From assembly GCF_030315915.2 (NCBI RefSeq), contig NZ_CP135990.1, positions 2,604,001 through 2,668,000 on the forward strand: a stretch of 64,000 bases of DNA. Reading direction: 5' to 3'. Shown here one piece after another: positions 1-64,000 of this stretch. The position numbers and the translations under genes were made by a program. A model generated the notes under the pieces. That model had not been told where the DNA came from. It saw nothing but the letters and a program-made list of their open reading frames with translations, and searched no databases. Origin of the DNA: Providencia zhijiangensis (lineage in GTDB: Bacteria > Pseudomonadota > Gammaproteobacteria > Enterobacterales > Enterobacteriaceae). Numbering within the stretch: position 1 is the stretch's first letter; each line of letters begins with the position of its first letter.

Positions 1-247
1 CATCAGGACACAGTTTCTTATGGTGTTTATTACGGGCTTTGCTGCTGTAAATCTGGATAACCTCAAGGCGAACTTTCGAACCCTATCATCGCTTGTTGGG
101 TTCAAATACCCCTTTTCCCCTATTCCGTTGAAAGCGTCTTTGTCTCAACACCCTATAAACACGCCATAACGCTCTGATGATAAATCTGTTTTTAACGGTG
201 CATCGCACTCATCAAAGAGTTAACAATTTTTAGGGAGTATCACCTGT
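1..247. other. Upstream region of the haem operon, no recognised gene
   Basis: No convincing gene is seen here. The haem receptor begins at 248, preceded by a GGGAG element around 233-237. In Yersinia-type loci a small hemP gene often precedes the receptor; its conserved C-terminal pattern was not found in any frame. I also could not find a convincing Fur box. Expected iron control is therefore inferred from the family only. Confidence 0.5.
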
Positions 248-2269
248 ATGTCTCAAGTATTACGCTTATCTGTGCTGGCGAGTGCCTTGCTGCCTCTAAT
301 GGCAACCGCACAGACTGAAAAATCTCCAACTAACAATAATCATTTAACTAACAGTCACCACGATGTGATGACGGTTTATGCCACGGGTAATGAGCGAGAT
401 AGCTTTAATACGCCGATGATGGTTACCGTCATTAAAAATGATTCACCAGAAACCAAAACAGCCAACAATGCTAACGATATTTTGCGCAAAGTGCCGGGTA
501 TTGCACTCACGGGAACTAGCCGCACTAACGGCCAAGATATCAGCATGCGCGGTTTTGACCGTCGTGGAATTTTGACGCTCGTCGATGGCGTTCGCCAAGG
601 TACAGATACTGGGCACATTAACGGCACATTTCTTGACCCTGCGCTTATCAAACAAGTAGAAATTATTCGTGGTCCGTCCGCGCTTTTATACGGCAGCGGC
701 GCTATGGGTGGCGTGATTGCTTGGGAAACCGTGAATGCGAAAGATTTACTGCGTGAAGGTCAAAACCAAGGTTTCCGTGTCTTTACTCAAGGCGCAACAG
801 GGGATCACAGCTTTGGCTTTGGCGGCTCCGCTTTTGGTAAAACCGATGACTTTGACGGCCTATTCAGCTTTGTGACGAAAGAAAGCGGTGATGTTCGTCT
901 TGGCGGCGGCGAAAAAATGGATAACAAAGAAACCATTGCCAATATGCTCGGTAAAGGAACATGGCAGCTGGATGATGCACAAACCCTGTCTGGGCAGATT
1001 CGTTATTACAATAATGATGCCTATGAGCCAAAAGACCCGCAACAACTCGCCACCAGCAAAGATAATAAACAGGTTAACCGCACGACGCGTCAGCGTGACT
1101 TGCAAGCCACCTATCAGTTAAATCCAGACGATAATTCATGGCTCAATTTAAAAGCGACTCCGTATTACTCTGATGTGAATATCACATCCAAAGGGAAAGA
1201 GTCTAACTACGAAGGTCGCAGCCAAAAAACGTATGGTATCAAGTTGGATAACCGCTCCGATATCTATGAGTTACCACTCGCTGCACATAACTTCACCTAC
1301 GGTACTGAAGCATATCGACAAAAACAGACCCCTTACGCTGGCACCACTCAGTTCCCTGATGCAGAGATCACCTTTGCCGCTGGCTTTATTCAGGATGAAA
1401 TCACCTTAAAAGATTTACCTGTTTCCTTCATTTTGGGTACCCGCTATGACAACTACAAGTCCACCGCTAAGGGCAATAAAGATGTCAAAGAAGATCAATG
1501 GTCATCAAAAGCGGCGGTGAGCATCACGCCAACCGATTGGTCAATGCTGTTTGCGTCATACTCTGAAGCCTTCCGTGCCCCAACGATGATGGAGATGTAC
1601 AACGATTCTCTTCACTTCAAAGGCGGCCCTATTTCCAACTATTGGCGCCCTAACCCAGACTTAAAACCTGAATCCACACGTACTGCGGAATATGGTTTTG
1701 GTTTACGTTTTGATGACTTACTTATGGCTCGCGATAACCTGCGCTTCAAAGCCAGCTATTTCGATACGAAAGCCAAAGATTACATTAACACCTACGTCAA
1801 TACAGACCGTGTTAACTGGAATAATAACTACACCACATCCATCAATACCAAGCGTGCCAAAATTTGGGGAACGGATGTGTCATTGGATTACACCACCGAC
1901 TACTTTGCGTGGGGGCTCGCTTATAACCACACAGTCGGCGTCAATGAATATACTGGCAAAGCCATTGAATCCATTAAACCAGACTCGCTTACCAGCAACC
2001 TCTCCGTTCCTATTGCGGACAGCGGTTTCTCTGTAGGTTGGTTAGGTGAGTTCACTACCCATACAGATTTCGATAAAACATCCAAATTGAAGCAACAGCC
2101 GGGCTATGCCGTTCATGATTTCTATCTAAATTATCAAGGAAATGGAAGTCTTCAAGGGTTAGGTACCAGTGTTGTTTTAGGAAATGCTTTTGACAAAGAG
2201 TATTACTCCTCTCTGGGGATTCCCCAAGATGGTCGTAATGCTAAGCTGCTCGTCAGCTTCCAATGGTAA
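248..2269 (+). CDS. hmuR: TonB-dependent outer-membrane haem receptor
   Basis: This 673-residue protein should bind haem or haemoproteins at the cell surface and pass haem to the periplasm using TonB energy. Residues 1-21 look like a Sec signal peptide ending in ATA. A TonB-box-like segment (DVMTVYATG) lies near residue 39, followed by a plug domain at about 55-170 and a beta barrel ending in Phe-Gln-Trp, typical of outer-membrane proteins. The haem-receptor signature is visible: FRAP at about residue 442 and NPDL about 35 residues later, with a His between them. Length matches HemR/HmuR (about 680). It is first in an operon with the haem ABC importer. The exact ligand spectrum cannot be read from sequence. 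Confidence 0.93.
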   Translation: MSQVLRLSVLASALLPLMATAQTEKSPTNNNHLTNSHHDVMTVYATGNERDSFNTPMMVTVIKNDSPETKTANNANDILRKVPGIALTGTSRTNGQDISMRGFDRRGILTLVDGVRQGTDTGHINGTFLDPALIKQVEIIRGPSALLYGSGAMGGVIAWETVNAKDLLREGQNQGFRVFTQGATGDHSFGFGGSAFGKTDDFDGLFSFVTKESGDVRLGGGEKMDNKETIANMLGKGTWQLDDAQTLSGQIRYYNNDAYEPKDPQQLATSKDNKQVNRTTRQRDLQATYQLNPDDNSWLNLKATPYYSDVNITSKGKESNYEGRSQKTYGIKLDNRSDIYELPLAAHNFTYGTEAYRQKQTPYAGTTQFPDAEITFAAGFIQDEITLKDLPVSFILGTRYDNYKSTAKGNKDVKEDQWSSKAAVSITPTDWSMLFASYSEAFRAPTMMEMYNDSLHFKGGPISNYWRPNPDLKPESTRTAEYGFGLRFDDLLMARDNLRFKASYFDTKAKDYINTYVNTDRVNWNNNYTTSINTKRAKIWGTDVSLDYTTDYFAWGLAYNHTVGVNEYTGKAIESIKPDSLTSNLSVPIADSGFSVGWLGEFTTHTDFDKTSKLKQQPGYAVHDFYLNYQGNGSLQGLGTSVVLGNAFDKEYYSSLGIPQDGRNAKLLVSFQW

Positions 2270-2300
2270 TTCGCACTATATTGGTAATTCACACTACATA
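2265..2300 (+). repeat. Imperfect 18-bp tandem duplication at the hmuR stop
   Basis: Two adjacent 18-bp units (2265-2282 and 2283-2300) both begin GGTAATTC and share most positions. The first unit contains the hmuR stop codon. The array fills most of the gap before the hmuS ribosome binding site, so it looks like a small local slippage duplication without obvious function. Confidence 0.6.
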
Positions 2301-2312
2301 AAGGAGAAACCT

Positions 2313-3362
2313 GTGAATTCAGCACTTTTCGAACGTTATCAACAAGCCAAAGCAGATAATAAAGCTAAGTATGCGAGAGATCTCGCCGCTTATCTGAATG
2401 TTTCTGAAGGGGAATTATTACATAGCCGTGTTGGGCGTGATAAGGCTAAACGCCTGAGCATTGATGCGCCAACGTTATTAACTGCTTTGGAAGCTGTCGG
2501 TCCAGTCAAGGCTATTACCCGTAATGAGTATGTGGTCCATGAGCAAGTCGGTCGCTATGAAAATGCTAAATTTAGCCCTCATGGTGGTTTAATTCTCAAT
2601 CCACGCGCACTGGATTTGCGTATGTTTTTCTCTCATTGGGACAGCATTTTTGTGCTCACTGAAGAGGCAAAACACGGTGAACGCCATAGTATCCAATTCT
2701 TTGATAAACATGGCGATGCACTGCACAAAGTGTATACCACTGATGAAACCGATATGGATGCATGGAATGCGCTTATCGAAAAATACACCACCAGCGAAAA
2801 CCCACTGTTAGCGGTTGAAAAAGTGCAGCCACATCACGCACAACCAATCAGCGATGAGCTAAAACAACAGCTTGACCAAGAGTGGCGCAATATGACGGAT
2901 GTTCATCAATTTTTCATTTTATTGAAGAAGAATAACTTAAGCCGTCAACAAGTGTTCCGCGCAGTCAGTGATGATTTAGCTTGGCAGGTGCCAAATGATT
3001 CATTCAATCAGCTGGTTAATACTGCTTTCGCTGATCAAAACGAAATTATGATTTTCGTGGGTAACCGTGGATGTGTGCAGATTTTCACAGGCAAAATCAA
3101 ACGTTTGATGCCACATCAAACTGAAGGTTCTGACATCAAATGGCTGAACATTTTCAACCCTGATTTCACCCTGCATATGATTGAAAATGGCGTTGCAGAA
3201 TGTTGGGTCACTCGTAAACCAACGGAAGATGGATTCGTTACCAGCCTTGAAGTGTTTGATGACCAAGGCAACCAAATCGCACAAATGTACGGACAGCGCA
3301 CTGAAGGGACGCCAGAGCAAGAACACTGGCGCCAGCAAGTCATGTCCCTGCCAAGAATCTAA
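2313..3362 (+). CDS. hmuS: Haem-handling/degrading cytoplasmic protein HmuS (HemS/ChuS family)
   Basis: This protein binds imported haem in the cytoplasm and, in ChuS relatives, opens the ring to release iron. I choose the GTG at 2313 because AAGGAG lies at 2301-2306 with six bases of spacing. The frame is open upstream, but that extension only overlaps hmuR. The resulting 349 residues match the family length (about 345). The two-fold repeated HemS architecture is apparent from the paired NPRALDLRMFFSHW-like and NPDFTLHM-like segments. A His in the segment DVHQFF is a plausible axial haem ligand by analogy, not proven. It follows hmuR and precedes hmuT by 15 bases. Confidence 0.92.
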   Translation: MNSALFERYQQAKADNKAKYARDLAAYLNVSEGELLHSRVGRDKAKRLSIDAPTLLTALEAVGPVKAITRNEYVVHEQVGRYENAKFSPHGGLILNPRALDLRMFFSHWDSIFVLTEEAKHGERHSIQFFDKHGDALHKVYTTDETDMDAWNALIEKYTTSENPLLAVEKVQPHHAQPISDELKQQLDQEWRNMTDVHQFFILLKKNNLSRQQVFRAVSDDLAWQVPNDSFNQLVNTAFADQNEIMIFVGNRGCVQIFTGKIKRLMPHQTEGSDIKWLNIFNPDFTLHMIENGVAECWVTRKPTEDGFVTSLEVFDDQGNQIAQMYGQRTEGTPEQEHWRQQVMSLPRI

Positions 3363-3377
3363 CACAGGTATTTGACG

Positions 3378-4199
3378 ATGAAACAATGGCTTCTAATGGT
3401 AATCACACTGGCAACCTCGTTGGTTGCCCATGGCGCTGACCGCTTAGTGACACTCGGCGGTGATGTAACTGAAATAGTCTATGCGCTTGGCGCACAAGGC
3501 AGTCTGGTTGGGCGCGACAGTAGCAGTTTACATCCAGAGCAAGCAACTAAATTGCCCGATGTCGGCTATATGCGAACACTGAATCCGGAAGGCGTACTCT
3601 CTTTGCGTCCAACGTTGGTGCTCGCCAGTGAGCTTTCCCAACCTTCAATCGCATTAACCCAAATTGAAAAAAGCGGTGTTAAAGTGGTCAAAGTGACCGG
3701 AAAACCGAAATTAGAAGCCATTCCTGAAAAAATTACCACCATCGCTAATGCGGTGGGTTTACCCGAGAACGGAAAAAAGTTAGTCGAACAATTTAATACC
3801 GAGCTACTTGCCGTTCCAACCAGCCCTTTGAATAAAAAAGTGGTTTTCTTGATGAGTCATGGCGGCGTACAGCCGATGGCAGCAGGGCAACAAACTGCAG
3901 CAGATAGCATGATCAAGGCCGTTGGTGCACAAAATGCCATGCATAATTTCACCAGTTACCGGCCGCTTTCCCAAGAAGGTTTGATTTACAGCCAACCCGA
4001 CCTCGTTGTCGTGTCTGAACAAGGAGTGAAATCACTCGGTGGTATTGATAAGGTTTGGGAATTACCGGGGTTAGCACTCACTCCGGCAGGAAAAAATCGC
4101 GCGCTTTTAGTCGTGGATGATACTGGAATGCTGAGCTTCAGCTTAAGTACGCCCAAGGTCATGCAGCAGTTAAGAGAGGCGTTAGAAAAAAGCGAATGA
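3378..4199 (+). CDS. hmuT: Periplasmic haem-binding protein of ABC importer
   Basis: HmuT captures haem from the receptor in the periplasm and delivers it to HmuUV. The 273-residue protein starts at ATG 3378; a TTG six bases upstream is less likely. Residues 1-21 form a signal peptide (MKQWLLMVITLATSLVAHGA). The rest is a class III periplasmic-binding fold (BtuF-like): RLVTLGGDVTEIVYALG at the mature N terminus and the GYMRTLNPEGVLSL segment, whose Tyr corresponds to the haem-ligating Tyr of the family. Its stop overlaps the hmuU start by four bases (ATGA), so translation is probably coupled. Confidence 0.93.
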   Translation: MKQWLLMVITLATSLVAHGADRLVTLGGDVTEIVYALGAQGSLVGRDSSSLHPEQATKLPDVGYMRTLNPEGVLSLRPTLVLASELSQPSIALTQIEKSGVKVVKVTGKPKLEAIPEKITTIANAVGLPENGKKLVEQFNTELLAVPTSPLNKKVVFLMSHGGVQPMAAGQQTAADSMIKAVGAQNAMHNFTSYRPLSQEGLIYSQPDLVVVSEQGVKSLGGIDKVWELPGLALTPAGKNRALLVVDDTGMLSFSLSTPKVMQQLREALEKSE

Positions 4200-5197
4200 G
4201 TCGTTTTAAGCACCCTTTATTTAAAATTCTGATGTTATTGGTGCTACTGGGGGCAGTCACGGTGGCTGCCTCTACCGCTGGCGCAATTAACTTACCTTTA
4301 AAAGCGCTTTGGTTTGCACCATCAACCGATCCTGACTGGCAAATTTGGCTCACTATTCGTCTACCAAGAGTGTTACTCGCCATTTTAGTGGGGCTGGCTT
4401 TAGCGGTTTCCGGTGCGATGATGCAAGGGCTATTTCGCAACCCTCTCGCCGACCCAAGTTTATTAGGGATCAGTAGCGGAGCTGCATTGTGTGTGGCCGC
4501 ATTCATCATTTTACCGTTCTCCTTACCCACATTAATGCTCAACTACGGTCATCTGGGTGCAGCATTCGTTGGCAGTCTAGCGGTTTCGCTGATCATTTTT
4601 AGTCTCAATCGTATGTCTAATGGTAATTTGGCACGGCTGCTATTAGCAGGAATTGCCATCAATGCCCTGTGTATGTCGCTCATTGGGGTACTAAGTTATA
4701 TGAGTAATGACCAACAATTACGCACATTTAGTTTGTGGATGATGGGGTCATTAGGCAATGTGAATTGGACATCGTTAGCAATTGCCGCCAGCGTGATTAT
4801 CCCTACGTGCTTACTCTGCTTATGGCAGGGCAATACGCTAAATATTCTACAATTAGGGGATGAAGACGCGCACTATTTAGGGATAAATGTTGAGCGTAGT
4901 AAGTTTATTTTATTATTCCTAAGCGCTTTATTAATTGGCTGTGCCGTTGCCATGAGTGGTGTGATTGGCTTTATCGGGCTCGTTGTCCCTCACTTAATCC
5001 GTATGACATTGGGGCCAGATCATCGTTGGCTTATTCCTGGTTCTGCCATAGTGGGTGCTTGCTTACTCTTAGCAGCTGATACCCTTGCTCGCACTTTAGC
5101 CGTTCCCGCAGAAATCCCCGTGGGCTTATTAACGGGTTTGATTGGCGGCCCTTACTTTTTATGGCTCATACTGCGCCAACCTGCAGGAAGGATCTAA
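4196..5197 (+). CDS. hmuU: Haem ABC transporter permease
   Basis: A 333-residue inner-membrane permease of the BtuC/FecCD family, which forms the homodimeric channel for haem import. About nine to ten hydrophobic segments are visible. The conserved internal sequence RLPRVLLAILVG near residue 49, the motif GAMMQGLFRNPLADPSLLG at about 75-93, and the GVIGFIGLVVPHLIRM loop that contacts the ATPase are all present. The start codon overlaps the hmuT stop. Confidence 0.93.
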   Translation: MSRFKHPLFKILMLLVLLGAVTVAASTAGAINLPLKALWFAPSTDPDWQIWLTIRLPRVLLAILVGLALAVSGAMMQGLFRNPLADPSLLGISSGAALCVAAFIILPFSLPTLMLNYGHLGAAFVGSLAVSLIIFSLNRMSNGNLARLLLAGIAINALCMSLIGVLSYMSNDQQLRTFSLWMMGSLGNVNWTSLAIAASVIIPTCLLCLWQGNTLNILQLGDEDAHYLGINVERSKFILLFLSALLIGCAVAMSGVIGFIGLVVPHLIRMTLGPDHRWLIPGSAIVGACLLLAADTLARTLAVPAEIPVGLLTGLIGGPYFLWLILRQPAGRI

Positions 5198-5200
5198 CGG

Positions 5201-5980
5201 ATGCCCAATTTACTCGACGCTAGAAACCTCAGTTATCGTATTAATAACCGAACATTAATCGACGATATCAGTTTATCTATACAACAAAATCAAATGGTGG
5301 TGATCATTGGTCCTAATGGTGCCGGCAAATCCAGTTTATTGAAATTGCTCACAGGCTACACTTCTCCCTCTCAAGGTGAATGCCAGCTAGAAGGTCGCCC
5401 ACTACCGGAATGGGAGCCTCAAAACCTGGCTAAAAAACGCGCTGTAATGAAACAACATAGTCATTTACAGTTTGCGTTCAGTGTTGAGGATGTTGTGGCA
5501 ATGGGAAGAACACCTTACGGTTCTGAACATAAGCAGCACGCCATTGATATTGCTATGGAACAAACCCATTGCACCCCACTACGCCATCACGATTATCGCC
5601 AATTATCCGGTGGTGAACAGCAGCGTGTTCAACTTGCTCGAGTGTTAGCTCAGTTATGGCAACCAGAGCCAACGCCAGCCTGTTTATTTCTTGATGAGCC
5701 CACTTCAGCCCTTGATTTATATCACCAGCAACACAGTTTACGACTTTTGCATCAGCTTACCCGTGAAAGGCCGCTAGGAGTTTGTTGTGTACTGCATGAT
5801 TTGAACCTCACCGCGCTCTATGCCGATAAAGTGTATCTTATTCATCAAGGGAAATTAGTGGTGGCTGGAACGCCACAAGAAGTGTTAACTACCGAGAATT
5901 TGACTCGATGGTATCAAGCTGATTTAGGGGTTCAGCCGCATCCTGAAACGGCAACCCCCCATGTGTATTTACGCCATTAA
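5201..5980 (+). CDS. hmuV: Haem ABC transporter ATP-binding protein
   Basis: This 259-residue ATPase powers HmuU. The Walker A motif GPNGAGKSS is near residue 37, the signature [16 protein letters not shown] near 143, Walker [12 protein letters not shown] near 168, and the switch His in VLHDLN near 200. It starts three bases after the hmuU stop and is the last gene of the operon. Confidence 0.94.
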
Positions 5981-5988
5981 TAAATAGC

Positions 5989-6028
5989 CGCGGCTTTCAT
6001 CATGCTATATTTCATAATGAGGGCCGCG
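5989..6028. terminator. Hairpin between convergent hmuV and bestrophin gene
   Basis: A 12-bp stem (5989-6000 with 6017-6028, including two G-U pairs in one orientation) encloses a 16-base loop. It lies in the 56-bp gap between two convergent genes, a usual place for a bidirectional terminator. No clear U tract follows on either strand, so termination is only probable. Confidence 0.5.
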
Positions 6029-6036
6029 ACTTAACA

Positions 6037-6954
6037 TCATAATAAATTAAAGTATTTATTAGGCTTAGGTGGTAGTGGTAACTGCTTAGCATCAATCATA
6101 TCAAGAGCATTGCGTTCAAGCCCCGTACATAACGCATTCAGTGGCAAACTGTTATCTAATACATCGAATGGGTCTTCCAATTGTTCCGCTAATGCATCCC
6201 ACGCTAAAAACGTATAGGAAACAAACACGGAAACCAAAGGCGTCATATAATGTAAATCCCCCACCAGTGCAAACGGTAATAATGTACAAAATAAATAGAC
6301 CGTACGTTGCAGGATCAGTGTATAAGCGAAAGGGATCGGCGTATTCGAAATACGTTCACAGCCGCCTAAGACTTCAGATAACCCGTTCACATCTTTATTG
6401 ATGGACTGAAACAGAACATCACTGATCAGATTGTTATCTCGTAATGCCCCCACACTCAAACCAATATGCATAAGAATTCGGCTGGTGGGAAAAGGGCTTT
6501 TAATGACATCTAAAAAAACATCCCGTGGCAATAAACGATACAAATCGATATTTGGGTTAGTGCGTCTAAGTTCGTGATTTAAGCTCCAACTAAACGCAAT
6601 CAACAAATTAGCAAATGTGCGATGCGCTTCAGGATCATTCGGTAATAATCCTTTTATGTTTCTTAAAATATTACGTTGATTGGTTAATATTGCGCCCCAA
6701 AGCGTTCTTGCTTCAACTAAACGGCTGTAGCAGGCGTTATTACGGAACCCCAAAAAGATAGCTATTGCTATCCCTAATAAGCTAAATGGGGCTATTGTCA
6801 GATGTATTCCTAATTGCTCGTACCATTGATAGATTAAAATAGCGACAATGGACATCATAATATTAAGCGATAATCTAAAGGTGATTTTAGACAACACGGA
6901 ACCGTGCCAGTCGAACAACCTAAAGAACCAGTGTTGATGCGGGCGAATGACCAT
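6037..6954 (-). CDS. Bestrophin-like inner-membrane channel (YneE family)
   Basis: A 305-residue membrane protein resembling E. coli YneE and bacterial bestrophin homologues, which form pentameric ion channels. Recognisable family features are the basic N terminus with HWFFRLFDWHGSVL, two adjacent hydrophobic segments at about residues 25-70, the segment FRNNACYSRLVEARTLWGAI near 70-90, and the C-terminal ALAEQLEDPFDVLDNSLPL near 250-270, which corresponds to the conserved bestrophin acidic segment. Ion selectivity cannot be read here. It is convergent with hmuV and monocistronic, with a CRP-type palindrome just upstream. Confidence 0.85.
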   Translation of the reverse strand: MVIRPHQHWFFRLFDWHGSVLSKITFRLSLNIMMSIVAILIYQWYEQLGIHLTIAPFSLLGIAIAIFLGFRNNACYSRLVEARTLWGAILTNQRNILRNIKGLLPNDPEAHRTFANLLIAFSWSLNHELRRTNPNIDLYRLLPRDVFLDVIKSPFPTSRILMHIGLSVGALRDNNLISDVLFQSINKDVNGLSEVLGGCERISNTPIPFAYTLILQRTVYLFCTLLPFALVGDLHYMTPLVSVFVSYTFLAWDALAEQLEDPFDVLDNSLPLNALCTGLERNALDMIDAKQLPLPPKPNKYFNLL

Positions 6955-7458
6955 AAATTAATAATAATTGAAAGGATAGTTATGTGTGATGATTATCACA
7001 TAAATTATTTCGGCAATCCATATCTTGATGAGTTCATCGATTTACTCATCTTAAGCTAAATAGTTTAGTAATAAACTATTTTATTTTTTATCTATTCTAT
7101 CATTTATTTATTATTTTTCGTTTTTTTAAGATTTCAGGTATTGACTCAAATTTATTTATAATTAACTTTACCTAGCCAATACTTGAATTTGAAATACTTA
7201 TTTAATTTAAAATTAATTAATCAGCAAACTAAACAATTGATATACAGCATGCGAATATAATCAATTGATTAATTTATGCCTATATTTTGATTAAATATCA
7301 GTTAACTAGCATTGAACTAAGTCAAATCCTTAAGAAACCCTTAATATTGGCGATAATATTACCGTTATCATTTAATAATCATTTAAAAAATGATTAATAT
7401 AATTCCAATTATAAAAAAATTAATAAAATCTTAATTTATTAAGAATGGTTGCTTGTTT
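6955..7458. other. 504-bp AT-rich divergent intergenic region
   Basis: Apart from the CRP-type palindrome at 6985-7000, this spacer between the bestrophin-like gene and the ATP-grasp gene is very AT-rich, with T-runs around 7077-7128 and many A/T tracts up to 7440. No ORF or RNA is recognised. Such composition is typical of H-NS-bound promoters, but that is only an inference. Confidence 0.5.
6985..7000. promoter_or_regulatory. Perfect CRP-type palindrome
   Basis: The 16-mer TGTGATGATTATCACA fits the CRP consensus TGTGA-N6-TCACA exactly. It lies 30 bases upstream of the bestrophin start codon and about 460 bases upstream of the divergent ATP-grasp gene. The closeness to the start codon suggests either a site near the transcription start or repression. 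Identity as a CRP site is an inference from the motif. Confidence 0.65.
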
Positions 7459-8400
7459 ATGAAAAAAACAGAATATTTTCTAAAAAAATTCCGTGCGCTA
7501 ATCATGAGTGACAAAAGTTATCTCACGAATAAATTTATTAAAAAATTAGGGTATTACCCTAACTTTAATGCACCGAAAAGCTTTAATGAAAAAGTGAATT
7601 TCCGTATGATCCATGACCGAAATCCACTGCATAGTCAATTCGCCGATAAACTCGCGGTGCGCGACTATGTTACACAAACTATCGGACAAGAACATATCGT
7701 TCCTATTCTCGCCACTTATCAACATGTGGATGAAATAGATATTACGAAACTGCCCCAACGCTTTGTATTGAAATGCACCCACGACAGCGGCAGCAGTATT
7801 ATTTGTACCGATAAATCCCGCTTTGATTTGCAAAAAGCCAAAGACAAATTGTCATTCCATTTACTCAAAAATCTCTATTACATTACTCGCGAGCGCCACT
7901 ATAAAAATATTCCTGCGCAGATTATTTGCGAGGAATATATCGATTTGTTTGAGCAGAAAAAAAGAAAGCTGGTACCCGAAACCTGTCGTATTCACTGCTT
8001 CTCTGGTAAGCCCGCTTACGCAGAAATCGATTATACCGACGAAGATGGTACTGAGTTTATCAATATTTATGATACAGACTGGCAATTGCAGCCTGTGAGC
8101 TTTGGTTATCCTCAAATGCTAGAACCGGTCAGTAAGCCAACCCAATTTAGAGAGATGCTAAGATTGGCTGAAATTTTGGTGACACCATTTGATTATTGCC
8201 GAGCTGACTTTTTAATGGCAGAAAACAAACTCTATTTTAGTGAACTCACCTTTGCACCCAATGCGGGACGTACCGTGATCAGCCCACTCTCTTGGGACTT
8301 TAAACTTGGGGAGCTGTGGGAGCAGAAAATCACAACGCCAAACATGCTTCATTCACGCCAACCTGGGCTTGCTTTCGCCAATCTCAATAAGAAAAAATAG
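7459..8400 (+). CDS. TupA-like ATP-grasp amidoligase family protein
   Basis: This 313-residue protein resembles the ATP-grasp family named after TupA of teichuronopeptide synthesis; homologues also occur in surface-polysaccharide clusters, where they are thought to amidate uronic acids with amino acids. The N terminus has the family opening (LIMSDKSYLTNKFIKKLGYYPNFNAPKSFNEKV). FVLKCTHDSGSSI at about 101-113 is a nucleotide-binding strand with its Lys, and FSELTFAPNAGRTVI at about 260-274 gives the metal-binding acidic end. ATG 7459 is chosen over an in-frame TTG at 7453. It is not next to any polysaccharide gene and has its own terminator. The substrate is unknown. Confidence 0.8.
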   Translation: MKKTEYFLKKFRALIMSDKSYLTNKFIKKLGYYPNFNAPKSFNEKVNFRMIHDRNPLHSQFADKLAVRDYVTQTIGQEHIVPILATYQHVDEIDITKLPQRFVLKCTHDSGSSIICTDKSRFDLQKAKDKLSFHLLKNLYYITRERHYKNIPAQIICEEYIDLFEQKKRKLVPETCRIHCFSGKPAYAEIDYTDEDGTEFINIYDTDWQLQPVSFGYPQMLEPVSKPTQFREMLRLAEILVTPFDYCRADFLMAENKLYFSELTFAPNAGRTVISPLSWDFKLGELWEQKITTPNMLHSRQPGLAFANLNKKK

Positions 8401-8404
8401 CCAT

Positions 8405-8443
8405 AAAAAAACGCGCTACTCATTCAAGATAGCGCGTTTTTTT
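8405..8443. terminator. Bidirectional intrinsic terminator
   Basis: A perfect stem (8405-8418 pairs with 8430-8443) with GC-rich core ACGCGCTA/TAGCGCGT has A/T tracts on both sides. It separates the convergent ATP-grasp and MFS genes and should terminate both. Confidence 0.9.
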
Positions 8444-8498
8444 GTTTTCATTGCTAGTAGCGAGCGATTTACCCAACTCAGTCAATTTGCCAATCCGA

Positions 8499-9662
8499 TC
8501 AATTTACCAACACACTAGCCTTACGACGTAAACTTGCAATCAGCATATAAATTGCCGTCACTAATAGCACAATAAAGAAGAAGTTAGTTAACCCGCTATG
8601 TTGTTCTAACAAAGTACCCGCCGCGATAGGCCCCATCGCAGAGCCCACACTGTAGCTAAATAACATCACTTGGGTCGCTGCCACAATAAATGACGAATCC
8701 AAGTTATCGCACGCTAAAGTGATCGCAATCGGATACAAGGCAAATGATGACATTCCTAGTAAAGCTAGTGCCACAATCATCACCACATAGTCTGATGAGA
8801 TGTAAATCATGCCCATCGCAAAAACACCTAGCAATGACACCATGGCCAATAATAAGGTTTTGCTCATCATTACCGACAGTTTACTGATCACTGGCTGAAT
8901 TAACATGCCACCCAAAATAATGGATGCCATCAGAACGCCAACTTGATCCGTTGTAAAATTATCTTTCTTCAAAGACAGTGGCATTAGCCCATAAATGGTT
9001 CCCATCACAATACCGGATACCATACAGCCTATAATGGCGGGCTTACTTAAACGAGTGATCTGCTTAAATGATAATTTTTGATGCAAACCACTTGCCGGTT
9101 GCCCTTGGCGTACCAATAAAGGCGGTAAAACTGCCACAAGCAGTAAACCGAGTACCACAATAAAGGGAACGACTCCCTGAGTACCAATCATACCAATAGC
9201 GAGCTGCCCGAGTGTCGTTCCCCCATATAATGAGGTCATATAGAAACTCAGTCGTTTTGCGCGCTCTTTTGGGTTATCGCCAATCAATAACCAAGATTCT
9301 ACCACCACGAAAATCCCTGCTACCGCAATACCCGCAATTAAACGGTTTGGTAGCCAAGCTTCAATCGTCGGTGTCCATGGCAGTAAAACAACCGTTGCTG
9401 CCAACATTAATAGGAAACTAATAAAGGAGAGACGATGACCAATTTTTGCGATCACGGGCTCAATCATCATTGAGCCAATTAATAAACCAATATAGTAGGC
9501 ACTCGCTAACCAGCCTGCATATTGCGTATCAATGCCAAAGCTGCCCATTGATAGCGGGATTAAGCTCATCAGGTAACCTGAAGCAATAGCAAATAACGTT
9601 AAGCCTGCAACAGGTACAAAGGTATTGTCGCCTTTACGCATTAACATGGTGGACATTTTCAC
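8499..9662 (-). CDS. MFS transporter, YcaD-like
   Basis: A 387-residue, 12-helix major facilitator. The first half contains YYIGLLIGSMMIEPVIAKIGHR (loop 2-3 region) and AGIFVVVESWLLI, a segment resembling the VVVESAL motif of E. coli YcaD, suggesting the same subfamily. The substrate is unknown. The start at 9662 is supported by AGGA seven bases upstream in the sense direction. It is monocistronic, convergent with the ATP-grasp gene. Confidence 0.8.
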   Translation of the reverse strand: MKMSTMLMRKGDNTFVPVAGLTLFAIASGYLMSLIPLSMGSFGIDTQYAGWLASAYYIGLLIGSMMIEPVIAKIGHRLSFISFLLMLAATVVLLPWTPTIEAWLPNRLIAGIAVAGIFVVVESWLLIGDNPKERAKRLSFYMTSLYGGTTLGQLAIGMIGTQGVVPFIVVLGLLLVAVLPPLLVRQGQPASGLHQKLSFKQITRLSKPAIIGCMVSGIVMGTIYGLMPLSLKKDNFTTDQVGVLMASIILGGMLIQPVISKLSVMMSKTLLLAMVSLLGVFAMGMIYISSDYVVMIVALALLGMSSFALYPIAITLACDNLDSSFIVAATQVMLFSYSVGSAMGPIAAGTLLEQHSGLTNFFFIVLLVTAIYMLIASLRRKASVLVN

Positions 9663-10221
9663 GTCCTACTCTCCAAAAAATAAGGTAAATATTGTGCGCT
9701 GCAGACGTCGATAATCACGGCAAAATTATTCATGAAAATGAATATATTTTAGCGACTAGTGCAGTGATGAAATTAAATAGATGAGGCTAATTTGAGCGCA
9801 ATATAGATCTTTCAAGACGGGAATAACAATGAGAAAAACTAATGATGACTAGTAAATTTATTTATGTGATAAAAATCACGTTTTTTTATGCAGTAAAAAC
9901 CCCTAAAAAATCGCCATAAAAACAATCAAAACCTTTATTATCAATTAGATAAACAAATAAAACTAAAACTCCTATCGTTACTTTTTGAAACACAATTCCT
10001 TACTCCTATTCCCTCTTTCAAAATATATTTATCACTTTTCTTAAAAAGAAATCTATTCAAAACTAATTTTGCTAATTAATTAGCCTCAAGCTTATCAATA
10101 TACTTAATTAGTGGTATTCATTACTCAAACACCCATTTTTATAAATTATTATCTTACTTTAATAGTTACCTTCTAATTGCCTTTCTATTGTTTTTGACTG
10201 TCTTTTGATCGCTTTCTAATA
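9663..10221. other. AT-rich spacer upstream of the MFS gene
   Basis: No gene is seen. The only features noted are a CRP-like palindrome at 9865-9880 and many A/T tracts between 9880 and 10200. The region is bounded on the right by a long palindromic element that runs into prpR. Confidence 0.5.
9865..9880. promoter_or_regulatory. CRP-like palindrome
   Basis: TGTGATAAAAATCACG matches TGTGA-N6-TCACA at all but the last base. It lies about 200 bases upstream of the MFS transporter start. It is directly followed by T7, so it could also form a weak hairpin. Confidence 0.45.
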
Positions 10222-10346
10222 GTCTTCTAACTAGTTTTTGCTGTGGCAAGGCGGCAAATGAGCTAATCCCTAGGAGCATACACAAGTATGTGACTAGGGT
10301 TAGCGAGTGAAGCCAACACAGCCACAGTGAAAACTAGGACGAAGAC
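10222..10346. repeat. 125-bp multi-arm palindromic element ending inside prpR
   Basis: Nested inverted arms are visible: GTCTTC 10222-10227 with GAAGAC 10341-10346; a CTAGTTTT...GCTGTGGC arm at about 10231-10246 with its complement at about 10321-10336; CTAATCCCTAG near 10263-10273 with CTAGGGTTAG at 10294-10303; and CATAC/GTATG at the tip. It resembles enterobacterial intergenic palindromic repeats (ERIC-like size and position). The prpR stop codon (10334-10336) and its last codons lie inside one arm. Only one copy is seen in this window. Confidence 0.75.
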
Positions 10347-11911
10347 AACCGGCGCCATAAAGTCGTTCTACTGATACCTAAATACTCCGCCACCGCCTTA
10401 CGATCCCCATTAAACCTTGCCATCACTTCCTCTAGCGTCTCGGTTACTTCCCGAGACTTTGCCGGATTTACTTCTGTTCGCCTTTCTGGTGATAGCATCT
10501 TGAGCATGTCTGGGTTGATGCTTTTATCTGCATAGGCACTACAATAGAGCGCGACACGCTCCATTAAGTTACGTAATTCTCGTACATTGCCTGGCCATGA
10601 ATAGGAGAGAAAAAAGTCTCGACAACTGAGAAGTTGCTGAACTCTAAAGGCAGGAAGCGGCAGTTGTAACCCGGCAAAAGCGAGTTTCAATAATCGTTCT
10701 GCCAGCGTGAAAATATCCTCGTTACGCTCTGATAATGCGGGAACTTTCATGCGAAGGACACCTAGGCGATAGAAAAGATCGCCACGGAATCTGCCTTGTG
10801 CTACCCATTCATCCAAATCACAGTGGGTTGCACAAATCACACGAACGTTAACCTGTAGAGGTCGATACCCCCCAACTCGTACCACGGAACGTTCTTCCAA
10901 CACGCGCAATAACCGAGTTTGTAACGCTATCGGCATCTCACCAATTTCATCGAGAAAAAGGGTTCCGCCATTCGCTAATTCAAACAGCCCTGCACGCCCG
11001 CCACGGCGTGAACCAGTAAATGCGCCTTCTTCATAACCAAACAGTTCAGCTTCCAGTAATGTTTCAGGAATGGCACCACAGTTAACCGCCACAAACGGCA
11101 TTTGCTGTTTACTGCGTTTTTGCTGATTAAACAAACTGTATTCGTGATGAATAGCTTGCGCCACCATCTCTTTCCCCGTGCCACTTTCACCTTGTATCAA
11201 CACCGTAGCATCTGAACGGGCATACAACATAATGGTTTGACGAACTCGCTCCATTGCAGGCGACAAACCAATCAGGTCATTAATCGTGTGTCTAACTTTT
11301 GCTGTATTCTGCTGAGGGTAACGTGATTGTTCAGTTACATGGCGATGGGATATTCTGCTGAGTTCGATAGCATCAGAAAAGGCTTGTCGAATGGTCTGTG
11401 TAGAGTAGATAAAAATCCCTGTCATACCCATTTCTTCAGCGAGATCCGTAATTAATCCCGCCCCCACAACAACGTTTACCCCCATGGCTTTTAGTGCTTT
11501 TAGTTGTGCTCGAGCATCTTCGGCAGTGACATAACTGCGCTGTTCAATCTGTAATCCAAAACTATGTTGAAACTGCTCTAACGCAGGGATAATTTTTTGA
11601 TAGCTAATAATGCCGACTTTATGGCTAATTTCCCGAGCCTTCGCCAAGGCCTGCATCACATCAAAGCCGTTAATATTCACAATAATAACGGGAACTGAAA
11701 CATGACTTTTTAAATAAGCCCCATTAGAGCCTGCGCTAATAATCGCGTCACAGTGTCCTTTTTTTAAACGGCGACGAACTTCTTCTGCGGCTTGCTCAAA
11801 ACCGATATTCAGTGGAGTGATGTCTGCTTGTGCACTAAATTCAGGGCTAATATCACGAAATAACGTGTAAAGACGAGACACTGACACCGTCCAAATAATG
11901 GGCTTTTCCAT
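10334..11911 (-). CDS. prpR: Sigma54-dependent propionate catabolism activator
   Basis: PrpR activates prpBCD in response to 2-methylcitrate together with sigma54 RNA polymerase. I choose ATG 11911 ([14 protein letters not shown]), which has GGAGAAG upstream and aligns with the family N terminus. The longer open frame up to 12043 would run through the activator palindromes. The 525 residues comprise an N-terminal PrpR sensor domain (about 1-195), an AAA+ domain with Walker [15 protein letters not shown] (the sigma54-contact loop, in the variant also found in E. coli PrpR) and Walker [10 protein letters not shown], and a C-terminal Fis-type helix-turn-helix ([13 protein letters not shown]). 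The last codons fall in a palindromic repeat. Confidence 0.95.
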
Positions 11912-11960
11912 TGTTCTTCTCCACTGAGTTTGCTCTGCTTGGGTTTGCTTAGCACTTTGA

Positions 11961-12006
11961 TGTTTCACCTTTGTTTCATGAAACAATACATCGACCCAAT
12001 GAAACA
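11961..12006. promoter_or_regulatory. Candidate PrpR upstream activator sites
   Basis: Four copies of the same heptamer are arranged as TGTTTCA (11961-11967), a perfect palindrome TGTTTCATGAAACA (11972-11985) and TGAAACA (12000-12006). They lie 107-152 bases upstream of the sigma54 promoter, the right distance for an enhancer-binding activator. Assignment to PrpR is inferred from position and symmetry. Confidence 0.7.
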
Positions 12007-12009
12007 CAC

Positions 12010-12022
12010 CAATCCATTGATT
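12010..12022 (-). promoter_or_regulatory. IHF consensus match between activator sites and promoter
   Basis: Read on the minus strand the sequence AATCAATGGATTG fits the IHF consensus WATCAANNNNTTR exactly. It sits between the activator palindromes and the -24/-12 promoter, where IHF bending is typical for sigma54 promoters. Confidence 0.6.
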
Positions 12023-12112
12023 AAAAAATGGCTTTCTTGTCACATAAAAATAAAAATTTTTATCCTATTGATATTTAAGGATTAATAATAATTTCTATTT
12101 TTCCTTCCGTAC

Positions 12113-12128
12113 TGGCACGTCAATTGCT
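12113..12128 (+). promoter_or_regulatory. Sigma54 (-24/-12) promoter of prpBCD
   Basis: TGGCAC-GTCAA-TTGCT matches the RpoN consensus TGGCAC-N5-TTGCW, with GG at 12114-12115 and GC at 12126-12127. Transcription would begin near 12139, about 60 bases before the prpB start. Confidence 0.9.
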
Positions 12129-12202
12129 ATCTAACTATAGTTAATAAAGTCACATAGTTAGTGAAAGTCATTTACAACTGATTAACCAACTCTGAGGTGT
12201 TT

Positions 12203-13093
12203 ATGTCTAGCCGTTCCGCAGGTCAAAAGTTTCGAGATGCCGTTAACAGTGAATCCCCTCTTCAATTGGTCGGCACTATCAATGCAAACCATGCACTTCT
12301 AGCTCAACAAGCTGGCTATAAAGCCATTTACTTGTCTGGTGGCGGCGTTGCTGCTGGCTCATTAGGGATCCCCGATTTAGGCATTTCTACGCTGGATGAT
12401 GTGTTGATTGATATTCGCCGAATTACTGATGTCTGTGATTTGCCGTTAATGGTGGATGCGGATATTGGCTTTGGCCCCTCCGCATTTAACGTAGCCCGCA
12501 CCGTCAAATCGGTGGCGAAAGCAGGTGCTGCTGGGCTGCACTTGGAAGATCAAGTTGGCGCAAAACGTTGTGGTCATCGTCCTAATAAAGAAATTGTGTC
12601 GACTCAAGAGATGGTTGACCGAATCAAAGCCGCTGTCGATGCCAGAACAGATGAAAATTTTGTCATTATGGCACGCACTGATGCGCTAGCCGTTGAAGGG
12701 CTTGAGGCCGCTTTAGAGCGAGCAAGTGCTTACATCGAGGCGGGTGCCGATATGCTGTTTCCCGAAGCGATTACTGAGTTAGGCATGTATCAGCAATTTA
12801 CTCAACATACGCAAGTGCCTGTATTAGCTAACTTAACTGAATTTGGTCAAACGCCGCTATTTACTTTGGATGAGCTACGAAGTGTTGGCATCGCCATCGC
12901 CCTGTACCCACTTTCTGCTTTTCGCGCTATGAACAAAGCCGCTGAACAGGTGTACACCACCTTACGCCAGCAAGGCACTCAGAAAAATGTCGTGCCACTT
13001 ATGCAGACTCGTGAAGAGCTCTATAAATCCATTAATTACTATCAGTATGAAGAAAAACTGGATGCATTATTTTTACAAAATAAAAAACGCTAA
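12203..13093 (+). CDS. prpB: 2-methylisocitrate lyase
   Basis: PrpB cleaves 2-methylisocitrate to pyruvate and succinate, the last step of the methylcitrate cycle. The 296 residues equal the E. coli enzyme in length. The catalytic KRCGH motif is near residues 121-125 ([14 protein letters not shown]) and metal-binding Asp residues lie in [13 protein letters not shown] 12203 has GAGG five bases before it; an in-frame GTG six bases upstream would place the start inside that site. First gene of prpBCD, directly downstream of the sigma54 promoter. Confidence 0.96.
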
Positions 13094-13164
13094 TTTCTTT
13101 CCAATCACTCCATAAACCGTGAATAGAGCAAGTTGTAATCTCCTCTGTCCCCTACAAGGAATCA

Positions 13165-14322
13165 ATGATGAATGAGCAACTTAAGAGTATAGGATTCAAA
13201 CCTAAAAAATCAGTCGCCTTATCAGGTGTTACCGCAGGCAATACGGCACTTTGTACCGTAGGTCGAAACGGTAATGACCTCCACTATCGGGGCTATGATA
13301 TCCACGATTTAGCCACTCAATGTGAGTATGAAGAAGTGGCCTATTTACTGATCCACGATAAGCTTCCTAACCGCACAGAGCTGGCGGCGTACAAAGAAAA
13401 ACTTAAGCCTTTAAGAGGCTTGCCGACGAATGTGAAACAAACCTTAGAATCCATCCCTGCGAATACTCACCCGATGGATGTCATTCGCACTGGAGTTTCA
13501 ATGATGGGTTGCGTGTTGCCAGAAAAAGATCTGCATACCGTCGCTGGCGCTAAAGATATTGCCGACCGATTACTCGCCTCTCTGGGTTCCATTTTGCTGT
13601 ATTGGTACCACTTTAGTCACCATGGTCGCCGCATTGAAACCATGACTGACGATAACTCCATTGGCGCCCATTTTTTGCATCTGTTACACGGTAAAAAACC
13701 GCCAGCTCAGTGGGAAAAATTCATGCATATCGCCTCTATTTTATATGCAGAACATGAGTTTAACGCCTCAACATTTGCCGCTCGCGTGATTGCCGGAACA
13801 GGCACTGATTTCTACTCCGCAATTACCGGTGCCATTGCGGCATTAAGGGGACCAAAACATGGCGGTGCCAATGAAGTTTCATTAGAAATTCAGCAGCGTT
13901 ATGCCTCTATCGAGGAAGCTGAACAAGATATCGTGGCTCGAGTTAAAAACTCAGAAGTCATTATCGGCTTTGGCCACCCTGTTTACACCTTGGCGGATCC
14001 TCGCCATCCCATCATCAAATCCGTTGCTCTACAGCTTTCAGAGCAAAGTATGAATCGGCATTTGTACACCATTGCCGATCATATTGAATCGGTCATGAAG
14101 CGTGAGAAAGGCATGTTTCCTAACCTCGATTGGTTCTCTGCTGTGGTTTATCACTTAATGGGCATTCCGACTGCAATGTACACTCCATTATTTGCTATCG
14201 CGCGGATTGCCGGCTGGTCAGCTCATGTGATTGAACAACGCCAAGATAATAAAATTATTCGCCCTTCAGCAAACTACACGGGCCCAGAAAATAAGCTTTT
14301 TGTTCCCATAGAACAGCGCTAA
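13165..14322 (+). CDS. prpC: 2-methylcitrate synthase
   Basis: Condenses propionyl-CoA with oxaloacetate. The 385-residue citrate-synthase-fold protein contains [22 protein letters not shown] at the N terminus, as in E. coli PrpC, plus the active-site segments [13 protein letters not shown] and [14 protein letters not shown]. Two adjacent ATG codons (13165 and 13168) could serve; AAGGA lies just upstream. It follows prpB by about 70 bases and precedes prpD by 14. Confidence 0.95.
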
Positions 14323-14336
14323 TTAAGGTAAAAATA

Positions 14337-15791
14337 ATGACCACGCAAAATCAAACGGCTCCACATGTTCAATTTGATAAAGTGATGACGGATATTGTCG
14401 ATTACGTTATTGATTTTCCTATCACTTCAACGTTGGCATACGATACTGCCTATTATTGTTTACTGGATACCCTAGGCTGTGGCATGGAATCCCTTGAATA
14501 TCCAGCTTGCAAAAAGCTATTAGGCCCTATAGTCCCAGGTACACACGTCCCAAATGGTACCAAAGTTCCCGGAACACAGTTTCAATTAGACCCAGTCCAA
14601 GCGGCATTTAATATTGGAACCTTATGCCGCTGGTTAGATTTCAATGACACTTGGCTAGCCGCGGAATGGGGACATCCCTCTGATAACCTCGGTGGTATTT
14701 TAGCCACTGCCGATTGGCTTTCCCGTGAAAATCTCGCTAAGGGCAAAAAACCGTTAGTGATCCGTGATGTCCTCACCGCCATGATCAAAGCTCATGAAAT
14801 TCAAGGTTGTATCGCCCTCGAAAACGCATTTAATAAAGTTGGTCTTGACCATGTTATTCTAGTCAAGGTGGCCTCAACTGCCGTCGTGGCTCAAATGCTA
14901 GGACTCTCCCGTGAGCAAATTCTCAATGCGGTTTCCCTTGCATGGGTTGATGGCCATAGCTTGCGTACCTATCGACACACACCAAACACAGGCTCCCGTA
15001 AGTCATGGGCAGCAGGTGATGCCACCTCTCGTGCAGTTCGCTTGGCACTTATGGCACAAAAAGGTGAAATGGGCTATCCAACCGCATTAACCGCAAAAAC
15101 ATGGGGTTTTTACGACTCCCTGTTCCGTGGTCAGCCATTTAAATTCCAGCGACCTTACGGCTCTTATGTGATGGAAAATGTGTTGTTCAAAATTTCTTTC
15201 CCAGCAGAGTTTCACGCTCAAACCGCAGTTGAAGCCGCTTTACAATTGCATGAACAACTTAGTTCAATGGGAAAAACCTCTGACGATATCGAGTCTATTT
15301 CAATTCGTACCCACGAAGCTTGCGTGCGCATTATTGATAAACAAGGCCCATTACAGAACCCGGCAGACCGCGATCATTGCATTCAATATATGGTGGCAAT
15401 CCCACTTATTTTTGGTCGCCTCACCGCTTCTGACTATGAGGACAGTGTCGCTCAAGATAGCCGAATTGATGCGCTGCGAGCCAAGATGCAGTGTCACGAA
15501 GACTCTACATTTACACAGGACTACCATGACCCTGAAAAACGCTCTATCACCAATGGGCTCACTATCACATTAAAAGATGGGCAAATTTTGGACGAAGTGG
15601 TTATTGAATATCCCGTTGGTCATAAACGTCGTCGCCAAGAAGGTATGCCGCTGTTGCTTAAGAAATTCAGAACCAACTTAGCGCGTCAGTTCCCTGAAAC
15701 TCAGCAGTTGCGAATTTTAGCCGCTGCACTGGATAAACCATTATTTGAAAATATGCCTGTTAATGAGTTTCTCGATTTATGGGTGATTTAG
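14337..15791 (+). CDS. prpD: 2-methylcitrate dehydratase
   Basis: PrpD dehydrates 2-methylcitrate toward 2-methyl-cis-aconitate. The 484 residues match the MmgE/PrpD family, including [22 protein letters not shown] near residue 100 and [21 protein letters not shown] near 220. It is the last gene of the operon here: no prpE (propionyl-CoA synthetase) follows. Confidence 0.95.
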
Positions 15792-15811
15792 TTTTGTTAT
15801 TTTTTTGATTT

Positions 15812-15858
15812 ACAGACAGTCAAAGGCTCCACGCTATCGAATACCGTTGACTGTCTGT
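15812..15858. terminator. 12-bp perfect inverted repeat between convergent genes
   Basis: ACAGACAGTCAA (15812-15823) pairs perfectly with TTGACTGTCTGT (15847-15858) across a 23-base loop. It sits between the prpD stop and the oppositely oriented toxin-antitoxin operon. A T-run precedes rather than follows it on the plus strand, so it is not a textbook intrinsic terminator. Confidence 0.45.
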
Positions 15859-15877
15859 TCATCACAAATAGCACGGT

Positions 15878-16045
15878 TTATGGCATTTGTGGCACAAGTG
15901 AAGAAATATCATCTTGTCCCGTGGCAATATTTTCCGCTGGTACTAATGACGCCATCACTTCTTCCCTTAACTTCGCCACCTCTTCATCAATTTCTTGACG
16001 CATTTCTGGTGAACATTTTTCTAATAACTCGCTTAACGTACCCAT
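15878..16045 (-). CDS. Short antitoxin-like protein, probably truncated HigA
   Basis: A 55-residue ORF starts at ATG 16045 with GGAGG four bases upstream and overlaps the toxin stop by 13 bases, the coupling expected for an antitoxin. Its first 30 residues (TLSELLEKCSPEMRQEIDEE...) resemble the N terminus of XRE-type HigA antitoxins, but the helix-turn-helix half normally following (total about 90-100 residues) is absent. The other two frames downstream close quickly, so a simple frameshift does not restore it. It is either a degraded antitoxin or a minimal one. Confidence 0.6.
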   Translation of the reverse strand: MGTLSELLEKCSPEMRQEIDEEVAKLREEVMASLVPAENIATGQDDISSLVPQMP

Positions 16046-16401
16046 AATCCCTCCGGTTTCACTAAGTGGGATGCATATTCTGCATCTGCTGATTTAATCA
16101 ACTTGATATAAAACTGATTTTCATCACAACCTTTTTTATTACCTGCACATAACACAATTCCACAACTTCTTGGATCAAACGCAAAACAGACTCGAATGGG
16201 TACCCCCGAAACTTGGATCCTGAGTTCTTTCATATGAATAAATTTAGAAAGTTTTAATCTATCTGCATAAGGGCGCCCTAAATGAGGCCCATATTCAGAA
16301 AGAATCAAAAGCATCGAAAGCACCTTCTTTTTTACTTGATAGTTTTGAATTTCTAACCAATCGTCAAACAAAATCCTCGTTCTTATCGTCCATGTCAACA
16401 A
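16033..16401 (-). CDS. RelE/HigB-type toxin (phage Gp49-like)
   Basis: This family comprises ribosome-dependent mRNA endonucleases. Matching landmarks are WTIRTRILFDDWLE at the N terminus, LLILSEYGPHLGRPYADRLK, MKELRIQVSGVPIRVCFAFDPR and the C-terminal GNKKGCDENQFYIKLIKSADAEYASHL. I place the start at TTG 16401, or TTG 16398, because AAGGAG lies just upstream and the family begins M-T-W-T; the open frame extends further to 16482 without a ribosome binding site. That gives about 122 residues. The toxin gene comes first, as in higBA operons, with the short antitoxin-like ORF overlapping its end. Confidence 0.8.
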   Translation of the reverse strand: MLTWTIRTRILFDDWLEIQNYQVKKKVLSMLLILSEYGPHLGRPYADRLKLSKFIHMKELRIQVSGVPIRVCFAFDPRSCGIVLCAGNKKGCDENQFYIKLIKSADAEYASHLVKPEGLWVR

Positions 16402-16669
16402 AACAAATCTCCTTACTTTAAGAAAAAAACTCAACCCTCTGGTTATTAAGAAAAACTCATTTTCTAAAAAAATAAAAATCAAATAACCGATTAAATACGT
16501 GACATGGCTGTTATAACCAAAAAATTAAGTAGATTAAATAAAAAAAGAAACTCGATAAAATGAATGGAAGGCGCTTCGCAGAAATCGCGGTAAGAATAAA
16601 ACAGACGAAATAGTATCAAAGTAAATTATTAAGTTTTATTTGCTTATTTTAATTGTAATAGGGACAAAA

Positions 16670-16696
16670 AAGCCCCAGTTTACTCAACTAGGGCTT
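16670..16696 (-). terminator. Intrinsic terminator of dbpA
   Basis: An 11-bp stem (16670-16680 with 16686-16696, core AAGCCC/GGGCTT) is followed in the dbpA direction by a run of T residues. Confidence 0.85.
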
Positions 16697-16717
16697 CAAA
16701 AATGTCAGTCTAGGAAT

Positions 16718-18100
16718 TTACTTTAGCAATCTCGCTCTCACTGATTTGCCTTTGATTTTACCTTGCTGTAATTGCTTCCACGCTTTGTTCGCCACTGATT
16801 TTTTAATAGCGACATAGGCATGCATGGGGTGAATCGCGATTTTACCAATATCATCCCCTTCTAGACCAACCTCTCCGGTTAATGCACCCAAAATATCCCC
16901 AGGACGAATTTTCGCTTTTTTACCACCATCTAGGCATAAGGTCGCCCATTGGGCTTCTAATGGTGTAATGCGCAATCCTGTTGGCTCTGGCAGCCAATTT
17001 AACTTCATGTTAAGCATCTCTTCGAGCACATTTGCGCGTTGAGCTTCTTCTGGTGAACATAGGCTTATCGCTAAACCGCTTTGTCCTGCACGAGCTGTAC
17101 GACCAATGCGGTGCACATGCACTTCAGGATCCCAAGACAACTCAAAGTTAATCACCATTTCCAGTGCTTTAATATCTAAACCTCGAGACGCCACATCCGT
17201 CGCTACTAAGACTCGGCTACTACCATTCGCAAATTGAACTAAAGTTTGGTCACGATCGCGCTGTTCCATATCACCATGCAATACTAGGACACTTTGATGG
17301 CTGTCCATTAAAGCATCATAGACAGCCTGACAATCCTTTTTCGTATTACAGAACACGACACAAGAAGCCGGTTGTTCACGGCTTAGCAGCTTTTGCAGTA
17401 AGTCAATTTTGTCATGTCGAGACACTTCATAAAACTGCTGTTCCACATCAGGTAATTCATTAACAGAATTGATTTCAATGGTTTGTGGATTATTTTGGAT
17501 GCGTCGGCTAATTGCTGCAATGCTATCCGGCCATGTTGCTGAGAATAAAAGTGTTTGTCTATCTTCTGGCGCGAAAGAGATTACTGCGTCAATATCATCC
17601 GCAAACCCCATATCTAACATACGGTCGGCTTCATCAAGTACCAGTGTCTGTAAATGATCTAACCGCACCGTTTCTTTATGTAAATGGTCAAGCAAACGCC
17701 CTGGTGTTGCCACCAAAATATGCGCTGCATGCACTAACGAATCGCGCTGAACACTAAAAGGTACACCGCCACATAAAGTTAAAATTTTGAGATTAGGAAT
17801 ATAACGGGCTAAACGGCGTAATTCATTTGCGACTTGATCCGCTAATTCTCTTGTTGGACATAAAACGAGGGATTGGGTATTAAAGTTTTTTGCATCAATA
17901 CGTTGTAATAGCCCTAGGCCAAAAGCAGCCGTTTTCCCACTCCCCGTCTTAGCTTGGGCTCGCACATCTTTGCCTGCAAGGATAGCGGGTAATGCCGCTT
18001 CTTGAATTGGGGTCATGGTTAAAAAGCCCAATTCATTGAGATTGGAGAGTTGCTCCGCAGGAAGCGCATTTAGTTCAGCAAATGAAGTCACAGTTAACAT
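16718..18100 (-). CDS. dbpA: ATP-dependent RNA helicase DbpA
   Basis: DbpA is a DEAD-box helicase acting on hairpin 92 of 23S rRNA in 50S assembly. The ~460 residues carry AKTGSGKT (motif I), PTRELADQ (Ia), DEAD in LVLDEADRML (II), SAT (III), HRIGRTARAG (VI), and the C-terminal RNA-binding domain with KKAKIRPGDILGALTGEVGL, as in E. coli. The open frame begins at 18124, but family alignment favours ATG 18100 or GTG 18094; no strong ribosome binding site decides. It follows the galM-like gene by about 55 bases and may be co-transcribed. Confidence 0.94.
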   Translation of the reverse strand: MLTVTSFAELNALPAEQLSNLNELGFLTMTPIQEAALPAILAGKDVRAQAKTGSGKTAAFGLGLLQRIDAKNFNTQSLVLCPTRELADQVANELRRLARYIPNLKILTLCGGVPFSVQRDSLVHAAHILVATPGRLLDHLHKETVRLDHLQTLVLDEADRMLDMGFADDIDAVISFAPEDRQTLLFSATWPDSIAAISRRIQNNPQTIEINSVNELPDVEQQFYEVSRHDKIDLLQKLLSREQPASCVVFCNTKKDCQAVYDALMDSHQSVLVLHGDMEQRDRDQTLVQFANGSSRVLVATDVASRGLDIKALEMVINFELSWDPEVHVHRIGRTARAGQSGLAISLCSPEEAQRANVLEEMLNMKLNWLPEPTGLRITPLEAQWATLCLDGGKKAKIRPGDILGALTGEVGLEGDDIGKIAIHPMHAYVAIKKSVANKAWKQLQQGKIKGKSVRARLLK

Positions 18101-18155
18101 TCCGAATAAAATAAAAGAGATCATTACGAGGGATCATAGCCCCTCGTACATGATA

Positions 18156-19196
18156 CTAAAAAATAAATTGATAGCGAGTTTGGCTGGTATAAATATGATT
18201 AGCTTTGGCAATAATAGGGTTTTTACCATCTGATTCTGTATGCCCTAAACCATCAAATGGGTATTGTGGAGCCAACACTATCCCAGAAAATGGCGTATAG
18301 GTTTTGCTTTTACCTAAAACAGAGATTAAATGGTTCCCTGTATACAAGTGGATAGCAGGTGACGTACTCACCATATTCATTTGCACATCACCATTGGGAG
18401 AGCCAAGTGTCGCCACAATTTGTCGCCCATCGACCACTGACTCATCAAACACAAAAGTATGGTCGTATCCACCTACCGCTTGCTGCTCTTCATCTTGTAA
18501 AAAATCATAGCCAACACGTTTCTTTTGCCTAAAGTCGAAATAAGTGTCAGTGACTTCTCGCCATTCTCCCGTTGGGAGCCCTTCACTATCCTGTGGCAAG
18601 AAATATACTGCCTGCATTTGGAGGTCATGCTCAAATGCAGTGCGATCCGACTGTTCACCCGCAAGATTAAAATAGGTGTAATTAGTCAAGTTAACAGGGC
18701 AATCTTGGTTACATTGATATCGGTAGTTAATGAGCACTTGGTTATCGTCAGTGAGCTCATATTGCACTTCAACTTTTAACTCCCCCGGAAAACCTTGGTC
18801 ACCATCAGAAGAGACAAGGGTAAAAATCGCTTGCTGCTGATCAGGCTGAGCGATTGACCACACTCGATAACTGAAGTTATCACGCCCACCATGCAAGCAA
18901 TGTGCGCCTTGATTATGCGCAAGTTGATATTTACGACCTTCAAGGTCAAAAGTGGAGTTTGCAATGCGATTTGCGACTCGCCCTACCGTTGCACCAAAAT
19001 AAACTCGCTGTTCCATTTGAGCGGCCATATTAGGTGAACCTAAAATGATATCGCGTTTACCACTCGCCAACGGCAATATACAGCTCACCCAGCTGGCGCC
19101 TAAACTACTCAAAATAATTTTCATTCCCTGTTTATTTGTGAGTGCAACGACCTTCGGTGTGCGTAGAGTATGACGTTGTTGCTTGGTAAACTGCAT
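18156..19196 (-). CDS. Aldose-1-epimerase (GalM)-like protein lacking both catalytic residues
   Basis: The 346-residue beta-sandwich protein is clearly of the galactose mutarotase family: GATVGRVANRIANSTF near 70, HCLHGGRDNFSYRVW near 98-112, GYDHTFVF near 243 and the C terminus YTSQTRYQFIF. The general acid His of LTNHxYFNL is Tyr here (LTNYTYFNL, about residue 177), and the catalytic base Glu of the LALE(S/T) segment is Ala (GIVLAPQYPFDG). The substrate-binding His of LHGG is kept. Mutarotation is therefore doubtful; a binding or altered catalytic role is possible. AGGGAAAA precedes the ATG. It lies upstream of dbpA, not in a gal operon. Confidence 0.85.
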   Translation of the reverse strand: MQFTKQQRHTLRTPKVVALTNKQGMKIILSSLGASWVSCILPLASGKRDIILGSPNMAAQMEQRVYFGATVGRVANRIANSTFDLEGRKYQLAHNQGAHCLHGGRDNFSYRVWSIAQPDQQQAIFTLVSSDGDQGFPGELKVEVQYELTDDNQVLINYRYQCNQDCPVNLTNYTYFNLAGEQSDRTAFEHDLQMQAVYFLPQDSEGLPTGEWREVTDTYFDFRQKKRVGYDFLQDEEQQAVGGYDHTFVFDESVVDGRQIVATLGSPNGDVQMNMVSTSPAIHLYTGNHLISVLGKSKTYTPFSGIVLAPQYPFDGLGHTESDGKNPIIAKANHIYTSQTRYQFIF

Positions 19197-19284
19197 TTTT
19201 CCCTAATATTCCTTATATTTCCACTTATCGTGTAACCAACATAATTTAACAATAATAAAACGAATTCTCGATTACGTAAAAAGA

Positions 19285-19316
19285 AAAAAGCTGAGCGCAT
19301 AATACGTCAGCTTTTT
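19285..19316 (-). terminator. Intrinsic terminator of the CDF transporter gene
   Basis: A 10-bp stem (19285-19294 with 19307-19316, AAAAAGCTGA/TCAGCTTTTT) is followed by T residues in the minus direction, 28 bases beyond the transporter stop. Confidence 0.85.
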
Positions 19317-19343
19317 CAAAAATGCTTAATACTTAAATAGGAA

Positions 19344-20273
19344 TCAATGCAAACAATCTTTATCGTAAGGGTCTAAGTGGGTCATAACATCCAGTATTTG
19401 TGGATTTTTCATTAACTGTTTCCGTACGTTCACTGCAATATCATGCCCTTCTAGAATTGTCATTTGGCCATCTAATTCTAAGTGGACATCTACAAGGAAA
19501 AAGTCACCAGATTTGCGTGTTTTCAAATCATGGAATCCTTTAACTCCCGAAATACCTCGAAGAACATCGCTCATTTGTTCGAGCGTTTCTTCATCTGCTC
19601 CTTTATCCATTAAATCTTGCATAGACTGATAAGTGAATTTGAATCCCATACGGAAAACGAATGTCCCCACAATTAAAGCGGCAATGGGGTCAAGAATACG
19701 GATACCACATAAACTCCCAATAATCCCGATAGCGACCACTAATGAAGAAGCAGCATCAGAACGTGCATGCCAAGCATTCGCCACTAACATACTCGAATTC
19801 ACTTTATTTGCCACATGCAGCATGTAGCGGAATAAGCCTTCTTTCGCAACCAGAGCCGTTAATGCAGCAACTAATGCAATCGTATGAACTTCGGGGATTA
19901 AATCTGGGTTAATCATTTTTTCGACCGCAGACCAGCCCATACCGACACCAACGATCAACAAAATAATCCCTAAAATAAGGGAAGCCCCGTTTTCATAACG
20001 AAAATGGCCATATGGGTGGTCAGCATCAGGTTTTTTATGACTTTTTTTATTCGCAATAAGGACAACAAAGTCTGCAATTAAATCCGAAAGTGTATGAATA
20101 CCATCAGCAATTAAGCCTGATGAGTGGGAAAATATACCGACAATAATTTGCCAAATAGACAACAGCGTATTCACCGCCACACTGATCAATGTACTTTTTT
20201 TTGCGGCTTTAAATTTCTCTTGTTGTAGTTCGAATTCATTTTTCCCGGAAGTTGGGATTTCATGTTTATGCAT
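19344..20273 (-). CDS. Cation diffusion facilitator (zinc/iron exporter family)
   Basis: A 309-residue CDF antiporter related to FieF/YiiP that exports divalent metal ions using the proton gradient. Six hydrophobic segments are followed by a cytoplasmic ferredoxin-like domain (about residues 215-300). The transport site shows HTLSD in TM2 and HARSD in TM5; the HxxxD pair in both helices is usually associated with zinc. Additional His (KSHKKPDADHPYGHFRYENG) form the loop conserved in the family. Metal specificity is inferred. It is monocistronic. Confidence 0.88.
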   Translation of the reverse strand: MHKHEIPTSGKNEFELQQEKFKAAKKSTLISVAVNTLLSIWQIIVGIFSHSSGLIADGIHTLSDLIADFVVLIANKKSHKKPDADHPYGHFRYENGASLILGIILLIVGVGMGWSAVEKMINPDLIPEVHTIALVAALTALVAKEGLFRYMLHVANKVNSSMLVANAWHARSDAASSLVVAIGIIGSLCGIRILDPIAALIVGTFVFRMGFKFTYQSMQDLMDKGADEETLEQMSDVLRGISGVKGFHDLKTRKSGDFFLVDVHLELDGQMTILEGHDIAVNVRKQLMKNPQILDVMTHLDPYDKDCLH

Positions 20274-20632
20274 AGTTTATTTTCTTAATGAAAAGCAAAA
20301 CAATTATCATTTAAATATAGTGTATTTTCAATAACTTAATTAAGCATGGTGATACTCTCATATTATTTGTTAAATGTCCCATAATAAATTGTAAATAATT
20401 GATTACATTGATTGAGAATAGTTATTCTTTATTTTTCTATCTCTAATCAGATAAAAGCCACAAATAGAAGGTATTCATGACTAACCTAGTCTCTATTATA
20501 GATAGAGTGTAGATTTATCTTTATTAGATAGCCATGCTCCTATGAATCCAATATCACAAAATCATAAGTGTAATATGACTTATAAAATGATAGGTATATA
20601 ATCAAATTAAAATAACAAATGAAGAGGTGGCT
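20274..20632. other. 359-bp divergent promoter region
   Basis: AT-rich spacer between the CDF gene and the usp gene. A short palindrome CTCTAT-tatag-ATAGAG lies near 20490-20510. No ORF or known operator was recognised. Confidence 0.4.
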
Positions 20633-21070
20633 ATGTATAAGAAAATATTGGTTCCTATTGATCTGTTAGAAGATGATTTAAATTCAAACATCGTCAAACA
20701 TGTGGAATATTTGGCAACATTGGGTAAGCCTGAGATTCACTTTTTCTCGGTGATCCCGAGTGTAGAACTATTTTTTGGTATTGAAGTCGCTATTTTACCT
20801 GAAAGCCATAAAAATTCGGCTGAGCGTGCAACACTCGCGATGCGGGCATTAGAAGAAGTGATCAAAGAGACTAAAATTCCAAGTTCTCAAATTACATGTC
20901 AAGTAAGCATTGGTTCAGCAAAAGACGAAATTTTAGACTATGCTAAAACCATTAATGCCGACCTGATTGTCGTCGGTTCTCATCATCCAAGCACATCCAC
21001 CTATTTATTAGGTTCGACAGCATCCGCCATTGTGCGTCATGCACAAACATCCGTGTTTGTCGTTCGTTAA
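20633..21070 (+). CDS. Universal stress protein, UspF-like
   Basis: A 145-residue single-domain Usp with KKILVPIDLL at the N terminus and the nucleotide-binding C-terminal motif VVGSHHPSTSTYLLGSTASAIVRHAQTSVFVVR, corresponding to G-2x-G-9x-G(S/T). It resembles E. coli UspF more than UspA. ATG 20633 is chosen (AGAGG upstream) rather than GTG 20627. Confidence 0.9.
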   Translation: MYKKILVPIDLLEDDLNSNIVKHVEYLATLGKPEIHFFSVIPSVELFFGIEVAILPESHKNSAERATLAMRALEEVIKETKIPSSQITCQVSIGSAKDEILDYAKTINADLIVVGSHHPSTSTYLLGSTASAIVRHAQTSVFVVR

Positions 21071-21089
21071 TCTAAAGCTTACAAAATAA

Positions 21090-21125
21090 AAAATGCCGCA
21101 TCATAGAAAACTGACGCGGCATTTT
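21090..21125. terminator. Bidirectional intrinsic terminator
   Basis: AAAATGCCGC (21090-21099) pairs with GCGGCATTTT (21116-21125), between the convergent usp and ecotin genes. Confidence 0.88.
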
Positions 21126-21131
21126 AATGCA

Positions 21132-21611
21132 TTATTTCTTAGTAGAGTTCATTAATTTATCGTCTGTCGACCAGATACGATATTTCACTTCCATATCTTT
21201 TGGTGCATAAACAACAATTGGGAGTTTGCTGTTATAACGAACAAATGCTTCATCACCTAACTGAGTGGTAATAAACCGATCTTTTGCAGGCTCGCTACAA
21301 GCCATCATTGTTGAGGCAGGTCCTTTGACTTCGTCTAATTTGTAGTAGTTATATCCCCAACCCTCTAAGGTTTTTTCTTCTAAGTCACCCATAAACCATT
21401 GGCGGTTACAATCCGCTTTGATTGTTTTACCGATAACCAGCTCAACCATGTAGTCATATTCATTTTGCTGAGTATCAAGCTGGATCACATGACGAGTCAT
21501 ACCTGATTCTGCTTTCGGGTATGGCGCGATCTTTCCTAAATCTTCAGTCGCCATTGCACAAGAAGACACTGCCACCGCAGCCATTACAGACAAAATCGCT
21601 TTTTTCATCAT
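21132..21611 (-). CDS. eco: Ecotin, periplasmic serine protease inhibitor
   Basis: Ecotin is a dimeric periplasmic inhibitor of trypsin-fold proteases that protects against host elastase and similar enzymes. The 159 residues include a signal peptide (cut near ATA-TED, residue 22), the paired Cys of ADCNR and MMACSEP, and the reactive loop STMMACSEP with Met at P1, as in E. coli. The C-terminal dimer strand VKYRIWSTDD is kept. Confidence 0.95.
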   Translation of the reverse strand: MMKKAILSVMAAVAVSSCAMATEDLGKIAPYPKAESGMTRHVIQLDTQQNEYDYMVELVIGKTIKADCNRQWFMGDLEEKTLEGWGYNYYKLDEVKGPASTMMACSEPAKDRFITTQLGDEAFVRYNSKLPIVVYAPKDMEVKYRIWSTDDKLMNSTKK

Positions 21612-21873
21612 AAAATTCCTATTGGTAAAAAAATAACAACATTAAAAACTAGGGTTTAATACATAGTAGGTCAATTCAACCACTTTAATCACTATAGATG
21701 ATTCTTAATTACAAAAATATAGATAACTAATTAATCCTTTAGTGATAATACTTAATATTAGTATAAGGATCATAAAATTAATAAAAATTATGTAAATCCC
21801 CCCCTTCAATATGTACATAAAACAATCAATGGTTATACTGATAGTGAGGCTTAATTCATTCTGAGGAGGTAGT

Positions 21874-22086
21874 ATGTTATCTGCTGATCAAGATTTAGTT
21901 TCACAATTAATCTCCACACATCCCCGCTTTCAATCTCTCTATGAGAAGCATCACCAGTTAGATAAAGAAATTAGCAAGCTTGAAGGTCCTTCCGGTGCCG
22001 GCTATAACGAACAGGTTGCCAAACTTAAAAAAGAAAAACTGCATCTAAAAGATGAAATGCAGAGAATAATGCAAACCAGTCGATAA
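21874..22086 (+). CDS. YdcH-like small protein (DUF465)
   Basis: A 70-residue, largely alpha-helical protein with the DUF465 pattern HPRFQSLYEKHHQLDKEISKLE ... LKKEKLHLKDEMQRIM, predicted as a helical hairpin. Function is unknown in the family. A strong GAGGAGG lies before the ATG, and a terminator follows at 22200. Confidence 0.88.
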   Translation: MLSADQDLVSQLISTHPRFQSLYEKHHQLDKEISKLEGPSGAGYNEQVAKLKKEKLHLKDEMQRIMQTSR

Positions 22087-22199
22087 GGTGCCTTTAAACT
22101 ACAGCTAATCTTACTTTATCAAGTACATTGGAGCCTTAGCTTCAGTGTATTAAGCTCCAATAAAGATAGCTGTTATACAACTGGCGATAATACAGTGTT

Positions 22200-22232
22200 A
22201 ATGGCATAAGAAATTTCTCTTATGCCATTTTT
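22200..22232 (+). terminator. Intrinsic terminator downstream of ydcH-like gene
   Basis: AATGGCATAAG (22200-22210) pairs with CTTATGCCATT (22219-22229) and is followed by T residues. Confidence 0.85.
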
Positions 22233-22292
22233 GCTATTACTAGAGGTAAAAATGCTTTTATATTGATTTAATCGCCTATGAATAGTTACCTT

Positions 22293-22317
22293 AAAGATAT
22301 ATATTAAATGTATCTTT
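22293..22317. promoter_or_regulatory. NsrR-type operator
   Basis: AAAGATA at 22293-22299 and TATCTTT at 22311-22317 form a palindrome centred on 22305, with most inner bases also paired. This fits the NsrR operator, two AAGATGYATTT-like half sites separated by one base. It lies 16 bases before the start of a gene family known as an NsrR target, so control by nitric oxide is likely. Confidence 0.75.
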
Positions 22318-22332
22318 GATTGTGAGGAAACG

Positions 22333-22692
22333 ATGATGGTGGGTAAAAGAATATCTCGGGAAATCGTAACGATAGAGAAAATGATAAAAATCTATGAAAA
22401 GGCACACCCTGCTCCTGAAGACGCCCCTGAACATTACCAAACACTTTTTTCCTATGCGATTAAACGCCTAAAAAAATGCCGCTATGGTGAAGAAAAACCA
22501 GCTTGTAAACAGTGTCCTATACACTGCTACCAACCGAAGCAACGAGAGCAAATGAAAGTGATTATGCGTTGGGCCGGCCCCAAAATGCTCTATTGCCATC
22601 CCATCTTAGCAATTCGTCATCTCATCGATGATAAAAAGCCAGTCCCTGAATTACCACCAAGGCAACGCATAACATCTAATAGAGGTAACTAA
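22333..22692 (+). CDS. ygbA: YgbA family, nitrosative-stress protein
   Basis: A 119-residue protein of the family named for its nitrous-oxide-stimulated promoter; in E. coli and Salmonella ygbA is an NsrR target. The family hallmark is a Cys cluster here written CRYGEEKPACKQCPIHCY (residues ~50-67) followed by MRWAGPKMLYCHP. The Cys spacing suggests metal or Fe-S binding, but the biochemical role is not settled. GAGGAAA precedes the paired ATG codons at 22333 and 22336. Confidence 0.88.
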   Translation: MMVGKRISREIVTIEKMIKIYEKAHPAPEDAPEHYQTLFSYAIKRLKKCRYGEEKPACKQCPIHCYQPKQREQMKVIMRWAGPKMLYCHPILAIRHLIDDKKPVPELPPRQRITSNRGN

Positions 22693-23581
22693 CTCTAAGT
22701 GCAAAATATTTTACCAAGCCAATAGAAGAGTGATCCTGTAGAAACTAAATCCCCCCATGTAAATGTTAAATATATTTAACCACTACTTATTCGTCTAAAT
22801 CTTCGGTTTATTTTTACTATCCTATTGGTTTTTTGTCACTTTTTAAAACATCACGGATCCGATATTCAGTTTCTGACAAATAAAGTCTATTTACTTAAAC
22901 ACATCATCAATATTCCCCTCTCTAAAAATGACGTTCTTATAAAAATTAGTAACCAATAAAAATTAATAACCAAAAACCATATTTATAAAAAAGCCAAAAT
23001 CAATAACTCAAACCTATACATGTTAAAAATGATATTTAAATCTCAATATTTGACTTAAATTGAGCTTTTTAATGAAAATATTAAATCTTATTAATTTAAA
23101 TTATTAATTGATAATGAGACTAACGATAAAAATCATTAGAAAAATTTATTATTGATACTTTTAACGAATGTATCCCAAATAATTTACATCGCTATTATTT
23201 ATGATAAAACACAAATAATGACTACTTACCTTTAAAAGTCAAAAAAACATCAAAAAAGCGTAAAAAAACATAAAATATTTAAATCCATAAAATGGAATAA
23301 AGTTAGAATTTAAAACTGCAATTACCAGTAACCATCAGAACAAACGAATAGAACACTAAATGAGTTACTCGAAATAACCGATGAATACATGCGAATAAAT
23401 CGTAAAAACCATATTTCGAAACATTTATTAATACTTTAATTTACGATATGACATATAAAAAAACAGCTCATATAATTTTAATCATCAAAGTTATAGTGAT
23501 TTTTTATATCAATAGAAGTTAAAAAGTTGACATTTAATTTCGACTATTACTTAAAGAGCTAATTTTAATAAAGGTGCTACC
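22693..23581. other. 889-bp AT-rich gene-free region upstream of ExsA-like gene
   Basis: No ORF of useful size and no known RNA is recognised. The stretch is markedly A/T-rich, with A-tracts around 23240-23275 and 23450-23465. A TTGACA hexamer at 23527-23532 is a possible -35 element for the downstream regulator. It may hold a long regulated promoter, but nothing more can be shown. Confidence 0.5.
23557..23578 (+). promoter_or_regulatory. FourU-like hairpin covering the regulator's ribosome binding site
   Basis: In the mRNA, AUUUU (23562-23566) can pair with AAGGU (23571-23575) across an AAUA loop, and AGC (23557-23559) pairs with GCU (23576-23578) past a two-base bulge. The paired AAGG is the ribosome binding site of the ATG at 23582. 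Weak U-A and U-G pairs over a Shine-Dalgarno are typical of fourU RNA thermometers such as that of Yersinia lcrF. No folding calculation was done. Confidence 0.45.
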
Positions 23582-24397
23582 ATGAACAGCAAATTAAGTC
23601 ATCAGGTGATAAAAAAAGTTCGCATAGATAAAAATAACCCACATGCGATACTCGATTTAACCTCTAAAGGTCTTATCATCATAGAAAAAGGGGCGATTTT
23701 ATTAGAAACCCCTGCGGCAAATCAAAGCCTGCATGAAGGTGATATTCTCTATCACAAACAGGGATCATACTCGTTTAAAACAGAGAGTAATGCATTAGAC
23801 GGCGAATTCTTATGGATCTCATTGGATGATAAGTTTTTACGCGAGTACTTATCTCACTATGGTTCTCAATTAAGTGAGATCGAGCGCACTGAAAGCGCTG
23901 CAAAAGACATCATTAAATTTACAACAAACCCATTAATTAATGAGTTAAAAAATAGTTTAGAGTCATTTATTCAAACTCAGTACCCGGAAATGATTCTTAA
24001 ATTAAGGATTAATGAGCTACTCTTGTTATTATCCTACAGTGAGCAAGGCGCAACCCTATTGGCCAATTTACGACAACTCAGTAATCGCCAAGCTGAGCGT
24101 TTGCAGACCTTCATGGAAAATAATTATTTAAAAGAGTGGAAGTTAAATGAGTTTGCCAGAACGTTTGGCATGGGCTTAACAACATTCAAAGAGCTATTTC
24201 ATACTGTTTATGCGACATCACCACGTTCTTGGATCAGTGAGAAGCGCATCATGTATGCACATCAATTATTGATAAATACGTCGATGAGTATCGTGGAAGT
24301 TTCTATGGAAGCAGGCTTTTCAAGTCAGTCTTACTTTACTCAAAGCTATCATAGACGCTTTGGTTATACCCCCAGTAGGTCGCGCAAAGCCGCCTAA
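23582..24397 (+). CDS. AraC-family regulator closely resembling ExsA/LcrF (type III secretion activators)
   Basis: The 271-residue protein has an N-terminal sensor/dimer domain (about 1-160) and two C-terminal AraC helix-turn-helix motifs (about 170-271). The C-terminal half matches ExsA from memory almost word for word: LRQLSNRQAERLQ, EWKLNEFARTFGMGLTTFKE, SPRSWISEKRIMYAHQLL, EAGFSSQSYFTQSYHRRFG and YTPSRSR. N-terminal segments such as KQGSYSFKTES and LSEIERTESAAKDIIKF also fit. ExsA/LcrF activates T3SS operons and is antagonised by ExsD-type partners; none of those genes are here, so this is an orphan copy. Targets are unknown. Confidence 0.88.
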   Translation: MNSKLSHQVIKKVRIDKNNPHAILDLTSKGLIIIEKGAILLETPAANQSLHEGDILYHKQGSYSFKTESNALDGEFLWISLDDKFLREYLSHYGSQLSEIERTESAAKDIIKFTTNPLINELKNSLESFIQTQYPEMILKLRINELLLLLSYSEQGATLLANLRQLSNRQAERLQTFMENNYLKEWKLNEFARTFGMGLTTFKELFHTVYATSPRSWISEKRIMYAHQLLINTSMSIVEVSMEAGFSSQSYFTQSYHRRFGYTPSRSRKAA

Positions 24398-24419
24398 TAC
24401 CTTCCTCACGTTATATGCC

Positions 24420-24457
24420 CTGTCAGTATAGGATTGATGTCTTAGCTACACTGACAG
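24420..24457. terminator. Inverted repeat after the ExsA-like gene
   Basis: CTGTCAGT (24420-24427) pairs with ACTGACAG (24450-24457). It sits 23 bases after the stop codon, as a terminator would, but lacks a following T tract. Confidence 0.4.
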
Positions 24458-24491
24458 AAAGGCAACCCCACATACCGTTGGAAATAAAAAA

Positions 24492-24516
24492 AGAGCCTAC
24501 TATTTAAGTAAGCCCT
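24492..24516 (-). terminator. Intrinsic terminator of the coiled-coil operon
   Basis: A 10-bp stem including two G-U pairs (24492-24501 with 24507-24516) is followed by seven T residues in the minus direction, 26 bases past the coiled-coil gene's stop. Confidence 0.85.
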
Positions 24517-24541
24517 TCTTTCTATTTAGCATCTTTATTGA

Positions 24542-27500
24542 TCAGTTCGCTTGAATCACTTTCAAATCAATAATTGACATCGAATTTGGCGGCACCTCAC
24601 CGGGAATACCGTCTGGACCATAACCACCTTCAGGCTCAATATAAATTTTGACCATTCCGCCTACCCCCACTTTTTCTACGAACGAGTTCATCGGTGGTGG
24701 AAGTTGATCATAAGGTAACACCATTGGATTTTTCTCTGTATGCATAACGGTCACCTTACCATCGGTGAGTTGTTCACGCATAATCAATGTGATTTTCTTA
24801 TCTTTCACATTTGTAATTGGCGTACCTTTTTGTAAAACCTTATAGTAAGTATAGTTATCTAACTTACTGTATTTCTGCTGTTTTATATCCTGCAGGATCT
24901 TTTGATTCCGCTTTTCATTCTCTTTAGCAATAGTCGCATTATCCGTAGATGGGATTTGGATAATGGTCGGCGTCTTACCTGTAGATGTTTTTTTACTCGC
25001 TCTTAATGCTTCATTCTCTTCACGCAACTGAGTCACGCGCTGATTGAGATCCCTAATTTGCGTTTTCAATCCCTCATCCGTTGAAAATGCTTTCAAAGAT
25101 GCCAGCTCATCTTTTGCTTTCTTCAAACTATCTTGAACACTAGCAAGCTCCAGCTTAGATTTGTTATCCGCCGCTGTTTTTTCATCGAGCTGTTTCTTAA
25201 GTTGAAGCAATTCCTGATCTTTTTTCGAGAGATTCTCTGCATTAAATTTTTCAGCATCTAACTTCAACGCATTCAGTTGTTTGTTTGCTTCTAGCAACTT
25301 TTGCTCGATTTCAGCTTGCTGTTTGTTGCGATTGGCAATGTCGCTTTCAAGCTTAGCAATCAATGCTTCTTTTTCTTTGGCTTGTGACAACAACTGAGAA
25401 TTTTGAGACTCTAGCTGCTGTTTATCAGACAGTTGCGCTTTTAACGAATCTTGAATGCCTTTATTCTCTTGATCTAACTTGGTTAAAGCTTCTTCTCGGC
25501 CTTTGAGTAAACTAATTTGCTTATTCAATTCCGCCGTTAATTCTTTGACTTGTAGGTCAGTATCTTTGCCTGCAAGCTCAGTCCGTTTTTCTAATTCAGC
25601 ACGCAGTTTTTGCACTTCAGTATTTGCTTGCGCTAACTGTTTTTTCGCATCCGCATAACTTTGTTCATTCGATGCTAGCTGCGCTTGTAGTTGTGCGTAC
25701 TGATTTTGGCTATCTGCCAGTTGCTTAGCTATTTTTTCATGAGCATTTTGCTGAGTCGCCTGTTGTTTCTTCGCTTCTGCTAACTCAACATCCAGTGCAT
25801 TTTTTTGTACTAACTTGGCAGTTTGCTCAACCAATGTCGCTTGAGCTTTGTCGTTCTGCTGCGATTTTTCAGCGAGTTGAGTCAAGAGCTTCTGATTTTG
25901 CTCAGATAAAGCTTTAACTTGTTTGTCGCTAGCTTGAGCCATCAACACTGCTTTATTTTCCAGCTCTTGCTTCACGTTTTGCAAGTCTATATTAGCCTTA
26001 GCTAGCTGCTGCTTAGAGGTGGCTAATTCAGCTTCTACCGCAGATTTTTGTTTTACTTTATCTATCAGTTGCTGATTCTGTTGTTCAAGCTGCTTAACCG
26101 CATCTTGCTGTTGCTTCAGTGCTAATTGGACATCACTTTTTTGCGTTTGAGCCAGCTTAAGCTCATCCTCACGCTGCTTCAATAAGGCTTCTTGCTGTAA
26201 TAAGTTGGCATTCACAGACTTCAACTGCTCATCCGTATTGCCGGATGACTGCAATTGCTGTTTCGCATCAGATTGTAGTTTGGCAATCTCAGTGGTTAAT
26301 TGCTCGATACGCTGATGAGCATCCGTGACTTGCTTGTCTTTGTCGGCCAACTGCTGCTTCATTTGCTCAGCCAGTTGCTGATTCTGTTGTTCAAGCTGCT
26401 TAACCGCATCTTGCTGTTGCTTCAGTGCGGATTGGACATCACTTTTTTGCGCTTGAGCCAGCTTTAACTCATCTTCACGCTGCTTCAGTAAGGCTTCTTG
26501 CTGTACTAAGTTGGCACTCACCGATTTCAACTGCTCATCCGTATTGCCGGATGACTGCAATTGCTGCTTCGCATCAGATTGTAGTTTGGCAATCTCGGAG
26601 GTTAATTGCTCAATGCGCTGATGAGCATCCGTGACTTGCTTGTCTTTGTCGGCCAACTGCTGCTTCATTTGCTCAGCCAGTTGCTGATTCTGTTGTTCAA
26701 GCTGCTTAACCGCATCTTGCTGTTGCTTCAGTGCGGATTGGACATCACTTTTTTGCGCTTGAGCCAGCTTTAACTCATCTTCACGCTGCTTCAGTAAGGC
26801 TTCTTGCTGTACTAAGTTGGCACTCACCGATTTCAACTGCTCATCCGTATTGCCGGATGACTGCAATTGCTGCTTCGCATCAGATTGTAGTTTGGCAATC
26901 TCGGAGGTTAATTGCTCAATGCGCTGATGAGCATCCGTGACTTGCTTGTCTTTGTCGGCAAGTTGTTTTTTCGCATTTGTCGCTTCAATCACGCCATCAC
27001 TCAGCTGTTTTTCCAACTGTTTGATAGTGTCTAATGACTGGCTATTTTGTTTGGTAAGGTTATCCAGATTAGCTTGCTTTTCAGCAATCACTTTCTGCGA
27101 TTTGGTTAATTCATTGTTCAACCCATCGATAACAGCTTTATTATCAACAGATTTTACAACATTTTGTAATTGCTCAATTTGCAACTTACTTGCTGCAATG
27201 TCGTCACTGAGTTTAGCTATCGTCGTTTGCTTTTCAGTAATGATGCGATTTAATTCAGCAATGTCTTTATTGTAGTTAGTCAGCTTAGTGACTAACTGAC
27301 TATCAGTTAACAGCCTATTGTACGAAATAAGCTCACCAACGCCTTGAGCAACACCAAAGCGATACAGATTTTTTAATTGCTGCTGCTCAATGAGTTTTGC
27401 CAACTGAGCCAGATTGACTGAGTTATCAGTCCCTGCTTTCTTCGTGAAACTCGAAGAATATAAGCCAAGAGGATCAATAATGACTTGGTATTTGGCAAAA

Positions 27501-27799
27501 TCTTTCGCCAAATACTTAGGATTCCATTGACTACCTTGTAGCAAATAGGAAGATGCAGGCTGGTAAGATTGAGACTCAGAAGGCAACGAACAGACGTCGA
27601 TAACAGGTTTTTCTGTGCCTGCTACTTGAGCTGGTTCTGTTACTTGAACTGGTGTTGTAGGCTCAACAGGCGTTGATACCGATGCTTTTGTACTTTGAGA
27701 TTGGGATGACGTCACCGCATTCGATGATCGCTGAGCCACCTTTTTCTCTTTAGTGTTCTTTGCTTTACCCGTTGTAACTTGACGGCTTTCTTTCGGCAC
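24542..27799 (-). CDS. Large coiled-coil protein with 102-residue repeats and degenerate FKBP-like C terminus
   Basis: I do not recognise a characterised homologue. As drawn from GTG 27799 it has 1,085 residues: a Ser/Thr/Pro-rich start, a small domain at about 65-150, a long Gln/Lys/Glu-rich coiled coil (about 160-930) including three tandem 102-residue units, and a C-terminal domain from about 975 aligning with FkpA/Mip-type FKBPs (GGYGPDGIPGEVPPNSMSIIDLKVI). Several FKBP active-site aromatic residues are missing: the IPGW segment reads PPPM. No ribosome binding site precedes the GTG. The frame is continuous with the upstream signal-peptide ORF except for one TAA, so this is probably the body of a disrupted exported protein. 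Confidence 0.7.
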   Translation of the reverse strand: MPKESRQVTTGKAKNTKEKKVAQRSSNAVTSSQSQSTKASVSTPVEPTTPVQVTEPAQVAGTEKPVIDVCSLPSESQSYQPASSYLLQGSQWNPKYLAKDFAKYQVIIDPLGLYSSSFTKKAGTDNSVNLAQLAKLIEQQQLKNLYRFGVAQGVGELISYNRLLTDSQLVTKLTNYNKDIAELNRIITEKQTTIAKLSDDIAASKLQIEQLQNVVKSVDNKAVIDGLNNELTKSQKVIAEKQANLDNLTKQNSQSLDTIKQLEKQLSDGVIEATNAKKQLADKDKQVTDAHQRIEQLTSEIAKLQSDAKQQLQSSGNTDEQLKSVSANLVQQEALLKQREDELKLAQAQKSDVQSALKQQQDAVKQLEQQNQQLAEQMKQQLADKDKQVTDAHQRIEQLTSEIAKLQSDAKQQLQSSGNTDEQLKSVSANLVQQEALLKQREDELKLAQAQKSDVQSALKQQQDAVKQLEQQNQQLAEQMKQQLADKDKQVTDAHQRIEQLTTEIAKLQSDAKQQLQSSGNTDEQLKSVNANLLQQEALLKQREDELKLAQTQKSDVQLALKQQQDAVKQLEQQNQQLIDKVKQKSAVEAELATSKQQLAKANIDLQNVKQELENKAVLMAQASDKQVKALSEQNQKLLTQLAEKSQQNDKAQATLVEQTAKLVQKNALDVELAEAKKQQATQQNAHEKIAKQLADSQNQYAQLQAQLASNEQSYADAKKQLAQANTEVQKLRAELEKRTELAGKDTDLQVKELTAELNKQISLLKGREEALTKLDQENKGIQDSLKAQLSDKQQLESQNSQLLSQAKEKEALIAKLESDIANRNKQQAEIEQKLLEANKQLNALKLDAEKFNAENLSKKDQELLQLKKQLDEKTAADNKSKLELASVQDSLKKAKDELASLKAFSTDEGLKTQIRDLNQRVTQLREENEALRASKKTSTGKTPTIIQIPSTDNATIAKENEKRNQKILQDIKQQKYSKLDNYTYYKVLQKGTPITNVKDKKITLIMREQLTDGKVTVMHTEKNPMVLPYDQLPPPMNSFVEKVGVGGMVKIYIEPEGGYGPDGIPGEVPPNSMSIIDLKVIQAN
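26065..26960 (-). repeat. Three tandem 306-bp repeats inside the coiled-coil gene
   Basis: The unit is 306 bp (102 codons). The two copies nearer the protein N terminus (about 26349-26654 and 26655-26950) read as identical over roughly 290 bases, including silent positions. The third (about 26065-26348) has scattered differences. Perfect identity points to recent duplication or gene conversion. Residues about 281-579 are encoded. Confidence 0.9.
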
Positions 27800-27835
27800 A
27801 GGAACTGGCGAAAGAGAGGATAAGACATCATAACC

Positions 27836-28024
27836 TTAGGCTTGTGATTTAACACTCAGTGGTACTTCGACAGGTCGTGGCTTTGGTTTTTGACCTTCAT
27901 TTTCAGATTGAAGGTAAGTATCAAAGTCATCGATGACATTATTAAAACGCTCCGCGTAGGAAGCTGTTGAAAAACATGTCGAAAAAAGTGCCAAAGAGAC
28001 ACAAAGCCTTAGGTTAAGTCTCAT
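27836..28024 (-). CDS. Signal-peptide ORF, probable N-terminal piece of the coiled-coil protein
   Basis: This 62-residue ORF starts with a clear Sec signal peptide (RLNLRLCVSLALFSTCFSTASYA, residues 2-24) and continues ERFNNVIDDFDTYLQ before a Pro/Lys-rich tail and TAA (27836-27838). The following 12 codons to GTG 27799 remain open in the same frame, so removal of the single stop would give one 1,160-residue exported protein. Its ATG overlaps the lipoprotein gene's stop (ATGA). It may be a real small secreted protein, but a split gene is more likely. Confidence 0.6.
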   Translation of the reverse strand: MRLNLRLCVSLALFSTCFSTASYAERFNNVIDDFDTYLQSENEGQKPKPRPVEVPLSVKSQA

Positions 28025-28521
28025 AATCCATTAATTTTCTGCAAAGTTGATTCCGTTGATAGCACTGCGTTGTAACGCACCTTAGCACAAAGAACTTTTG
28101 TTTTAGATTCTATAGCCATTTGCAATAGCTCAATGGTATCTGGGCTAGCAGTTGCTTCGATTTGTTTGTACAGCTGATTAATTTCACTCACTTCTTTAAA
28201 TGAACCTACCAGGCGATTATAACTTTCTGGTGATAGCGTTTTCAGTGAACTGAGTTCTTTAATACAAGTATTTAGCGGCGCAACACCTTGCTGCTCAACA
28301 GCATTTGGTGAACGATCTAAAGCATTATTTAAAACATTCTGAGATTCAGGGTAAGAATCATCAGCCTTACTATTTTGCTGTGAATTATTCGTTGTTGCTG
28401 TGGTGGCTTGAGAATCAGCTAATGCCGTTTTTTGCGCATTTGGACCAGTGACACAGCCAGAAAGTAAAGCCGTGCTTACCGCAAGCAAAGACGCGACATA
28501 AAATTTATTTTTTAAAAACAT
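28021..28521 (-). CDS. Putative lipoprotein of unknown function
   Basis: A 166-residue protein with a lipoprotein signal peptide and lipobox LLSGC (Cys at residue 23), followed by a low-complexity Gln/Ser/Thr linker (about 25-60) and a helical domain with two Cys (TCIKELSS and VLCAKVRY). Position +2 after the Cys is Val, not Asp, so sorting to the outer membrane is expected. AAGG lies before the ATG. It is the first gene of a coupled operon with the signal-peptide ORF and the coiled-coil protein. No family was recognised. Confidence 0.75.
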   Translation of the reverse strand: MFLKNKFYVASLLAVSTALLSGCVTGPNAQKTALADSQATTATTNNSQQNSKADDSYPESQNVLNNALDRSPNAVEQQGVAPLNTCIKELSSLKTLSPESYNRLVGSFKEVSEINQLYKQIEATASPDTIELLQMAIESKTKVLCAKVRYNAVLSTESTLQKINGL

Positions 28522-29212
28522 ATATTTACCTTACCAGTACTTTTCTTCGCTATTATTATGATGTCCTAGAAACCTAGTGTAAGCTAAAAACTCGCTATTT
28601 TCTATATAGCCGAATAGAGAAATAGAGACTTCTCATAAATCTTATGCATTTTTATTTTTTGCCAATTTAGTTTTACAACCACGGAATTGTTATTTCAGTA
28701 CATTAATACTCATATCTCTTTAAATAAGATATCGCATACTTGTGTTTATTGGTGGCTCTTACACATTAATTAACATCAAAAACACATTTCATTAGTAATA
28801 AATCAAAATAAACTTTGCTTACTCATCCTATCTTTCAGGTTTTTATAAACTTAGTCTAATTAATCAATTTAGAATCATGGCATTACAAACAGGTACATTT
28901 ACTCACTCAAAAATTGAAAATACTCACATTTTGGAATATCCCAATGAAATGATAAAGGCTACTCCGATGATAAAGATAGGTATTGAGTAAAATAAAATTC
29001 TACACTTATTAAAGTAGTCAATGAATAGCAGTTATCTTAAAAAGATATTGAGCTTAAATTAACGCATAACGTGATGTAACGCAGATTTTTATTTTTATAC
29101 TGGAAAGGTACAACAAATTAATTGTGGGTTTGAATGAGAGAATTAAATAAAAATATCATGATTAATTGATAATATTCATGCCCAGTTATTAACTGGGCAT
29201 GAAAAGCAAAGA
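28522..29212. other. 691-bp gene-free region between lysS and lipoprotein operon
   Basis: AT-rich sequence that must include the promoter of the lipoprotein operon (28522 side) and the lysS hairpin at 29176-29202. A 37-codon ORF at about 28877 lacks a ribosome binding site and was not accepted. Nothing else is recognised. Confidence 0.5.
29176..29202 (-). terminator. Hairpin downstream of lysS
   Basis: TCATGCCCAGTT (29176-29187) pairs with AACTGGGCATGA (29191-29202) in a strong stem with a three-base loop just after the lysS stop. The following U tract is weak. Confidence 0.7.
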
Positions 29213-30730
29213 TTAAGCTTTGCTAGGACGTAATGCAGGGAATAGAATTACATCACGAATAGTATGGCTATTGGTAAATAGCATGACCATGCGGTCAATA
29301 CCAATGCCTAAACCTGCTGTTGGTGGTAAACCGTGTTCTAATGCGGTCACGTAATCTTCGTCGTAGAACATCGCTTCGTCGTCACCTTCGTCTTTCTGAC
29401 GAACTTGCTCAGCAAAACGTTCTGCTTGGTCTTCTGCGTCATTTAACTCAGAGAAACCGTTACCGATTTCACGACCACCGATGAAGAATTCGAAGCGGTC
29501 TGTAATGAATGGGTTGTCATCATTACGGCGTGCTAAAGGGGAAACTTCAGCTGGATATTCAGTGATAAAGGTCGGCTGAATTAAGTGGCTTTCAGCAACT
29601 TCTTCAAAGATTTCGCACTGAACACGACCTAAGCCCCAGCTCTTCTCAATCTTGATACCGATGGACTGAGCAATCGCAACCGCTTTATCCATATCATCCA
29701 GATCAGCAACGTTAGTTTCTGGACGGTATTTGCAGATAGCTTCTTTCATGGTCATTTTGGTAAATGGCTTACCAAAATCGAACTCTTGCTCACCGTATTT
29801 AACAACGGTATTGCCTAATACTTTCTGCGTTAAGATACGGAACAAGTCTTCAGTCAGCACAATCAGGTCACGGTAATCGGCATACGCCATATACAGTTCC
29901 ATCATCGTGAATTCTGGGTTATGGCGTGGAGATAAACCTTCGTTACGGAAGTTACGGTTGATTTCGAATACACGCTCAAAACCACCTACAACTAAGCGCT
30001 TCAGATACAGTTCTGGCGCAATACGCAGATACATATCGATATCTAATGCATTATGATGCGTAACAAATGGACGCGCAGAAGCACCACCAGGAATAACTTG
30101 CATCATTGGGGTTTCTACTTCCATGAATCCATGCTCTACCATGAAGTTACGAACTTCAGCTAAGATCTTAGAACGGATGATGAAAGTGTTACGAGACTCG
30201 TCGTTAGCAATCAGGTCAAGGTAACGTTGACGATAACGTGTCTCTTGGTCTGATAAACCGTGGAATTTGTCTGGTAATGGACGCAGAGCTTTAGTCAACA
30301 AACGAACTTCATGACAGTGAACGGTCAATTCGCCTGTTTTAGTTTTAAATAAACGACCTTTAGCGCCTAAAATGTCACCTAAGTCCCATTTTTTAAACTG
30401 CTCGTTGTAGATGCCTTCTGGCAGATCATCACGTGAAACGTAAATCTGAATACGGCCACCAACATCTTGCAATGTTGCAAATGACGCTTTACCCATGATA
30501 CGACGAGTCATCATACGACCCGCGATAGTCACTTCAATGTTCAGGTCTTCCAGCTCTTCAGCTGATTTTTCACCAAATTCAGCGTGAAGCTTATCGGAGA
30601 CATTTTCACGACGAAAATCATTTGGGAATGGAATACCCTGTTCGCGCAACGCAACCAGTTTTTCTTTACGGGCTTTGAGTTCGTTATTTAAATCGGGAGC
30701 TTGTTCTGCACCCTGTTGCTCTTGAGACAT
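29213..30730 (-). CDS. lysS: Lysine-tRNA ligase
   Basis: Class II LysRS, 505 residues as in E. coli. An N-terminal OB-fold anticodon-binding domain (about 65-145, [22 protein letters not shown]) precedes the catalytic core with motif 2 ([18 protein letters not shown] near 262) and motif 3 ([12 protein letters not shown] near 478). It starts seven bases after prfB with AGGA upstream, as in E. coli prfB-lysS. Confidence 0.97.
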
Positions 30731-30737
30731 TTTTTCC

Positions 30738-31839
30738 TCACAGGCCAGCTTTTAAACTAGCTTCAATGAATTTATCCAAATCACCATCCAGCACGGCTTG
30801 CGTGTTACGCGTTTCCACACCAGTACGTAAGTCTTTAATACGTGCATCATCAAGGACGTAAGAACGAATTTGGCTTCCCCAGCCAATGTCCGATTTATTC
30901 TCTTCCATCGCTTGCTTATCTGCGTTCTTCTTCTGCATTTCCAGTTCGTATAATTTCGCTTTTAACTGGCGCATGGCTTGATCTTTGTTTTTATGCTGTG
31001 AACGGTCGTTCTGGCACTGAGTCACAATGTTGGTCGGTATATGGGTGATACGTACCGCAGACTCAGTTTTGTTAACGTGCTGACCACCGGCACCCGAGGC
31101 ACGGTATACGTCGATACGTAAATCAGCAGGGTTAATTTCGATATCAATATCATCATCAACTTCAGGATAGATAAACGCTGAACTAAATGAGGTATGACGA
31201 CGACCGCCGGAGTCAAATGGGCTTTTACGAACTAAACGGTGAACACCCGTTTCAGTTCTTAACCAGCCATAGGCATAATCACCGATGATTTTAATTGTTG
31301 CAGATTTTAAACCCGCCACATCACCATCTGACTCTTCGATAATTTCTGTTTTGAAGCCTTTTGACTCAGCCCAACGCAGATACATACGCATGAGCATACT
31401 CGCCCAATCTTGCGCTTCTGTACCGCCAGAACCTGCTTGTAAGTCGATGTAGCAATCAGCACTGTCATATTCACCGGAGAACATACGGCGGAATTCAAGT
31501 TGTTCTAACTTGCCTTGCAGTACTTCTAACTCAGCGCCCGCTTCGTTGAACGTTTCTTCGTCATCAGCTTCTACCGCTAATTCCAATAAACCTTCTACAT
31601 CTTCAATACCTTGGGTCAGTTGGTCAATTGTCTCAACAATCGCCTCAAGGGAAGAGCGTTCTTTGCCAAGTGCTTGAGCGCGTTCTGGTTCATTCCAGAC
31701 ATCCGGCTGCTCAAGTTCTGCATTCACTTCTTCTAAGCGTTCTTTCTTGGCATCATAGTCAAAGATACCCCCTCAGAACCGTTGTCCGTTCAGACAGGTC
31801 CTGAATTTTGCTTTTTACTGGGTTTATTTCAAACGTCAT
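30738..31839 (-). CDS. prfB: Peptide chain release factor RF2 with programmed +1 frameshift
   Basis: RF2 recognises UGA and UAA. The reading begins at ATG 31839 ([19 protein letters not shown]...) and reaches CTT-TGA at 31759-31764; the ribosome must slip +1 at CTT to enter the long frame. The SD-like AGGGGG (31768-31773) three bases before CTT is the classic stimulator. The spliced product is about 366 residues, with the SPF tripeptide (RKSPFDSGG) and the catalytic GGQ ([13 protein letters not shown]) present. Autoregulation by RF2 level follows from this design. Confidence 0.96.
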
Positions 31840-31966
31840 TTTCACTATCTTATAGTTGATCAATAAAGATAAATATTTTCATTCACGAACCGTTTAGTAT
31901 AACGGAATTCCTATCAGGTTTATAGGGCATCAATCCTCTATTTCTGAACGAACTTTTACCGTGGTT

Positions 31967-33700
31967 TTAATCTGGCCAAATATGTTCAATCATCAATTGC
32001 ACATTTTTATTACCACGGAACTCGTTCACATCTAACTTAAACGCAATTTTCGCTTTTTTGACGCTATTATCTGGCCATCTGCGAACATCAATATTGAACA
32101 TAATGCCATCCAACATCGGCCCGCCATTGACGGGTTCTAACATTAATTTTAAATGTTTCTCGCCCACCAGTTTTTGTTGCAATAACTGGAAGTGCCCATC
32201 AAATACCGGTTCAGGAAAAGATTGCCCCCACGGGCCGCTTTCGCGAAGTAATTCAGCTGTCTCTAATGACAACTGATTACGCAATAATTCACCGTCACTC
32301 CAAATAACGCCCGATAATTGCTCAGGTTGAATAAGTTCTCCCATCAGCATTTCAAAATGGTATTTGAATGCGTCAAATTTGCTTTCTTCGAGCGACAGAC
32401 CCGCAGCCATAGCGTGCCCACCAAACTTTTGCATTAAACCCGGTTGCAACGTATTTAATCGCTCTAATGCATCGCGCATATGCACGCCTTGCACAGAACG
32501 ACCTGAACCTTTTAATAATCCATCTCCGGCTGGTGCGAACGCAATAACGGGACGGTGAAACTGCTCTTTAATTCGTGAAGCCAAGATCCCAACCACCCCT
32601 TGATGCCATTCGGGATGATATAACGCTAAACCATTCGGTAACTGATTTTCGCTGTATTCTATTTTGTTAAATAACACCAATGCTTCTTGCTGCATACCCG
32701 CTTCAATTTCACGGCGGGCCTGATTTAAACCATCTAACTCATTGGCTAGCTGGCGTGCATGCGCCATATCATCCGTCAGTAGTAATTCAATACTGACAGA
32801 CATATCATCCAGCCGACCTGCCGCGTTAAGTCTTGGTCCCAGCGCAAAGCCAAAATCATTCGCGACCAGACGAGAGGAATCTCGTTTGGACACCTCAATT
32901 AACGCTTTGATCCCAGCGCAGCAGCGCCCTGCTCTCACTCTGTTCAACCCTTGGTGCACCAAAATGCGGTTGTTCGTATCTAATGGCACCACGTCTGCTA
33001 CGGTACCCAGCGCAACTAAATCAAGGTATTCCGCTAAATTAGGCTCGCTGATCCCTTGTTTTTCAAACCACTGCTGCTGGCGTAAATGGGCTCTTAACGC
33101 TGACATTAAATAAAACGTCACCCCAACACCAGCCAGTGATTTCGAGGCAAATTGGCAATCATTAAGATTCGGGTTGATGATAGCATCCGCCGTCGGTAGC
33201 GTTTCTCCCGGTAAATGGTGGTCGGTAATAATCACCTTCATCCCATACTCGTGAGCAGTGACCACGCCATCATGAGAAGAAATACCGTTATCTACCGTAA
33301 TAATCAGGTCAGTTCCCTGCTTATAGGCTTCATCCACCACTAATGGCGTTAAACCATAGCCGTTTTCAAAACGGTTCGGGACGATATAGTTTAAATTCCT
33401 ATACCCCATCGCTTTAAGCGCACGTATAGCTAATGCGGTGCTCGTTGCACCATCAGCATCAAAATCCCCAACGATAGTGATTTTTTGGTGCTCCACCAAC
33501 GCCAAATAGAGCAGCGTTAGTGCATTTTCAACCCCTGATAGCGAACGATAATCAAGCAAATTAGACGCTTTACGCTCCAATTGAGCGAGAGAGGTTATCC
33601 CTCTGGAGGCATAAATGCGCTGTAAAAGTTCAGGAACATTAGGTAATGCTGCAGCATCGCCCGTTAATTCTCTTTGACGTAAAAAAGTTTCGACATTCAC
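31967..33700 (-). CDS. recJ: Single-stranded-DNA exonuclease RecJ
   Basis: A 5'-3' ssDNA exonuclease for recombination and mismatch repair. The 577-residue DHH-superfamily protein shows DFDADGATST near 79, VDNGISSHDGV, ITDHHLPGE (the DHH motif) near 158, and the DHHA1 features GSGRSVQGVHMRD and FGGHAMAAGLSL. It follows dsbC by eight bases, the same order as in E. coli (xerD-dsbC-recJ-prfB). Confidence 0.96.
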   Translation of the reverse strand: MNVETFLRQRELTGDAAALPNVPELLQRIYASRGITSLAQLERKASNLLDYRSLSGVENALTLLYLALVEHQKITIVGDFDADGATSTALAIRALKAMGYRNLNYIVPNRFENGYGLTPLVVDEAYKQGTDLIITVDNGISSHDGVVTAHEYGMKVIITDHHLPGETLPTADAIINPNLNDCQFASKSLAGVGVTFYLMSALRAHLRQQQWFEKQGISEPNLAEYLDLVALGTVADVVPLDTNNRILVHQGLNRVRAGRCCAGIKALIEVSKRDSSRLVANDFGFALGPRLNAAGRLDDMSVSIELLLTDDMAHARQLANELDGLNQARREIEAGMQQEALVLFNKIEYSENQLPNGLALYHPEWHQGVVGILASRIKEQFHRPVIAFAPAGDGLLKGSGRSVQGVHMRDALERLNTLQPGLMQKFGGHAMAAGLSLEESKFDAFKYHFEMLMGELIQPEQLSGVIWSDGELLRNQLSLETAELLRESGPWGQSFPEPVFDGHFQLLQQKLVGEKHLKLMLEPVNGGPMLDGIMFNIDVRRWPDNSVKKAKIAFKLDVNEFRGNKNVQLMIEHIWPD

Positions 33701-33708
33701 AATGATGA

Positions 33709-34410
33709 TTATTTCTGTTCAAGTATTTGGAGTAATTCGTCAGGTTTTAAAAAGCCAGGGAGTACTTGTCCGCTTGGTAGAACAATGGCCGGTGTTCCCG
33801 TAACTTTAAATAATTGACCTAATTTCAAATGATTACCTAAATCGATTTTACAGTCATCAATCATGGCAACTTCGTCACCTTTGAACGCTTTAGTCAACGC
33901 ATCTTTTGGTAACGCATTACACCAGATGGATGCCATCTGTTTTGCCGTGTCGCTCTTCATCCCTTGACGCGGGAAGGCTAAGTAGCGCACAGTCACCCCT
34001 TTACTGTTTAGCTCACCCACTGTTTCGTGCAATTTCTTACAGTAACCACAGCTAATATCAGTAAAGACAGTTACCGCATATTTTTCATTGGGTGCTTTGA
34101 AGATGATCATCTCGTTTTTCAACGCTTCCATCTTCTTCAACAAAGGCTGGTTGCTGATGTTCACCGGAACTTTTCCGCTGAGATCATAAATTGGACCTTG
34201 TAACAGGTATTTACCGTCATCCGTCACATAAATTACGCCGTTATCCGTTTCCACCGTATTTAATCCCACAATTGGGGAAGGCTTAATGGATTCCACTTGC
34301 ATATTATAATGTGCCAGTTTTTCGATAATCAGTTTTTCTTCCGTTGCGCCATAAACCGATGCCGTTAATGACGCGATACAGGCGGCTAAAACAAGTAGTT
34401 TGCGTTTCAT
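33709..34410 (-). CDS. dsbC: Thiol:disulfide isomerase DsbC
   Basis: Periplasmic dimeric disulfide isomerase. I start at ATG 34410, preceded by AAGGAT, rather than the longer frame to 34431, giving 233 residues with a signal peptide (RKLLVLAACIASLTASVYGA). The redox motif CGYC (TDISCGYCKK) and the second Cys pair (WCNALP and DDCKI) match the family. It lies between xerD and recJ. Confidence 0.95.
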   Translation of the reverse strand: MKRKLLVLAACIASLTASVYGATEEKLIIEKLAHYNMQVESIKPSPIVGLNTVETDNGVIYVTDDGKYLLQGPIYDLSGKVPVNISNQPLLKKMEALKNEMIIFKAPNEKYAVTVFTDISCGYCKKLHETVGELNSKGVTVRYLAFPRQGMKSDTAKQMASIWCNALPKDALTKAFKGDEVAMIDDCKIDLGNHLKLGQLFKVTGTPAIVLPSGQVLPGFLKPDELLQILEQK

Positions 34411-34427
34411 ATTTATCCTTTCACCCA

Positions 34428-35330
34428 TCACCCTCTCGGATGATGCTGCTCATGTAAAGCACGTAGCCGCTCAGTAGCGACATGTGTGTAAATTTGGGTT
34501 GTGGATAGGTCGCTATGACCTAACAACATTTGTACAACGCGTAAGTCCGCGCCGTGATTCAATAAATGAGTTGCAAATGCATGCCTTAATACGTGAGGAG
34601 ATAACGCATCCCCATCAATATTAGCAAGTACGGCATAATATTTTATTCGGTGCCAAAATGTCTGGCGGGTCATCTTCGTACCACGTTTGCTTGGAAATAA
34701 AACATCGCTAGTTTTCCCATTCAGTAAATCTGGGCGCCCCTGCGCGATATATTTTTCTAACCAGTAAATCGCCTCTTCTCCCAGAGGGATCAAACGCTCT
34801 TTATCACCTTTACCAACGACCCGAACGACGCCTTGACGCAAGCTGATATCCGAAAATGTTAGCCCTGTCAGCTCAGAGACTCGTAAGCCACAAGCATACA
34901 GTACTTCCAACATAGCTTTGTCTCGTAACTCAAGCGAGTCTTCAGTCGCAGGTGCATTCAACAAATCTTCAACTTGTTGTTCACTGAGATCTTTGGGTAA
35001 TCGCTGCGGAATTTTTGGTGCTGCGATTACCGCAGAAGGATCATCCGCTCTTATCTTTTCGCGGTAAAAATATTGAAATAACCGGCGAATCGAACTTAAT
35101 AAACGCGCAGAACTTGCGGCTTTGTATCCGCTATCAATGCGTTCTGCGAGAAAAGATTGCAAATCAATCGACTGAACACTTTCCAAATGCAATTGCTGTG
35201 CATCCAGCCATCTATCTAACGATTGCAGATCATTACGATAAGATGCCAAGGTGTTTTCAGCAAGATCTTGCTCCAACCAAATTGTATCAAGAAACTGTTC
35301 AATTAAAGGATTTAGTTGTTTACGTTCCAC
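34428..35330 (-). CDS. xerD: Site-specific tyrosine recombinase XerD
   Basis: With XerC, XerD resolves chromosome dimers at dif under FtsK control. The 300 residues have an N-terminal SAM-like domain (LAENTLASYRNDLQSLDRWL) and the catalytic set Arg in RVSELTGL, Lys in GKGDKERLIP, His-x-x-Arg in HVLRHAFATHLL, His in LGHSDLSTTQ, and nucleophile Tyr in QIYTHV. Confidence 0.96.
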   Translation of the reverse strand: MERKQLNPLIEQFLDTIWLEQDLAENTLASYRNDLQSLDRWLDAQQLHLESVQSIDLQSFLAERIDSGYKAASSARLLSSIRRLFQYFYREKIRADDPSAVIAAPKIPQRLPKDLSEQQVEDLLNAPATEDSLELRDKAMLEVLYACGLRVSELTGLTFSDISLRQGVVRVVGKGDKERLIPLGEEAIYWLEKYIAQGRPDLLNGKTSDVLFPSKRGTKMTRQTFWHRIKYYAVLANIDGDALSPHVLRHAFATHLLNHGADLRVVQMLLGHSDLSTTQIYTHVATERLRALHEQHHPRG

Positions 35331-35447
35331 GCCAGATCCTATGCCTCTTTATTATTACAGTGCAATCTATTATGCCTGATTGTAGCACCATCTGTTACAA
35401 TACGTCCCTCGTGATAAAAACCAGCGCTGGATATAGTAATAATATAT

Positions 35448-35966
35448 ATGAAAATAGGTCTTTTTTACGGTTCAAGTACCTGCTATACCGAAATGGTCGC
35501 AGAAAAAATACGTGACATTCTTGGTGATGATTTCATTACCCTCCATAACGTCAACGATACACCGCCAGAATTAATGGAACAGTACGATGTTCTTATTTTG
35601 GGGATCCCTACGTGGGATTTTGGTGAAATTCAGGAAGATTGGCTAGAAATTTGGGAAGCGCTTCCCAAACTTAACCTTGCGGATAAAATGGTCGCAATGT
35701 ATGGCATGGGTGACCAAGTTGACTATAGCGAATGGTTTTTAGATGCGCTCGGCATGCTCTATCACCAGCTTAAACCAACAGGCGCACAGTTTATTGGCTT
35801 TTGGCCGACTGAAGGCTATGAGTTTGAAAGCCCGAAACCGCTCACTGAAGATGGTAAGATGTTTGTGGGTCTTGCATTAGATGATGTGAACCAGTTTGAA
35901 CAAACTGATGAGCGAGTCGCACAATGGTGCGAGCAGATCCTACAAGAAATTGAAGCTGCTCTTTAA
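35448..35966 (+). CDS. fldB: Flavodoxin 2
   Basis: A 172-residue long-chain flavodoxin carrying low-potential electrons with FMN. The phosphate loop [13 protein letters not shown] is at residues 8-20, followed by [15 protein letters not shown] and the [12 protein letters not shown] loop. The position next to xerD and opposite to ygfX matches fldB in E. coli rather than fldA. Confidence 0.93.
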
Positions 35967-35991
35967 ACACCAAGTACAACTAACTGCAATA

Positions 35992-36402
35992 TCAAATATC
36001 AGGATATTGCAGTAGTAATTGATTGAGATTGCGCCAGTTCTCTTCGGAAACAGAATCTTTTGCAATCCACAAGCGAAGCTTCTGAGGCTTACCTTGCAGC
36101 GCATTAAGTGTTAATAAAATACCAAAGCGACTACACCATGGCGCTTTGATAATTTCCCACTCATTCTTTTTCCATTGCAGCTTGTTGCCATTCACCAATA
36201 CAGCCACGCCTTTGACTTTACTGATATTTTTTTGGCTTTTCGCCCAACTTGCTACCAACACAACTAACAATGGCAGCCAAATCATTGAATTACCTGGGGC
36301 CCATGGTGCAACCAGCAAAATAATGCCCATTACCCCATGAAGACAGGTGGAAAAAAGCTGAGTTTTCCATGAAATGGAAAGATTAGATTTCCACAGGACC
36401 AC
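35992..36402 (-). CDS. ygfX: YgfX family inner-membrane protein (CptA)
   Basis: A 136-residue protein with two adjacent hydrophobic helices near residues 19-55 and a C-terminal soluble part. By position directly after sdhE, and the overlap of the two genes by 20 bases, it is YgfX. YgfX has been described both as an SdhE partner and as a toxin-like modulator of cytoskeletal proteins in E. coli. It converges with fldB with only about 25 bases between stops. Confidence 0.85.
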
Positions 36403-36682
36403 GATTTTTATTTCTTTCTTGAATGAGTTTAATCATAGAGAACAGTTCTTCGTCCTCTGGACGCCCGTGATTCATTAGCCAATTGAACAAATCTGGGTCT
36501 GGGCACTCGAGCAGGCGCACAAAAACACGTTTGTCGTGATCTGTTAGCTCGTCATATTCATATTCAAAAAATGGCATGATAGAAATATCAAGCTCACGCA
36601 TGCCTCTTCTGCACGCCCAATGAATTCGCGCCTTGTTATTGATATCGATTTGACTTTGCCCGCTAGGCATTCCATTATCCAT
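36383..36682 (-). CDS. sdhE: FAD assembly factor SdhE
   Basis: SdhE promotes covalent FAD attachment to succinate dehydrogenase and fumarate reductase. The 99-residue protein carries [14 protein letters not shown] with the essential RGxxE motif, and [24 protein letters not shown]. It is about ten residues longer at the N terminus than E. coli SdhE, with no better internal start. Confidence 0.94.
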
Positions 36683-36940
36683 TTCACTACGACCTTTTGT
36701 TGCAGTTGACTGATAAGATTGATTATTTTAAATACTCTATCAGATAATCTGTCAATAAAACATGTCACACTCTACATAGTTCACATTTTAGGTTGTAAAA
36801 TACCGTTTTTCTACAAACTATTTACCCTCTTATGCTGAATAATAAGATAACGGAACTTTAATGCGGGTTTAGGCTTGCAATGTGACCTAGCTATTTTACC
36901 ATTAAGCACCATTATCAGATAAAGAACAACAGGTGAAATC

Positions 36941-37927
36941 ATGACTTCCCATGTAGACAACACACAACAGTTTCCCCTCGATTCTCAGTCTTTACCCCTT
37001 GTTTTGATTTCACTGGAAAACTGGGAACTTATTCATCTCCACGGCGCCGATGCAGAAAAATATCTGCAAGGGCAAGTCACCGCCGATATCAGCACACTTG
37101 AACATGCGCACACATTAACCGCTCATTGCGATCCCAAAGGGAAAATGTGGAGTGACCTACGCTTATTCCATCACTTAGACGGTTTTTCTTATATTGAAAG
37201 ACGCAGTGTTGCCGATGCCCAGCTCACTGAATTAAAAAAATACGCGGTTTTCTCAAAAGTCACTTTTGAAAAGAAACCGGAACTGAAATTATTTGGCGTT
37301 GCAGGACAAGGGGCGCGAGAAGCACTTTCGTCCGTGTTCGCCACACTACCGGATACCCAAAACCAAGTTGTTGCCGATGGCAACAGCACCCTTCTGCATT
37401 TTGATCTTCCCGCAGAGCGTTTTTTAATTATTACGGATGAAGCGACTGCGCAAAATCTCGCAGAGACCTTAAATGCAACACAGGTTTCTGACCAACAATG
37501 GTTAGCATTAGAAATTGCCGCAGGCTTTGCCGTTATCGACCAAGAAAATAGTGCCCAACATTTGCCACAAGCGGCAAATTTACAAGCTATTCCTCACGGT
37601 ATTAGCTTTAAAAAAGGCTGCTATACCGGCCAAGAAATGGTCGCACGCGCCAAATTCCGTGGTGCCAATAAACGCGCTATGTACTGGCTAACGGGCACAG
37701 GTTCCTCACTTCCTACTATTGGTGATGGTGTTGAGTGGCAACTGGGTGAAAACTGGCGCCGTACAGGAACAGTACTTGCCGCCGTGCGTTTAGGAAATGA
37801 AGAATTGAGCATCCAGATCATCATGAACAACGATATGGAAGCCGATAGCGTGTTTCGTGTTATGGGTGACGAACAAAGCCGCCTGACCATTGCACCACTA
37901 CCTTATTCATTAGAAGAAGATAAATAA
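36941..37927 (+). CDS. ygfZ: tRNA-modifying/Fe-S cluster repair protein YgfZ
   Basis: A folate-binding GcvT-like protein that supports Fe-S enzymes and tRNA thiolation (MiaB). The 328 residues include the family motif KGCYxGQE ([20 protein letters not shown] near 225). AACAGGTG lies upstream of the ATG. It is divergent from sdhE and 11 bases ahead of the HD-domain gene. Confidence 0.94.
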
Positions 37928-37938
37928 CTGAGGTTTTT

Positions 37939-38559
37939 ATGTCATCTGCAACAAGTAATAAGCCACTCGATGTTTTGAATTTTGGGGCTTTTACTGAAGT
38001 CGTCCAATTTTTGATGGAGCTCGATAAACTGAAAAGCGTTTATCGCAAGAATAAGTTATTAAACCGCGAAAGACACGAAAACACCGCCGAACACAGTTGG
38101 CAGTTTGCTGTTGCTGCTATGGCTTTTGCCCCTTATGTGCCGGGCGTTAATCTTGAACGCGCCATTAAACTTGCGCTCGTTCATGATATCGTCGAAATCG
38201 ATGCGGGTGACGTTTTGGTGTTTGATAATGCCGCTCGTGAAGCTATTCATGATGAAGAAGTCAAAGCAGCTAACCGCCTGTTTAACTTACTGCCTAGTCC
38301 TCAAAATGCTGAGTTCTTAGCATTATGGAATGAATATGATGCCGTCGAGACATTGGAATCTAAGTATGCCAATGCCATTGATAGAGCGATGCCAATGTTA
38401 ATGAACCTGCATAATCAAGGCCAAAGCTGGATTGACAATCATATTCGCCATGAGCAAGTTGTCAGTAAGTGTGACTATATTCAGGAGATCCTCCCTGAAT
38501 TTTGGTTGCAACTTAAACAGCAATTAGAGCAAGCCCACCAAAAAGGCTGGCTGCTGTAG
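37939..38559 (+). CDS. HD-domain phosphohydrolase (YfbR/HDDC2-like)
   Basis: A 206-residue HD hydrolase. The metal-binding residues are visible as H in RHENTAEHSW, the HD pair in LALVHDIVEIDAGD and a downstream Asp in ANAIDRAMPML. Close family members dephosphorylate deoxynucleoside 5'-monophosphates, but the substrate here is unproven. It follows ygfZ closely, so they are likely co-transcribed. Confidence 0.85.
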   Translation: MSSATSNKPLDVLNFGAFTEVVQFLMELDKLKSVYRKNKLLNRERHENTAEHSWQFAVAAMAFAPYVPGVNLERAIKLALVHDIVEIDAGDVLVFDNAAREAIHDEEVKAANRLFNLLPSPQNAEFLALWNEYDAVETLESKYANAIDRAMPMLMNLHNQGQSWIDNHIRHEQVVSKCDYIQEILPEFWLQLKQQLEQAHQKGWLL

Positions 38560-38576
38560 TTAAAAAAATAAAACAA

Positions 38577-38605
38577 AAAACGCCAGATAAAATATCTGGC
38601 GTTTT
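38577..38605. terminator. Bidirectional intrinsic terminator
   Basis: AAAACGCCAGATA (38577-38589) pairs perfectly with TATCTGGCGTTTT (38593-38605), between the convergent HD-domain gene and gcvP. Confidence 0.92.
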
Positions 38606-38629
38606 CATATTAAGAAACTCGAAAATTAA

Positions 38630-41506
38630 TTACATATACTCATCGATAGGCACGCAAGAGCAATGTAAATGACGGTCGCCATAAACATCATCAAGGCGTT
38701 TTACCGCTGGCCAATATTTGTTCACTCGTGTTGCGTGAGATGGGAATACCGCCAATTCACGGCTATAACCATGTACCCACTCTTCCGCTAACTCAGTTTG
38801 AACGTGTGGCGCATTGACTAACGGGTTATCTTCCAGCGTCCATTTACCTTGAACCACTTGATCAATCTCATCACGGATAGCCAGCATGGCATCGATAAAG
38901 CGGTCGATTTCCACAATACTTTCTGATTCAGTTGGCTCAATCATCAACGTGCCCGCCACTGGGAATGACATCGTTGGCGCATGGAAACCATAGTCAATCA
39001 GGCGCTTAGCAATATCTAGCTCACTGATGCCCGTGTCTTTCTTGATTGGACGCAGATCCACGATACATTCGTGAGCCACATAACCTTCTTGTCCGGTATA
39101 GAGGATCTCATAACGGCTCGCTAAACGTTTGGCAATATAGTTAGCATTTAAGATTGCCACTTGGCTGGCTTTTCTCAGCCCGTGGGAGCCCATCATGCGG
39201 ATATACATCCAGCTAATTGGCAGAATAGAAGCACTACCAAATGGCGCCGCAGAAACCGCACCTTGTTCGGTCAGCATTTCTTGAGTGACGACAGAGTGAC
39301 CCGGTACAAACGGTGCTAAATGTTTTTTCACGCCGATAGGTCCCATACCAGGACCACCACCGCCATGCGGAATACAGAAGGTTTTATGTAAGTTCAAGTG
39401 AGACACATCCGCACCGATAAAGCCCGGAGTTGTCAATCCCACTTGTGCGTTCATATTCGCGCCATCTAAGTAAACTTGCCCGCCATATTGGTGGATAATT
39501 TCACACACTTCGCGAATGCTCTCTTCATATACACCATGAGTTGACGGGTAAGTAACCATTACGCAAGAAAGCGCCGCGCTGTGTTCCTGCGCTTTTTCTC
39601 GCAGGTCAACAAGGTCAATATTACCTTCATCATCACAACGTACTACCACGACTTCCATACCCGCCATGTGAGCAGATGCAGGGTTAGTTCCATGGGCAGA
39701 AGCTGGGATCAAACAGATATTACGAGCGCCTTCATTGCGACTTTCATGGTAACGACGGATAGCTAACAGACCCGCATATTCCCCTTGTGCCCCGGAGTTA
39801 GGTTGCATACAGACAGCATCATAGCCCGTTAATTGAACTAACCAGTGGGAAAGCTGCTCAATCATTTGGTGATAACCTTGCGCCTGCTCCGGTGGGCAGA
39901 ATGGGTGTAATTCACCAAATTCAGGCCACGTAATTGGTAGCATTTCAGCCGCAGCATTCAGTTTCATGGTGCATGAACCTAATGGGATCATCGCTTGGTT
40001 CAGCGCTAAATCCTTACGTTCTAAGCTGTGCATGTAGCGCATCATTTCCGTTTCGCTATGATAACGATGGAAATTTGGATGAGATAAAATCACGTCATCA
40101 CGCAACATGGCGGCTGGGATTGCATTTTCACTTTCTGAAACTTGCTTATCTAATTTTTCGAAATCCAGTTTTTGATCGGTACCTGTGATCACAAAGAACA
40201 GTTCGTTGAGATCTTGGCGCGTGGTGATTTCACTGAATGTGACACCCACTGCACCGTGAATATCTGTGCGCAAGTTTATTTGCGCTTTTTCGGCACGCGC
40301 TAAAACAGCCGCTTTGTCTGCCACTTCGATAGCCAGAGTATCGAACCACGTTTTATGGCGCAGAGCGATGCCAGACTCTGTAAGCGCTTTAGCAAAAATC
40401 GAGCTAAAGCGATGAATGCGCTGAGCAATCATTTTCAAGCCTTCAGGCCCATGATACACCGCGTACATCGCAGCAATATTGGCCAATAAAACTTGCGAGG
40501 TACAAATATTGGAGTTCGCTTTTTCGCGGCGGATATGCTGTTCACGAGTTTGCATCGCCATACGTAGTGCAGTATGGCCTGCCGCATCACGAGAAACCCC
40601 GATAATGCGTCCCGGCATCGCACGTTTGAACTCATCTTTACAGGCAAAGAACGCAGCATGAGGACCACCGTAACCCATTGGCACACCAAAACGCTGCGCC
40701 GAACCGAAAACGATATCAGCCCCTTGCTTTGCAGGTGCTGTTAATAGCACTAATGCCATCATATCGGCAGCCACACAGCTAACAATATTCTTCGCTTTTA
40801 GTTTGGCAAATAGCTCGCTGTAATCGTGGATATTCCCCGTGGTGCCCACCTGTTGCAGTAATGCACCGAATACCCCCTCGTGTTCCAGTACTTTCTCTGC
40901 GCTGTCCACAATCACTTCAAAACCAAATGTACCCGCACGAGTCCGCACAACATCAAGAGTTTGAGGATGGACATCATCCGCAACAAAAAAGCGCTCTGCA
41001 TTTTTCAATTTACTGATGCGTTTTGCCATCGCCATGGCTTCCGCAGCAGCGGTTGCTTCATCCAATAACGATGCTGAAGCTAAATCTAAGCCCGTTAAAT
41101 CAATCGTTAATTGCTGGAAGTTCAGCAGTGACTCAAGACGACCTTGGGAAACTTCGGGCTGGTAAGGAGTATAAGCCGTATACCAACCTGGGTTTTCAAG
41201 TAAATTACGTAAGATAACAGGAGGAAGGATCACTGGGGCATAACCCATGCCGATGTAACTTTTATAACGTTTATTCAGGGAGGCAATCCCTTTTAATTCT
41301 GCGAGGGCTTCTTGCTCAGTAGCACCACCGCCGACTCTTGGTGGCTCAGGCAGTAAAATGGCTTTCGGGACAATTTTGTCCATTAAATTATCGAGGGAAG
41401 TTGCGCCAACAGTACCTAACATGGTTTTTATTTGTTGTTCTGATGACCCTATGTGGCGCGAGATAAATTCTGAACGGTTTTCTAGTTGACTCAGTGACAT
41501 CGACAT
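38630..41506 (-). CDS. gcvP: Glycine dehydrogenase (decarboxylating), P protein
   Basis: The PLP enzyme of the glycine cleavage system, 958 residues, homodimeric type. The two fused halves are visible: the N-terminal one with [34 protein letters not shown] and the C-terminal one with the PLP Lys in [18 protein letters not shown] (near 700). It decarboxylates glycine and loads aminomethyl onto lipoyl-GcvH. Last gene of gcvTHP, 191 bases after gcvH. Confidence 0.97.
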
Positions 41507-41697
41507 ATCTGTGTTCCCATCCTTTTTGCTATGCGTAGCGTAGGTTATAAGACTCTAGCGATGATAAAACCTATTGATAAACTGCGAGATAAGTAGACTA
41601 GCTCAAACTAACCTTGGTTAAAAAATATTCATTATGTTCTTGATATTTCGCACTGTAGCAAGCGATTACACTACAGTGCGAAACATGATGATGTGGA

Positions 41698-42090
41698 TTA
41701 CTCTTCCGCAGCGATCATGCTCAGATAACCTTGAGCATCAATAAGATCAGCTAACTGAGAGTCATCGCTCATCTTAATACGGAAAATCCAGCCTTCTTGA
41801 TATGGCGATTCGTTCACCAGCTCTGGAGAGTCGCTGAGTGCACTGTTAACTGCAATAATTTCACCACTAATCGGTGCGTAAATATCGGATGCTGCTTTCA
41901 CAGATTCAACGACAGCACAGTCGTCCCCTGCGCTCACTACATCACCCACGTCCGGTAAATCAACAAACACCATGTCGCCTAAAGTTTCTTGCGCATGTTC
42001 AGTGATACCCACCGTGAATTCACCATTACCTTCATCACGCAGCCATTCGTGTTCGCGGGTATATCTTAATTCTTTAGGTGCATTGCTCAT
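41698..42090 (-). CDS. gcvH: Glycine cleavage system H protein
   Basis: A 130-residue lipoyl carrier. The lipoylated Lys lies in [11 protein letters not shown] (near residue 65). ATG 42090 is chosen (AGAGAGGC upstream), because the longer open frame to 42162 adds a basic segment foreign to the family. Between gcvT and gcvP. Confidence 0.96.
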
Positions 42091-42183
42091 TTCTAGCCTC
42101 TCTTTTGATTCTGACCATATGTTCTTGAGAAAAAGTTTTTTGAAAAAACGTTTTAAAATCAATGTGTATTAGAAAATATCTAA

Positions 42184-43278
42184 TTACACTAATGCCTTAC
42201 CTTCGCGGACAAATCCGGGTTTTACTACTTCAACCGGCATTTCCCGCTGACGGATTTCAACGATGGCGTGATTTTTAATGTCACTCGGTACACGCGCTAA
42301 CGCGATACTGAAACCCAATGTAGGAGAGAATGAACCACTGGTGATCACCCCCTCATGCAATTTACCTGATTCATCCGTAAAGCGCACAACCTGTTCGGCA
42401 CGTAGAATACCTTTTTCGCGCATCACGATGCCCACCAGCTTATCGGTACCCTTGGCCCGCTGTTTTTCCAGCGCTTCACGACCGATAAAGTTTCTGTCTT
42501 GCGGCTCCCAAGCAATTGTCCACCCCATATTGGCCGCTAATGGAGAAATAGACTCATCCATATCTTGCCCATAGAGATTCATACCCGCTTCAAGGCGCAG
42601 AGTATCGCGAGCACCTAAACCTGCAGGATGAACGCCTGCCTTCAGTAATTTGTGCCAGAAATCCACGATCTGCTGTTTCGGCATGGCAATTTCATACCCT
42701 TTTTCACCCGTGTAACCTGTGGTTGCAATAAACAGATCACCTGTTTGCACACCATAGAAAGGCTTCATATCTTTGATGGCAGCACGCTGTTCATCGGTCA
42801 GTAAAGTGTGAACTTTCTCTTGAGATTTCGGGCCTTGAACAGCAACTAACGCCAAATCATCACGTACAGTAATCGCAACCGCATAATCTTTTGCGTGCTG
42901 CTCAATCCATGCAATATCTTTGTCTCGCGTCGCAGAGTTAACCACAAGGCGGTAGAAGTCATCTTCAAGGTAATAAACAATCAGGTCATCAATCACACCA
43001 CCTGATGCATTCAGCATGCCGGTATACAGTGCGCGACCTTTGATGGTGAGCTTAGCGATATCATTGGCGAGAAGATAACGAAGAAAATCACGGCAACCTT
43101 CACCATGTAAGTCAACAATCGTCATGTGGGAAACATCAAACATTCCTGCATCGGTTCGAACAATATTATGCTCGTTGATTTGCGAACCATAGTGCAGTGG
43201 CATCATCCAGCCGTGGAAATCCACCATTTTTGCACCGCAGGCTATATGCTCATCATATAGAGTCGTTTGCTTTACCAT
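42184..43278 (-). CDS. gcvT: Aminomethyltransferase, glycine cleavage T protein
   Basis: Transfers the methylene group from GcvH to tetrahydrofolate, releasing ammonia. ATG 43278 ([11 protein letters not shown], preceded by GAGGGTATTC) gives 364 residues; the frame is open to 43371 without family support. Conserved features include [27 protein letters not shown] and the catalytic Asp region MFDVSHM near the N terminus. Confidence 0.96.
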
Positions 43279-43600
43279 GAATACCCTCTTTACATTACTG
43301 TGTCTGATGGGGTGATCGCGCGATGAACGGCATAAATTTGTGTCTGTAAACCCCGTTTCATCAAAACGCAAATCATCGGATTTGATTCAAAACCGCTAAC
43401 ATTCGAAATTGGATGCTATAAAAAAAAATAGGGTGACGTACTCTCTGTATTACTCATTGCATCATTACATTTCCAGTGGTTTTTGTTAAATAATTGAGAA
43501 CGATCACTCAATCCCTTCATATTTGGCTTATTGCTGCGCAAAATATCATCAAAATTGAGACTTACCCCAAAAATGTGGATAAATTCAGAAAAACACATGA

Positions 43601-43643
43601 ATTAGAAAAACTAATCCGAAATAATGGATAAATTAGTTTTTCT
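43601..43643. promoter_or_regulatory. CTAAT-containing dyad, candidate GcvA site
   Basis: AGAAAAACTAAT (43604-43615) pairs perfectly with ATTAGTTTTTCT (43632-43643). An overlapping ATTAG at 43601-43605 gives three CTAAT cores in 43 bases. GcvA of E. coli recognises CTAAT cores far upstream of gcvT. This dyad lies about 320 bases upstream of gcvT, so assignment is plausible but unproven. Confidence 0.4.
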
Positions 43644-43689
43644 CAGCTATTGGTAGACTAGGCTGGCGGCTAACGAGGTGGAATAAGAA

Positions 43690-43727
43690 ATAAAAAACCT
43701 GAGTATTTAAAATTAAACACTCAGGTT
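43690..43727 (-). terminator. Intrinsic terminator of the ygfB/pepP/ubiH/ubiI operon
   Basis: AACCTGAGT (43696-43704) pairs with ACTCAGGTT (43719-43727), with further A-T pairing inward, and is followed by a T6 run in the minus direction, just after ubiI. Confidence 0.9.
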
Positions 43728-43753
43728 ATCTGGAAGAGAGAATTAAGGCGGAA

Positions 43754-44980
43754 TTAAGCGTTATTAGCCGGTAGTTGCTTTAACCATTTAGGCATATCCG
43801 ACAAGCCCATAGCGTGGTTCAATAATTGCGGTTTAACTCCCGGCAAACTGTCTGCTAAAACAAGGCCAATATCTCGCAGCAGTTTCTTCGCAGGGTTGTT
43901 GCCATCAAACAGTTCACGGAAACCTTGCATCCCCGCTAACATCACCGCAGCGCTGTGCTTACGGCTACGCTCATAGTCACGCAAATAGAAATATTGACCA
44001 AAGTCTTTGCCTTCACGGTGTAGCCTTCTGATTTCTCCAATCAGCATAGCAACGTCCATAAAACCAAGATTCACACCTTGACCGGCTAAAGGATGAATGG
44101 TGTGAGCCGCATCCCCAAGTAGCGCTAAACGCTGCGCCGCGAACTGGCGTGCATAGCGCCCAGTTAACGGAATTGTTAAACGGTCGCTTTCTAATTGGCA
44201 AAAACCTAAATTAACATCAAATGCGACGGTCAATTCTTTCTCAAACTCTAACTTATCCAAATCTTGACGACGAGCCGCCGCTAAGTTTGGTTGAGACCAA
44301 ACAATCGAGCATAAATGCGGGTCACTTAACGGTAAGAACGCGAGGATGCCTTCACCATTAAAGGCTTGACGGGCAATACCTTCATGCGGACGTTCAGTTC
44401 GAATAGTTGCCACCAGTGCGGTATGTTCATAATCCCAGAAAGTGAGCGGAATATCCGCGTGGCTACGCAACCATGAATTTGCGCCGTCTGCCCCGACTAT
44501 CAAGCGAGCCGTTAACATATTTTCATCGTCTAAAGTGATGAAAACGTCATTTTCCCCCCACACTACCTTTTTGATAGTTGCAGGTGCCAGTAAAGTCACA
44601 TCGCGCAATTGGCTGGCTTTTTGCCATAAGGCGTCGCGCACCACATTGTTCTCAACAATATGACCTAAATGGGAGAGATTTTGGTCTTGCGCAGAAAAAG
44701 CAATACGGCCGAAACTGTGGTTGTCCCACACTTCCATCCCGTTATAGGCGGCAGCACGCATCCCTTTGATTACTGACCACACATCTAAATGAGCCAATAA
44801 TTTTTCACTGGCGGCATTGATTGCCGACACGCGTAGCGCATGGGGATCGTTAGCAGAGAATGGAATTTTAGGTGGATGGTTCTCAACGACCGCCACACGT
44901 AAACCACTGCCTTCGAGTCCACATGCCAGTGCGAGCCCAACCATACCACCACCGGCGATAACCACATCAAACGATTGCAT
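43754..44980 (-). CDS. ubiI: Ubiquinone biosynthesis C5-hydroxylase UbiI (VisC)
   Basis: An FAD monooxygenase hydroxylating the ubiquinone ring at C5. ATG 44980 (MQSFDVVIAGGGMVGLALACGLEGSGLRV) fits the E. coli start; 408 residues. It has the GxGxxG dinucleotide fold, the ADGANSWLR segment and GDAAHTIHPLAGQGVNLGFMD. It starts 25 bases after ubiH. Confidence 0.95.
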   Translation of the reverse strand: MQSFDVVIAGGGMVGLALACGLEGSGLRVAVVENHPPKIPFSANDPHALRVSAINAASEKLLAHLDVWSVIKGMRAAAYNGMEVWDNHSFGRIAFSAQDQNLSHLGHIVENNVVRDALWQKASQLRDVTLLAPATIKKVVWGENDVFITLDDENMLTARLIVGADGANSWLRSHADIPLTFWDYEHTALVATIRTERPHEGIARQAFNGEGILAFLPLSDPHLCSIVWSQPNLAAARRQDLDKLEFEKELTVAFDVNLGFCQLESDRLTIPLTGRYARQFAAQRLALLGDAAHTIHPLAGQGVNLGFMDVAMLIGEIRRLHREGKDFGQYFYLRDYERSRKHSAAVMLAGMQGFRELFDGNNPAKKLLRDIGLVLADSLPGVKPQLLNHAMGLSDMPKWLKQLPANNA

Positions 44981-45005
44981 ATTTTTATTCCTCTTAGTTT
45001 TGTGG

Positions 45006-46184
45006 TTATTTATGTGCGACCCAGCCAAGGGTTTGGCGGGCTAAAACATCACGAACAGGCGGCAACATCTCCATCGCCATCAGACCTAAATTACGCCCCA
45101 CAATTAATGGGAAGCAACGATTAGCAAATAAACGCACCAGACCATCAGTCATGGTAACCGTTTTTTCTCGGTCGGCTAATCGGGTTTGTTGGTACTGACT
45201 GAGCAATGAATAACTACCAATATCTTGCTGATTATCATGAGCATTGACGACTAATTCAGCTAATTGCATGACATCGCGGATCCCAAGATTGAAACCTTGC
45301 CCTGCAATTGGGTGTAATGTCTGCGCCGCATTTCCCACCAGCGCAACACGGTGACTGACAGGATTCACCGCTTTTCTTAACACTAATGGGTAACAATTAC
45401 GTTTACCCGCTTGGGTAATTTCCCCTAAGCGCCAGCCAAAGGCTTGCTGTAATTTGCGAATAAAGGTTTCATCATCCCACGCATTAATATCGTCAGCATG
45501 TTCTTGGTGATGACACCAAACTAACGAGCTACGCCCTTCAGACATAGGTAATAATGCCAAAGGACCAAATTCAGTAAAACGCTCGAAGGCTCGACCTGCG
45601 GGGTCAATCGAGGTTTTCACATTGGCAATAATCGCCACTTGTCCATAATCATCTTGCTGCCATTGCATGTTGCAAGCTTGGCCAATCGCGGAACGACTAC
45701 CATCCGCTGCCACTAATAGACTGCCCGTGATTTGCTCACCGCTGTCTAACGTGACAGTCACATTCTCCACGGTACGCTCAACATGCTCCACTTTAGCGGG
45801 ACAATAAAGTGTAACGCCGGGCGCTTTACGCAACAGTGAAAATAAACGGGCGCCCGCTTCATGCAATTCAATCACATTACCCAATTCGGTGATTTGATGA
45901 TCTTCCGCATGAATATTAACGAACCCTGCGTGCCCTCTATCGGACACATGAACGTGATTAATAGGGGTGACGCAATCGGCAAATGCAGACCAAACACCTA
46001 TCGACGATAAGTACTGGCAAGTGCCGTGCGCTAACGCAATCGCTCGTGCATCAAAGCCCGGATGTTGGTTATCCGGTTGAGATGCTTCGATAATTGATAC
46101 CGAAACACGTCCTTGACTGAGTGATGAAATTGCCAATGCTAATGTCGCACCAGCCATTCCTCCCCCAACAATAATCACATTCAT
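45006..46184 (-). CDS. ubiH: 2-octaprenyl-6-methoxyphenol hydroxylase UbiH
   Basis: An FAD monooxygenase for the C1 hydroxylation of the ubiquinone precursor; 392 residues. N-terminal IIVGGGMAGATLALAI, central VAADGSRSAIGQACNM and VGNAAQTLHPIAGQGFNLGIRD identify the UbiH/F family, and the position between pepP and ubiI identifies ubiH. Confidence 0.95.
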   Translation of the reverse strand: MNVIIVGGGMAGATLALAISSLSQGRVSVSIIEASQPDNQHPGFDARAIALAHGTCQYLSSIGVWSAFADCVTPINHVHVSDRGHAGFVNIHAEDHQITELGNVIELHEAGARLFSLLRKAPGVTLYCPAKVEHVERTVENVTVTLDSGEQITGSLLVAADGSRSAIGQACNMQWQQDDYGQVAIIANVKTSIDPAGRAFERFTEFGPLALLPMSEGRSSLVWCHHQEHADDINAWDDETFIRKLQQAFGWRLGEITQAGKRNCYPLVLRKAVNPVSHRVALVGNAAQTLHPIAGQGFNLGIRDVMQLAELVVNAHDNQQDIGSYSLLSQYQQTRLADREKTVTMTDGLVRLFANRCFPLIVGRNLGLMAMEMLPPVRDVLARQTLGWVAHK

Positions 46185-46221
46185 AGGTTGTTAATTACCT
46201 TCTATTATTACTTTTTACTGC

Positions 46222-47544
46222 TTAACCTAAGCGTTTTTTAGCCGCCGCCATTAACGCTTCAATTTCATCAGGATCTTTGACTACCATCGCCGTTAAGTTT
46301 TCATTCCCATCTTCAGTGATAAGAATATCGTCTTCTATGCGAACACCAATACCACGGTATTGAGGCGGTACATCAGCGTCTGGCGCAATATATAATCCCG
46401 GTTCAATAGTCAGCACCATGCCTGGCTCTAAAATGCGGTCTCTTTCTACACCGTAGAAACCGACATCATGAACATCTAAGCCCAGCCAATGGCTTAAACC
46501 ATGCATAAAAAATGGATGATACGCTTTGTTTTCGATCAATTGTTCGACATCACCCTGCAAAATGCCTAATTTCACTAAGCCTTCCGTTTTAATACGAACA
46601 ATTTGGCGAGTCACTTCGTGGATGCTGGTACCAGGGCGATACAGTTCTAATGCGGTATTGATAGATTGAAGAACGATATCGTAGATTTCACGCTGCTCTT
46701 TGCTGAATTTGCCATTTACTGGGAAAGTTCGAGTGATATCTCCAGCGTAACCTTCTAACTCTGCACCAGCATCAATCAGGACTAAGTCCCCGTCTTTCAT
46801 CGCACATTCATTTTCTGTGTAGTGCAAAATGCAGGCGTTTTCGCCACTACCTACGATGGTGTTATAGGATGGGAAACGTGCACCATGGCGAGTAAATTCA
46901 TACTCAATCTCACCACAAAGTTGGTATTCATACATATTCGGGCGGCAAGTTTCCATCGCACGAATATGGGCTAATGCCGAAATTTCACCCGCTTTGCGCA
47001 TGACTGCCACTTCTGCATCCGACTTAAACAGGCGCATTTCGTGCACTATTGGACGCCAGTCAATGATTGTGCGAGGGGCTTTTAAATTGCGACGGCTTCC
47101 TCGGCGCAGGATATCCAACGCACCGAAAACCAGTTTATCCGCGTAATCAAACTCACCTTGAGCGTGATAAATCACATCGAGGCCATTGAGTAATTGATAG
47201 AGCTGATCAACGATTTCATCAAATGGCAGCGCTTTATCAACACCGAGTTTTTCCGGTGCCGCATCTTGCCCTAAACGACGCCCAAACCAAATTTCTGCGG
47301 TGAGATCGCGAACACGGTTGAACAGCACGGTGTGGCTATGTTTCTCGTCACTTTTTATTAAAACTAAAACCGCTTCTGGCTCACTAAATCCAGTCAGATA
47401 CAGAAAATCACTGTGCTGGCGATACGGATATTCGCAATCCGCATTACGTTGTGCTTCCGGTGCTGAGAAGATAATAGCAGCACTTGCTGGCGCCATTTGA
47501 GCCAATAATGCATTACGACGAGAAATAAATTCCTGCTTATTCAT
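46222..47544 (-). CDS. pepP: Xaa-Pro aminopeptidase
   Basis: Aminopeptidase P removes N-terminal residues preceding proline. The 440-residue pita-bread enzyme has metal ligands in LIDAGAELEGYAGDITRTFP (two Asp), HGLSHWLGLDVHDVG (His), TIEPGLYI and RIEDDILITEDG (two Glu). Upstream of ubiH, as in E. coli. Confidence 0.96.
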   Translation of the reverse strand: MNKQEFISRRNALLAQMAPASAAIIFSAPEAQRNADCEYPYRQHSDFLYLTGFSEPEAVLVLIKSDEKHSHTVLFNRVRDLTAEIWFGRRLGQDAAPEKLGVDKALPFDEIVDQLYQLLNGLDVIYHAQGEFDYADKLVFGALDILRRGSRRNLKAPRTIIDWRPIVHEMRLFKSDAEVAVMRKAGEISALAHIRAMETCRPNMYEYQLCGEIEYEFTRHGARFPSYNTIVGSGENACILHYTENECAMKDGDLVLIDAGAELEGYAGDITRTFPVNGKFSKEQREIYDIVLQSINTALELYRPGTSIHEVTRQIVRIKTEGLVKLGILQGDVEQLIENKAYHPFFMHGLSHWLGLDVHDVGFYGVERDRILEPGMVLTIEPGLYIAPDADVPPQYRGIGVRIEDDILITEDGNENLTAMVVKDPDEIEALMAAAKKRLG

Positions 47545-47708
47545 ACCGTTATTGCCTTATTATTCGGGTTTTAGGTTGGTTGCTTGTTTGATAATTAGCT
47601 AAAAATCAAACGGCAATCAGTTTAAATTAGGTAAATCCGTTCCTTAACCGTAGGTGACTGACAATGCAGAAAGCCTACAGTTAGTGGGTCGCTACCTAGT
47701 ATTATAGA

Positions 47709-48287
47709 TTAGTGAAGAACGGGCTTGATATTCTCGACAGCGGTTGGGCCTTTTTTCGGCTCAGCCAGTGCGATGTAACACAGTTGAACGGCAACTCTCA
47801 CATATTCAACAACTTCTTCTAATGCTTGCTCTAACTCTTCTTGGTCTTCTTCTTCATCATAACCAAGCATACCGATGTTACGTAGATCAGTAATTACTTC
47901 ACTAATCTCTTTTTTATCAGTCAATTTAGGTTGAGCAACGCCAATGCCAAGTAAGAAGTGGTTAACCCAGCCAGCCAGTGCGTCTGCATGGTCAAACACA
48001 GAAGCGTCTTCATCCGGAAATAGCATATTGAATGCAAATTCGGTGTCATCTAATGCTTCAAATGTGAGGTCATATAGCTCGCGCAACGGTTGTGAAACGG
48101 TTTGCGGAAACGCAAGTCCGTCATTCGCCAGATCATGAACAAGCGTTTGCCAACCGTGGTCACGGCTCCCTCCACAAATCAGTCCGGTTATTAAACCATG
48201 GATCTCGGCGGCCGTGAGTGCGATTGAGTGCTGTTGGAGTAAGTTATCCAACGATTCATAGTTAGGTAAAGATTTTTGTATAGACAT
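47709..48287 (-). CDS. ygfB: YgfB family protein (UPF0149)
   Basis: A 192-residue all-helical acidic protein with [17 protein letters not shown] at the N terminus and [19 protein letters not shown] in the middle, as in E. coli YgfB. The biochemical role in enterobacteria is not established. First gene of the ygfB-pepP-ubiH-ubiI operon, divergent from zapA. Confidence 0.92.
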
Positions 48288-48508
48288 CTGAATTCGTCAT
48301 GTTAGCTTGGGATTCGTGATATGCTACCACCAAGGATAGCCGCTAGACCAGCCTGCTTTTTTTGTCTGAGTTATTATTAGCTTATTTTTATTCTAAACTA
48401 GTAATATATCGCCAATGCCTATCTCAGCATAAGCTATGCAAAAATTAACAACATTTACGCCAAATGTCCTACTTTTATTGGCGAAAACGATTTTAGTATG
48501 GAGGTACC

Positions 48509-48838
48509 ATGTCCGCACAACCCGTTGATATTCAGATTTTTGGGCGCTCTATGCGCGTTAATTGCCCAATAGAACAAAAAGAAGCGCTCTTAGAGTCAGC
48601 AAAAGAATTAGAAGAACGCTTAAAAACGTTAAAAGACCGAAGCGGTGTCACTAACACTGAACAGCTTATTTTCATTGTCGCATTGAACGTCTGTCACGAA
48701 TTAGCACAAGAAAAGACAAAAACGCGCGATTATGCTTATAATATGGAAGAGAAAATAAAAGTATTGCAGCAGACGATTGAACAAGCGTTGCACGATCAGG
48801 TGAAAATCACTGAGAGGCAGGTATTGCCCCTAGAGTAA
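48509..48838 (+). CDS. zapA: Cell division protein ZapA
   Basis: ZapA bundles FtsZ filaments at mid-cell. The 109-residue protein has an N-terminal globular part ([33 protein letters not shown]) and a C-terminal coiled coil. GGAGG precedes the ATG. Immediately upstream of 6S RNA, as in E. coli. Confidence 0.95.
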
Positions 48839-48948
48839 ATATGCTTATTAATCAATCACTAGTAAAAAAATAAAACGAAAAATTAGGTTGCATTTATACT
48901 CTAATTTCGTACAATGAAATCACTGAGTAACGAAAGTTCTCAAAACAA

Positions 48949-49133
48949 ATTTCTCTGAGATGCGCGTCAGTGGGTAAGTCCCCTGAGCCGATATTTCATA
49001 CCAAACAGAATGTGGTTATTGCGCTGGTGAGCATGCCTGATTCGCTCAGGAAGCCTAAAGGTTGCTAAACTGCGTTCACCTTGAACCAAGGGTTCAAGGG
49101 TTACAGCCTACAACGGCATCTTGGAGACCTCCC
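48949..49133 (+). ncRNA. ssrS: 6S RNA
   Basis: About 185 bases aligning with E. coli 6S RNA at both ends (ATTTCTCTGAGATG at 5' and GGAGACCTCCC at 3'). Internally, CCCTGAGCCGATATTTCATACC and TTGAACCAAGGGTTCAAGGGTTACAGCC are conserved, the latter at about 49081-49108. The ends pair to close the long rod, and the central bubble mimics an open promoter that captures sigma70 RNA polymerase. It lies between zapA and fau, the canonical position. Confidence 0.96.
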
Positions 49134-49266
49134 TTCTATTTAGTCTGCTCTTATTCTTTGCACAAAATCCCAAACCCACGCTAAAAATTACTTATTCCTA
49201 TTCCTTGCGATATACTGTTTCGTAGGTTTTTCCACGAGTTATCAACTTGCTATTAGGAAATGATTT

Positions 49267-49869
49267 ATGGGAATGGTTATGTCAGATACGCTCTCTTCAC
49301 TACGTCAACAAATCCGTAAATCCATTCGAGCAACTAGACGGGAACTGACACCAGAAGCCCAAGATGACGCGGCTCAACACATTATCGCTCACATACTTAA
49401 TCACCCCAAAATAGCGTCAGCTAAAACGATTGCCCTATTTCTTTCGTTCGATGGTGAAATTAATACACGTCCATTAATCCAAGCCCTTTGGGATCACGGA
49501 AAACAGGTTTATCTCCCCGTTATTCATCCTTTTAATCCTCATCACTTATTATTTTTGCACTACACGCCGAAGACTATCTTAGTAAAAAATAAATTTAATA
49601 TTGAAGAACCACAATTGAATGTGTTGGATGTATTACCTATCGAGCAACTGGATATTATGATGGTCCCGCTGGTGGCCTTTGATAGCCAAGGACAACGGTT
49701 AGGAATGGGTGGCGGATTTTATGATAGAACATTGGCAAACTGGCAACAAACTGGCTTTTATCCTATTGGGGTCGCCCATGATTGTCAGTTAGTTGAAGAT
49801 TTACCCGTTGCGCATTGGGATATTCCGTTGCCAGAAATTATTACCCCGAAAAAAATATGGCGCTGGTAA
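49267..49869 (+). CDS. fau: 5-formyltetrahydrofolate cyclo-ligase
   Basis: Converts 5-formyl-THF to 5,10-methenyl-THF with ATP. The 200-residue protein has KTIALFLSFDGEINTRPLI, VPLVAFDSQGQRLGMGGGFYDRTL (substrate and nucleotide site) and GVAHDCQLV. ATG 49267 has AGGAAA upstream. In E. coli the gene (ygfA) is co-transcribed with ssrS, which the arrangement here also suggests. Confidence 0.94.
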   Translation: MGMVMSDTLSSLRQQIRKSIRATRRELTPEAQDDAAQHIIAHILNHPKIASAKTIALFLSFDGEINTRPLIQALWDHGKQVYLPVIHPFNPHHLLFLHYTPKTILVKNKFNIEEPQLNVLDVLPIEQLDIMMVPLVAFDSQGQRLGMGGGFYDRTLANWQQTGFYPIGVAHDCQLVEDLPVAHWDIPLPEIITPKKIWRW

Positions 49870-49905
49870 ATACCAACGCCACGGTGTTTTTAATATATCG
49901 ACTGA

Positions 49906-51156
49906 TTAGAACAACAGACGAGCGCGGATAGTGCCCGGTAGAGATTTTAATTTCAGTAATACTTCATCCGCTTGGCTTGGTGACTGCGTTAGCACATCAA
50001 TAACCACGTAGCCCACATTACCGGAAGTTCTCAGGTATTGCCCTACCACGTTAATGTTATTTTCAGTAAACACTTGGTTGATACTGTTCATGATACCAGG
50101 GCGGTTTTCATGAATGTGCAGTAAACGGTTAGTATCATCCATATGCACTGGCAGAGAAACTTCAGGGAAGTTAACCGCAGATAATGTTGAACCATTATCT
50201 GAGTATTTTGCCAGCTTGCTTGCTACTTCTAAGCCGATATTTTCTTGTGCTTCCTCTGTTGAACCACCGATATGTGGAGTCAGGATCACGTTATCGAATT
50301 TAATCAACTCAGAGATGAATGGGTCATTAGGATCGTTGTTTGCTGCTGGTTCCGTTGGGAATACGTCAACCGCTGCACCTGAGAGTTTTTTGCTCTCTAA
50401 CGCTGCACTTAATGCAGGAATATCAACGACAGTACCGCGCGATGCGTTGATAAAAATCGCACCTTGCTTCATTTGCTCAAACTGTGCTTCGCCAAACATA
50501 TTCTTTGTGCTTGCCGTTTCAGGCACATGTAGACTCACCACGTCGCTCATTTTTAATAATTCTGGTAATGAACGAACTTGAGTTGCGTTACCTAATGGTA
50601 ATTTGTTTTCGATATCATAGAAGTAAACATCCATACCGATACCTTCAGCTAAAATCCCTAACTGTGTGCCGATATGACCATAACCAACAATACCTAAGCG
50701 CTTACCACGAGCTTCAAAGCAACCCTTCGCTTGTTTTTCCCAGATCCCACGGTGAGCTTGCATATTCGCTTCAGGAATACGACGTAACAACAGTAATAAC
50801 TGACCTAATACCATTTCCGCCACGGAACGGGTGTTGGAGAATGGTGCGTTAAAGACAGGAATACCGCGCTTCGCTGCTGCATCGAGATCAACTTGGTTGG
50901 TTCCAATACAGAAACATCCCACAGCCACCAGCTTTTCTGCAGCAGCAAAGATCTCTTCCGTCAAATGAGTACGGGAGCGGATCCCCACAAAACGCGCGTC
51001 TTTAATCGCTTCTTTTAGTTCTTCGTCCGACAGCGCGCTTTTGTGATATTCGATATTGGTGTAACCCGCTGCTTTGAGGTTATCCACAGCACTTTGGTGA
51101 ACACCTTCGAGCAGTAAAAATTTAATTTTGTCTTTCTGCAAAGATACCTTGACCAT
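49906..51156 (-). CDS. serA: D-3-phosphoglycerate dehydrogenase
   Basis: First enzyme of serine synthesis, feedback-inhibited by serine through its C-terminal ACT domain. The 416 residues contain GIVGYGHIGTQLGILAEGIGM (NAD fold), NASRGTVVDIPAL, the catalytic His in LTPHIGGSTEEAQENIG, and the ACT domain (about 340-416). Six residues longer than the E. coli enzyme. Confidence 0.96.
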   Translation of the reverse strand: MVKVSLQKDKIKFLLLEGVHQSAVDNLKAAGYTNIEYHKSALSDEELKEAIKDARFVGIRSRTHLTEEIFAAAEKLVAVGCFCIGTNQVDLDAAAKRGIPVFNAPFSNTRSVAEMVLGQLLLLLRRIPEANMQAHRGIWEKQAKGCFEARGKRLGIVGYGHIGTQLGILAEGIGMDVYFYDIENKLPLGNATQVRSLPELLKMSDVVSLHVPETASTKNMFGEAQFEQMKQGAIFINASRGTVVDIPALSAALESKKLSGAAVDVFPTEPAANNDPNDPFISELIKFDNVILTPHIGGSTEEAQENIGLEVASKLAKYSDNGSTLSAVNFPEVSLPVHMDDTNRLLHIHENRPGIMNSINQVFTENNINVVGQYLRTSGNVGYVVIDVLTQSPSQADEVLLKLKSLPGTIRARLLF

Positions 51157-51427
51157 TTACCCTACCCTATCGTACTTAATTTTTGACCGATGAATTTCGT
51201 ATGAACTCAAAATAATTCGAGATGCACGCCATGAAATTAAGGCACTCCAGCCCCTTCACATGCACCTTGAAATAAAACGAGAATACCAACATAGCAAAAT
51301 CCAGCGCAGTAGCAATACAAACGATTGCTTAGACTCTGCTAAAATGTGTGATGAAAAAGAAGTTATATGGTGGAAAATCTAGAGCGGTAACACAAAATAA
51401 GCATTTTGCCCACCTAATGGGCATTTG

Positions 51428-51443
51428 TGTGAGATATATCACC
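51428..51443. promoter_or_regulatory. CRP-like site upstream of serA
   Basis: TGTGAGATATATCACC matches TGTGA-N6-TCACA at nine of ten fixed positions, 272 bases upstream of the serA start. E. coli serA is known to respond to CRP and Lrp, which supports this reading. Confidence 0.45.
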
Positions 51444-51555
51444 AAAATAACGGAAGGTAAAAAAAATTTAAATAATTTTCATGTTGATGATATTTACAAA
51501 AGTCATTAACCATCAAACTATCTACTCAAAAATAAAATAAGCTCGCCAAAAACAA

Positions 51556-51591
51556 AATAAGCCAGTGAACTCGAAAATTCACCGGCTTATT
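51556..51591 (-). terminator. Intrinsic terminator of rpiA
   Basis: A stem with one mismatch (51556-51569 with 51578-51591, core AAGCC/GGCTT) followed by T-rich sequence in the minus direction, 17 bases after the rpiA stop. Confidence 0.75.
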
Positions 51592-51607
51592 ATTGAATAC
51601 TGATTAA

Positions 51608-52267
51608 TTATAACTTAATGGTTTTTACGCCTTCCGCCGTTCCCATCAGCACGACATCAGCGCCACGGTTAGCAAATAATCCGACTGTTACGACGCCAGC
51701 AATCCCGTTGATTTTATTTTCTAAAGCCACTGGGTCGAGGATTTCTAAGTTGTGAACATCTAAAATAACGTTACCGTTATCTGTCACCACGTTTTCACGG
51801 TAAACTGGCTGGCCACCCAGTTTAACGAGCTCACGAGCCACATAGCTACGCGCCATTGGGATCACTTCCACTGGCAGAGGGAATTTGCCCAATACGCCCA
51901 CCAGCTTAGATTGGTCTACGATGCACACGAATGTTTTCGCAATGGCAGACACGATTTTTTCGCGGGTTAACGCAGCACCGCCACCTTTGATCATGTTCAT
52001 GTTACCGTCAACTTCGTCAGCACCATCAACATAGACATCTAATGAATCCACGCTATTACAGTCAAAAACAGGAATACCCAAGGATTTTAATTTTTGCGTT
52101 GATGCTTCAGAGCTAGAGACTGCGCCTTCGATTTGCCCCTTCATGGTGGCTAATGCATCAATAAAGTGAGATGCGGTAGAGCCCGTACCAACACCAACAA
52201 TGGTGCCCGGTTTAACGTATTCTAATGCCGCCCAACCTACTGCTTTTTTTAATTCTTCCTGAGTCAT
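51608..52267 (-). CDS. rpiA: Ribose-5-phosphate isomerase A
   Basis: Interconverts ribose-5-phosphate and ribulose-5-phosphate. The 219 residues include [42 protein letters not shown] (catalytic Asp and Lys region) and the C-terminal [18 protein letters not shown]. Divergent from argP. Confidence 0.97.
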
Positions 52268-52464
52268 GCGAGAGCCTTATACTGAAATAATGAGTCATTA
52301 AGTAGATGCCCAATAGTATATACCGGACACCCAGCAAGTTGCAGTATTGTTATTAGGGATTGTGCACTACTTCTTATGAAAAATACCCTTTAGGAATATT
52401 TGCAAGTGTTATCCCCAAAAATATGGCATAGTGATCCGCAGAATAACAAGAAGGAGAATTTTTG

Positions 52465-53385
52465 ATGAAGCGCCCTGATTATCGCGCCTTGCAAGCACTG
52501 GATGCCGTCATTCGTGAACGCGGATTTGAACGAGCAGCACAAAAATTGTGTATCACCCAATCTGCAGTTTCTCAACGAATCAAACAGTTAGAAAACCTTT
52601 TTGGTCAGCCTTTACTTGTGCGTACCGTTCCGCCACATCCGACTGAACAAGGACAAAAACTGCTCGCGCTGCTTCATCAAGTAGAATTACTCGAAGAACA
52701 GTGGCTTGGGGATGAGAATAGTGGCTCGACCCCATTATTGCTCTCCTTAGCGGTCAACGCCGATAGCTTGGCAACGTGGTTCTTACCTGCATTGAATCCT
52801 GTACTGGGTAACACCCCCATTCGCTTAAACATCCAAGTGGAAGATGAAACCCGCACCCAAGAACGTTTAAGACGTGGTGAAGTGGTCGGTGCTATCAGTA
52901 TTCAGCCACAAGCGCTACCGGGCTGTTTAGTCGATAAACTGGGTGCTCTGGACTATATTTTCGTGGCGTCCCCTGGCTTTGCGGCTAAATATTTCCCTGA
53001 AGGTGTGACTCGCGCATCGTTATTAAAAGCGCCAGCTGTGGCCTTTGACCACTTAGATGATATGCACCAAGCCTTTGTACAACAAAACTTTGGTCTCTCG
53101 CCAGGTAGCGTCCCTTGCCATATTGTTAACTCATCAGAAGCGTTTGTGCAGCTAGCAAAACAGGGGTCAACATGCTGTATGATCCCGCATTTGCAAATTG
53201 CCAGTGAATTAGAAAATGGCGAGCTGATCGATTTAACACCGGGGTTATGCCAGCGCCGTATGCTTTATTGGCATCGCTTTGCGCCAGAAAGCCGCACAAT
53301 GAAGAAAGTGACTGACGCCCTGCTGAAAACAGGACGCCAGATGCTAAAACAAGATGATGAAATTGCTGCCGAAATTAACGCTTAA
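52465..53385 (+). CDS. argP: LysR-family regulator ArgP (IciA)
   Basis: ArgP activates the arginine exporter argO and other genes depending on arginine and lysine. The 306 residues have an N-terminal winged helix ([32 protein letters not shown]) and a LysR effector domain. AAGGAG lies eight bases before ATG 52465; an in-frame TTG just upstream is rejected. Its stop overlaps that of convergent yggE by 11 bases. Confidence 0.96.
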
Positions 53386-54103
53386 TTTCAAAAACCACAT
53401 CGACTTGGTCATTAAAATCAATACTTTGTTGCTCATAGGTCTCATCAACATTGAGATCTTGAGCTGTAGCTTTCAACGCGCCACCACGACTACGCATCGC
53501 CATTGGGTATGGTACATCTGATGGAGCATTATAATTAATGCTGTAAATCGGCCCTAGCTGTGCATTAAACCCTTTCGCCAGTGCTTCAGCCTGCTGTTGA
53601 GCATTCTTCATCGCTTGGTCACGCGCTGCATTACGATATTTCTGCGGATCATTCACGCCAAATTGTACTGAATTAATTTCATTCAATCCTGCTGCTAATG
53701 CGCCATCGAGCAGAACATTCAGTTGATCCAGTTTTTTCACTTTGACTTCAACGGTTCTTGTCGCGGTATAGCCTTTTAAAGACGCCTTAGCAGTCGAACT
53801 ATAATCATAGTTTGGTTGCGTACGTACATTGGCAGCTTCAATATCTTGCTTTTCAATGCCATTTTTCTTTAGGAATTCATAATATTCAGCAACACGCTTA
53901 TCAACGGCGGCTTTCGCAGCAGCGGCATCTTTATTGGTCACTTGCACATTAATGCTCAGCGTCGCCATATCTGGTGCCACTTTCACAGCACCACTTGCTG
54001 ATGTTGAAATATGTGGACCTTCTGGTACGGCACTTGCCAATGACATGGTTGGTACCGCAAGACCTGCCAGCAGGGCAGCAACAACGATAGATTTCAATTT
54101 CAC
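53375..54103 (-). CDS. yggE: SIMPL-domain periplasmic protein YggE
   Basis: A 242-residue SIMPL (DUF541) protein; the E. coli homologue limits oxidative stress by an unclear mechanism. GTG 54103 is chosen because GGGAGG lies four bases upstream; the longer frame to 54115 starts within that site. A signal peptide (about 1-24) precedes [23 protein letters not shown]. The DQVDVVFEI end matches the family. Confidence 0.92.
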
Positions 54104-54218
54104 AGAACCTCCCAATGGTGTTTTTCTCTACAATAAAAAGGAAGCTCATCATAAACTTCCTTTGATTAAGGTTCACATTATCATATTCAGCTCAAACTGC
54201 GATTCAGAATAATGCTAA

Positions 54219-54836
54219 TTAATAACCCAAACCATGCATCGCGAGTTTAAATGCAATAAACCACATGACACAACCGACAAACAAGTTAATCAAACGCTGA
54301 GAACGTGGTTTATTCAGTATAGGAGAAAACCAAGCGGCTAACATGGCTAATAAGAAAAACCACACAAATGAAGCCGTCAAAGCCCCTGCTGTAAACCATG
54401 GACGTAATTGACTTTCTAATTGCCCACCGACACTGCCTAGCACCACAAATGTATCCAAGTACACATGAGGATTCAGCCAAGTGACGGCAAATAAAGTCAC
54501 AATTACTTTCCAGCGTGTCATTGTTTTGCTTTCTAGCTGTAAGACTTCATCATCTGGGGTCATTGCGGTACGAAACGCACCATAGCCATACCACGCTAAA
54601 AATGCGACTCCAGCCCATGTAATTAACGCCATCAACAACTCAGACTGGCTTAATAGCGCACTGCCGCCAAATACACCAGCAATGATTAAAATCGTGTCAC
54701 TTAGAGCGCATAATAATGCACTCATTAAATGAAATTTTTTGCGGCTACCTTGTTGCAATACAAACGCATTTTGTGGTCCCAAAGGTAATATCATTGCAGC
54801 CCCAAGTAGAGCCCCCTGAAAATAAATCGTAAACAT
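54219..54836 (-). CDS. argO: Arginine exporter ArgO
   Basis: A 205-residue LysE-family exporter with six hydrophobic segments, N-terminal [25 protein letters not shown] and [20 protein letters not shown] as in E. coli ArgO (YggA). Its activator ArgP is encoded two genes away. Upstream, about 200 bases of AT-rich sequence should contain its promoter. Confidence 0.94.
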
Positions 54837-54998
54837 GCAATTTTTCCCAATAATTATTCAAATAATCTGCAAAGAATAATATCCAGAAAAAATTATTAGT
54901 GAAAACGATTAACTCTAATGGTCCATAAGCAAGGCTAATCAAGATTAGCGATAAAGAAATGATAGAAATAAGGATGAGATTACGGAAAAAGTGCAAAT

Positions 54999-55033
54999 AA
55001 AAATGGCGTAACTTTTTAGGTCACGCCATTTTT
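54999..55033 (-). terminator. Intrinsic terminator of mscS
   Basis: AAAAATGGCGT (54999-55009) pairs with ACGCCATTTTT (55023-55033), 20 bases after the mscS stop. Confidence 0.85.
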
Positions 55034-55053
55034 AAGGATAAATACGTTAAGAC

Positions 55054-55926
55054 TTATTCAGCAGAAATATTTTTTGCGCTGGTGTTAACTTGGTGAAGAT
55101 GAACATCCATTTGTGGGAATGGGATACCAATATTGTGCTTATCAAGCGCACGCTTAAAGTTTTCCATTAAATCCCAATAAACTGGCCAAGTATCACCATT
55201 CGTTGTCCAGAAACGCACTAAATAGTTTAATGAAGATGGTGCCATTTCATTTAAACGGATAGTTACACCTTTGTCATGAAGAATGCGTTTATCCGCAGCA
55301 ACGATATCACCCAAGACTTTTTTAACCATATCAATATCAGAATTGTAAGCAACACCGACCATGATATCTTGACGACGAAGTGGCTCACGAGTCACGTTAA
55401 TAATGCTGTCACCAATAATTTTACCGTTTGGGATCACTACGATACGGTCATCTGCCGTTCTCAATGTGGTTGAGAAAATTTGCACGCTTTGTACTGTACC
55501 GTCAATCGCGCCAATCTTAACAAACTCACCCGCTTTTAATGGTCTGAATACCACCAGCAGAACGCCTGCAGCAAAGTTACCTAATGAGTTTTGTAATGCT
55601 AAACCAACCGCTAAACCGGCGGCACCCATTACCGCGATGACAGAGGCAGTTTGTACGCCAATTTTGCCCAGCACCGCAATTAAAGTAAATGCCACAATGG
55701 TATAGCGAGCAATAGCAGATAAGAATTCGCTAACAGTGGAGTCAATTCCTCTCATTGTCATCACGCGATTCAAACCACGGCTAACCCATTTAGCAATCAT
55801 CAACCCCACAATTAAAATAACAAGTGCGGAAACGATATTGACGACATACTGGACTAGCAGATCCTGATTTGCCACAAACCAATTTGTTGCATCATTCAAT
55901 GCGCCTGTAACATCATCAGTATTCAT
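55054..55926 (-). CDS. mscS: Small-conductance mechanosensitive channel MscS
   Basis: Heptameric channel that opens under membrane tension to release solutes. ATG 55926 (MNTDDVTGALNDA, GGAT upstream) gives 290 residues with three N-terminal helices. The pore-lining TM3 is Gly/Ala-rich (VMGAAGLAVGLALQNSLGNFAAG) and the cytoplasmic vestibule carries GAIDGTVQSVQIFSTTLRTADDRIVVIPNG. Confidence 0.96.
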   Translation of the reverse strand: MNTDDVTGALNDATNWFVANQDLLVQYVVNIVSALVILIVGLMIAKWVSRGLNRVMTMRGIDSTVSEFLSAIARYTIVAFTLIAVLGKIGVQTASVIAVMGAAGLAVGLALQNSLGNFAAGVLLVVFRPLKAGEFVKIGAIDGTVQSVQIFSTTLRTADDRIVVIPNGKIIGDSIINVTREPLRRQDIMVGVAYNSDIDMVKKVLGDIVAADKRILHDKGVTIRLNEMAPSSLNYLVRFWTTNGDTWPVYWDLMENFKRALDKHNIGIPFPQMDVHLHQVNTSAKNISAE

Positions 55927-56078
55927 ATGTATATCCTTTTCGATCAAATTTAGACTAGGAAAACTCGCTCAATTCAATTAATAACCTTGGAAACTATTAG
56001 TAAATAATTGAATAACACGCTTAAAATAATAGCTATAAATTATCAAAATATAAAATTAATCGATAAATAAAATGCTAT

Positions 56079-56444
56079 TTATCGATTTTCGATAACAAAT
56101 TCACGGTAGTCATCCAACATATCAAAAAAGTCATTTACACCACAAAAGGCAATACTTTCATTATCATAGTAACTCATGCCTTCTTCTAACCCATCCGTCT
56201 CAAAAGCTAATTGGTTCGCACGGATCATCACTTCTTCATCATCAAGAATGAGCGTGTATTCGTGACCAATAAACTCCCATTGCTTTTCACTGCCTTTAAT
56301 CAATTCATAATTTTCTGCGATGGTATCCAGTAAACTGAGGTCATTTTTGATTTCCTCATTTAACCAATAACCGATAGCTTCATGGTCCATTGAAAATTTA
56401 GCGGTAATACTTCCTGTAATATCCTTTAAGAATTGGTAGTCCAT
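56079..56444 (-). CDS. yacL: YacL family protein (UPF0231)
   Basis: A 121-residue acidic protein matching E. coli YacL: MDYQFLKDITG at the start, KGSEKQWEFIGHEYTLILDDEEVMIRANQL in the middle, EEGMSYYDNES near the end. Function is unknown. Start at ATG 56444 with GAGGT upstream. In E. coli it also lies beside acnB, which supports the call. Confidence 0.93.
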   Translation of the reverse strand: MDYQFLKDITGSITAKFSMDHEAIGYWLNEEIKNDLSLLDTIAENYELIKGSEKQWEFIGHEYTLILDDEEVMIRANQLAFETDGLEEGMSYYDNESIAFCGVNDFFDMLDDYREFVIENR

Positions 56445-56620
56445 ATGCAATACCTCACACTTTGCGTCTTTGAATTAAGTATAACGCGAGTCAAGCGGGT
56501 TTGCTTAGCGCTATTACAGACTGTCAGAAGAAAATTAATGGTCGTGACTATTACGCTGCATAAATAGGTTTATTCAATTAAAATTGATGCACACTATTCA
56601 ACTCGGTAATAGGAACGTCA

Positions 56621-56998
56621 ATGATTAATCGATTAGACCATATAGTCTTAACCACCACAGATCTTGATGCCTGTCTTGATTTTTACCAACGTATTTTAAA
56701 GATGTCTGTGATCACCTTCGGCGAACAACGTTTTGCCCTGCAATTTGGTCAGCAAAAAATAAATATTCACCAATATGGGAAAGAGTTTGAACCTAAGGCA
56801 CACTTGCCTGTTCCGGGATCGTTAGATCTCTGCTTTATCAGTGATATTCCACTGATAGAAGTTCAACAGCATATTGAACAGCAAGGTGTGGAAATTATAG
56901 AGGGGCCAGTGCAACGAACGGGTGCTATCGGTAAGATTACTTCTTTGTATATCAGAGATCCTGATTTGAATTTAATTGAAATTTCACAATATCTTTAA
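56621..56998 (+). CDS. VOC-family glyoxalase-like protein (STM3117 type)
   Basis: A 125-residue single VOC domain with metal-ligand candidates His in RLDHIVLTT, His in KINIHQYG, and Glu in NLIEISQYL. The segments EFEPKAHLPVPGSLDLCFI and IYIRDPDLNLIEISQYL match the Salmonella STM3117-like subfamily. Substrate is unknown. It lies between yacL and acnB on the opposite strand. Confidence 0.85.
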   Translation: MINRLDHIVLTTTDLDACLDFYQRILKMSVITFGEQRFALQFGQQKINIHQYGKEFEPKAHLPVPGSLDLCFISDIPLIEVQQHIEQQGVEIIEGPVQRTGAIGKITSLYIRDPDLNLIEISQYL

Positions 56999-57041
56999 CG
57001 CTAGCCTATTTATATTCGTGTTCATTACTAAAAGAAAGACA

Positions 57042-57085
57042 GAAAAAACCCCAAAAATTGAATTCTCAATTCTTGGGGTTAAATG
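57042..57085 (-). terminator. Intrinsic terminator of acnB
   Basis: A 15-bp stem with one mismatch (57047-57061 with 57066-57080, core AACCCC/GGGGTT) is followed in the minus direction by T6. It separates convergent acnB and the VOC gene. Confidence 0.92.
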
Positions 57086-57108
57086 AGTATGATTCTATCT
57101 ATCGCTGA

Positions 57109-59706
57109 TTAAACAGCGGTTTGGAAAATCACACCATCAGCTTTTTCAGTGTACTGATCCAGTCGATCAAAGTTCAGATAGCGGTATGTATCTTCCGCAG
57201 TTTCGTCGACTTTATTCATAAACTGTTGGTACTCAGCTGGCGTTGGTAAACGACCTAACAGAGAAGCTACTGCGGCTAACTCTGCGGATGCCAGATACAC
57301 ATTCGCCCCTGTACCTAAACGGTTAGGGAAGTTACGAGTCGATGTCGAAACGACAGTCGCACCATCTGCCACGCGTGCTTGGTTCCCCATACACAGTGAA
57401 CAGCCAGGGACTTCAATACGCGCTCCGCTCTTACCAAATACGCTGTAATAACCTTCTTCAGTTAATTGCGCTGCATCCATCTTGGTTGGTGGCGCAACCC
57501 ACAGGCGAGTTGGTAATTGACCTTTATGGGAATCCAGCAATTTACCTGCTGCACGGAAGTGACCAATGTTAGTCATGCATGAACCAATGAATACTTCATC
57601 GATTTTTTCATTCTGAACATCAGACAGTAAACGCGCATCATCAGGATCATTTGGCGCACACAGAATTGGCTCTTTGATCTCATTAAGATCAATTTCAATC
57701 ACCGCTGCATATTCTGCATCGGCATCGCCTTCAAGTAACTCAGGGTTCGCTAACCAGTTTTCCATACCTTTGATACGACGTTCAATGGTACGACGGTCGC
57801 CGTAACCCTCTGCGATCATCCACTTCAAAAGAACGATGTTAGATTGCAGGTATTCGATGATTGGCGCTTTATCCAGTTTGATAGTACAGCCCGCAGCAGA
57901 ACGTTCAGCCGACGCATCCGCTAATTCAAATGCTTGCTCAACTTTCAGCTCTGGAAGACCTTCAATTTCCAGAATACGACCAGAGAAAATGTTTTTCTTA
58001 CCTTTTTTCTCAACAGTCAGTAAGCCATCTTTAATCGCATACAGAGGAATAGCATGAACGAGGTCACGTAATGTGATACCCGGCTGCATTTGTCCTTTGA
58101 AGCGAACTAATACGGATTCTGGCATATCCAGAGGCATAACACCGGTTGCTGCGGCAAAAGCCACTAAACCAGAACCTGCTGGGAATGAGATACCAATTGG
58201 GAAACGGGTATGCGAGTCACCACCAGTCCCAACAGTATCTGGCAATAGCATACGGTTTAACCAAGAGTGAATAATACCGTCGCCCGGACGCAGAGAAACC
58301 CCACCGCGGTTCATAATAAAATCAGGCAGCGTATGGTGCGTGGTAACATCGACAGGTTTTGGATAAGCTGCCGTGTGACAGAATGACTGCATGACTAAAT
58401 CTGCAGAGAATCCTAAACATGCTAAGTCTTTCAGCTCATCACGTGTCATTGGACCCGTGGTATCTTGAGAACCAACAGACGTCATTTTAGGTTCACAGTA
58501 TTCACCAGGGCGAATACCTTGACGACCGCATGCACGACCCACCATTTTTTGTGCTAATGAGTAACCACGATTGCTTTGTGCAACAGGTTTCGCAAGACGG
58601 AACATATCCGTTGCACCTAAACCTAATGCTTCGCGCGCTTTAGTGGTTAAGCCACGACCGATGATCAGAGGAATACGACCACCAGCACGAACTTCGTCGA
58701 TTAACACATCAGTTTTTAGTTCGAATGTTTCTAATAATTCGTTAGTTTCGTGGTTACGAACTTCACCTTTATATGGGTAGATATCAATCACATCGCCCAT
58801 ATTCAGTTTAGACACATCCACTTCAATTGGCAGTGCACCCGCATCTTCCATTGTGTTAAAGAAGATAGGAGCAATTTTACCGCCCAGCACCACACCGCCG
58901 CCACGTTTGTTAGGCACGAATGGAATATCATCACCCATAAACCATAAAACAGAGTTCGTTGCTGATTTACGCGAAGAACCTGTACCGACAACGTCACCCA
59001 CATAAGCTAGTGGGAAACCTTTTTTGTTCAGTTCTTCGATTTGTTTAATTGGACCTACGCTACCCGCTTCATCAGGAACGATACCATCGCGTGCGTTTTT
59101 CAGCATTGCTAAAGCATGCAGAGGGATATCAGGGCGCGACCATGCATCTGGTGCAGGAGATAAATCATCGGTGTTTGTTTCGCCAGTCACTTTAAATACA
59201 GTCACTGTCATTTTTTCGGCTAATTCAGGACGCTCGTTGAACCAATCGGCATTCGCCCATGACTCAATCACTTGCTTAGCATGTGCATTTCCCGCTTTCG
59301 CTTTTTCTTCTACATCGTAGAAGTTATCGAACATTAATAAAGTGTGGGAAAGTGCTTTCGCTGCGATAGCTGCCAGTTTGGCATCATCAAGAGCTTCGAT
59401 TAACGCATGAATATTGTATCCGCCCTGCATGGTACCAAGCAGTTCGATGGCTTTTTCAGGGGAGATCAGAGGGGAGGATGTTTCGCCTTTTGCGATTGCG
59501 GCTAAAAATCCAGCTTTAACGTACGCTGCTTCATCGACGCCCGGTGGAACACGGTTGGTCAGCAGGTCTAACAAGAAATCTTCTTCACCTTTGGGTGGGT
59601 TTTTCAGTAACTCTACTAATGCAGCTACTTGTGACGCATCTAATGGCTTAGGGACAATCCCTTGAGCGGCACGCTCGGCTACGTGCTTACGGTATTCTTC
59701 TAGCAC
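57109..59706 (-). CDS. acnB: Bifunctional aconitate hydratase 2 / 2-methylisocitrate dehydratase
   Basis: TCA-cycle aconitase B, 865 residues as in E. coli. It begins at GTG 59706 (GAGGAG upstream), the same unusual start as in E. coli. The N-terminal HEAT-like domain (about 1-160) precedes the swivel and catalytic domains. Fe-S ligands lie in [16 protein letters not shown] and [13 protein letters not shown]. AcnB can also hydrate 2-methyl-cis-aconitate, so it complements prpBCD functionally. Confidence 0.97.
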
Positions 59707-60268
59707 GACGTTCTCCTCGCTTCTTTGTTATTTATATACCCGGCTGTCTGCACCATCCTGAAAAAGTCATCATCCGGTGCCAGGTCAGAGGAATTTGCTC
59801 ACATAATCTCAATGGCGATAAAATTATGTCCAGCTTCGGGCAATCAGCATAGCAGAATTTAAACGTAATGTTAATTCATTCACAAGAAAGTAACATTCTT
59901 CTGCTAACTTAACCCATTAACAAACTTTATAGGGCAATTTTTAAGCTTGAAACATCATAATCCATTATAAACATCCATTAAGACCCTACTTTTTATAATC
60001 CATTTCATAACTGAAAGCACCCTAATTAGTGCCTTTTTTCATCCCTTATCACAAATTATATTTAATAACTCATTTTTACTTATCTGACTAATTGATAAGG
60101 CAAATCATTGCGATTGGTTTAAAGTTTTTTAACGAATTTAATGGGGTTTATTGGTCTTTTTATTTCAACCAGATTACTGAAGGGAAGCAATAAAAAAGAG
60201 CCTATGAAAATCTAGGCTCTTCAATTGAAACTTAAATTATTTCACATAATTGGCTGATAAATAAAAAC
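59707..60268. other. 562-bp region between the toxin locus and acnB
   Basis: Contains the acnB promoter region (near 59707-59900), an AT-rich middle and the terminator of the toxin-immunity operon (60196-60221). No ORF is recognised. Confidence 0.5.
60196..60221 (-). terminator. Intrinsic terminator of the toxin-immunity operon
   Basis: AAGAGCCTA (60196-60204) pairs with TAGGCTCTT (60213-60221) and is followed by T residues in the minus direction. Confidence 0.85.
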
Positions 60269-60631
60269 TTAGGATCCCACATATTTTCCAGTCTCATCTT
60301 TCCACAAAATAGCTGGCATTTCATAAAAATACATATTCAAATCATCATCATCTTCTTCCTCTGAATTTTCAGGCCAGTGAACTTCAAGGTAATTAACAAT
60401 TTCTTGGCTATTAGCATTCCAGTATGAAATATTTTTACCTAATGGATCATCAGGAGAACAAAATTTAATTACTTGATCATCTAATAACTTTTTTATCACA
60501 TAGAAAAAGATATTTTTATGTTCACAAAAAGATTTATTTGGATTCCAACCAACTATGGAACCAAATAACCCTGATAGCCATAGCCCTTTTGCATCATCAA
60601 TAATTTCATCAAAATGTAAAATTTTTTCCAT
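60269..60631 (-). CDS. DUF596-like probable immunity protein
   Basis: A 120-residue acidic protein. The segment FFYVIKKLLDDQVIKF, the acidic WPENSEEEDDDD run and the ending YEMPAILWKDETGKYVGS recall DUF596 proteins, which are found beside polymorphic toxins. It starts seven bases after the toxin stop, as expected for cognate immunity. The function is inferred from context. Confidence 0.7.
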   Translation of the reverse strand: MEKILHFDEIIDDAKGLWLSGLFGSIVGWNPNKSFCEHKNIFFYVIKKLLDDQVIKFCSPDDPLGKNISYWNANSQEIVNYLEVHWPENSEEEDDDDLNMYFYEMPAILWKDETGKYVGS

Positions 60632-60638
60632 TATAGGC

Positions 60639-62015
60639 TCACTTTAAAAATTTTATTTCTACAGGTGCAGTATCTTTAGCAATACCCCTAGGAATATCAA
60701 TCGTCCAAGCTTTTCCTGTTTCTCTAGCAGAATTCGAAAAATCACGTAAGTTGAAGCTCCCATTTGGTGTTTTAACAGTATAAATATTTCCTTTTCCTGG
60801 AACTACTCTTACTTCGGGCAAAGCTTTATTACCTGTTAACTCAACAAAATACTGCTTAATTTCTACTTCTGATACCCCACTAAAAATCTTTGCGTTACCT
60901 TTGTTTGGGATTTCAATCAAAGATCTATTCCCTATTTGAATACCAGCTCTACTGCTATCATATTCAAACAATTCTTTAATTTCATTTATTCTATTGGATG
61001 TATGAGTTTCTTGTTGGTTAAACCTCTCGTCATCTGGTTCAAAGCCATTAGGAGTGCCACTTACGCTACCACCTGAGATTCCTAATGCTTCTTTTTCTTC
61101 TGCCGTTAAATCGTTCCCAAGATTGGGATTTTTAGCTTCCTTATCCAAATCCGATGCACAAGCAAATCCAAAGGAACATTCAAATGTTTCTGCTAATTTA
61201 TCACCAACCGCATTCAGTTTATTTTCAACTGCTTGAGCTAAACTTGCATCTATTCTTGTTTTTTCATCAAGCGTGGAGCTTCCGCTGTTTGCTGGGATTA
61301 TCGGTGTTGGGATTATTAAAATACTGCTTTTTTCAATGCTAATTTTAATATTTCTTAATTCACTTTCATTAGACTGAATTTCTTTTGTTAATCTAGTATG
61401 TCTTTCCTGAGTTGCTAGCAGATAATTTCTTGCTGAAAATTCTACATTTTTTTCAATAGCATCATAAAAAGGTTGAGGATCAAAAAAATTTAATTTTGGT
61501 ATATCTACAGGGCTATCACCAAAATCATCCGAAAGTAAGCGATCTCTATCTTGTATTGAACTAAATTTAACATTTGCAGTGATATTAAGTTCTGGTGATT
61601 TAAAAACCCATTGATAATTACATGGGTATTTTCCCGGATCAGTCAAAAACTTCCATTCATAACTTTTTTCTAAATTATTCTTTTCTTCTCTTAGTGCTTT
61701 TATTTTATTTAAAACCTCCTGATGATTTAATGTTAATTTCTCTTGAAGTGATGGTTCTTGTGATGATGGTAATGGCTTGTTTACTGTATCTTCTGATACT
61801 ATATTTTCTCGATTTACATCTCTATCCCTGGATATTTCTGGCTTATAATTATCATTTTCCATAAGCCTTGTGACAGTTTTTAAATGGTCATATTGCTCAT
61901 TCATACTATTATTAGCAGAAATATAATCACCATTAAAAAAATCATCATTTGTCACATCAGTGAAATTAAAAGGAACTGGATTAGCATAAACAGTCATTGT
62001 GTCCATGTAGAGCAT
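60639..62015 (-). CDS. Polymorphic/CDI-like toxin
   Basis: A 458-residue protein starting at ATG 62015 (AAGGA eight bases upstream; the open frame to 62024 has no room for a ribosome binding site). The N-terminal half is helical and charged, with coiled-coil stretches at about 95-120 and 205-240, and lacks a classical signal peptide. A pretoxin-like linker (LTAEEKEALGISGGSVSGTPNGFEPDDE, about 300-330) resembles those before toxin domains of CdiA/haemagglutinin proteins. The C-terminal ~100 residues (YFVELTGNKALPEVRV ... SFNLRDFSNSARETGKAWTIDIPRG ... VEIKF) look like a toxin domain also seen at CdiA ends, activity unknown to me. AT-rich compared with acnB and lpdA. Confidence 0.65.
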   Translation of the reverse strand: MLYMDTMTVYANPVPFNFTDVTNDDFFNGDYISANNSMNEQYDHLKTVTRLMENDNYKPEISRDRDVNRENIVSEDTVNKPLPSSQEPSLQEKLTLNHQEVLNKIKALREEKNNLEKSYEWKFLTDPGKYPCNYQWVFKSPELNITANVKFSSIQDRDRLLSDDFGDSPVDIPKLNFFDPQPFYDAIEKNVEFSARNYLLATQERHTRLTKEIQSNESELRNIKISIEKSSILIIPTPIIPANSGSSTLDEKTRIDASLAQAVENKLNAVGDKLAETFECSFGFACASDLDKEAKNPNLGNDLTAEEKEALGISGGSVSGTPNGFEPDDERFNQQETHTSNRINEIKELFEYDSSRAGIQIGNRSLIEIPNKGNAKIFSGVSEVEIKQYFVELTGNKALPEVRVVPGKGNIYTVKTPNGSFNLRDFSNSARETGKAWTIDIPRGIAKDTAPVEIKFLK

Positions 62016-62167
62016 AATTAACATCCTTGTTGTTATTTAAAAAACAGCAAAGAAATTAAATTTAAAAATTTTTATAGTCAACTAAGTGTAAATATTGAAA
62101 TTATAGCAATTATAATATTTATATAATTAAGAAAATAAGTTAGCACTGCTTTATTAATTAAATAAAA

Positions 62168-62195
62168 AAGACCAAAACATTTCTGCTTTGGTCTT
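62168..62195 (-). terminator. Intrinsic terminator of lpdA
   Basis: AAGACCAAA (62168-62176) pairs with TTTGGTCTT (62187-62195), followed by T6 in the minus direction. Confidence 0.9.
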
Positions 62196-62226
62196 CAATT
62201 CGCTTAATTCTTGCTAAAAAAGAAAA

Positions 62227-63654
62227 TTATTTTTTCTTTTTCGCTTTAGCGTTTGGTAAGTCAGTGATGCTACCTTCGTAGATCTCTGCTGCCATACCAA
62301 TTGATTCGTACAGAGTTGGGTGAGCATGGATAGTTAATGCTAAATCTTCAGCATCACAACCCATTTCGATTGCCAGGCCGATTTCGCCCAGTAATTCACC
62401 ACCGTTAACACCAACAACCGCACCACCGATAATACGGTTAGATTGCTTGTCGAAAATCAGCTTAGTCATACCTTCAGAGCAGTCAGATGCAATTGCGCGA
62501 CCTGATGCAGCCCACGGGAATGTTGCTGTTTCGTAGCTGATGTTTTTCTCTTTCGCTTCTTTCTCAGTTAAACCAACCCATGCAACTTCTGGCTCAGTAT
62601 AAGCAATTGATGGAATCACTTTAGGATCGAAGTAGTGTTTCAGACCAGAGATAACTTCTGCTGCAACGTGACCTTCGTGAACACCTTTGTGGGCCAGCAT
62701 TGGTTGACCAACAATGTCACCGATAGCAAAGATGTGTGGTACGTTAGTACGCATTTGTTTATCAACATGGATGAAACCACGATCATCAACTTCAACGCCA
62801 GCTTTACCTGCGTCTAAGTTCTTACCGTTAGGTACGCGACCGATAGCCACTAACACAGCGTCATAACGTTGTGGTTCAGCTGGCGCTTTTTTACCTTCCA
62901 TTGAAACGTAGATACCATCTTCTTTCGCTTCAACAGCAGTCACTTTAGTTTCTAACAGTAAGTTGAATTTCTTGCTGATTTGCTTAGTGAATACTTTAAC
63001 CACGTCTTTATCCGCAGCAGGGATAACTTGGTCAAACATTTCAACCACATCAATTTGTGAACCCAGTGCATGGTATACAGTACCCATCTCAAGACCGATG
63101 ATACCGCCACCCATTACCAGCAGACGCTCTGGAACTTCTTGCAGTTCTAATGCATCTGTTGAATCCCAAATACGTGGATCTTCATGAGGAATAAATGGTA
63201 ACTGAATTGGACGTGAACCCGCAGCAATGATCGCATTATCAAAGTTGATAGTGGTGCTGCCGTTTTCGCCTTCAACAACCAGTGTATTCGCGCCAGTAAA
63301 TTTACCCAGACCGTTAACTACGTTAACTTTACGGCCTTTCGCCATACCCGCTAAGCCGCCAGTCAGTTGGGTGATAACTTTCTCTTTCCACAGACGCACT
63401 TTGGAAATGTCAGTTTTTGGCTCGCCAAATACGATACCGTGTTCAGCTAATGCTTTAGCTTCTTCGATAACTTTAGCAACGTGCAGTAATGCTTTAGAAG
63501 GGATACAACCAACGTTTAAACAAACTCCACCAAGAGTTGAGTAACGTTCTACCAAAACAGTTTCTAAACCTAAGTCAGCGCAACGGAATGCCGCAGAATA
63601 ACCTGCTGGGCCTGCACCAAGCACAACGACTTGGGCTTTAATTTCAGTACTCAT
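62227..63654 (-). CDS. lpdA: Dihydrolipoyl dehydrogenase
   Basis: FAD flavoenzyme E3 of pyruvate and 2-oxoglutarate dehydrogenases; also the L protein for the GcvTHP system in this window. ATG 63654 gives 475 residues, nearly identical to E. coli Lpd. It shows VVVLGAGPAGYSAAFRCADLG, the redox disulfide GGVCLNVGCIPSK, and the C-terminal His-Glu pair in TIHAHPTLYES. AGAGG lies five bases before the start. Confidence 0.97.
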   Translation of the reverse strand: MSTEIKAQVVVLGAGPAGYSAAFRCADLGLETVLVERYSTLGGVCLNVGCIPSKALLHVAKVIEEAKALAEHGIVFGEPKTDISKVRLWKEKVITQLTGGLAGMAKGRKVNVVNGLGKFTGANTLVVEGENGSTTINFDNAIIAAGSRPIQLPFIPHEDPRIWDSTDALELQEVPERLLVMGGGIIGLEMGTVYHALGSQIDVVEMFDQVIPAADKDVVKVFTKQISKKFNLLLETKVTAVEAKEDGIYVSMEGKKAPAEPQRYDAVLVAIGRVPNGKNLDAGKAGVEVDDRGFIHVDKQMRTNVPHIFAIGDIVGQPMLAHKGVHEGHVAAEVISGLKHYFDPKVIPSIAYTEPEVAWVGLTEKEAKEKNISYETATFPWAASGRAIASDCSEGMTKLIFDKQSNRIIGGAVVGVNGGELLGEIGLAIEMGCDAEDLALTIHAHPTLYESIGMAAEIYEGSITDLPNAKAKKKK

Positions 63655-63831
63655 CATGACCTCTTTTTGTTTTGTCCAGCGGGGCCGCCGAATAAACGAA
63701 TTTTCCACTGGTAAAGTACACACCGCAAGCAGTTTACAGAATTGTTAACATCCTGAAAAGGCTGAATACGTGACGTAACTCCCAACCTTTCGTTGCAACA
63801 GCGAAAAACTCTGCCCCAGCCTAAATAAAAC

Positions 63832-63853
63832 AGACCGGTCAATTGACCGGTCT
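63832..63853. terminator. Palindromic hairpin between aceF and lpdA
   Basis: AGACCGGTC and GACCGGTCT flank an AATT loop in a perfect 22-bp palindrome, 6 bases after the aceF stop in the transcription direction, followed by a T-rich stretch. It probably attenuates read-through from aceF into lpdA. Confidence 0.75.
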
Positions 63854-63859
63854 TATTAG

Positions 63860-64000
63860 TTACATTACCAGACGGCGAATATCGCTCATCAGTTGTCCAA
63901 CTAAAGTGATGAAGCGCGCGCCATCAGCGCCATCAATCACACGGTGGTCAAATGACAGAGACATTGGCAGGATCAAGCGTGGAACGAACTCACTACCATT
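63860..64000 (-). CDS. aceF: Pyruvate dehydrogenase E2 (dihydrolipoyl acetyltransferase), C-terminal fragment
   Basis: Only the last 46 codons lie in the window; the gene continues beyond 64000. The end reads [20 protein letters not shown] and SDIRRLVM before TAA, matching E. coli AceF and including the catalytic DHRxxDG motif. It precedes lpdA in transcription, as in the pdh operon. Confidence 0.95.

What the first reader, a model, noticed from the sequence alone, without database searches (positions are those of the whole stretch)
23582..24397. Orphan ExsA/LcrF-like type III secretion activator
The predicted protein shares long verbatim stretches with ExsA/LcrF in both DNA-binding motifs and around the interdomain linker, far closer than the general AraC family. 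Yet no secretion, chaperone or ExsC/D/E genes are found in 64 kb. It may control a T3SS elsewhere in the genome (or on a plasmid), or have been repurposed, for example for neighbouring surface genes.
Basis: partly seen in the sequence, partly recalled or inferred. Interest (0 to 1): 0.7.

Follow-up and report, generated by a model that had tools for sequence, protein, structure and literature searches.

The report
Secretion regulator that outlived its injectisome
This Providencia gene encodes a close relative of ExsA, the master switch of one type of bacterial injection needle, but no needle of that type was found in the genome; the switch looks preserved and probably now turns on a small exported pilin-like protein instead.

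Summary
Window 23582-24397 (+) is an intact 271-aa ExsA-family activator (Pfam ExsA_N 98 bits) that nests, in a tree, inside ExsA proteins from Ysc-type secretion (T3SS) loci. It is an orphan: the one T3SS found in this Providencia genome is of SPI-1/Inv type with its own InvF-like gene, and no ExsD was found. All 23 genus genomes searched carry it (one truncated), including two without a T3SS secretin over cut-off. It sits where Morganella keeps an ExsA-linked T3SS and Proteus keeps ExsA plus ExsD. So ExsA probably outlived its T3SS, under purifying selection, with the seven cited DNA-contact residues kept. A profile of T3SS ExsA boxes from other genera led to a conserved ExsA-type promoter (A-tract, GnC, 6 nt, TGnnA or TTnnA, 21 nt, -10) before an exported 114-aa pilin-like gene: 21 of 21 Providencia orthologues, and Moellerella. 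Five genomes carry a variant box before a second AraC-type regulator. Best reading: ExsA rewired from injectisome to surface or export genes. Binding is inferred, not shown; three genus genomes keep exsA but lack the pilin-like gene at the threshold used.

The parts
23582..24397 (+). orphan ExsA-family AraC activator, 271 aa
   Evidence: ORF; ExsA_N 98.3 bits and HTH_18; 4zua; tree; contact residues; dN/dS
23414..23443 (+). conserved block TTTNGAAAYATTTATTAATAYTTNRAATTA upstream of exsA, possible binding site of an unknown regulator
   Evidence: alignment; 0-4 mismatches in L049-L055 (six Providencia, one Moellerella) and 8 or more in the other loci scored, the disrupted Providencia L056 included; single match at 3 or fewer mismatches in the own genome
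23448..23476 (+). sigma70-like promoter of exsA: ATGACA, 17 nt, TATAAT
   Evidence: sequence; conserved in the alignment; start site not measured
24416..24464 (+). inverted repeat TGCCCTGTCAGTATAG...CTACACTGACAGAAAGGCA downstream of exsA; a similar sequence in Moellerella is the leader just before its ExsD-like ORF, so possibly the scar of a lost exsD
   Evidence: comparison by eye of the sequences (seen in three of the four other Providencia shown, L049, L050, L052, not in L053); Moellerella ExsD-like ORF 20.8 bits, below cut-off
24542..27799 (-). convergent neighbour: coiled-coil protein with FKBP domain; conserved neighbour in Providencia, Moellerella and Proteus, not thought to be a target

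Best explanation
The gene is a vertically inherited ExsA whose Ysc-type T3SS (and, in Providencia, ExsD) was lost, and which was kept as a free-standing activator. As described for P. aeruginosa it should bind head to tail through two HTH motifs at an A-rich/GnC/TGnnA box and recruit RNA polymerase to a -10 element 21 nt downstream. Its best-supported direct target in this genome is an exported 114-aa pilin-like protein (G000:C1:2209739-2210083, box 2210174-2210230). In some Providencia it probably also drives a second AraC-type regulator beside a giant repeat protein. With no ExsD found, its activity is probably set by the amount of ExsA made from its own conserved promoter, or by an unknown ligand of the fast-diverging N-domain. 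Shown by computation: family, orphanhood, synteny, constraint, conserved box. Inferred: the T3SS loss itself, binding, activation, function of the target, control of ExsA activity.
For: Family and DNA contacts. Tree: window with Providencia, then Moellerella, Proteus, Morganella, Xenorhabdus, Photorhabdus (96/95), nested among T3SS-linked ExsA of Aeromonas and Pseudomonas. Synteny: usp-ecotin-ygbA upstream of exsA in Providencia, Moellerella, Proteus and Morganella; in M. morganii T3SS genes lie there. ExsD in Proteus, weak in Moellerella, 0 of 24 Providencia. exsA without a T3SS secretin over cut-off: 2 of 24 genus genomes, 5 of 5 Xenorhabdus, 1 Moellerella. dN/dS 0.019 and 0.024. Target: profile from 13 T3SS boxes of other genera; two control hits in a Photorhabdus T3SS stretch; sites before the orthologous gene in two Providencia; box in 21 of 21 orthologous promoters, 16 strict, against shuffle rates 0.0011 strict and 0.0036 loose; strict box also in Moellerella; among 249 ORF upstreams in 312 kb of the own genome only this gene has it (its stretch was fetched because of it). 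Second target: five genomes.
Against: No binding or expression data. The first profile hits were at noise level (E 1.44 and 3.04, among 22 hits, and the own-genome site was not among them); the case rests on conservation and geometry. The profile's control was partial: of eight ExsA-linked T3SS stretches only one rang. In 5 of 21 promoters the G of TGnnA is T; none of the five second-target boxes matches the strict pattern, four of five the looser one. G013, G019 and G021 keep exsA but have no pilin-like gene at E 1e-6, so another target is needed there. Another AraC regulator could own the box. PMC2610376 (passages) gives other ExsA motifs (TNAAANA; TTTAGN4TT in V. parahaemolyticus). Morganella T3SS proteins form a very long branch apart from Photorhabdus, so a single ancestral T3SS is not proven. 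No ExsA box in exsA's own promoter was found.
Confidence: 0.74

Rival explanations
1. The orphan ExsA activates the resident SPI-1/Inv-type T3SS at G000:C1:160-183 kb.
For: A T3SS is present in the own genome, and an SctC over cut-off in 22 of 24 genus genomes.
Against: That T3SS carries an InvF-like AraC gene and a small regulator-like ORF whose HilA resemblance is recalled. No box above a shuffle in 54 kb. exsA kept where no T3SS secretin passes the cut-off: 2 of 24 genus genomes, 5 of 5 Xenorhabdus, 1 Moellerella.
Confidence: 0.08
2. It regulates adjacent genes (coiled-coil FKBP protein and lipoprotein downstream, or the bactofilin that is its divergent neighbour in other genera).
For: Conserved adjacency in Providencia, Moellerella and Proteus; a bactofilin lies divergently upstream in the Proteus, Moellerella, Xenorhabdus and Morganella loci tested.
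Against: Strict ExsA pattern: 0 matches in 64 kb. Downstream genes are convergent and were not found beside exsA in Xenorhabdus. In Providencia the bactofilin is elsewhere (23 of 24 genomes have one; own copy at C1:1212835).
Confidence: 0.07
3. A decaying relic with no current role.
For: The locus may be the remains of a larger island; one Providencia (G002/L056) has lost the 5' end of the gene behind an integrase-like ORF; N-domain diverged.
Against: Full-length match in 22 of 23 genus genomes (G002 partial); dN/dS 0.019 and 0.024 in the two window pairs that gave a value, though dS is high; contact residues kept; promoter conserved.
Confidence: 0.05
4. The conserved box is real but belongs to another AraC-family activator, so ExsA's target is unknown.
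For: Related AraC proteins could read similar boxes; a second AraC gene carries a weak ExsA_N match (about 31 bits in G007 and G022); exsA is kept in three genomes without the pilin-like gene.
Against: The box has the GnC and TGnnA elements that ExsA contacts according to passages of PMC12648661. The second AraC gene is missing from its syntenic locus in the own genome (not searched for elsewhere) although the box is intact there.
Confidence: 0.18

Closest known systems
ExsA of Pseudomonas aeruginosa and T3SS-linked ExsA of Aeromonas, Photorhabdus and Pseudomonas
   Same: ExsA_N domain plus two HTH motifs; the window has all seven cited DNA-contact residues, and across the Morganellaceae copies aligned six are invariant and the seventh is R or K; same box grammar at the inferred target.
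   Different: No Ysc T3SS and no ExsD found in the genome (ExsC and ExsE not searched for); N-domain only 26-32% identical; one convincing site in this genome; box tolerates T for G in TGnnA.
LcrF/VirF of Yersinia (not fetched; from passages of PMC3962397)
   Same: ExsA-like activator on which a surface adhesin gene outside the secretion machinery, yadA, depends: a precedent for adhesin control.
   Different: Plasmid-borne beside a working Ysc T3SS.
ExsA-ExsD pair at the same site in Proteus (L061, L063, L064, L069, L082, L088, L093, L097)
   Same: Same chromosomal neighbourhood, no Ysc-type T3SS genes found in the flanks held.
   Different: ExsD still present (39.7 bits in L069; three of three Proteus genomes over cut-off).
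InvF/HilA regulation of SPI-1-type T3SS
   Same: Such a T3SS is in this genome.
   Different: Has its own AraC gene; no sign of ExsA control.

Membership tests
ExsA/LcrF-type activators | ExsA-type N-terminal regulatory domain | tested here: met
   PF22200 98.3 bits vs cut-off 27; 4zua E 3.9e-25
ExsA/LcrF-type activators | Two C-terminal HTH motifs with the cited base-contact residues | tested here: met
   L199 T200 K203 Q249 Y251 T253 R258, matching residues cited in PMC12648661
ExsA/LcrF-type activators | Falls inside the clade of T3SS-linked ExsA | tested here: met
   57-row tree; LcrF and P. aeruginosa ExsA not included
ExsA/LcrF-type activators | Encoded with, and controlling, a Ysc-type T3SS | tested here: not met
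   Encoded-with part: two FHIPEP genes, one in an SPI-1/Inv-type T3SS, the other taken as flagellar but not classified; one SctC over cut-off in the own genome
ExsA/LcrF-type activators | ExsD anti-activator present | tested here: not met
   0 of 24 genus genomes; the method rings in three Proteus and one Photorhabdus genome
ExsA/LcrF-type activators | ExsC and ExsE partners present | not tested
   no search made
ExsA/LcrF-type activators | ExsA-type box (A-rich, GnC, TGnnA, about 21 nt to -10) at a target promoter | tested here: met
   pilin-like promoters: 16 of 21 strict, 21 of 21 loose
ExsA/LcrF-type activators | Binds the box and activates transcription | not testable with these tools
   needs bench work
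Chaperone-usher fimbrial subunits (target protein) | Full pilin domain | tested here: inconclusive
   NCBIfam LpfA matched by 8 of 11 members, best E 3.6e-6; the member shown is far below its cut-off; Pfam PapJ 15 bits, cut-off 25

The most novel reading that the evidence does not exclude
A T3SS master activator that outlived its injectisome in at least two lineages of Morganellaceae and was rewired in Providencia and Moellerella, with DNA recognition nearly unchanged, to a minimal regulon: an exported solitary mini-pilin, and in some species a second ExsA_N-type regulator beside a giant repeat protein.
Probability: 0.6. Interest if true: 0.72.

Novelty: new variant of a known kind. Interest (0 to 1): 0.62.

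Why it matters
It would show a virulence master regulator being kept and rewired after its machine was lost, with the old binding grammar still readable in a new promoter. It also gives a family-wide natural experiment (T3SS + ExsA + ExsD in Photorhabdus; ExsA + ExsD without a Ysc-type T3SS nearby in Proteus; ExsA alone in Providencia and Xenorhabdus) for asking how ExsA works without its secretion-coupled switch, and it warns that an exsA hit in a Morganellaceae genome does not imply a Ysc-type T3SS.

Tried and rejected
Control of the resident T3SS, control of neighbours, relic, and another owner of the box: see rivals. ExsA box in the window: 0 strict matches, 0.23 expected; the best weight-matrix hit, 19.3 bits at 20804, lies inside the usp gene and the shuffle reached 20.5. 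The exsA promoter block as a family of sites: single copy in the genome. Rfam on 22000-25000: nothing. T3SS-protein tree to prove one ancestral Morganellaceae T3SS: Morganella on a very long branch, inconclusive. The Photorhabdus stretches around its T3SS show no match to the ygbA-side neighbours. Other profile hits taken as chance: 20 of 22, about half of them inside genes, G003:C33:373198 (E 0.0023) and G000:C1:2802917 (E 0.0099), both inside coding frames, the first scoring better than the G012 site that I do count. Proteus hit L215 before a pilus-like ORF (E 0.034): box too close to the start codon, set aside. PDB matches of the pilin-like family to OspA (E 1.8e-4): low-scoring repeat matches, not believed.

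Not in print, as far as searched: ExsA, Providencia; ExsA, Xenorhabdus; ExsA, Proteus mirabilis, AraC; ExsA, Morganella; Providencia, Inv-Mxi-Spa; ExsA, T3SS-independent, regulon; 8 of 309 listed; no title or start of abstract listed describes an orphan ExsA in these genera. Open-licence PMC only.

Full report
What is there. The ORF 23582-24397 (+) is real and intact, 271 aa. It carries ExsA_N (98.3 bits, cut-off 27) and an AraC HTH region. In the PDB the ExsA N-domain is the best match (E 3.9e-25), far ahead of the next, which aligns in the HTH region only. Positions L199, T200, K203, Q249, Y251, T253 and R258 equal the residues that passages of PMC12648661 name as contacting GnC and TGnnA or chosen there as DNA-binding mutants (alignment). 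In the Morganellaceae copies aligned, six of these are invariant and the last is R or K.

Genome context. The window is G000:C1:2604001-2668000 of a 3.80-Mb genome. The nearest named relative found is Providencia alcalifaciens DSM 30120 (94% identity; that scan may leave out the window's own or a very near genome). Only one ExsA_N match at E 0.01 exists in the genome. There are two FHIPEP genes. One belongs to a T3SS at C1:160-183 kb whose SctV, SctC, SctJ, SctI, SctW and SicA-like proteins match NCBIfam models over their cut-offs. Its SctV scores 1054 bits with PRK15337, which I recall as the InvA-type model, and it has an InvF-like AraC gene (74.5 bits, below cut-off). The other FHIPEP gene was taken as flagellar without a test. 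PMC3542290 (passages) describes a T3SS-1 island shared by Providencia and Proteus mirabilis; that it is this one is my inference. Of 24 genus genomes, 22 have an SctC over the cut-off; G013 and G021 have none, yet both carry exsA (90.6 and 94.5 bits). The extra SctC of G004 and of G005 scores best with PRK15346 (recalled as the SPI-2 type); the SctV of G014's second T3SS and that of G019 score best with the InvA-type model. ExsD was found in 0 of 24 genus genomes. As control, the same search on seven genomes rings over cut-off in one Photorhabdus and three Proteus, below cut-off in Moellerella, and not in the one Xenorhabdus or the one Morganella tested.

Origin. A named scan, capped, kept the 80 best of 505 relatives. 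From these I chose 56, plus the window, for a tree. It places Providencia with Moellerella (100/99), then Proteus (95/68), Morganella (98/94), Xenorhabdus and one unassigned Enterobacteriaceae MAG (97/96) and Photorhabdus (96/95), next to Aeromonas (94/94), with Pseudomonas beyond. All ten Photorhabdus loci and three of four Morganella loci have exsA inside T3SS genes; no Ysc-type T3SS gene was found beside exsA in the Providencia, Moellerella, Proteus and Xenorhabdus loci, apart from the ExsD matches in Proteus. Genome-wide, no SctC over cut-off was found in 5 of 5 Xenorhabdus or in Moellerella; 4 of 4 Proteus have one, not typed here, in three of them on another contig than exsD. Upstream genes usp, ecotin and ygbA are shared by Providencia, Moellerella, Proteus and Morganella, and a bactofilin plus a GNAT-like gene (by eye) by Proteus, Xenorhabdus and Morganella. 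In M. morganii FAM24679, T3SS-type genes, among them a SycD-like chaperone, follow within a few kb of this bactofilin; in M. psychrotolerans DI-3 only scraps remain around exsA. The simplest history is a T3SS at or near this site that was lost at least twice while exsA stayed. Against it: the Morganella T3SS proteins sit on a very long branch not joined to Photorhabdus, and the Photorhabdus T3SS lies in other surroundings. In Moellerella the gap between exsA and the ExsD-like ORF has an inverted repeat whose likeness follows exsA, without exsD, in the window and in three of the four other Providencia shown: a possible scar.

Constraint. Pairwise dN/dS is 0.019 (window-L049) and 0.024 (window-L050), with high dS (1.5 and 4.4); three further window pairs gave no value because synonymous sites are saturated; L052-L054 gave 0.050. 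Photorhabdus pairs gave 0.030-0.036, Proteus 0.054-0.083, Xenorhabdus 0.039-0.047, Morganella 0.047-0.068. The DNA-binding half is 83-97% identical between the window and three other Providencia, the N-domain 56-91%. The exsA promoter has a conserved block and a near-consensus sigma70 promoter.

Target. Scanning T3SS loci of Pseudomonas, Aeromonas and Shewanella recovered boxes of the form A-tract, GNC, 6 nt, TGNNA, 20-22 nt, TANNNT. GnC and TGnnA come from PMC12648661; the A-tract and spacing are recalled and were fitted on these loci. A profile of 13 such boxes finds two sites in a Photorhabdus T3SS stretch, one just upstream of an ExsC-like gene (resemblance recalled), but none at E 1 in the seven other ExsA-linked T3SS stretches of that call. 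Run on six Providencia genomes it gave 22 matches at E 10 or less; two (G003, E 1.44; G008, E 3.04) lie before the same small exported gene with a -10 element 21 nt on. The own-genome site was not among the hits. That gene is found in 21 of 24 genus genomes, own genome included. All 21 promoters keep the A-tract, GNC and the spacing to the -10; 16 have TGNNA and five TTNNA, while the spacer has diverged. The strict pattern is met by 16 and the looser by 21 of 21, against shuffle rates of 0.0011 and 0.0036; these promoters share ancestry, so they are not 21 independent events. The Moellerella gene at the same place (30% identity over 104 aa) has a strict box. In 312 kb of the own genome, 249 ORF upstreams hold just this one match; the stretch containing it was fetched because of it.

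A second profile, from 15 of these promoters, run on 22 genomes, gave the known site in the 10 Providencia genomes of that set that have the gene (E 2.2e-10 to 9.5e-14), which is by construction for nine of the ten. New full-length matches appeared in G018 (4.9e-4) and G008 (1.3e-3), plus a partial one in G012 (0.053). All three lie before one AraC-type regulator gene, next to a 2209-2592-aa repeat protein where that could be read whole. Two more genomes (G007, G022) have the gene with the same box. The second element is TTAAA or CTAAA in all five. The own genome lacks this regulator at the syntenic place. G013, G019 and G021 gave no strong site (best E 0.176, 0.343, 0.023).

The target protein. 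114 aa with an apparent signal peptide (by eye), a pilin-like GxIxFxGxIVxxPC start and two cysteines; weakly like fimbrial major subunits and PapJ, too short for a full pilin, with no chaperone or usher recognised by eye among the ORF starts of the 10 kb around it. dN/dS 0.08-0.15. Its function is unknown; an exported accessory or adhesin-like role is a guess. LcrF dependence of yadA in Yersinia (PMC3962397 passages) is a precedent for an ExsA-like activator acting on a surface adhesin.

Working. Inferred: ExsA is made from its own promoter, is not held by ExsD, binds the box and activates the small exported gene. Not shown: binding, activation, signal. PMC7303211 passages say ExsD binds the N-domain beta barrel by backbone contacts, which fits an N-domain free to diverge once ExsD is gone. 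Verdict: ordinary as a family member, unusual as a conserved T3SS regulator without its T3SS and with a readable new target.

Noticed in passing
G000:C1:181221-183722 (L005): In the own SPI-1-type T3SS the translocator-like ORF is 421 aa with only a weak match (35 bits) to its model, and transposase-like ORFs (by eye) follow directly; the translocator operon may be interrupted.
   Followed up: no
L104:8323-12618 (Morganella psychrotolerans DI-3): Scraps of a T3SS (SycD-like TPR protein and two small ORFs) around an intact exsA at the ygbA site: a T3SS apparently caught while being lost. The genome has one SctC over cut-off where strain L117 has two.
   Followed up: partly
L069:10829-11689 and the like in seven other Proteus loci: Proteus keeps an ExsA-ExsD pair with no Ysc-type T3SS genes found beside it; an anti-activator without its secretion system.
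   Followed up: partly
   Followed up: partly
L108 / G162 (Aliivibrio sifiae ATCC 33715): exsA present but no SctC over the cut-off in the genome: possibly another orphan outside Morganellaceae.
   Followed up: no
window 24542-27799: The coiled-coil FKBP protein varies greatly in length between Providencia species (ORFs of 1072 to 1775 aa), apparently through internal repeats.
   Followed up: no
L237, L239, L241: Second AraC gene lies between a giant repeat protein and an MBOAT/SGNH-like gene set (resemblance recalled); in the own genome the regulator is missing at this place.
   Followed up: partly
window 24416-24464: Inverted repeat after exsA, alike in several Providencia and Moellerella; role unknown, possibly terminator or leader scar.
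   Followed up: partly
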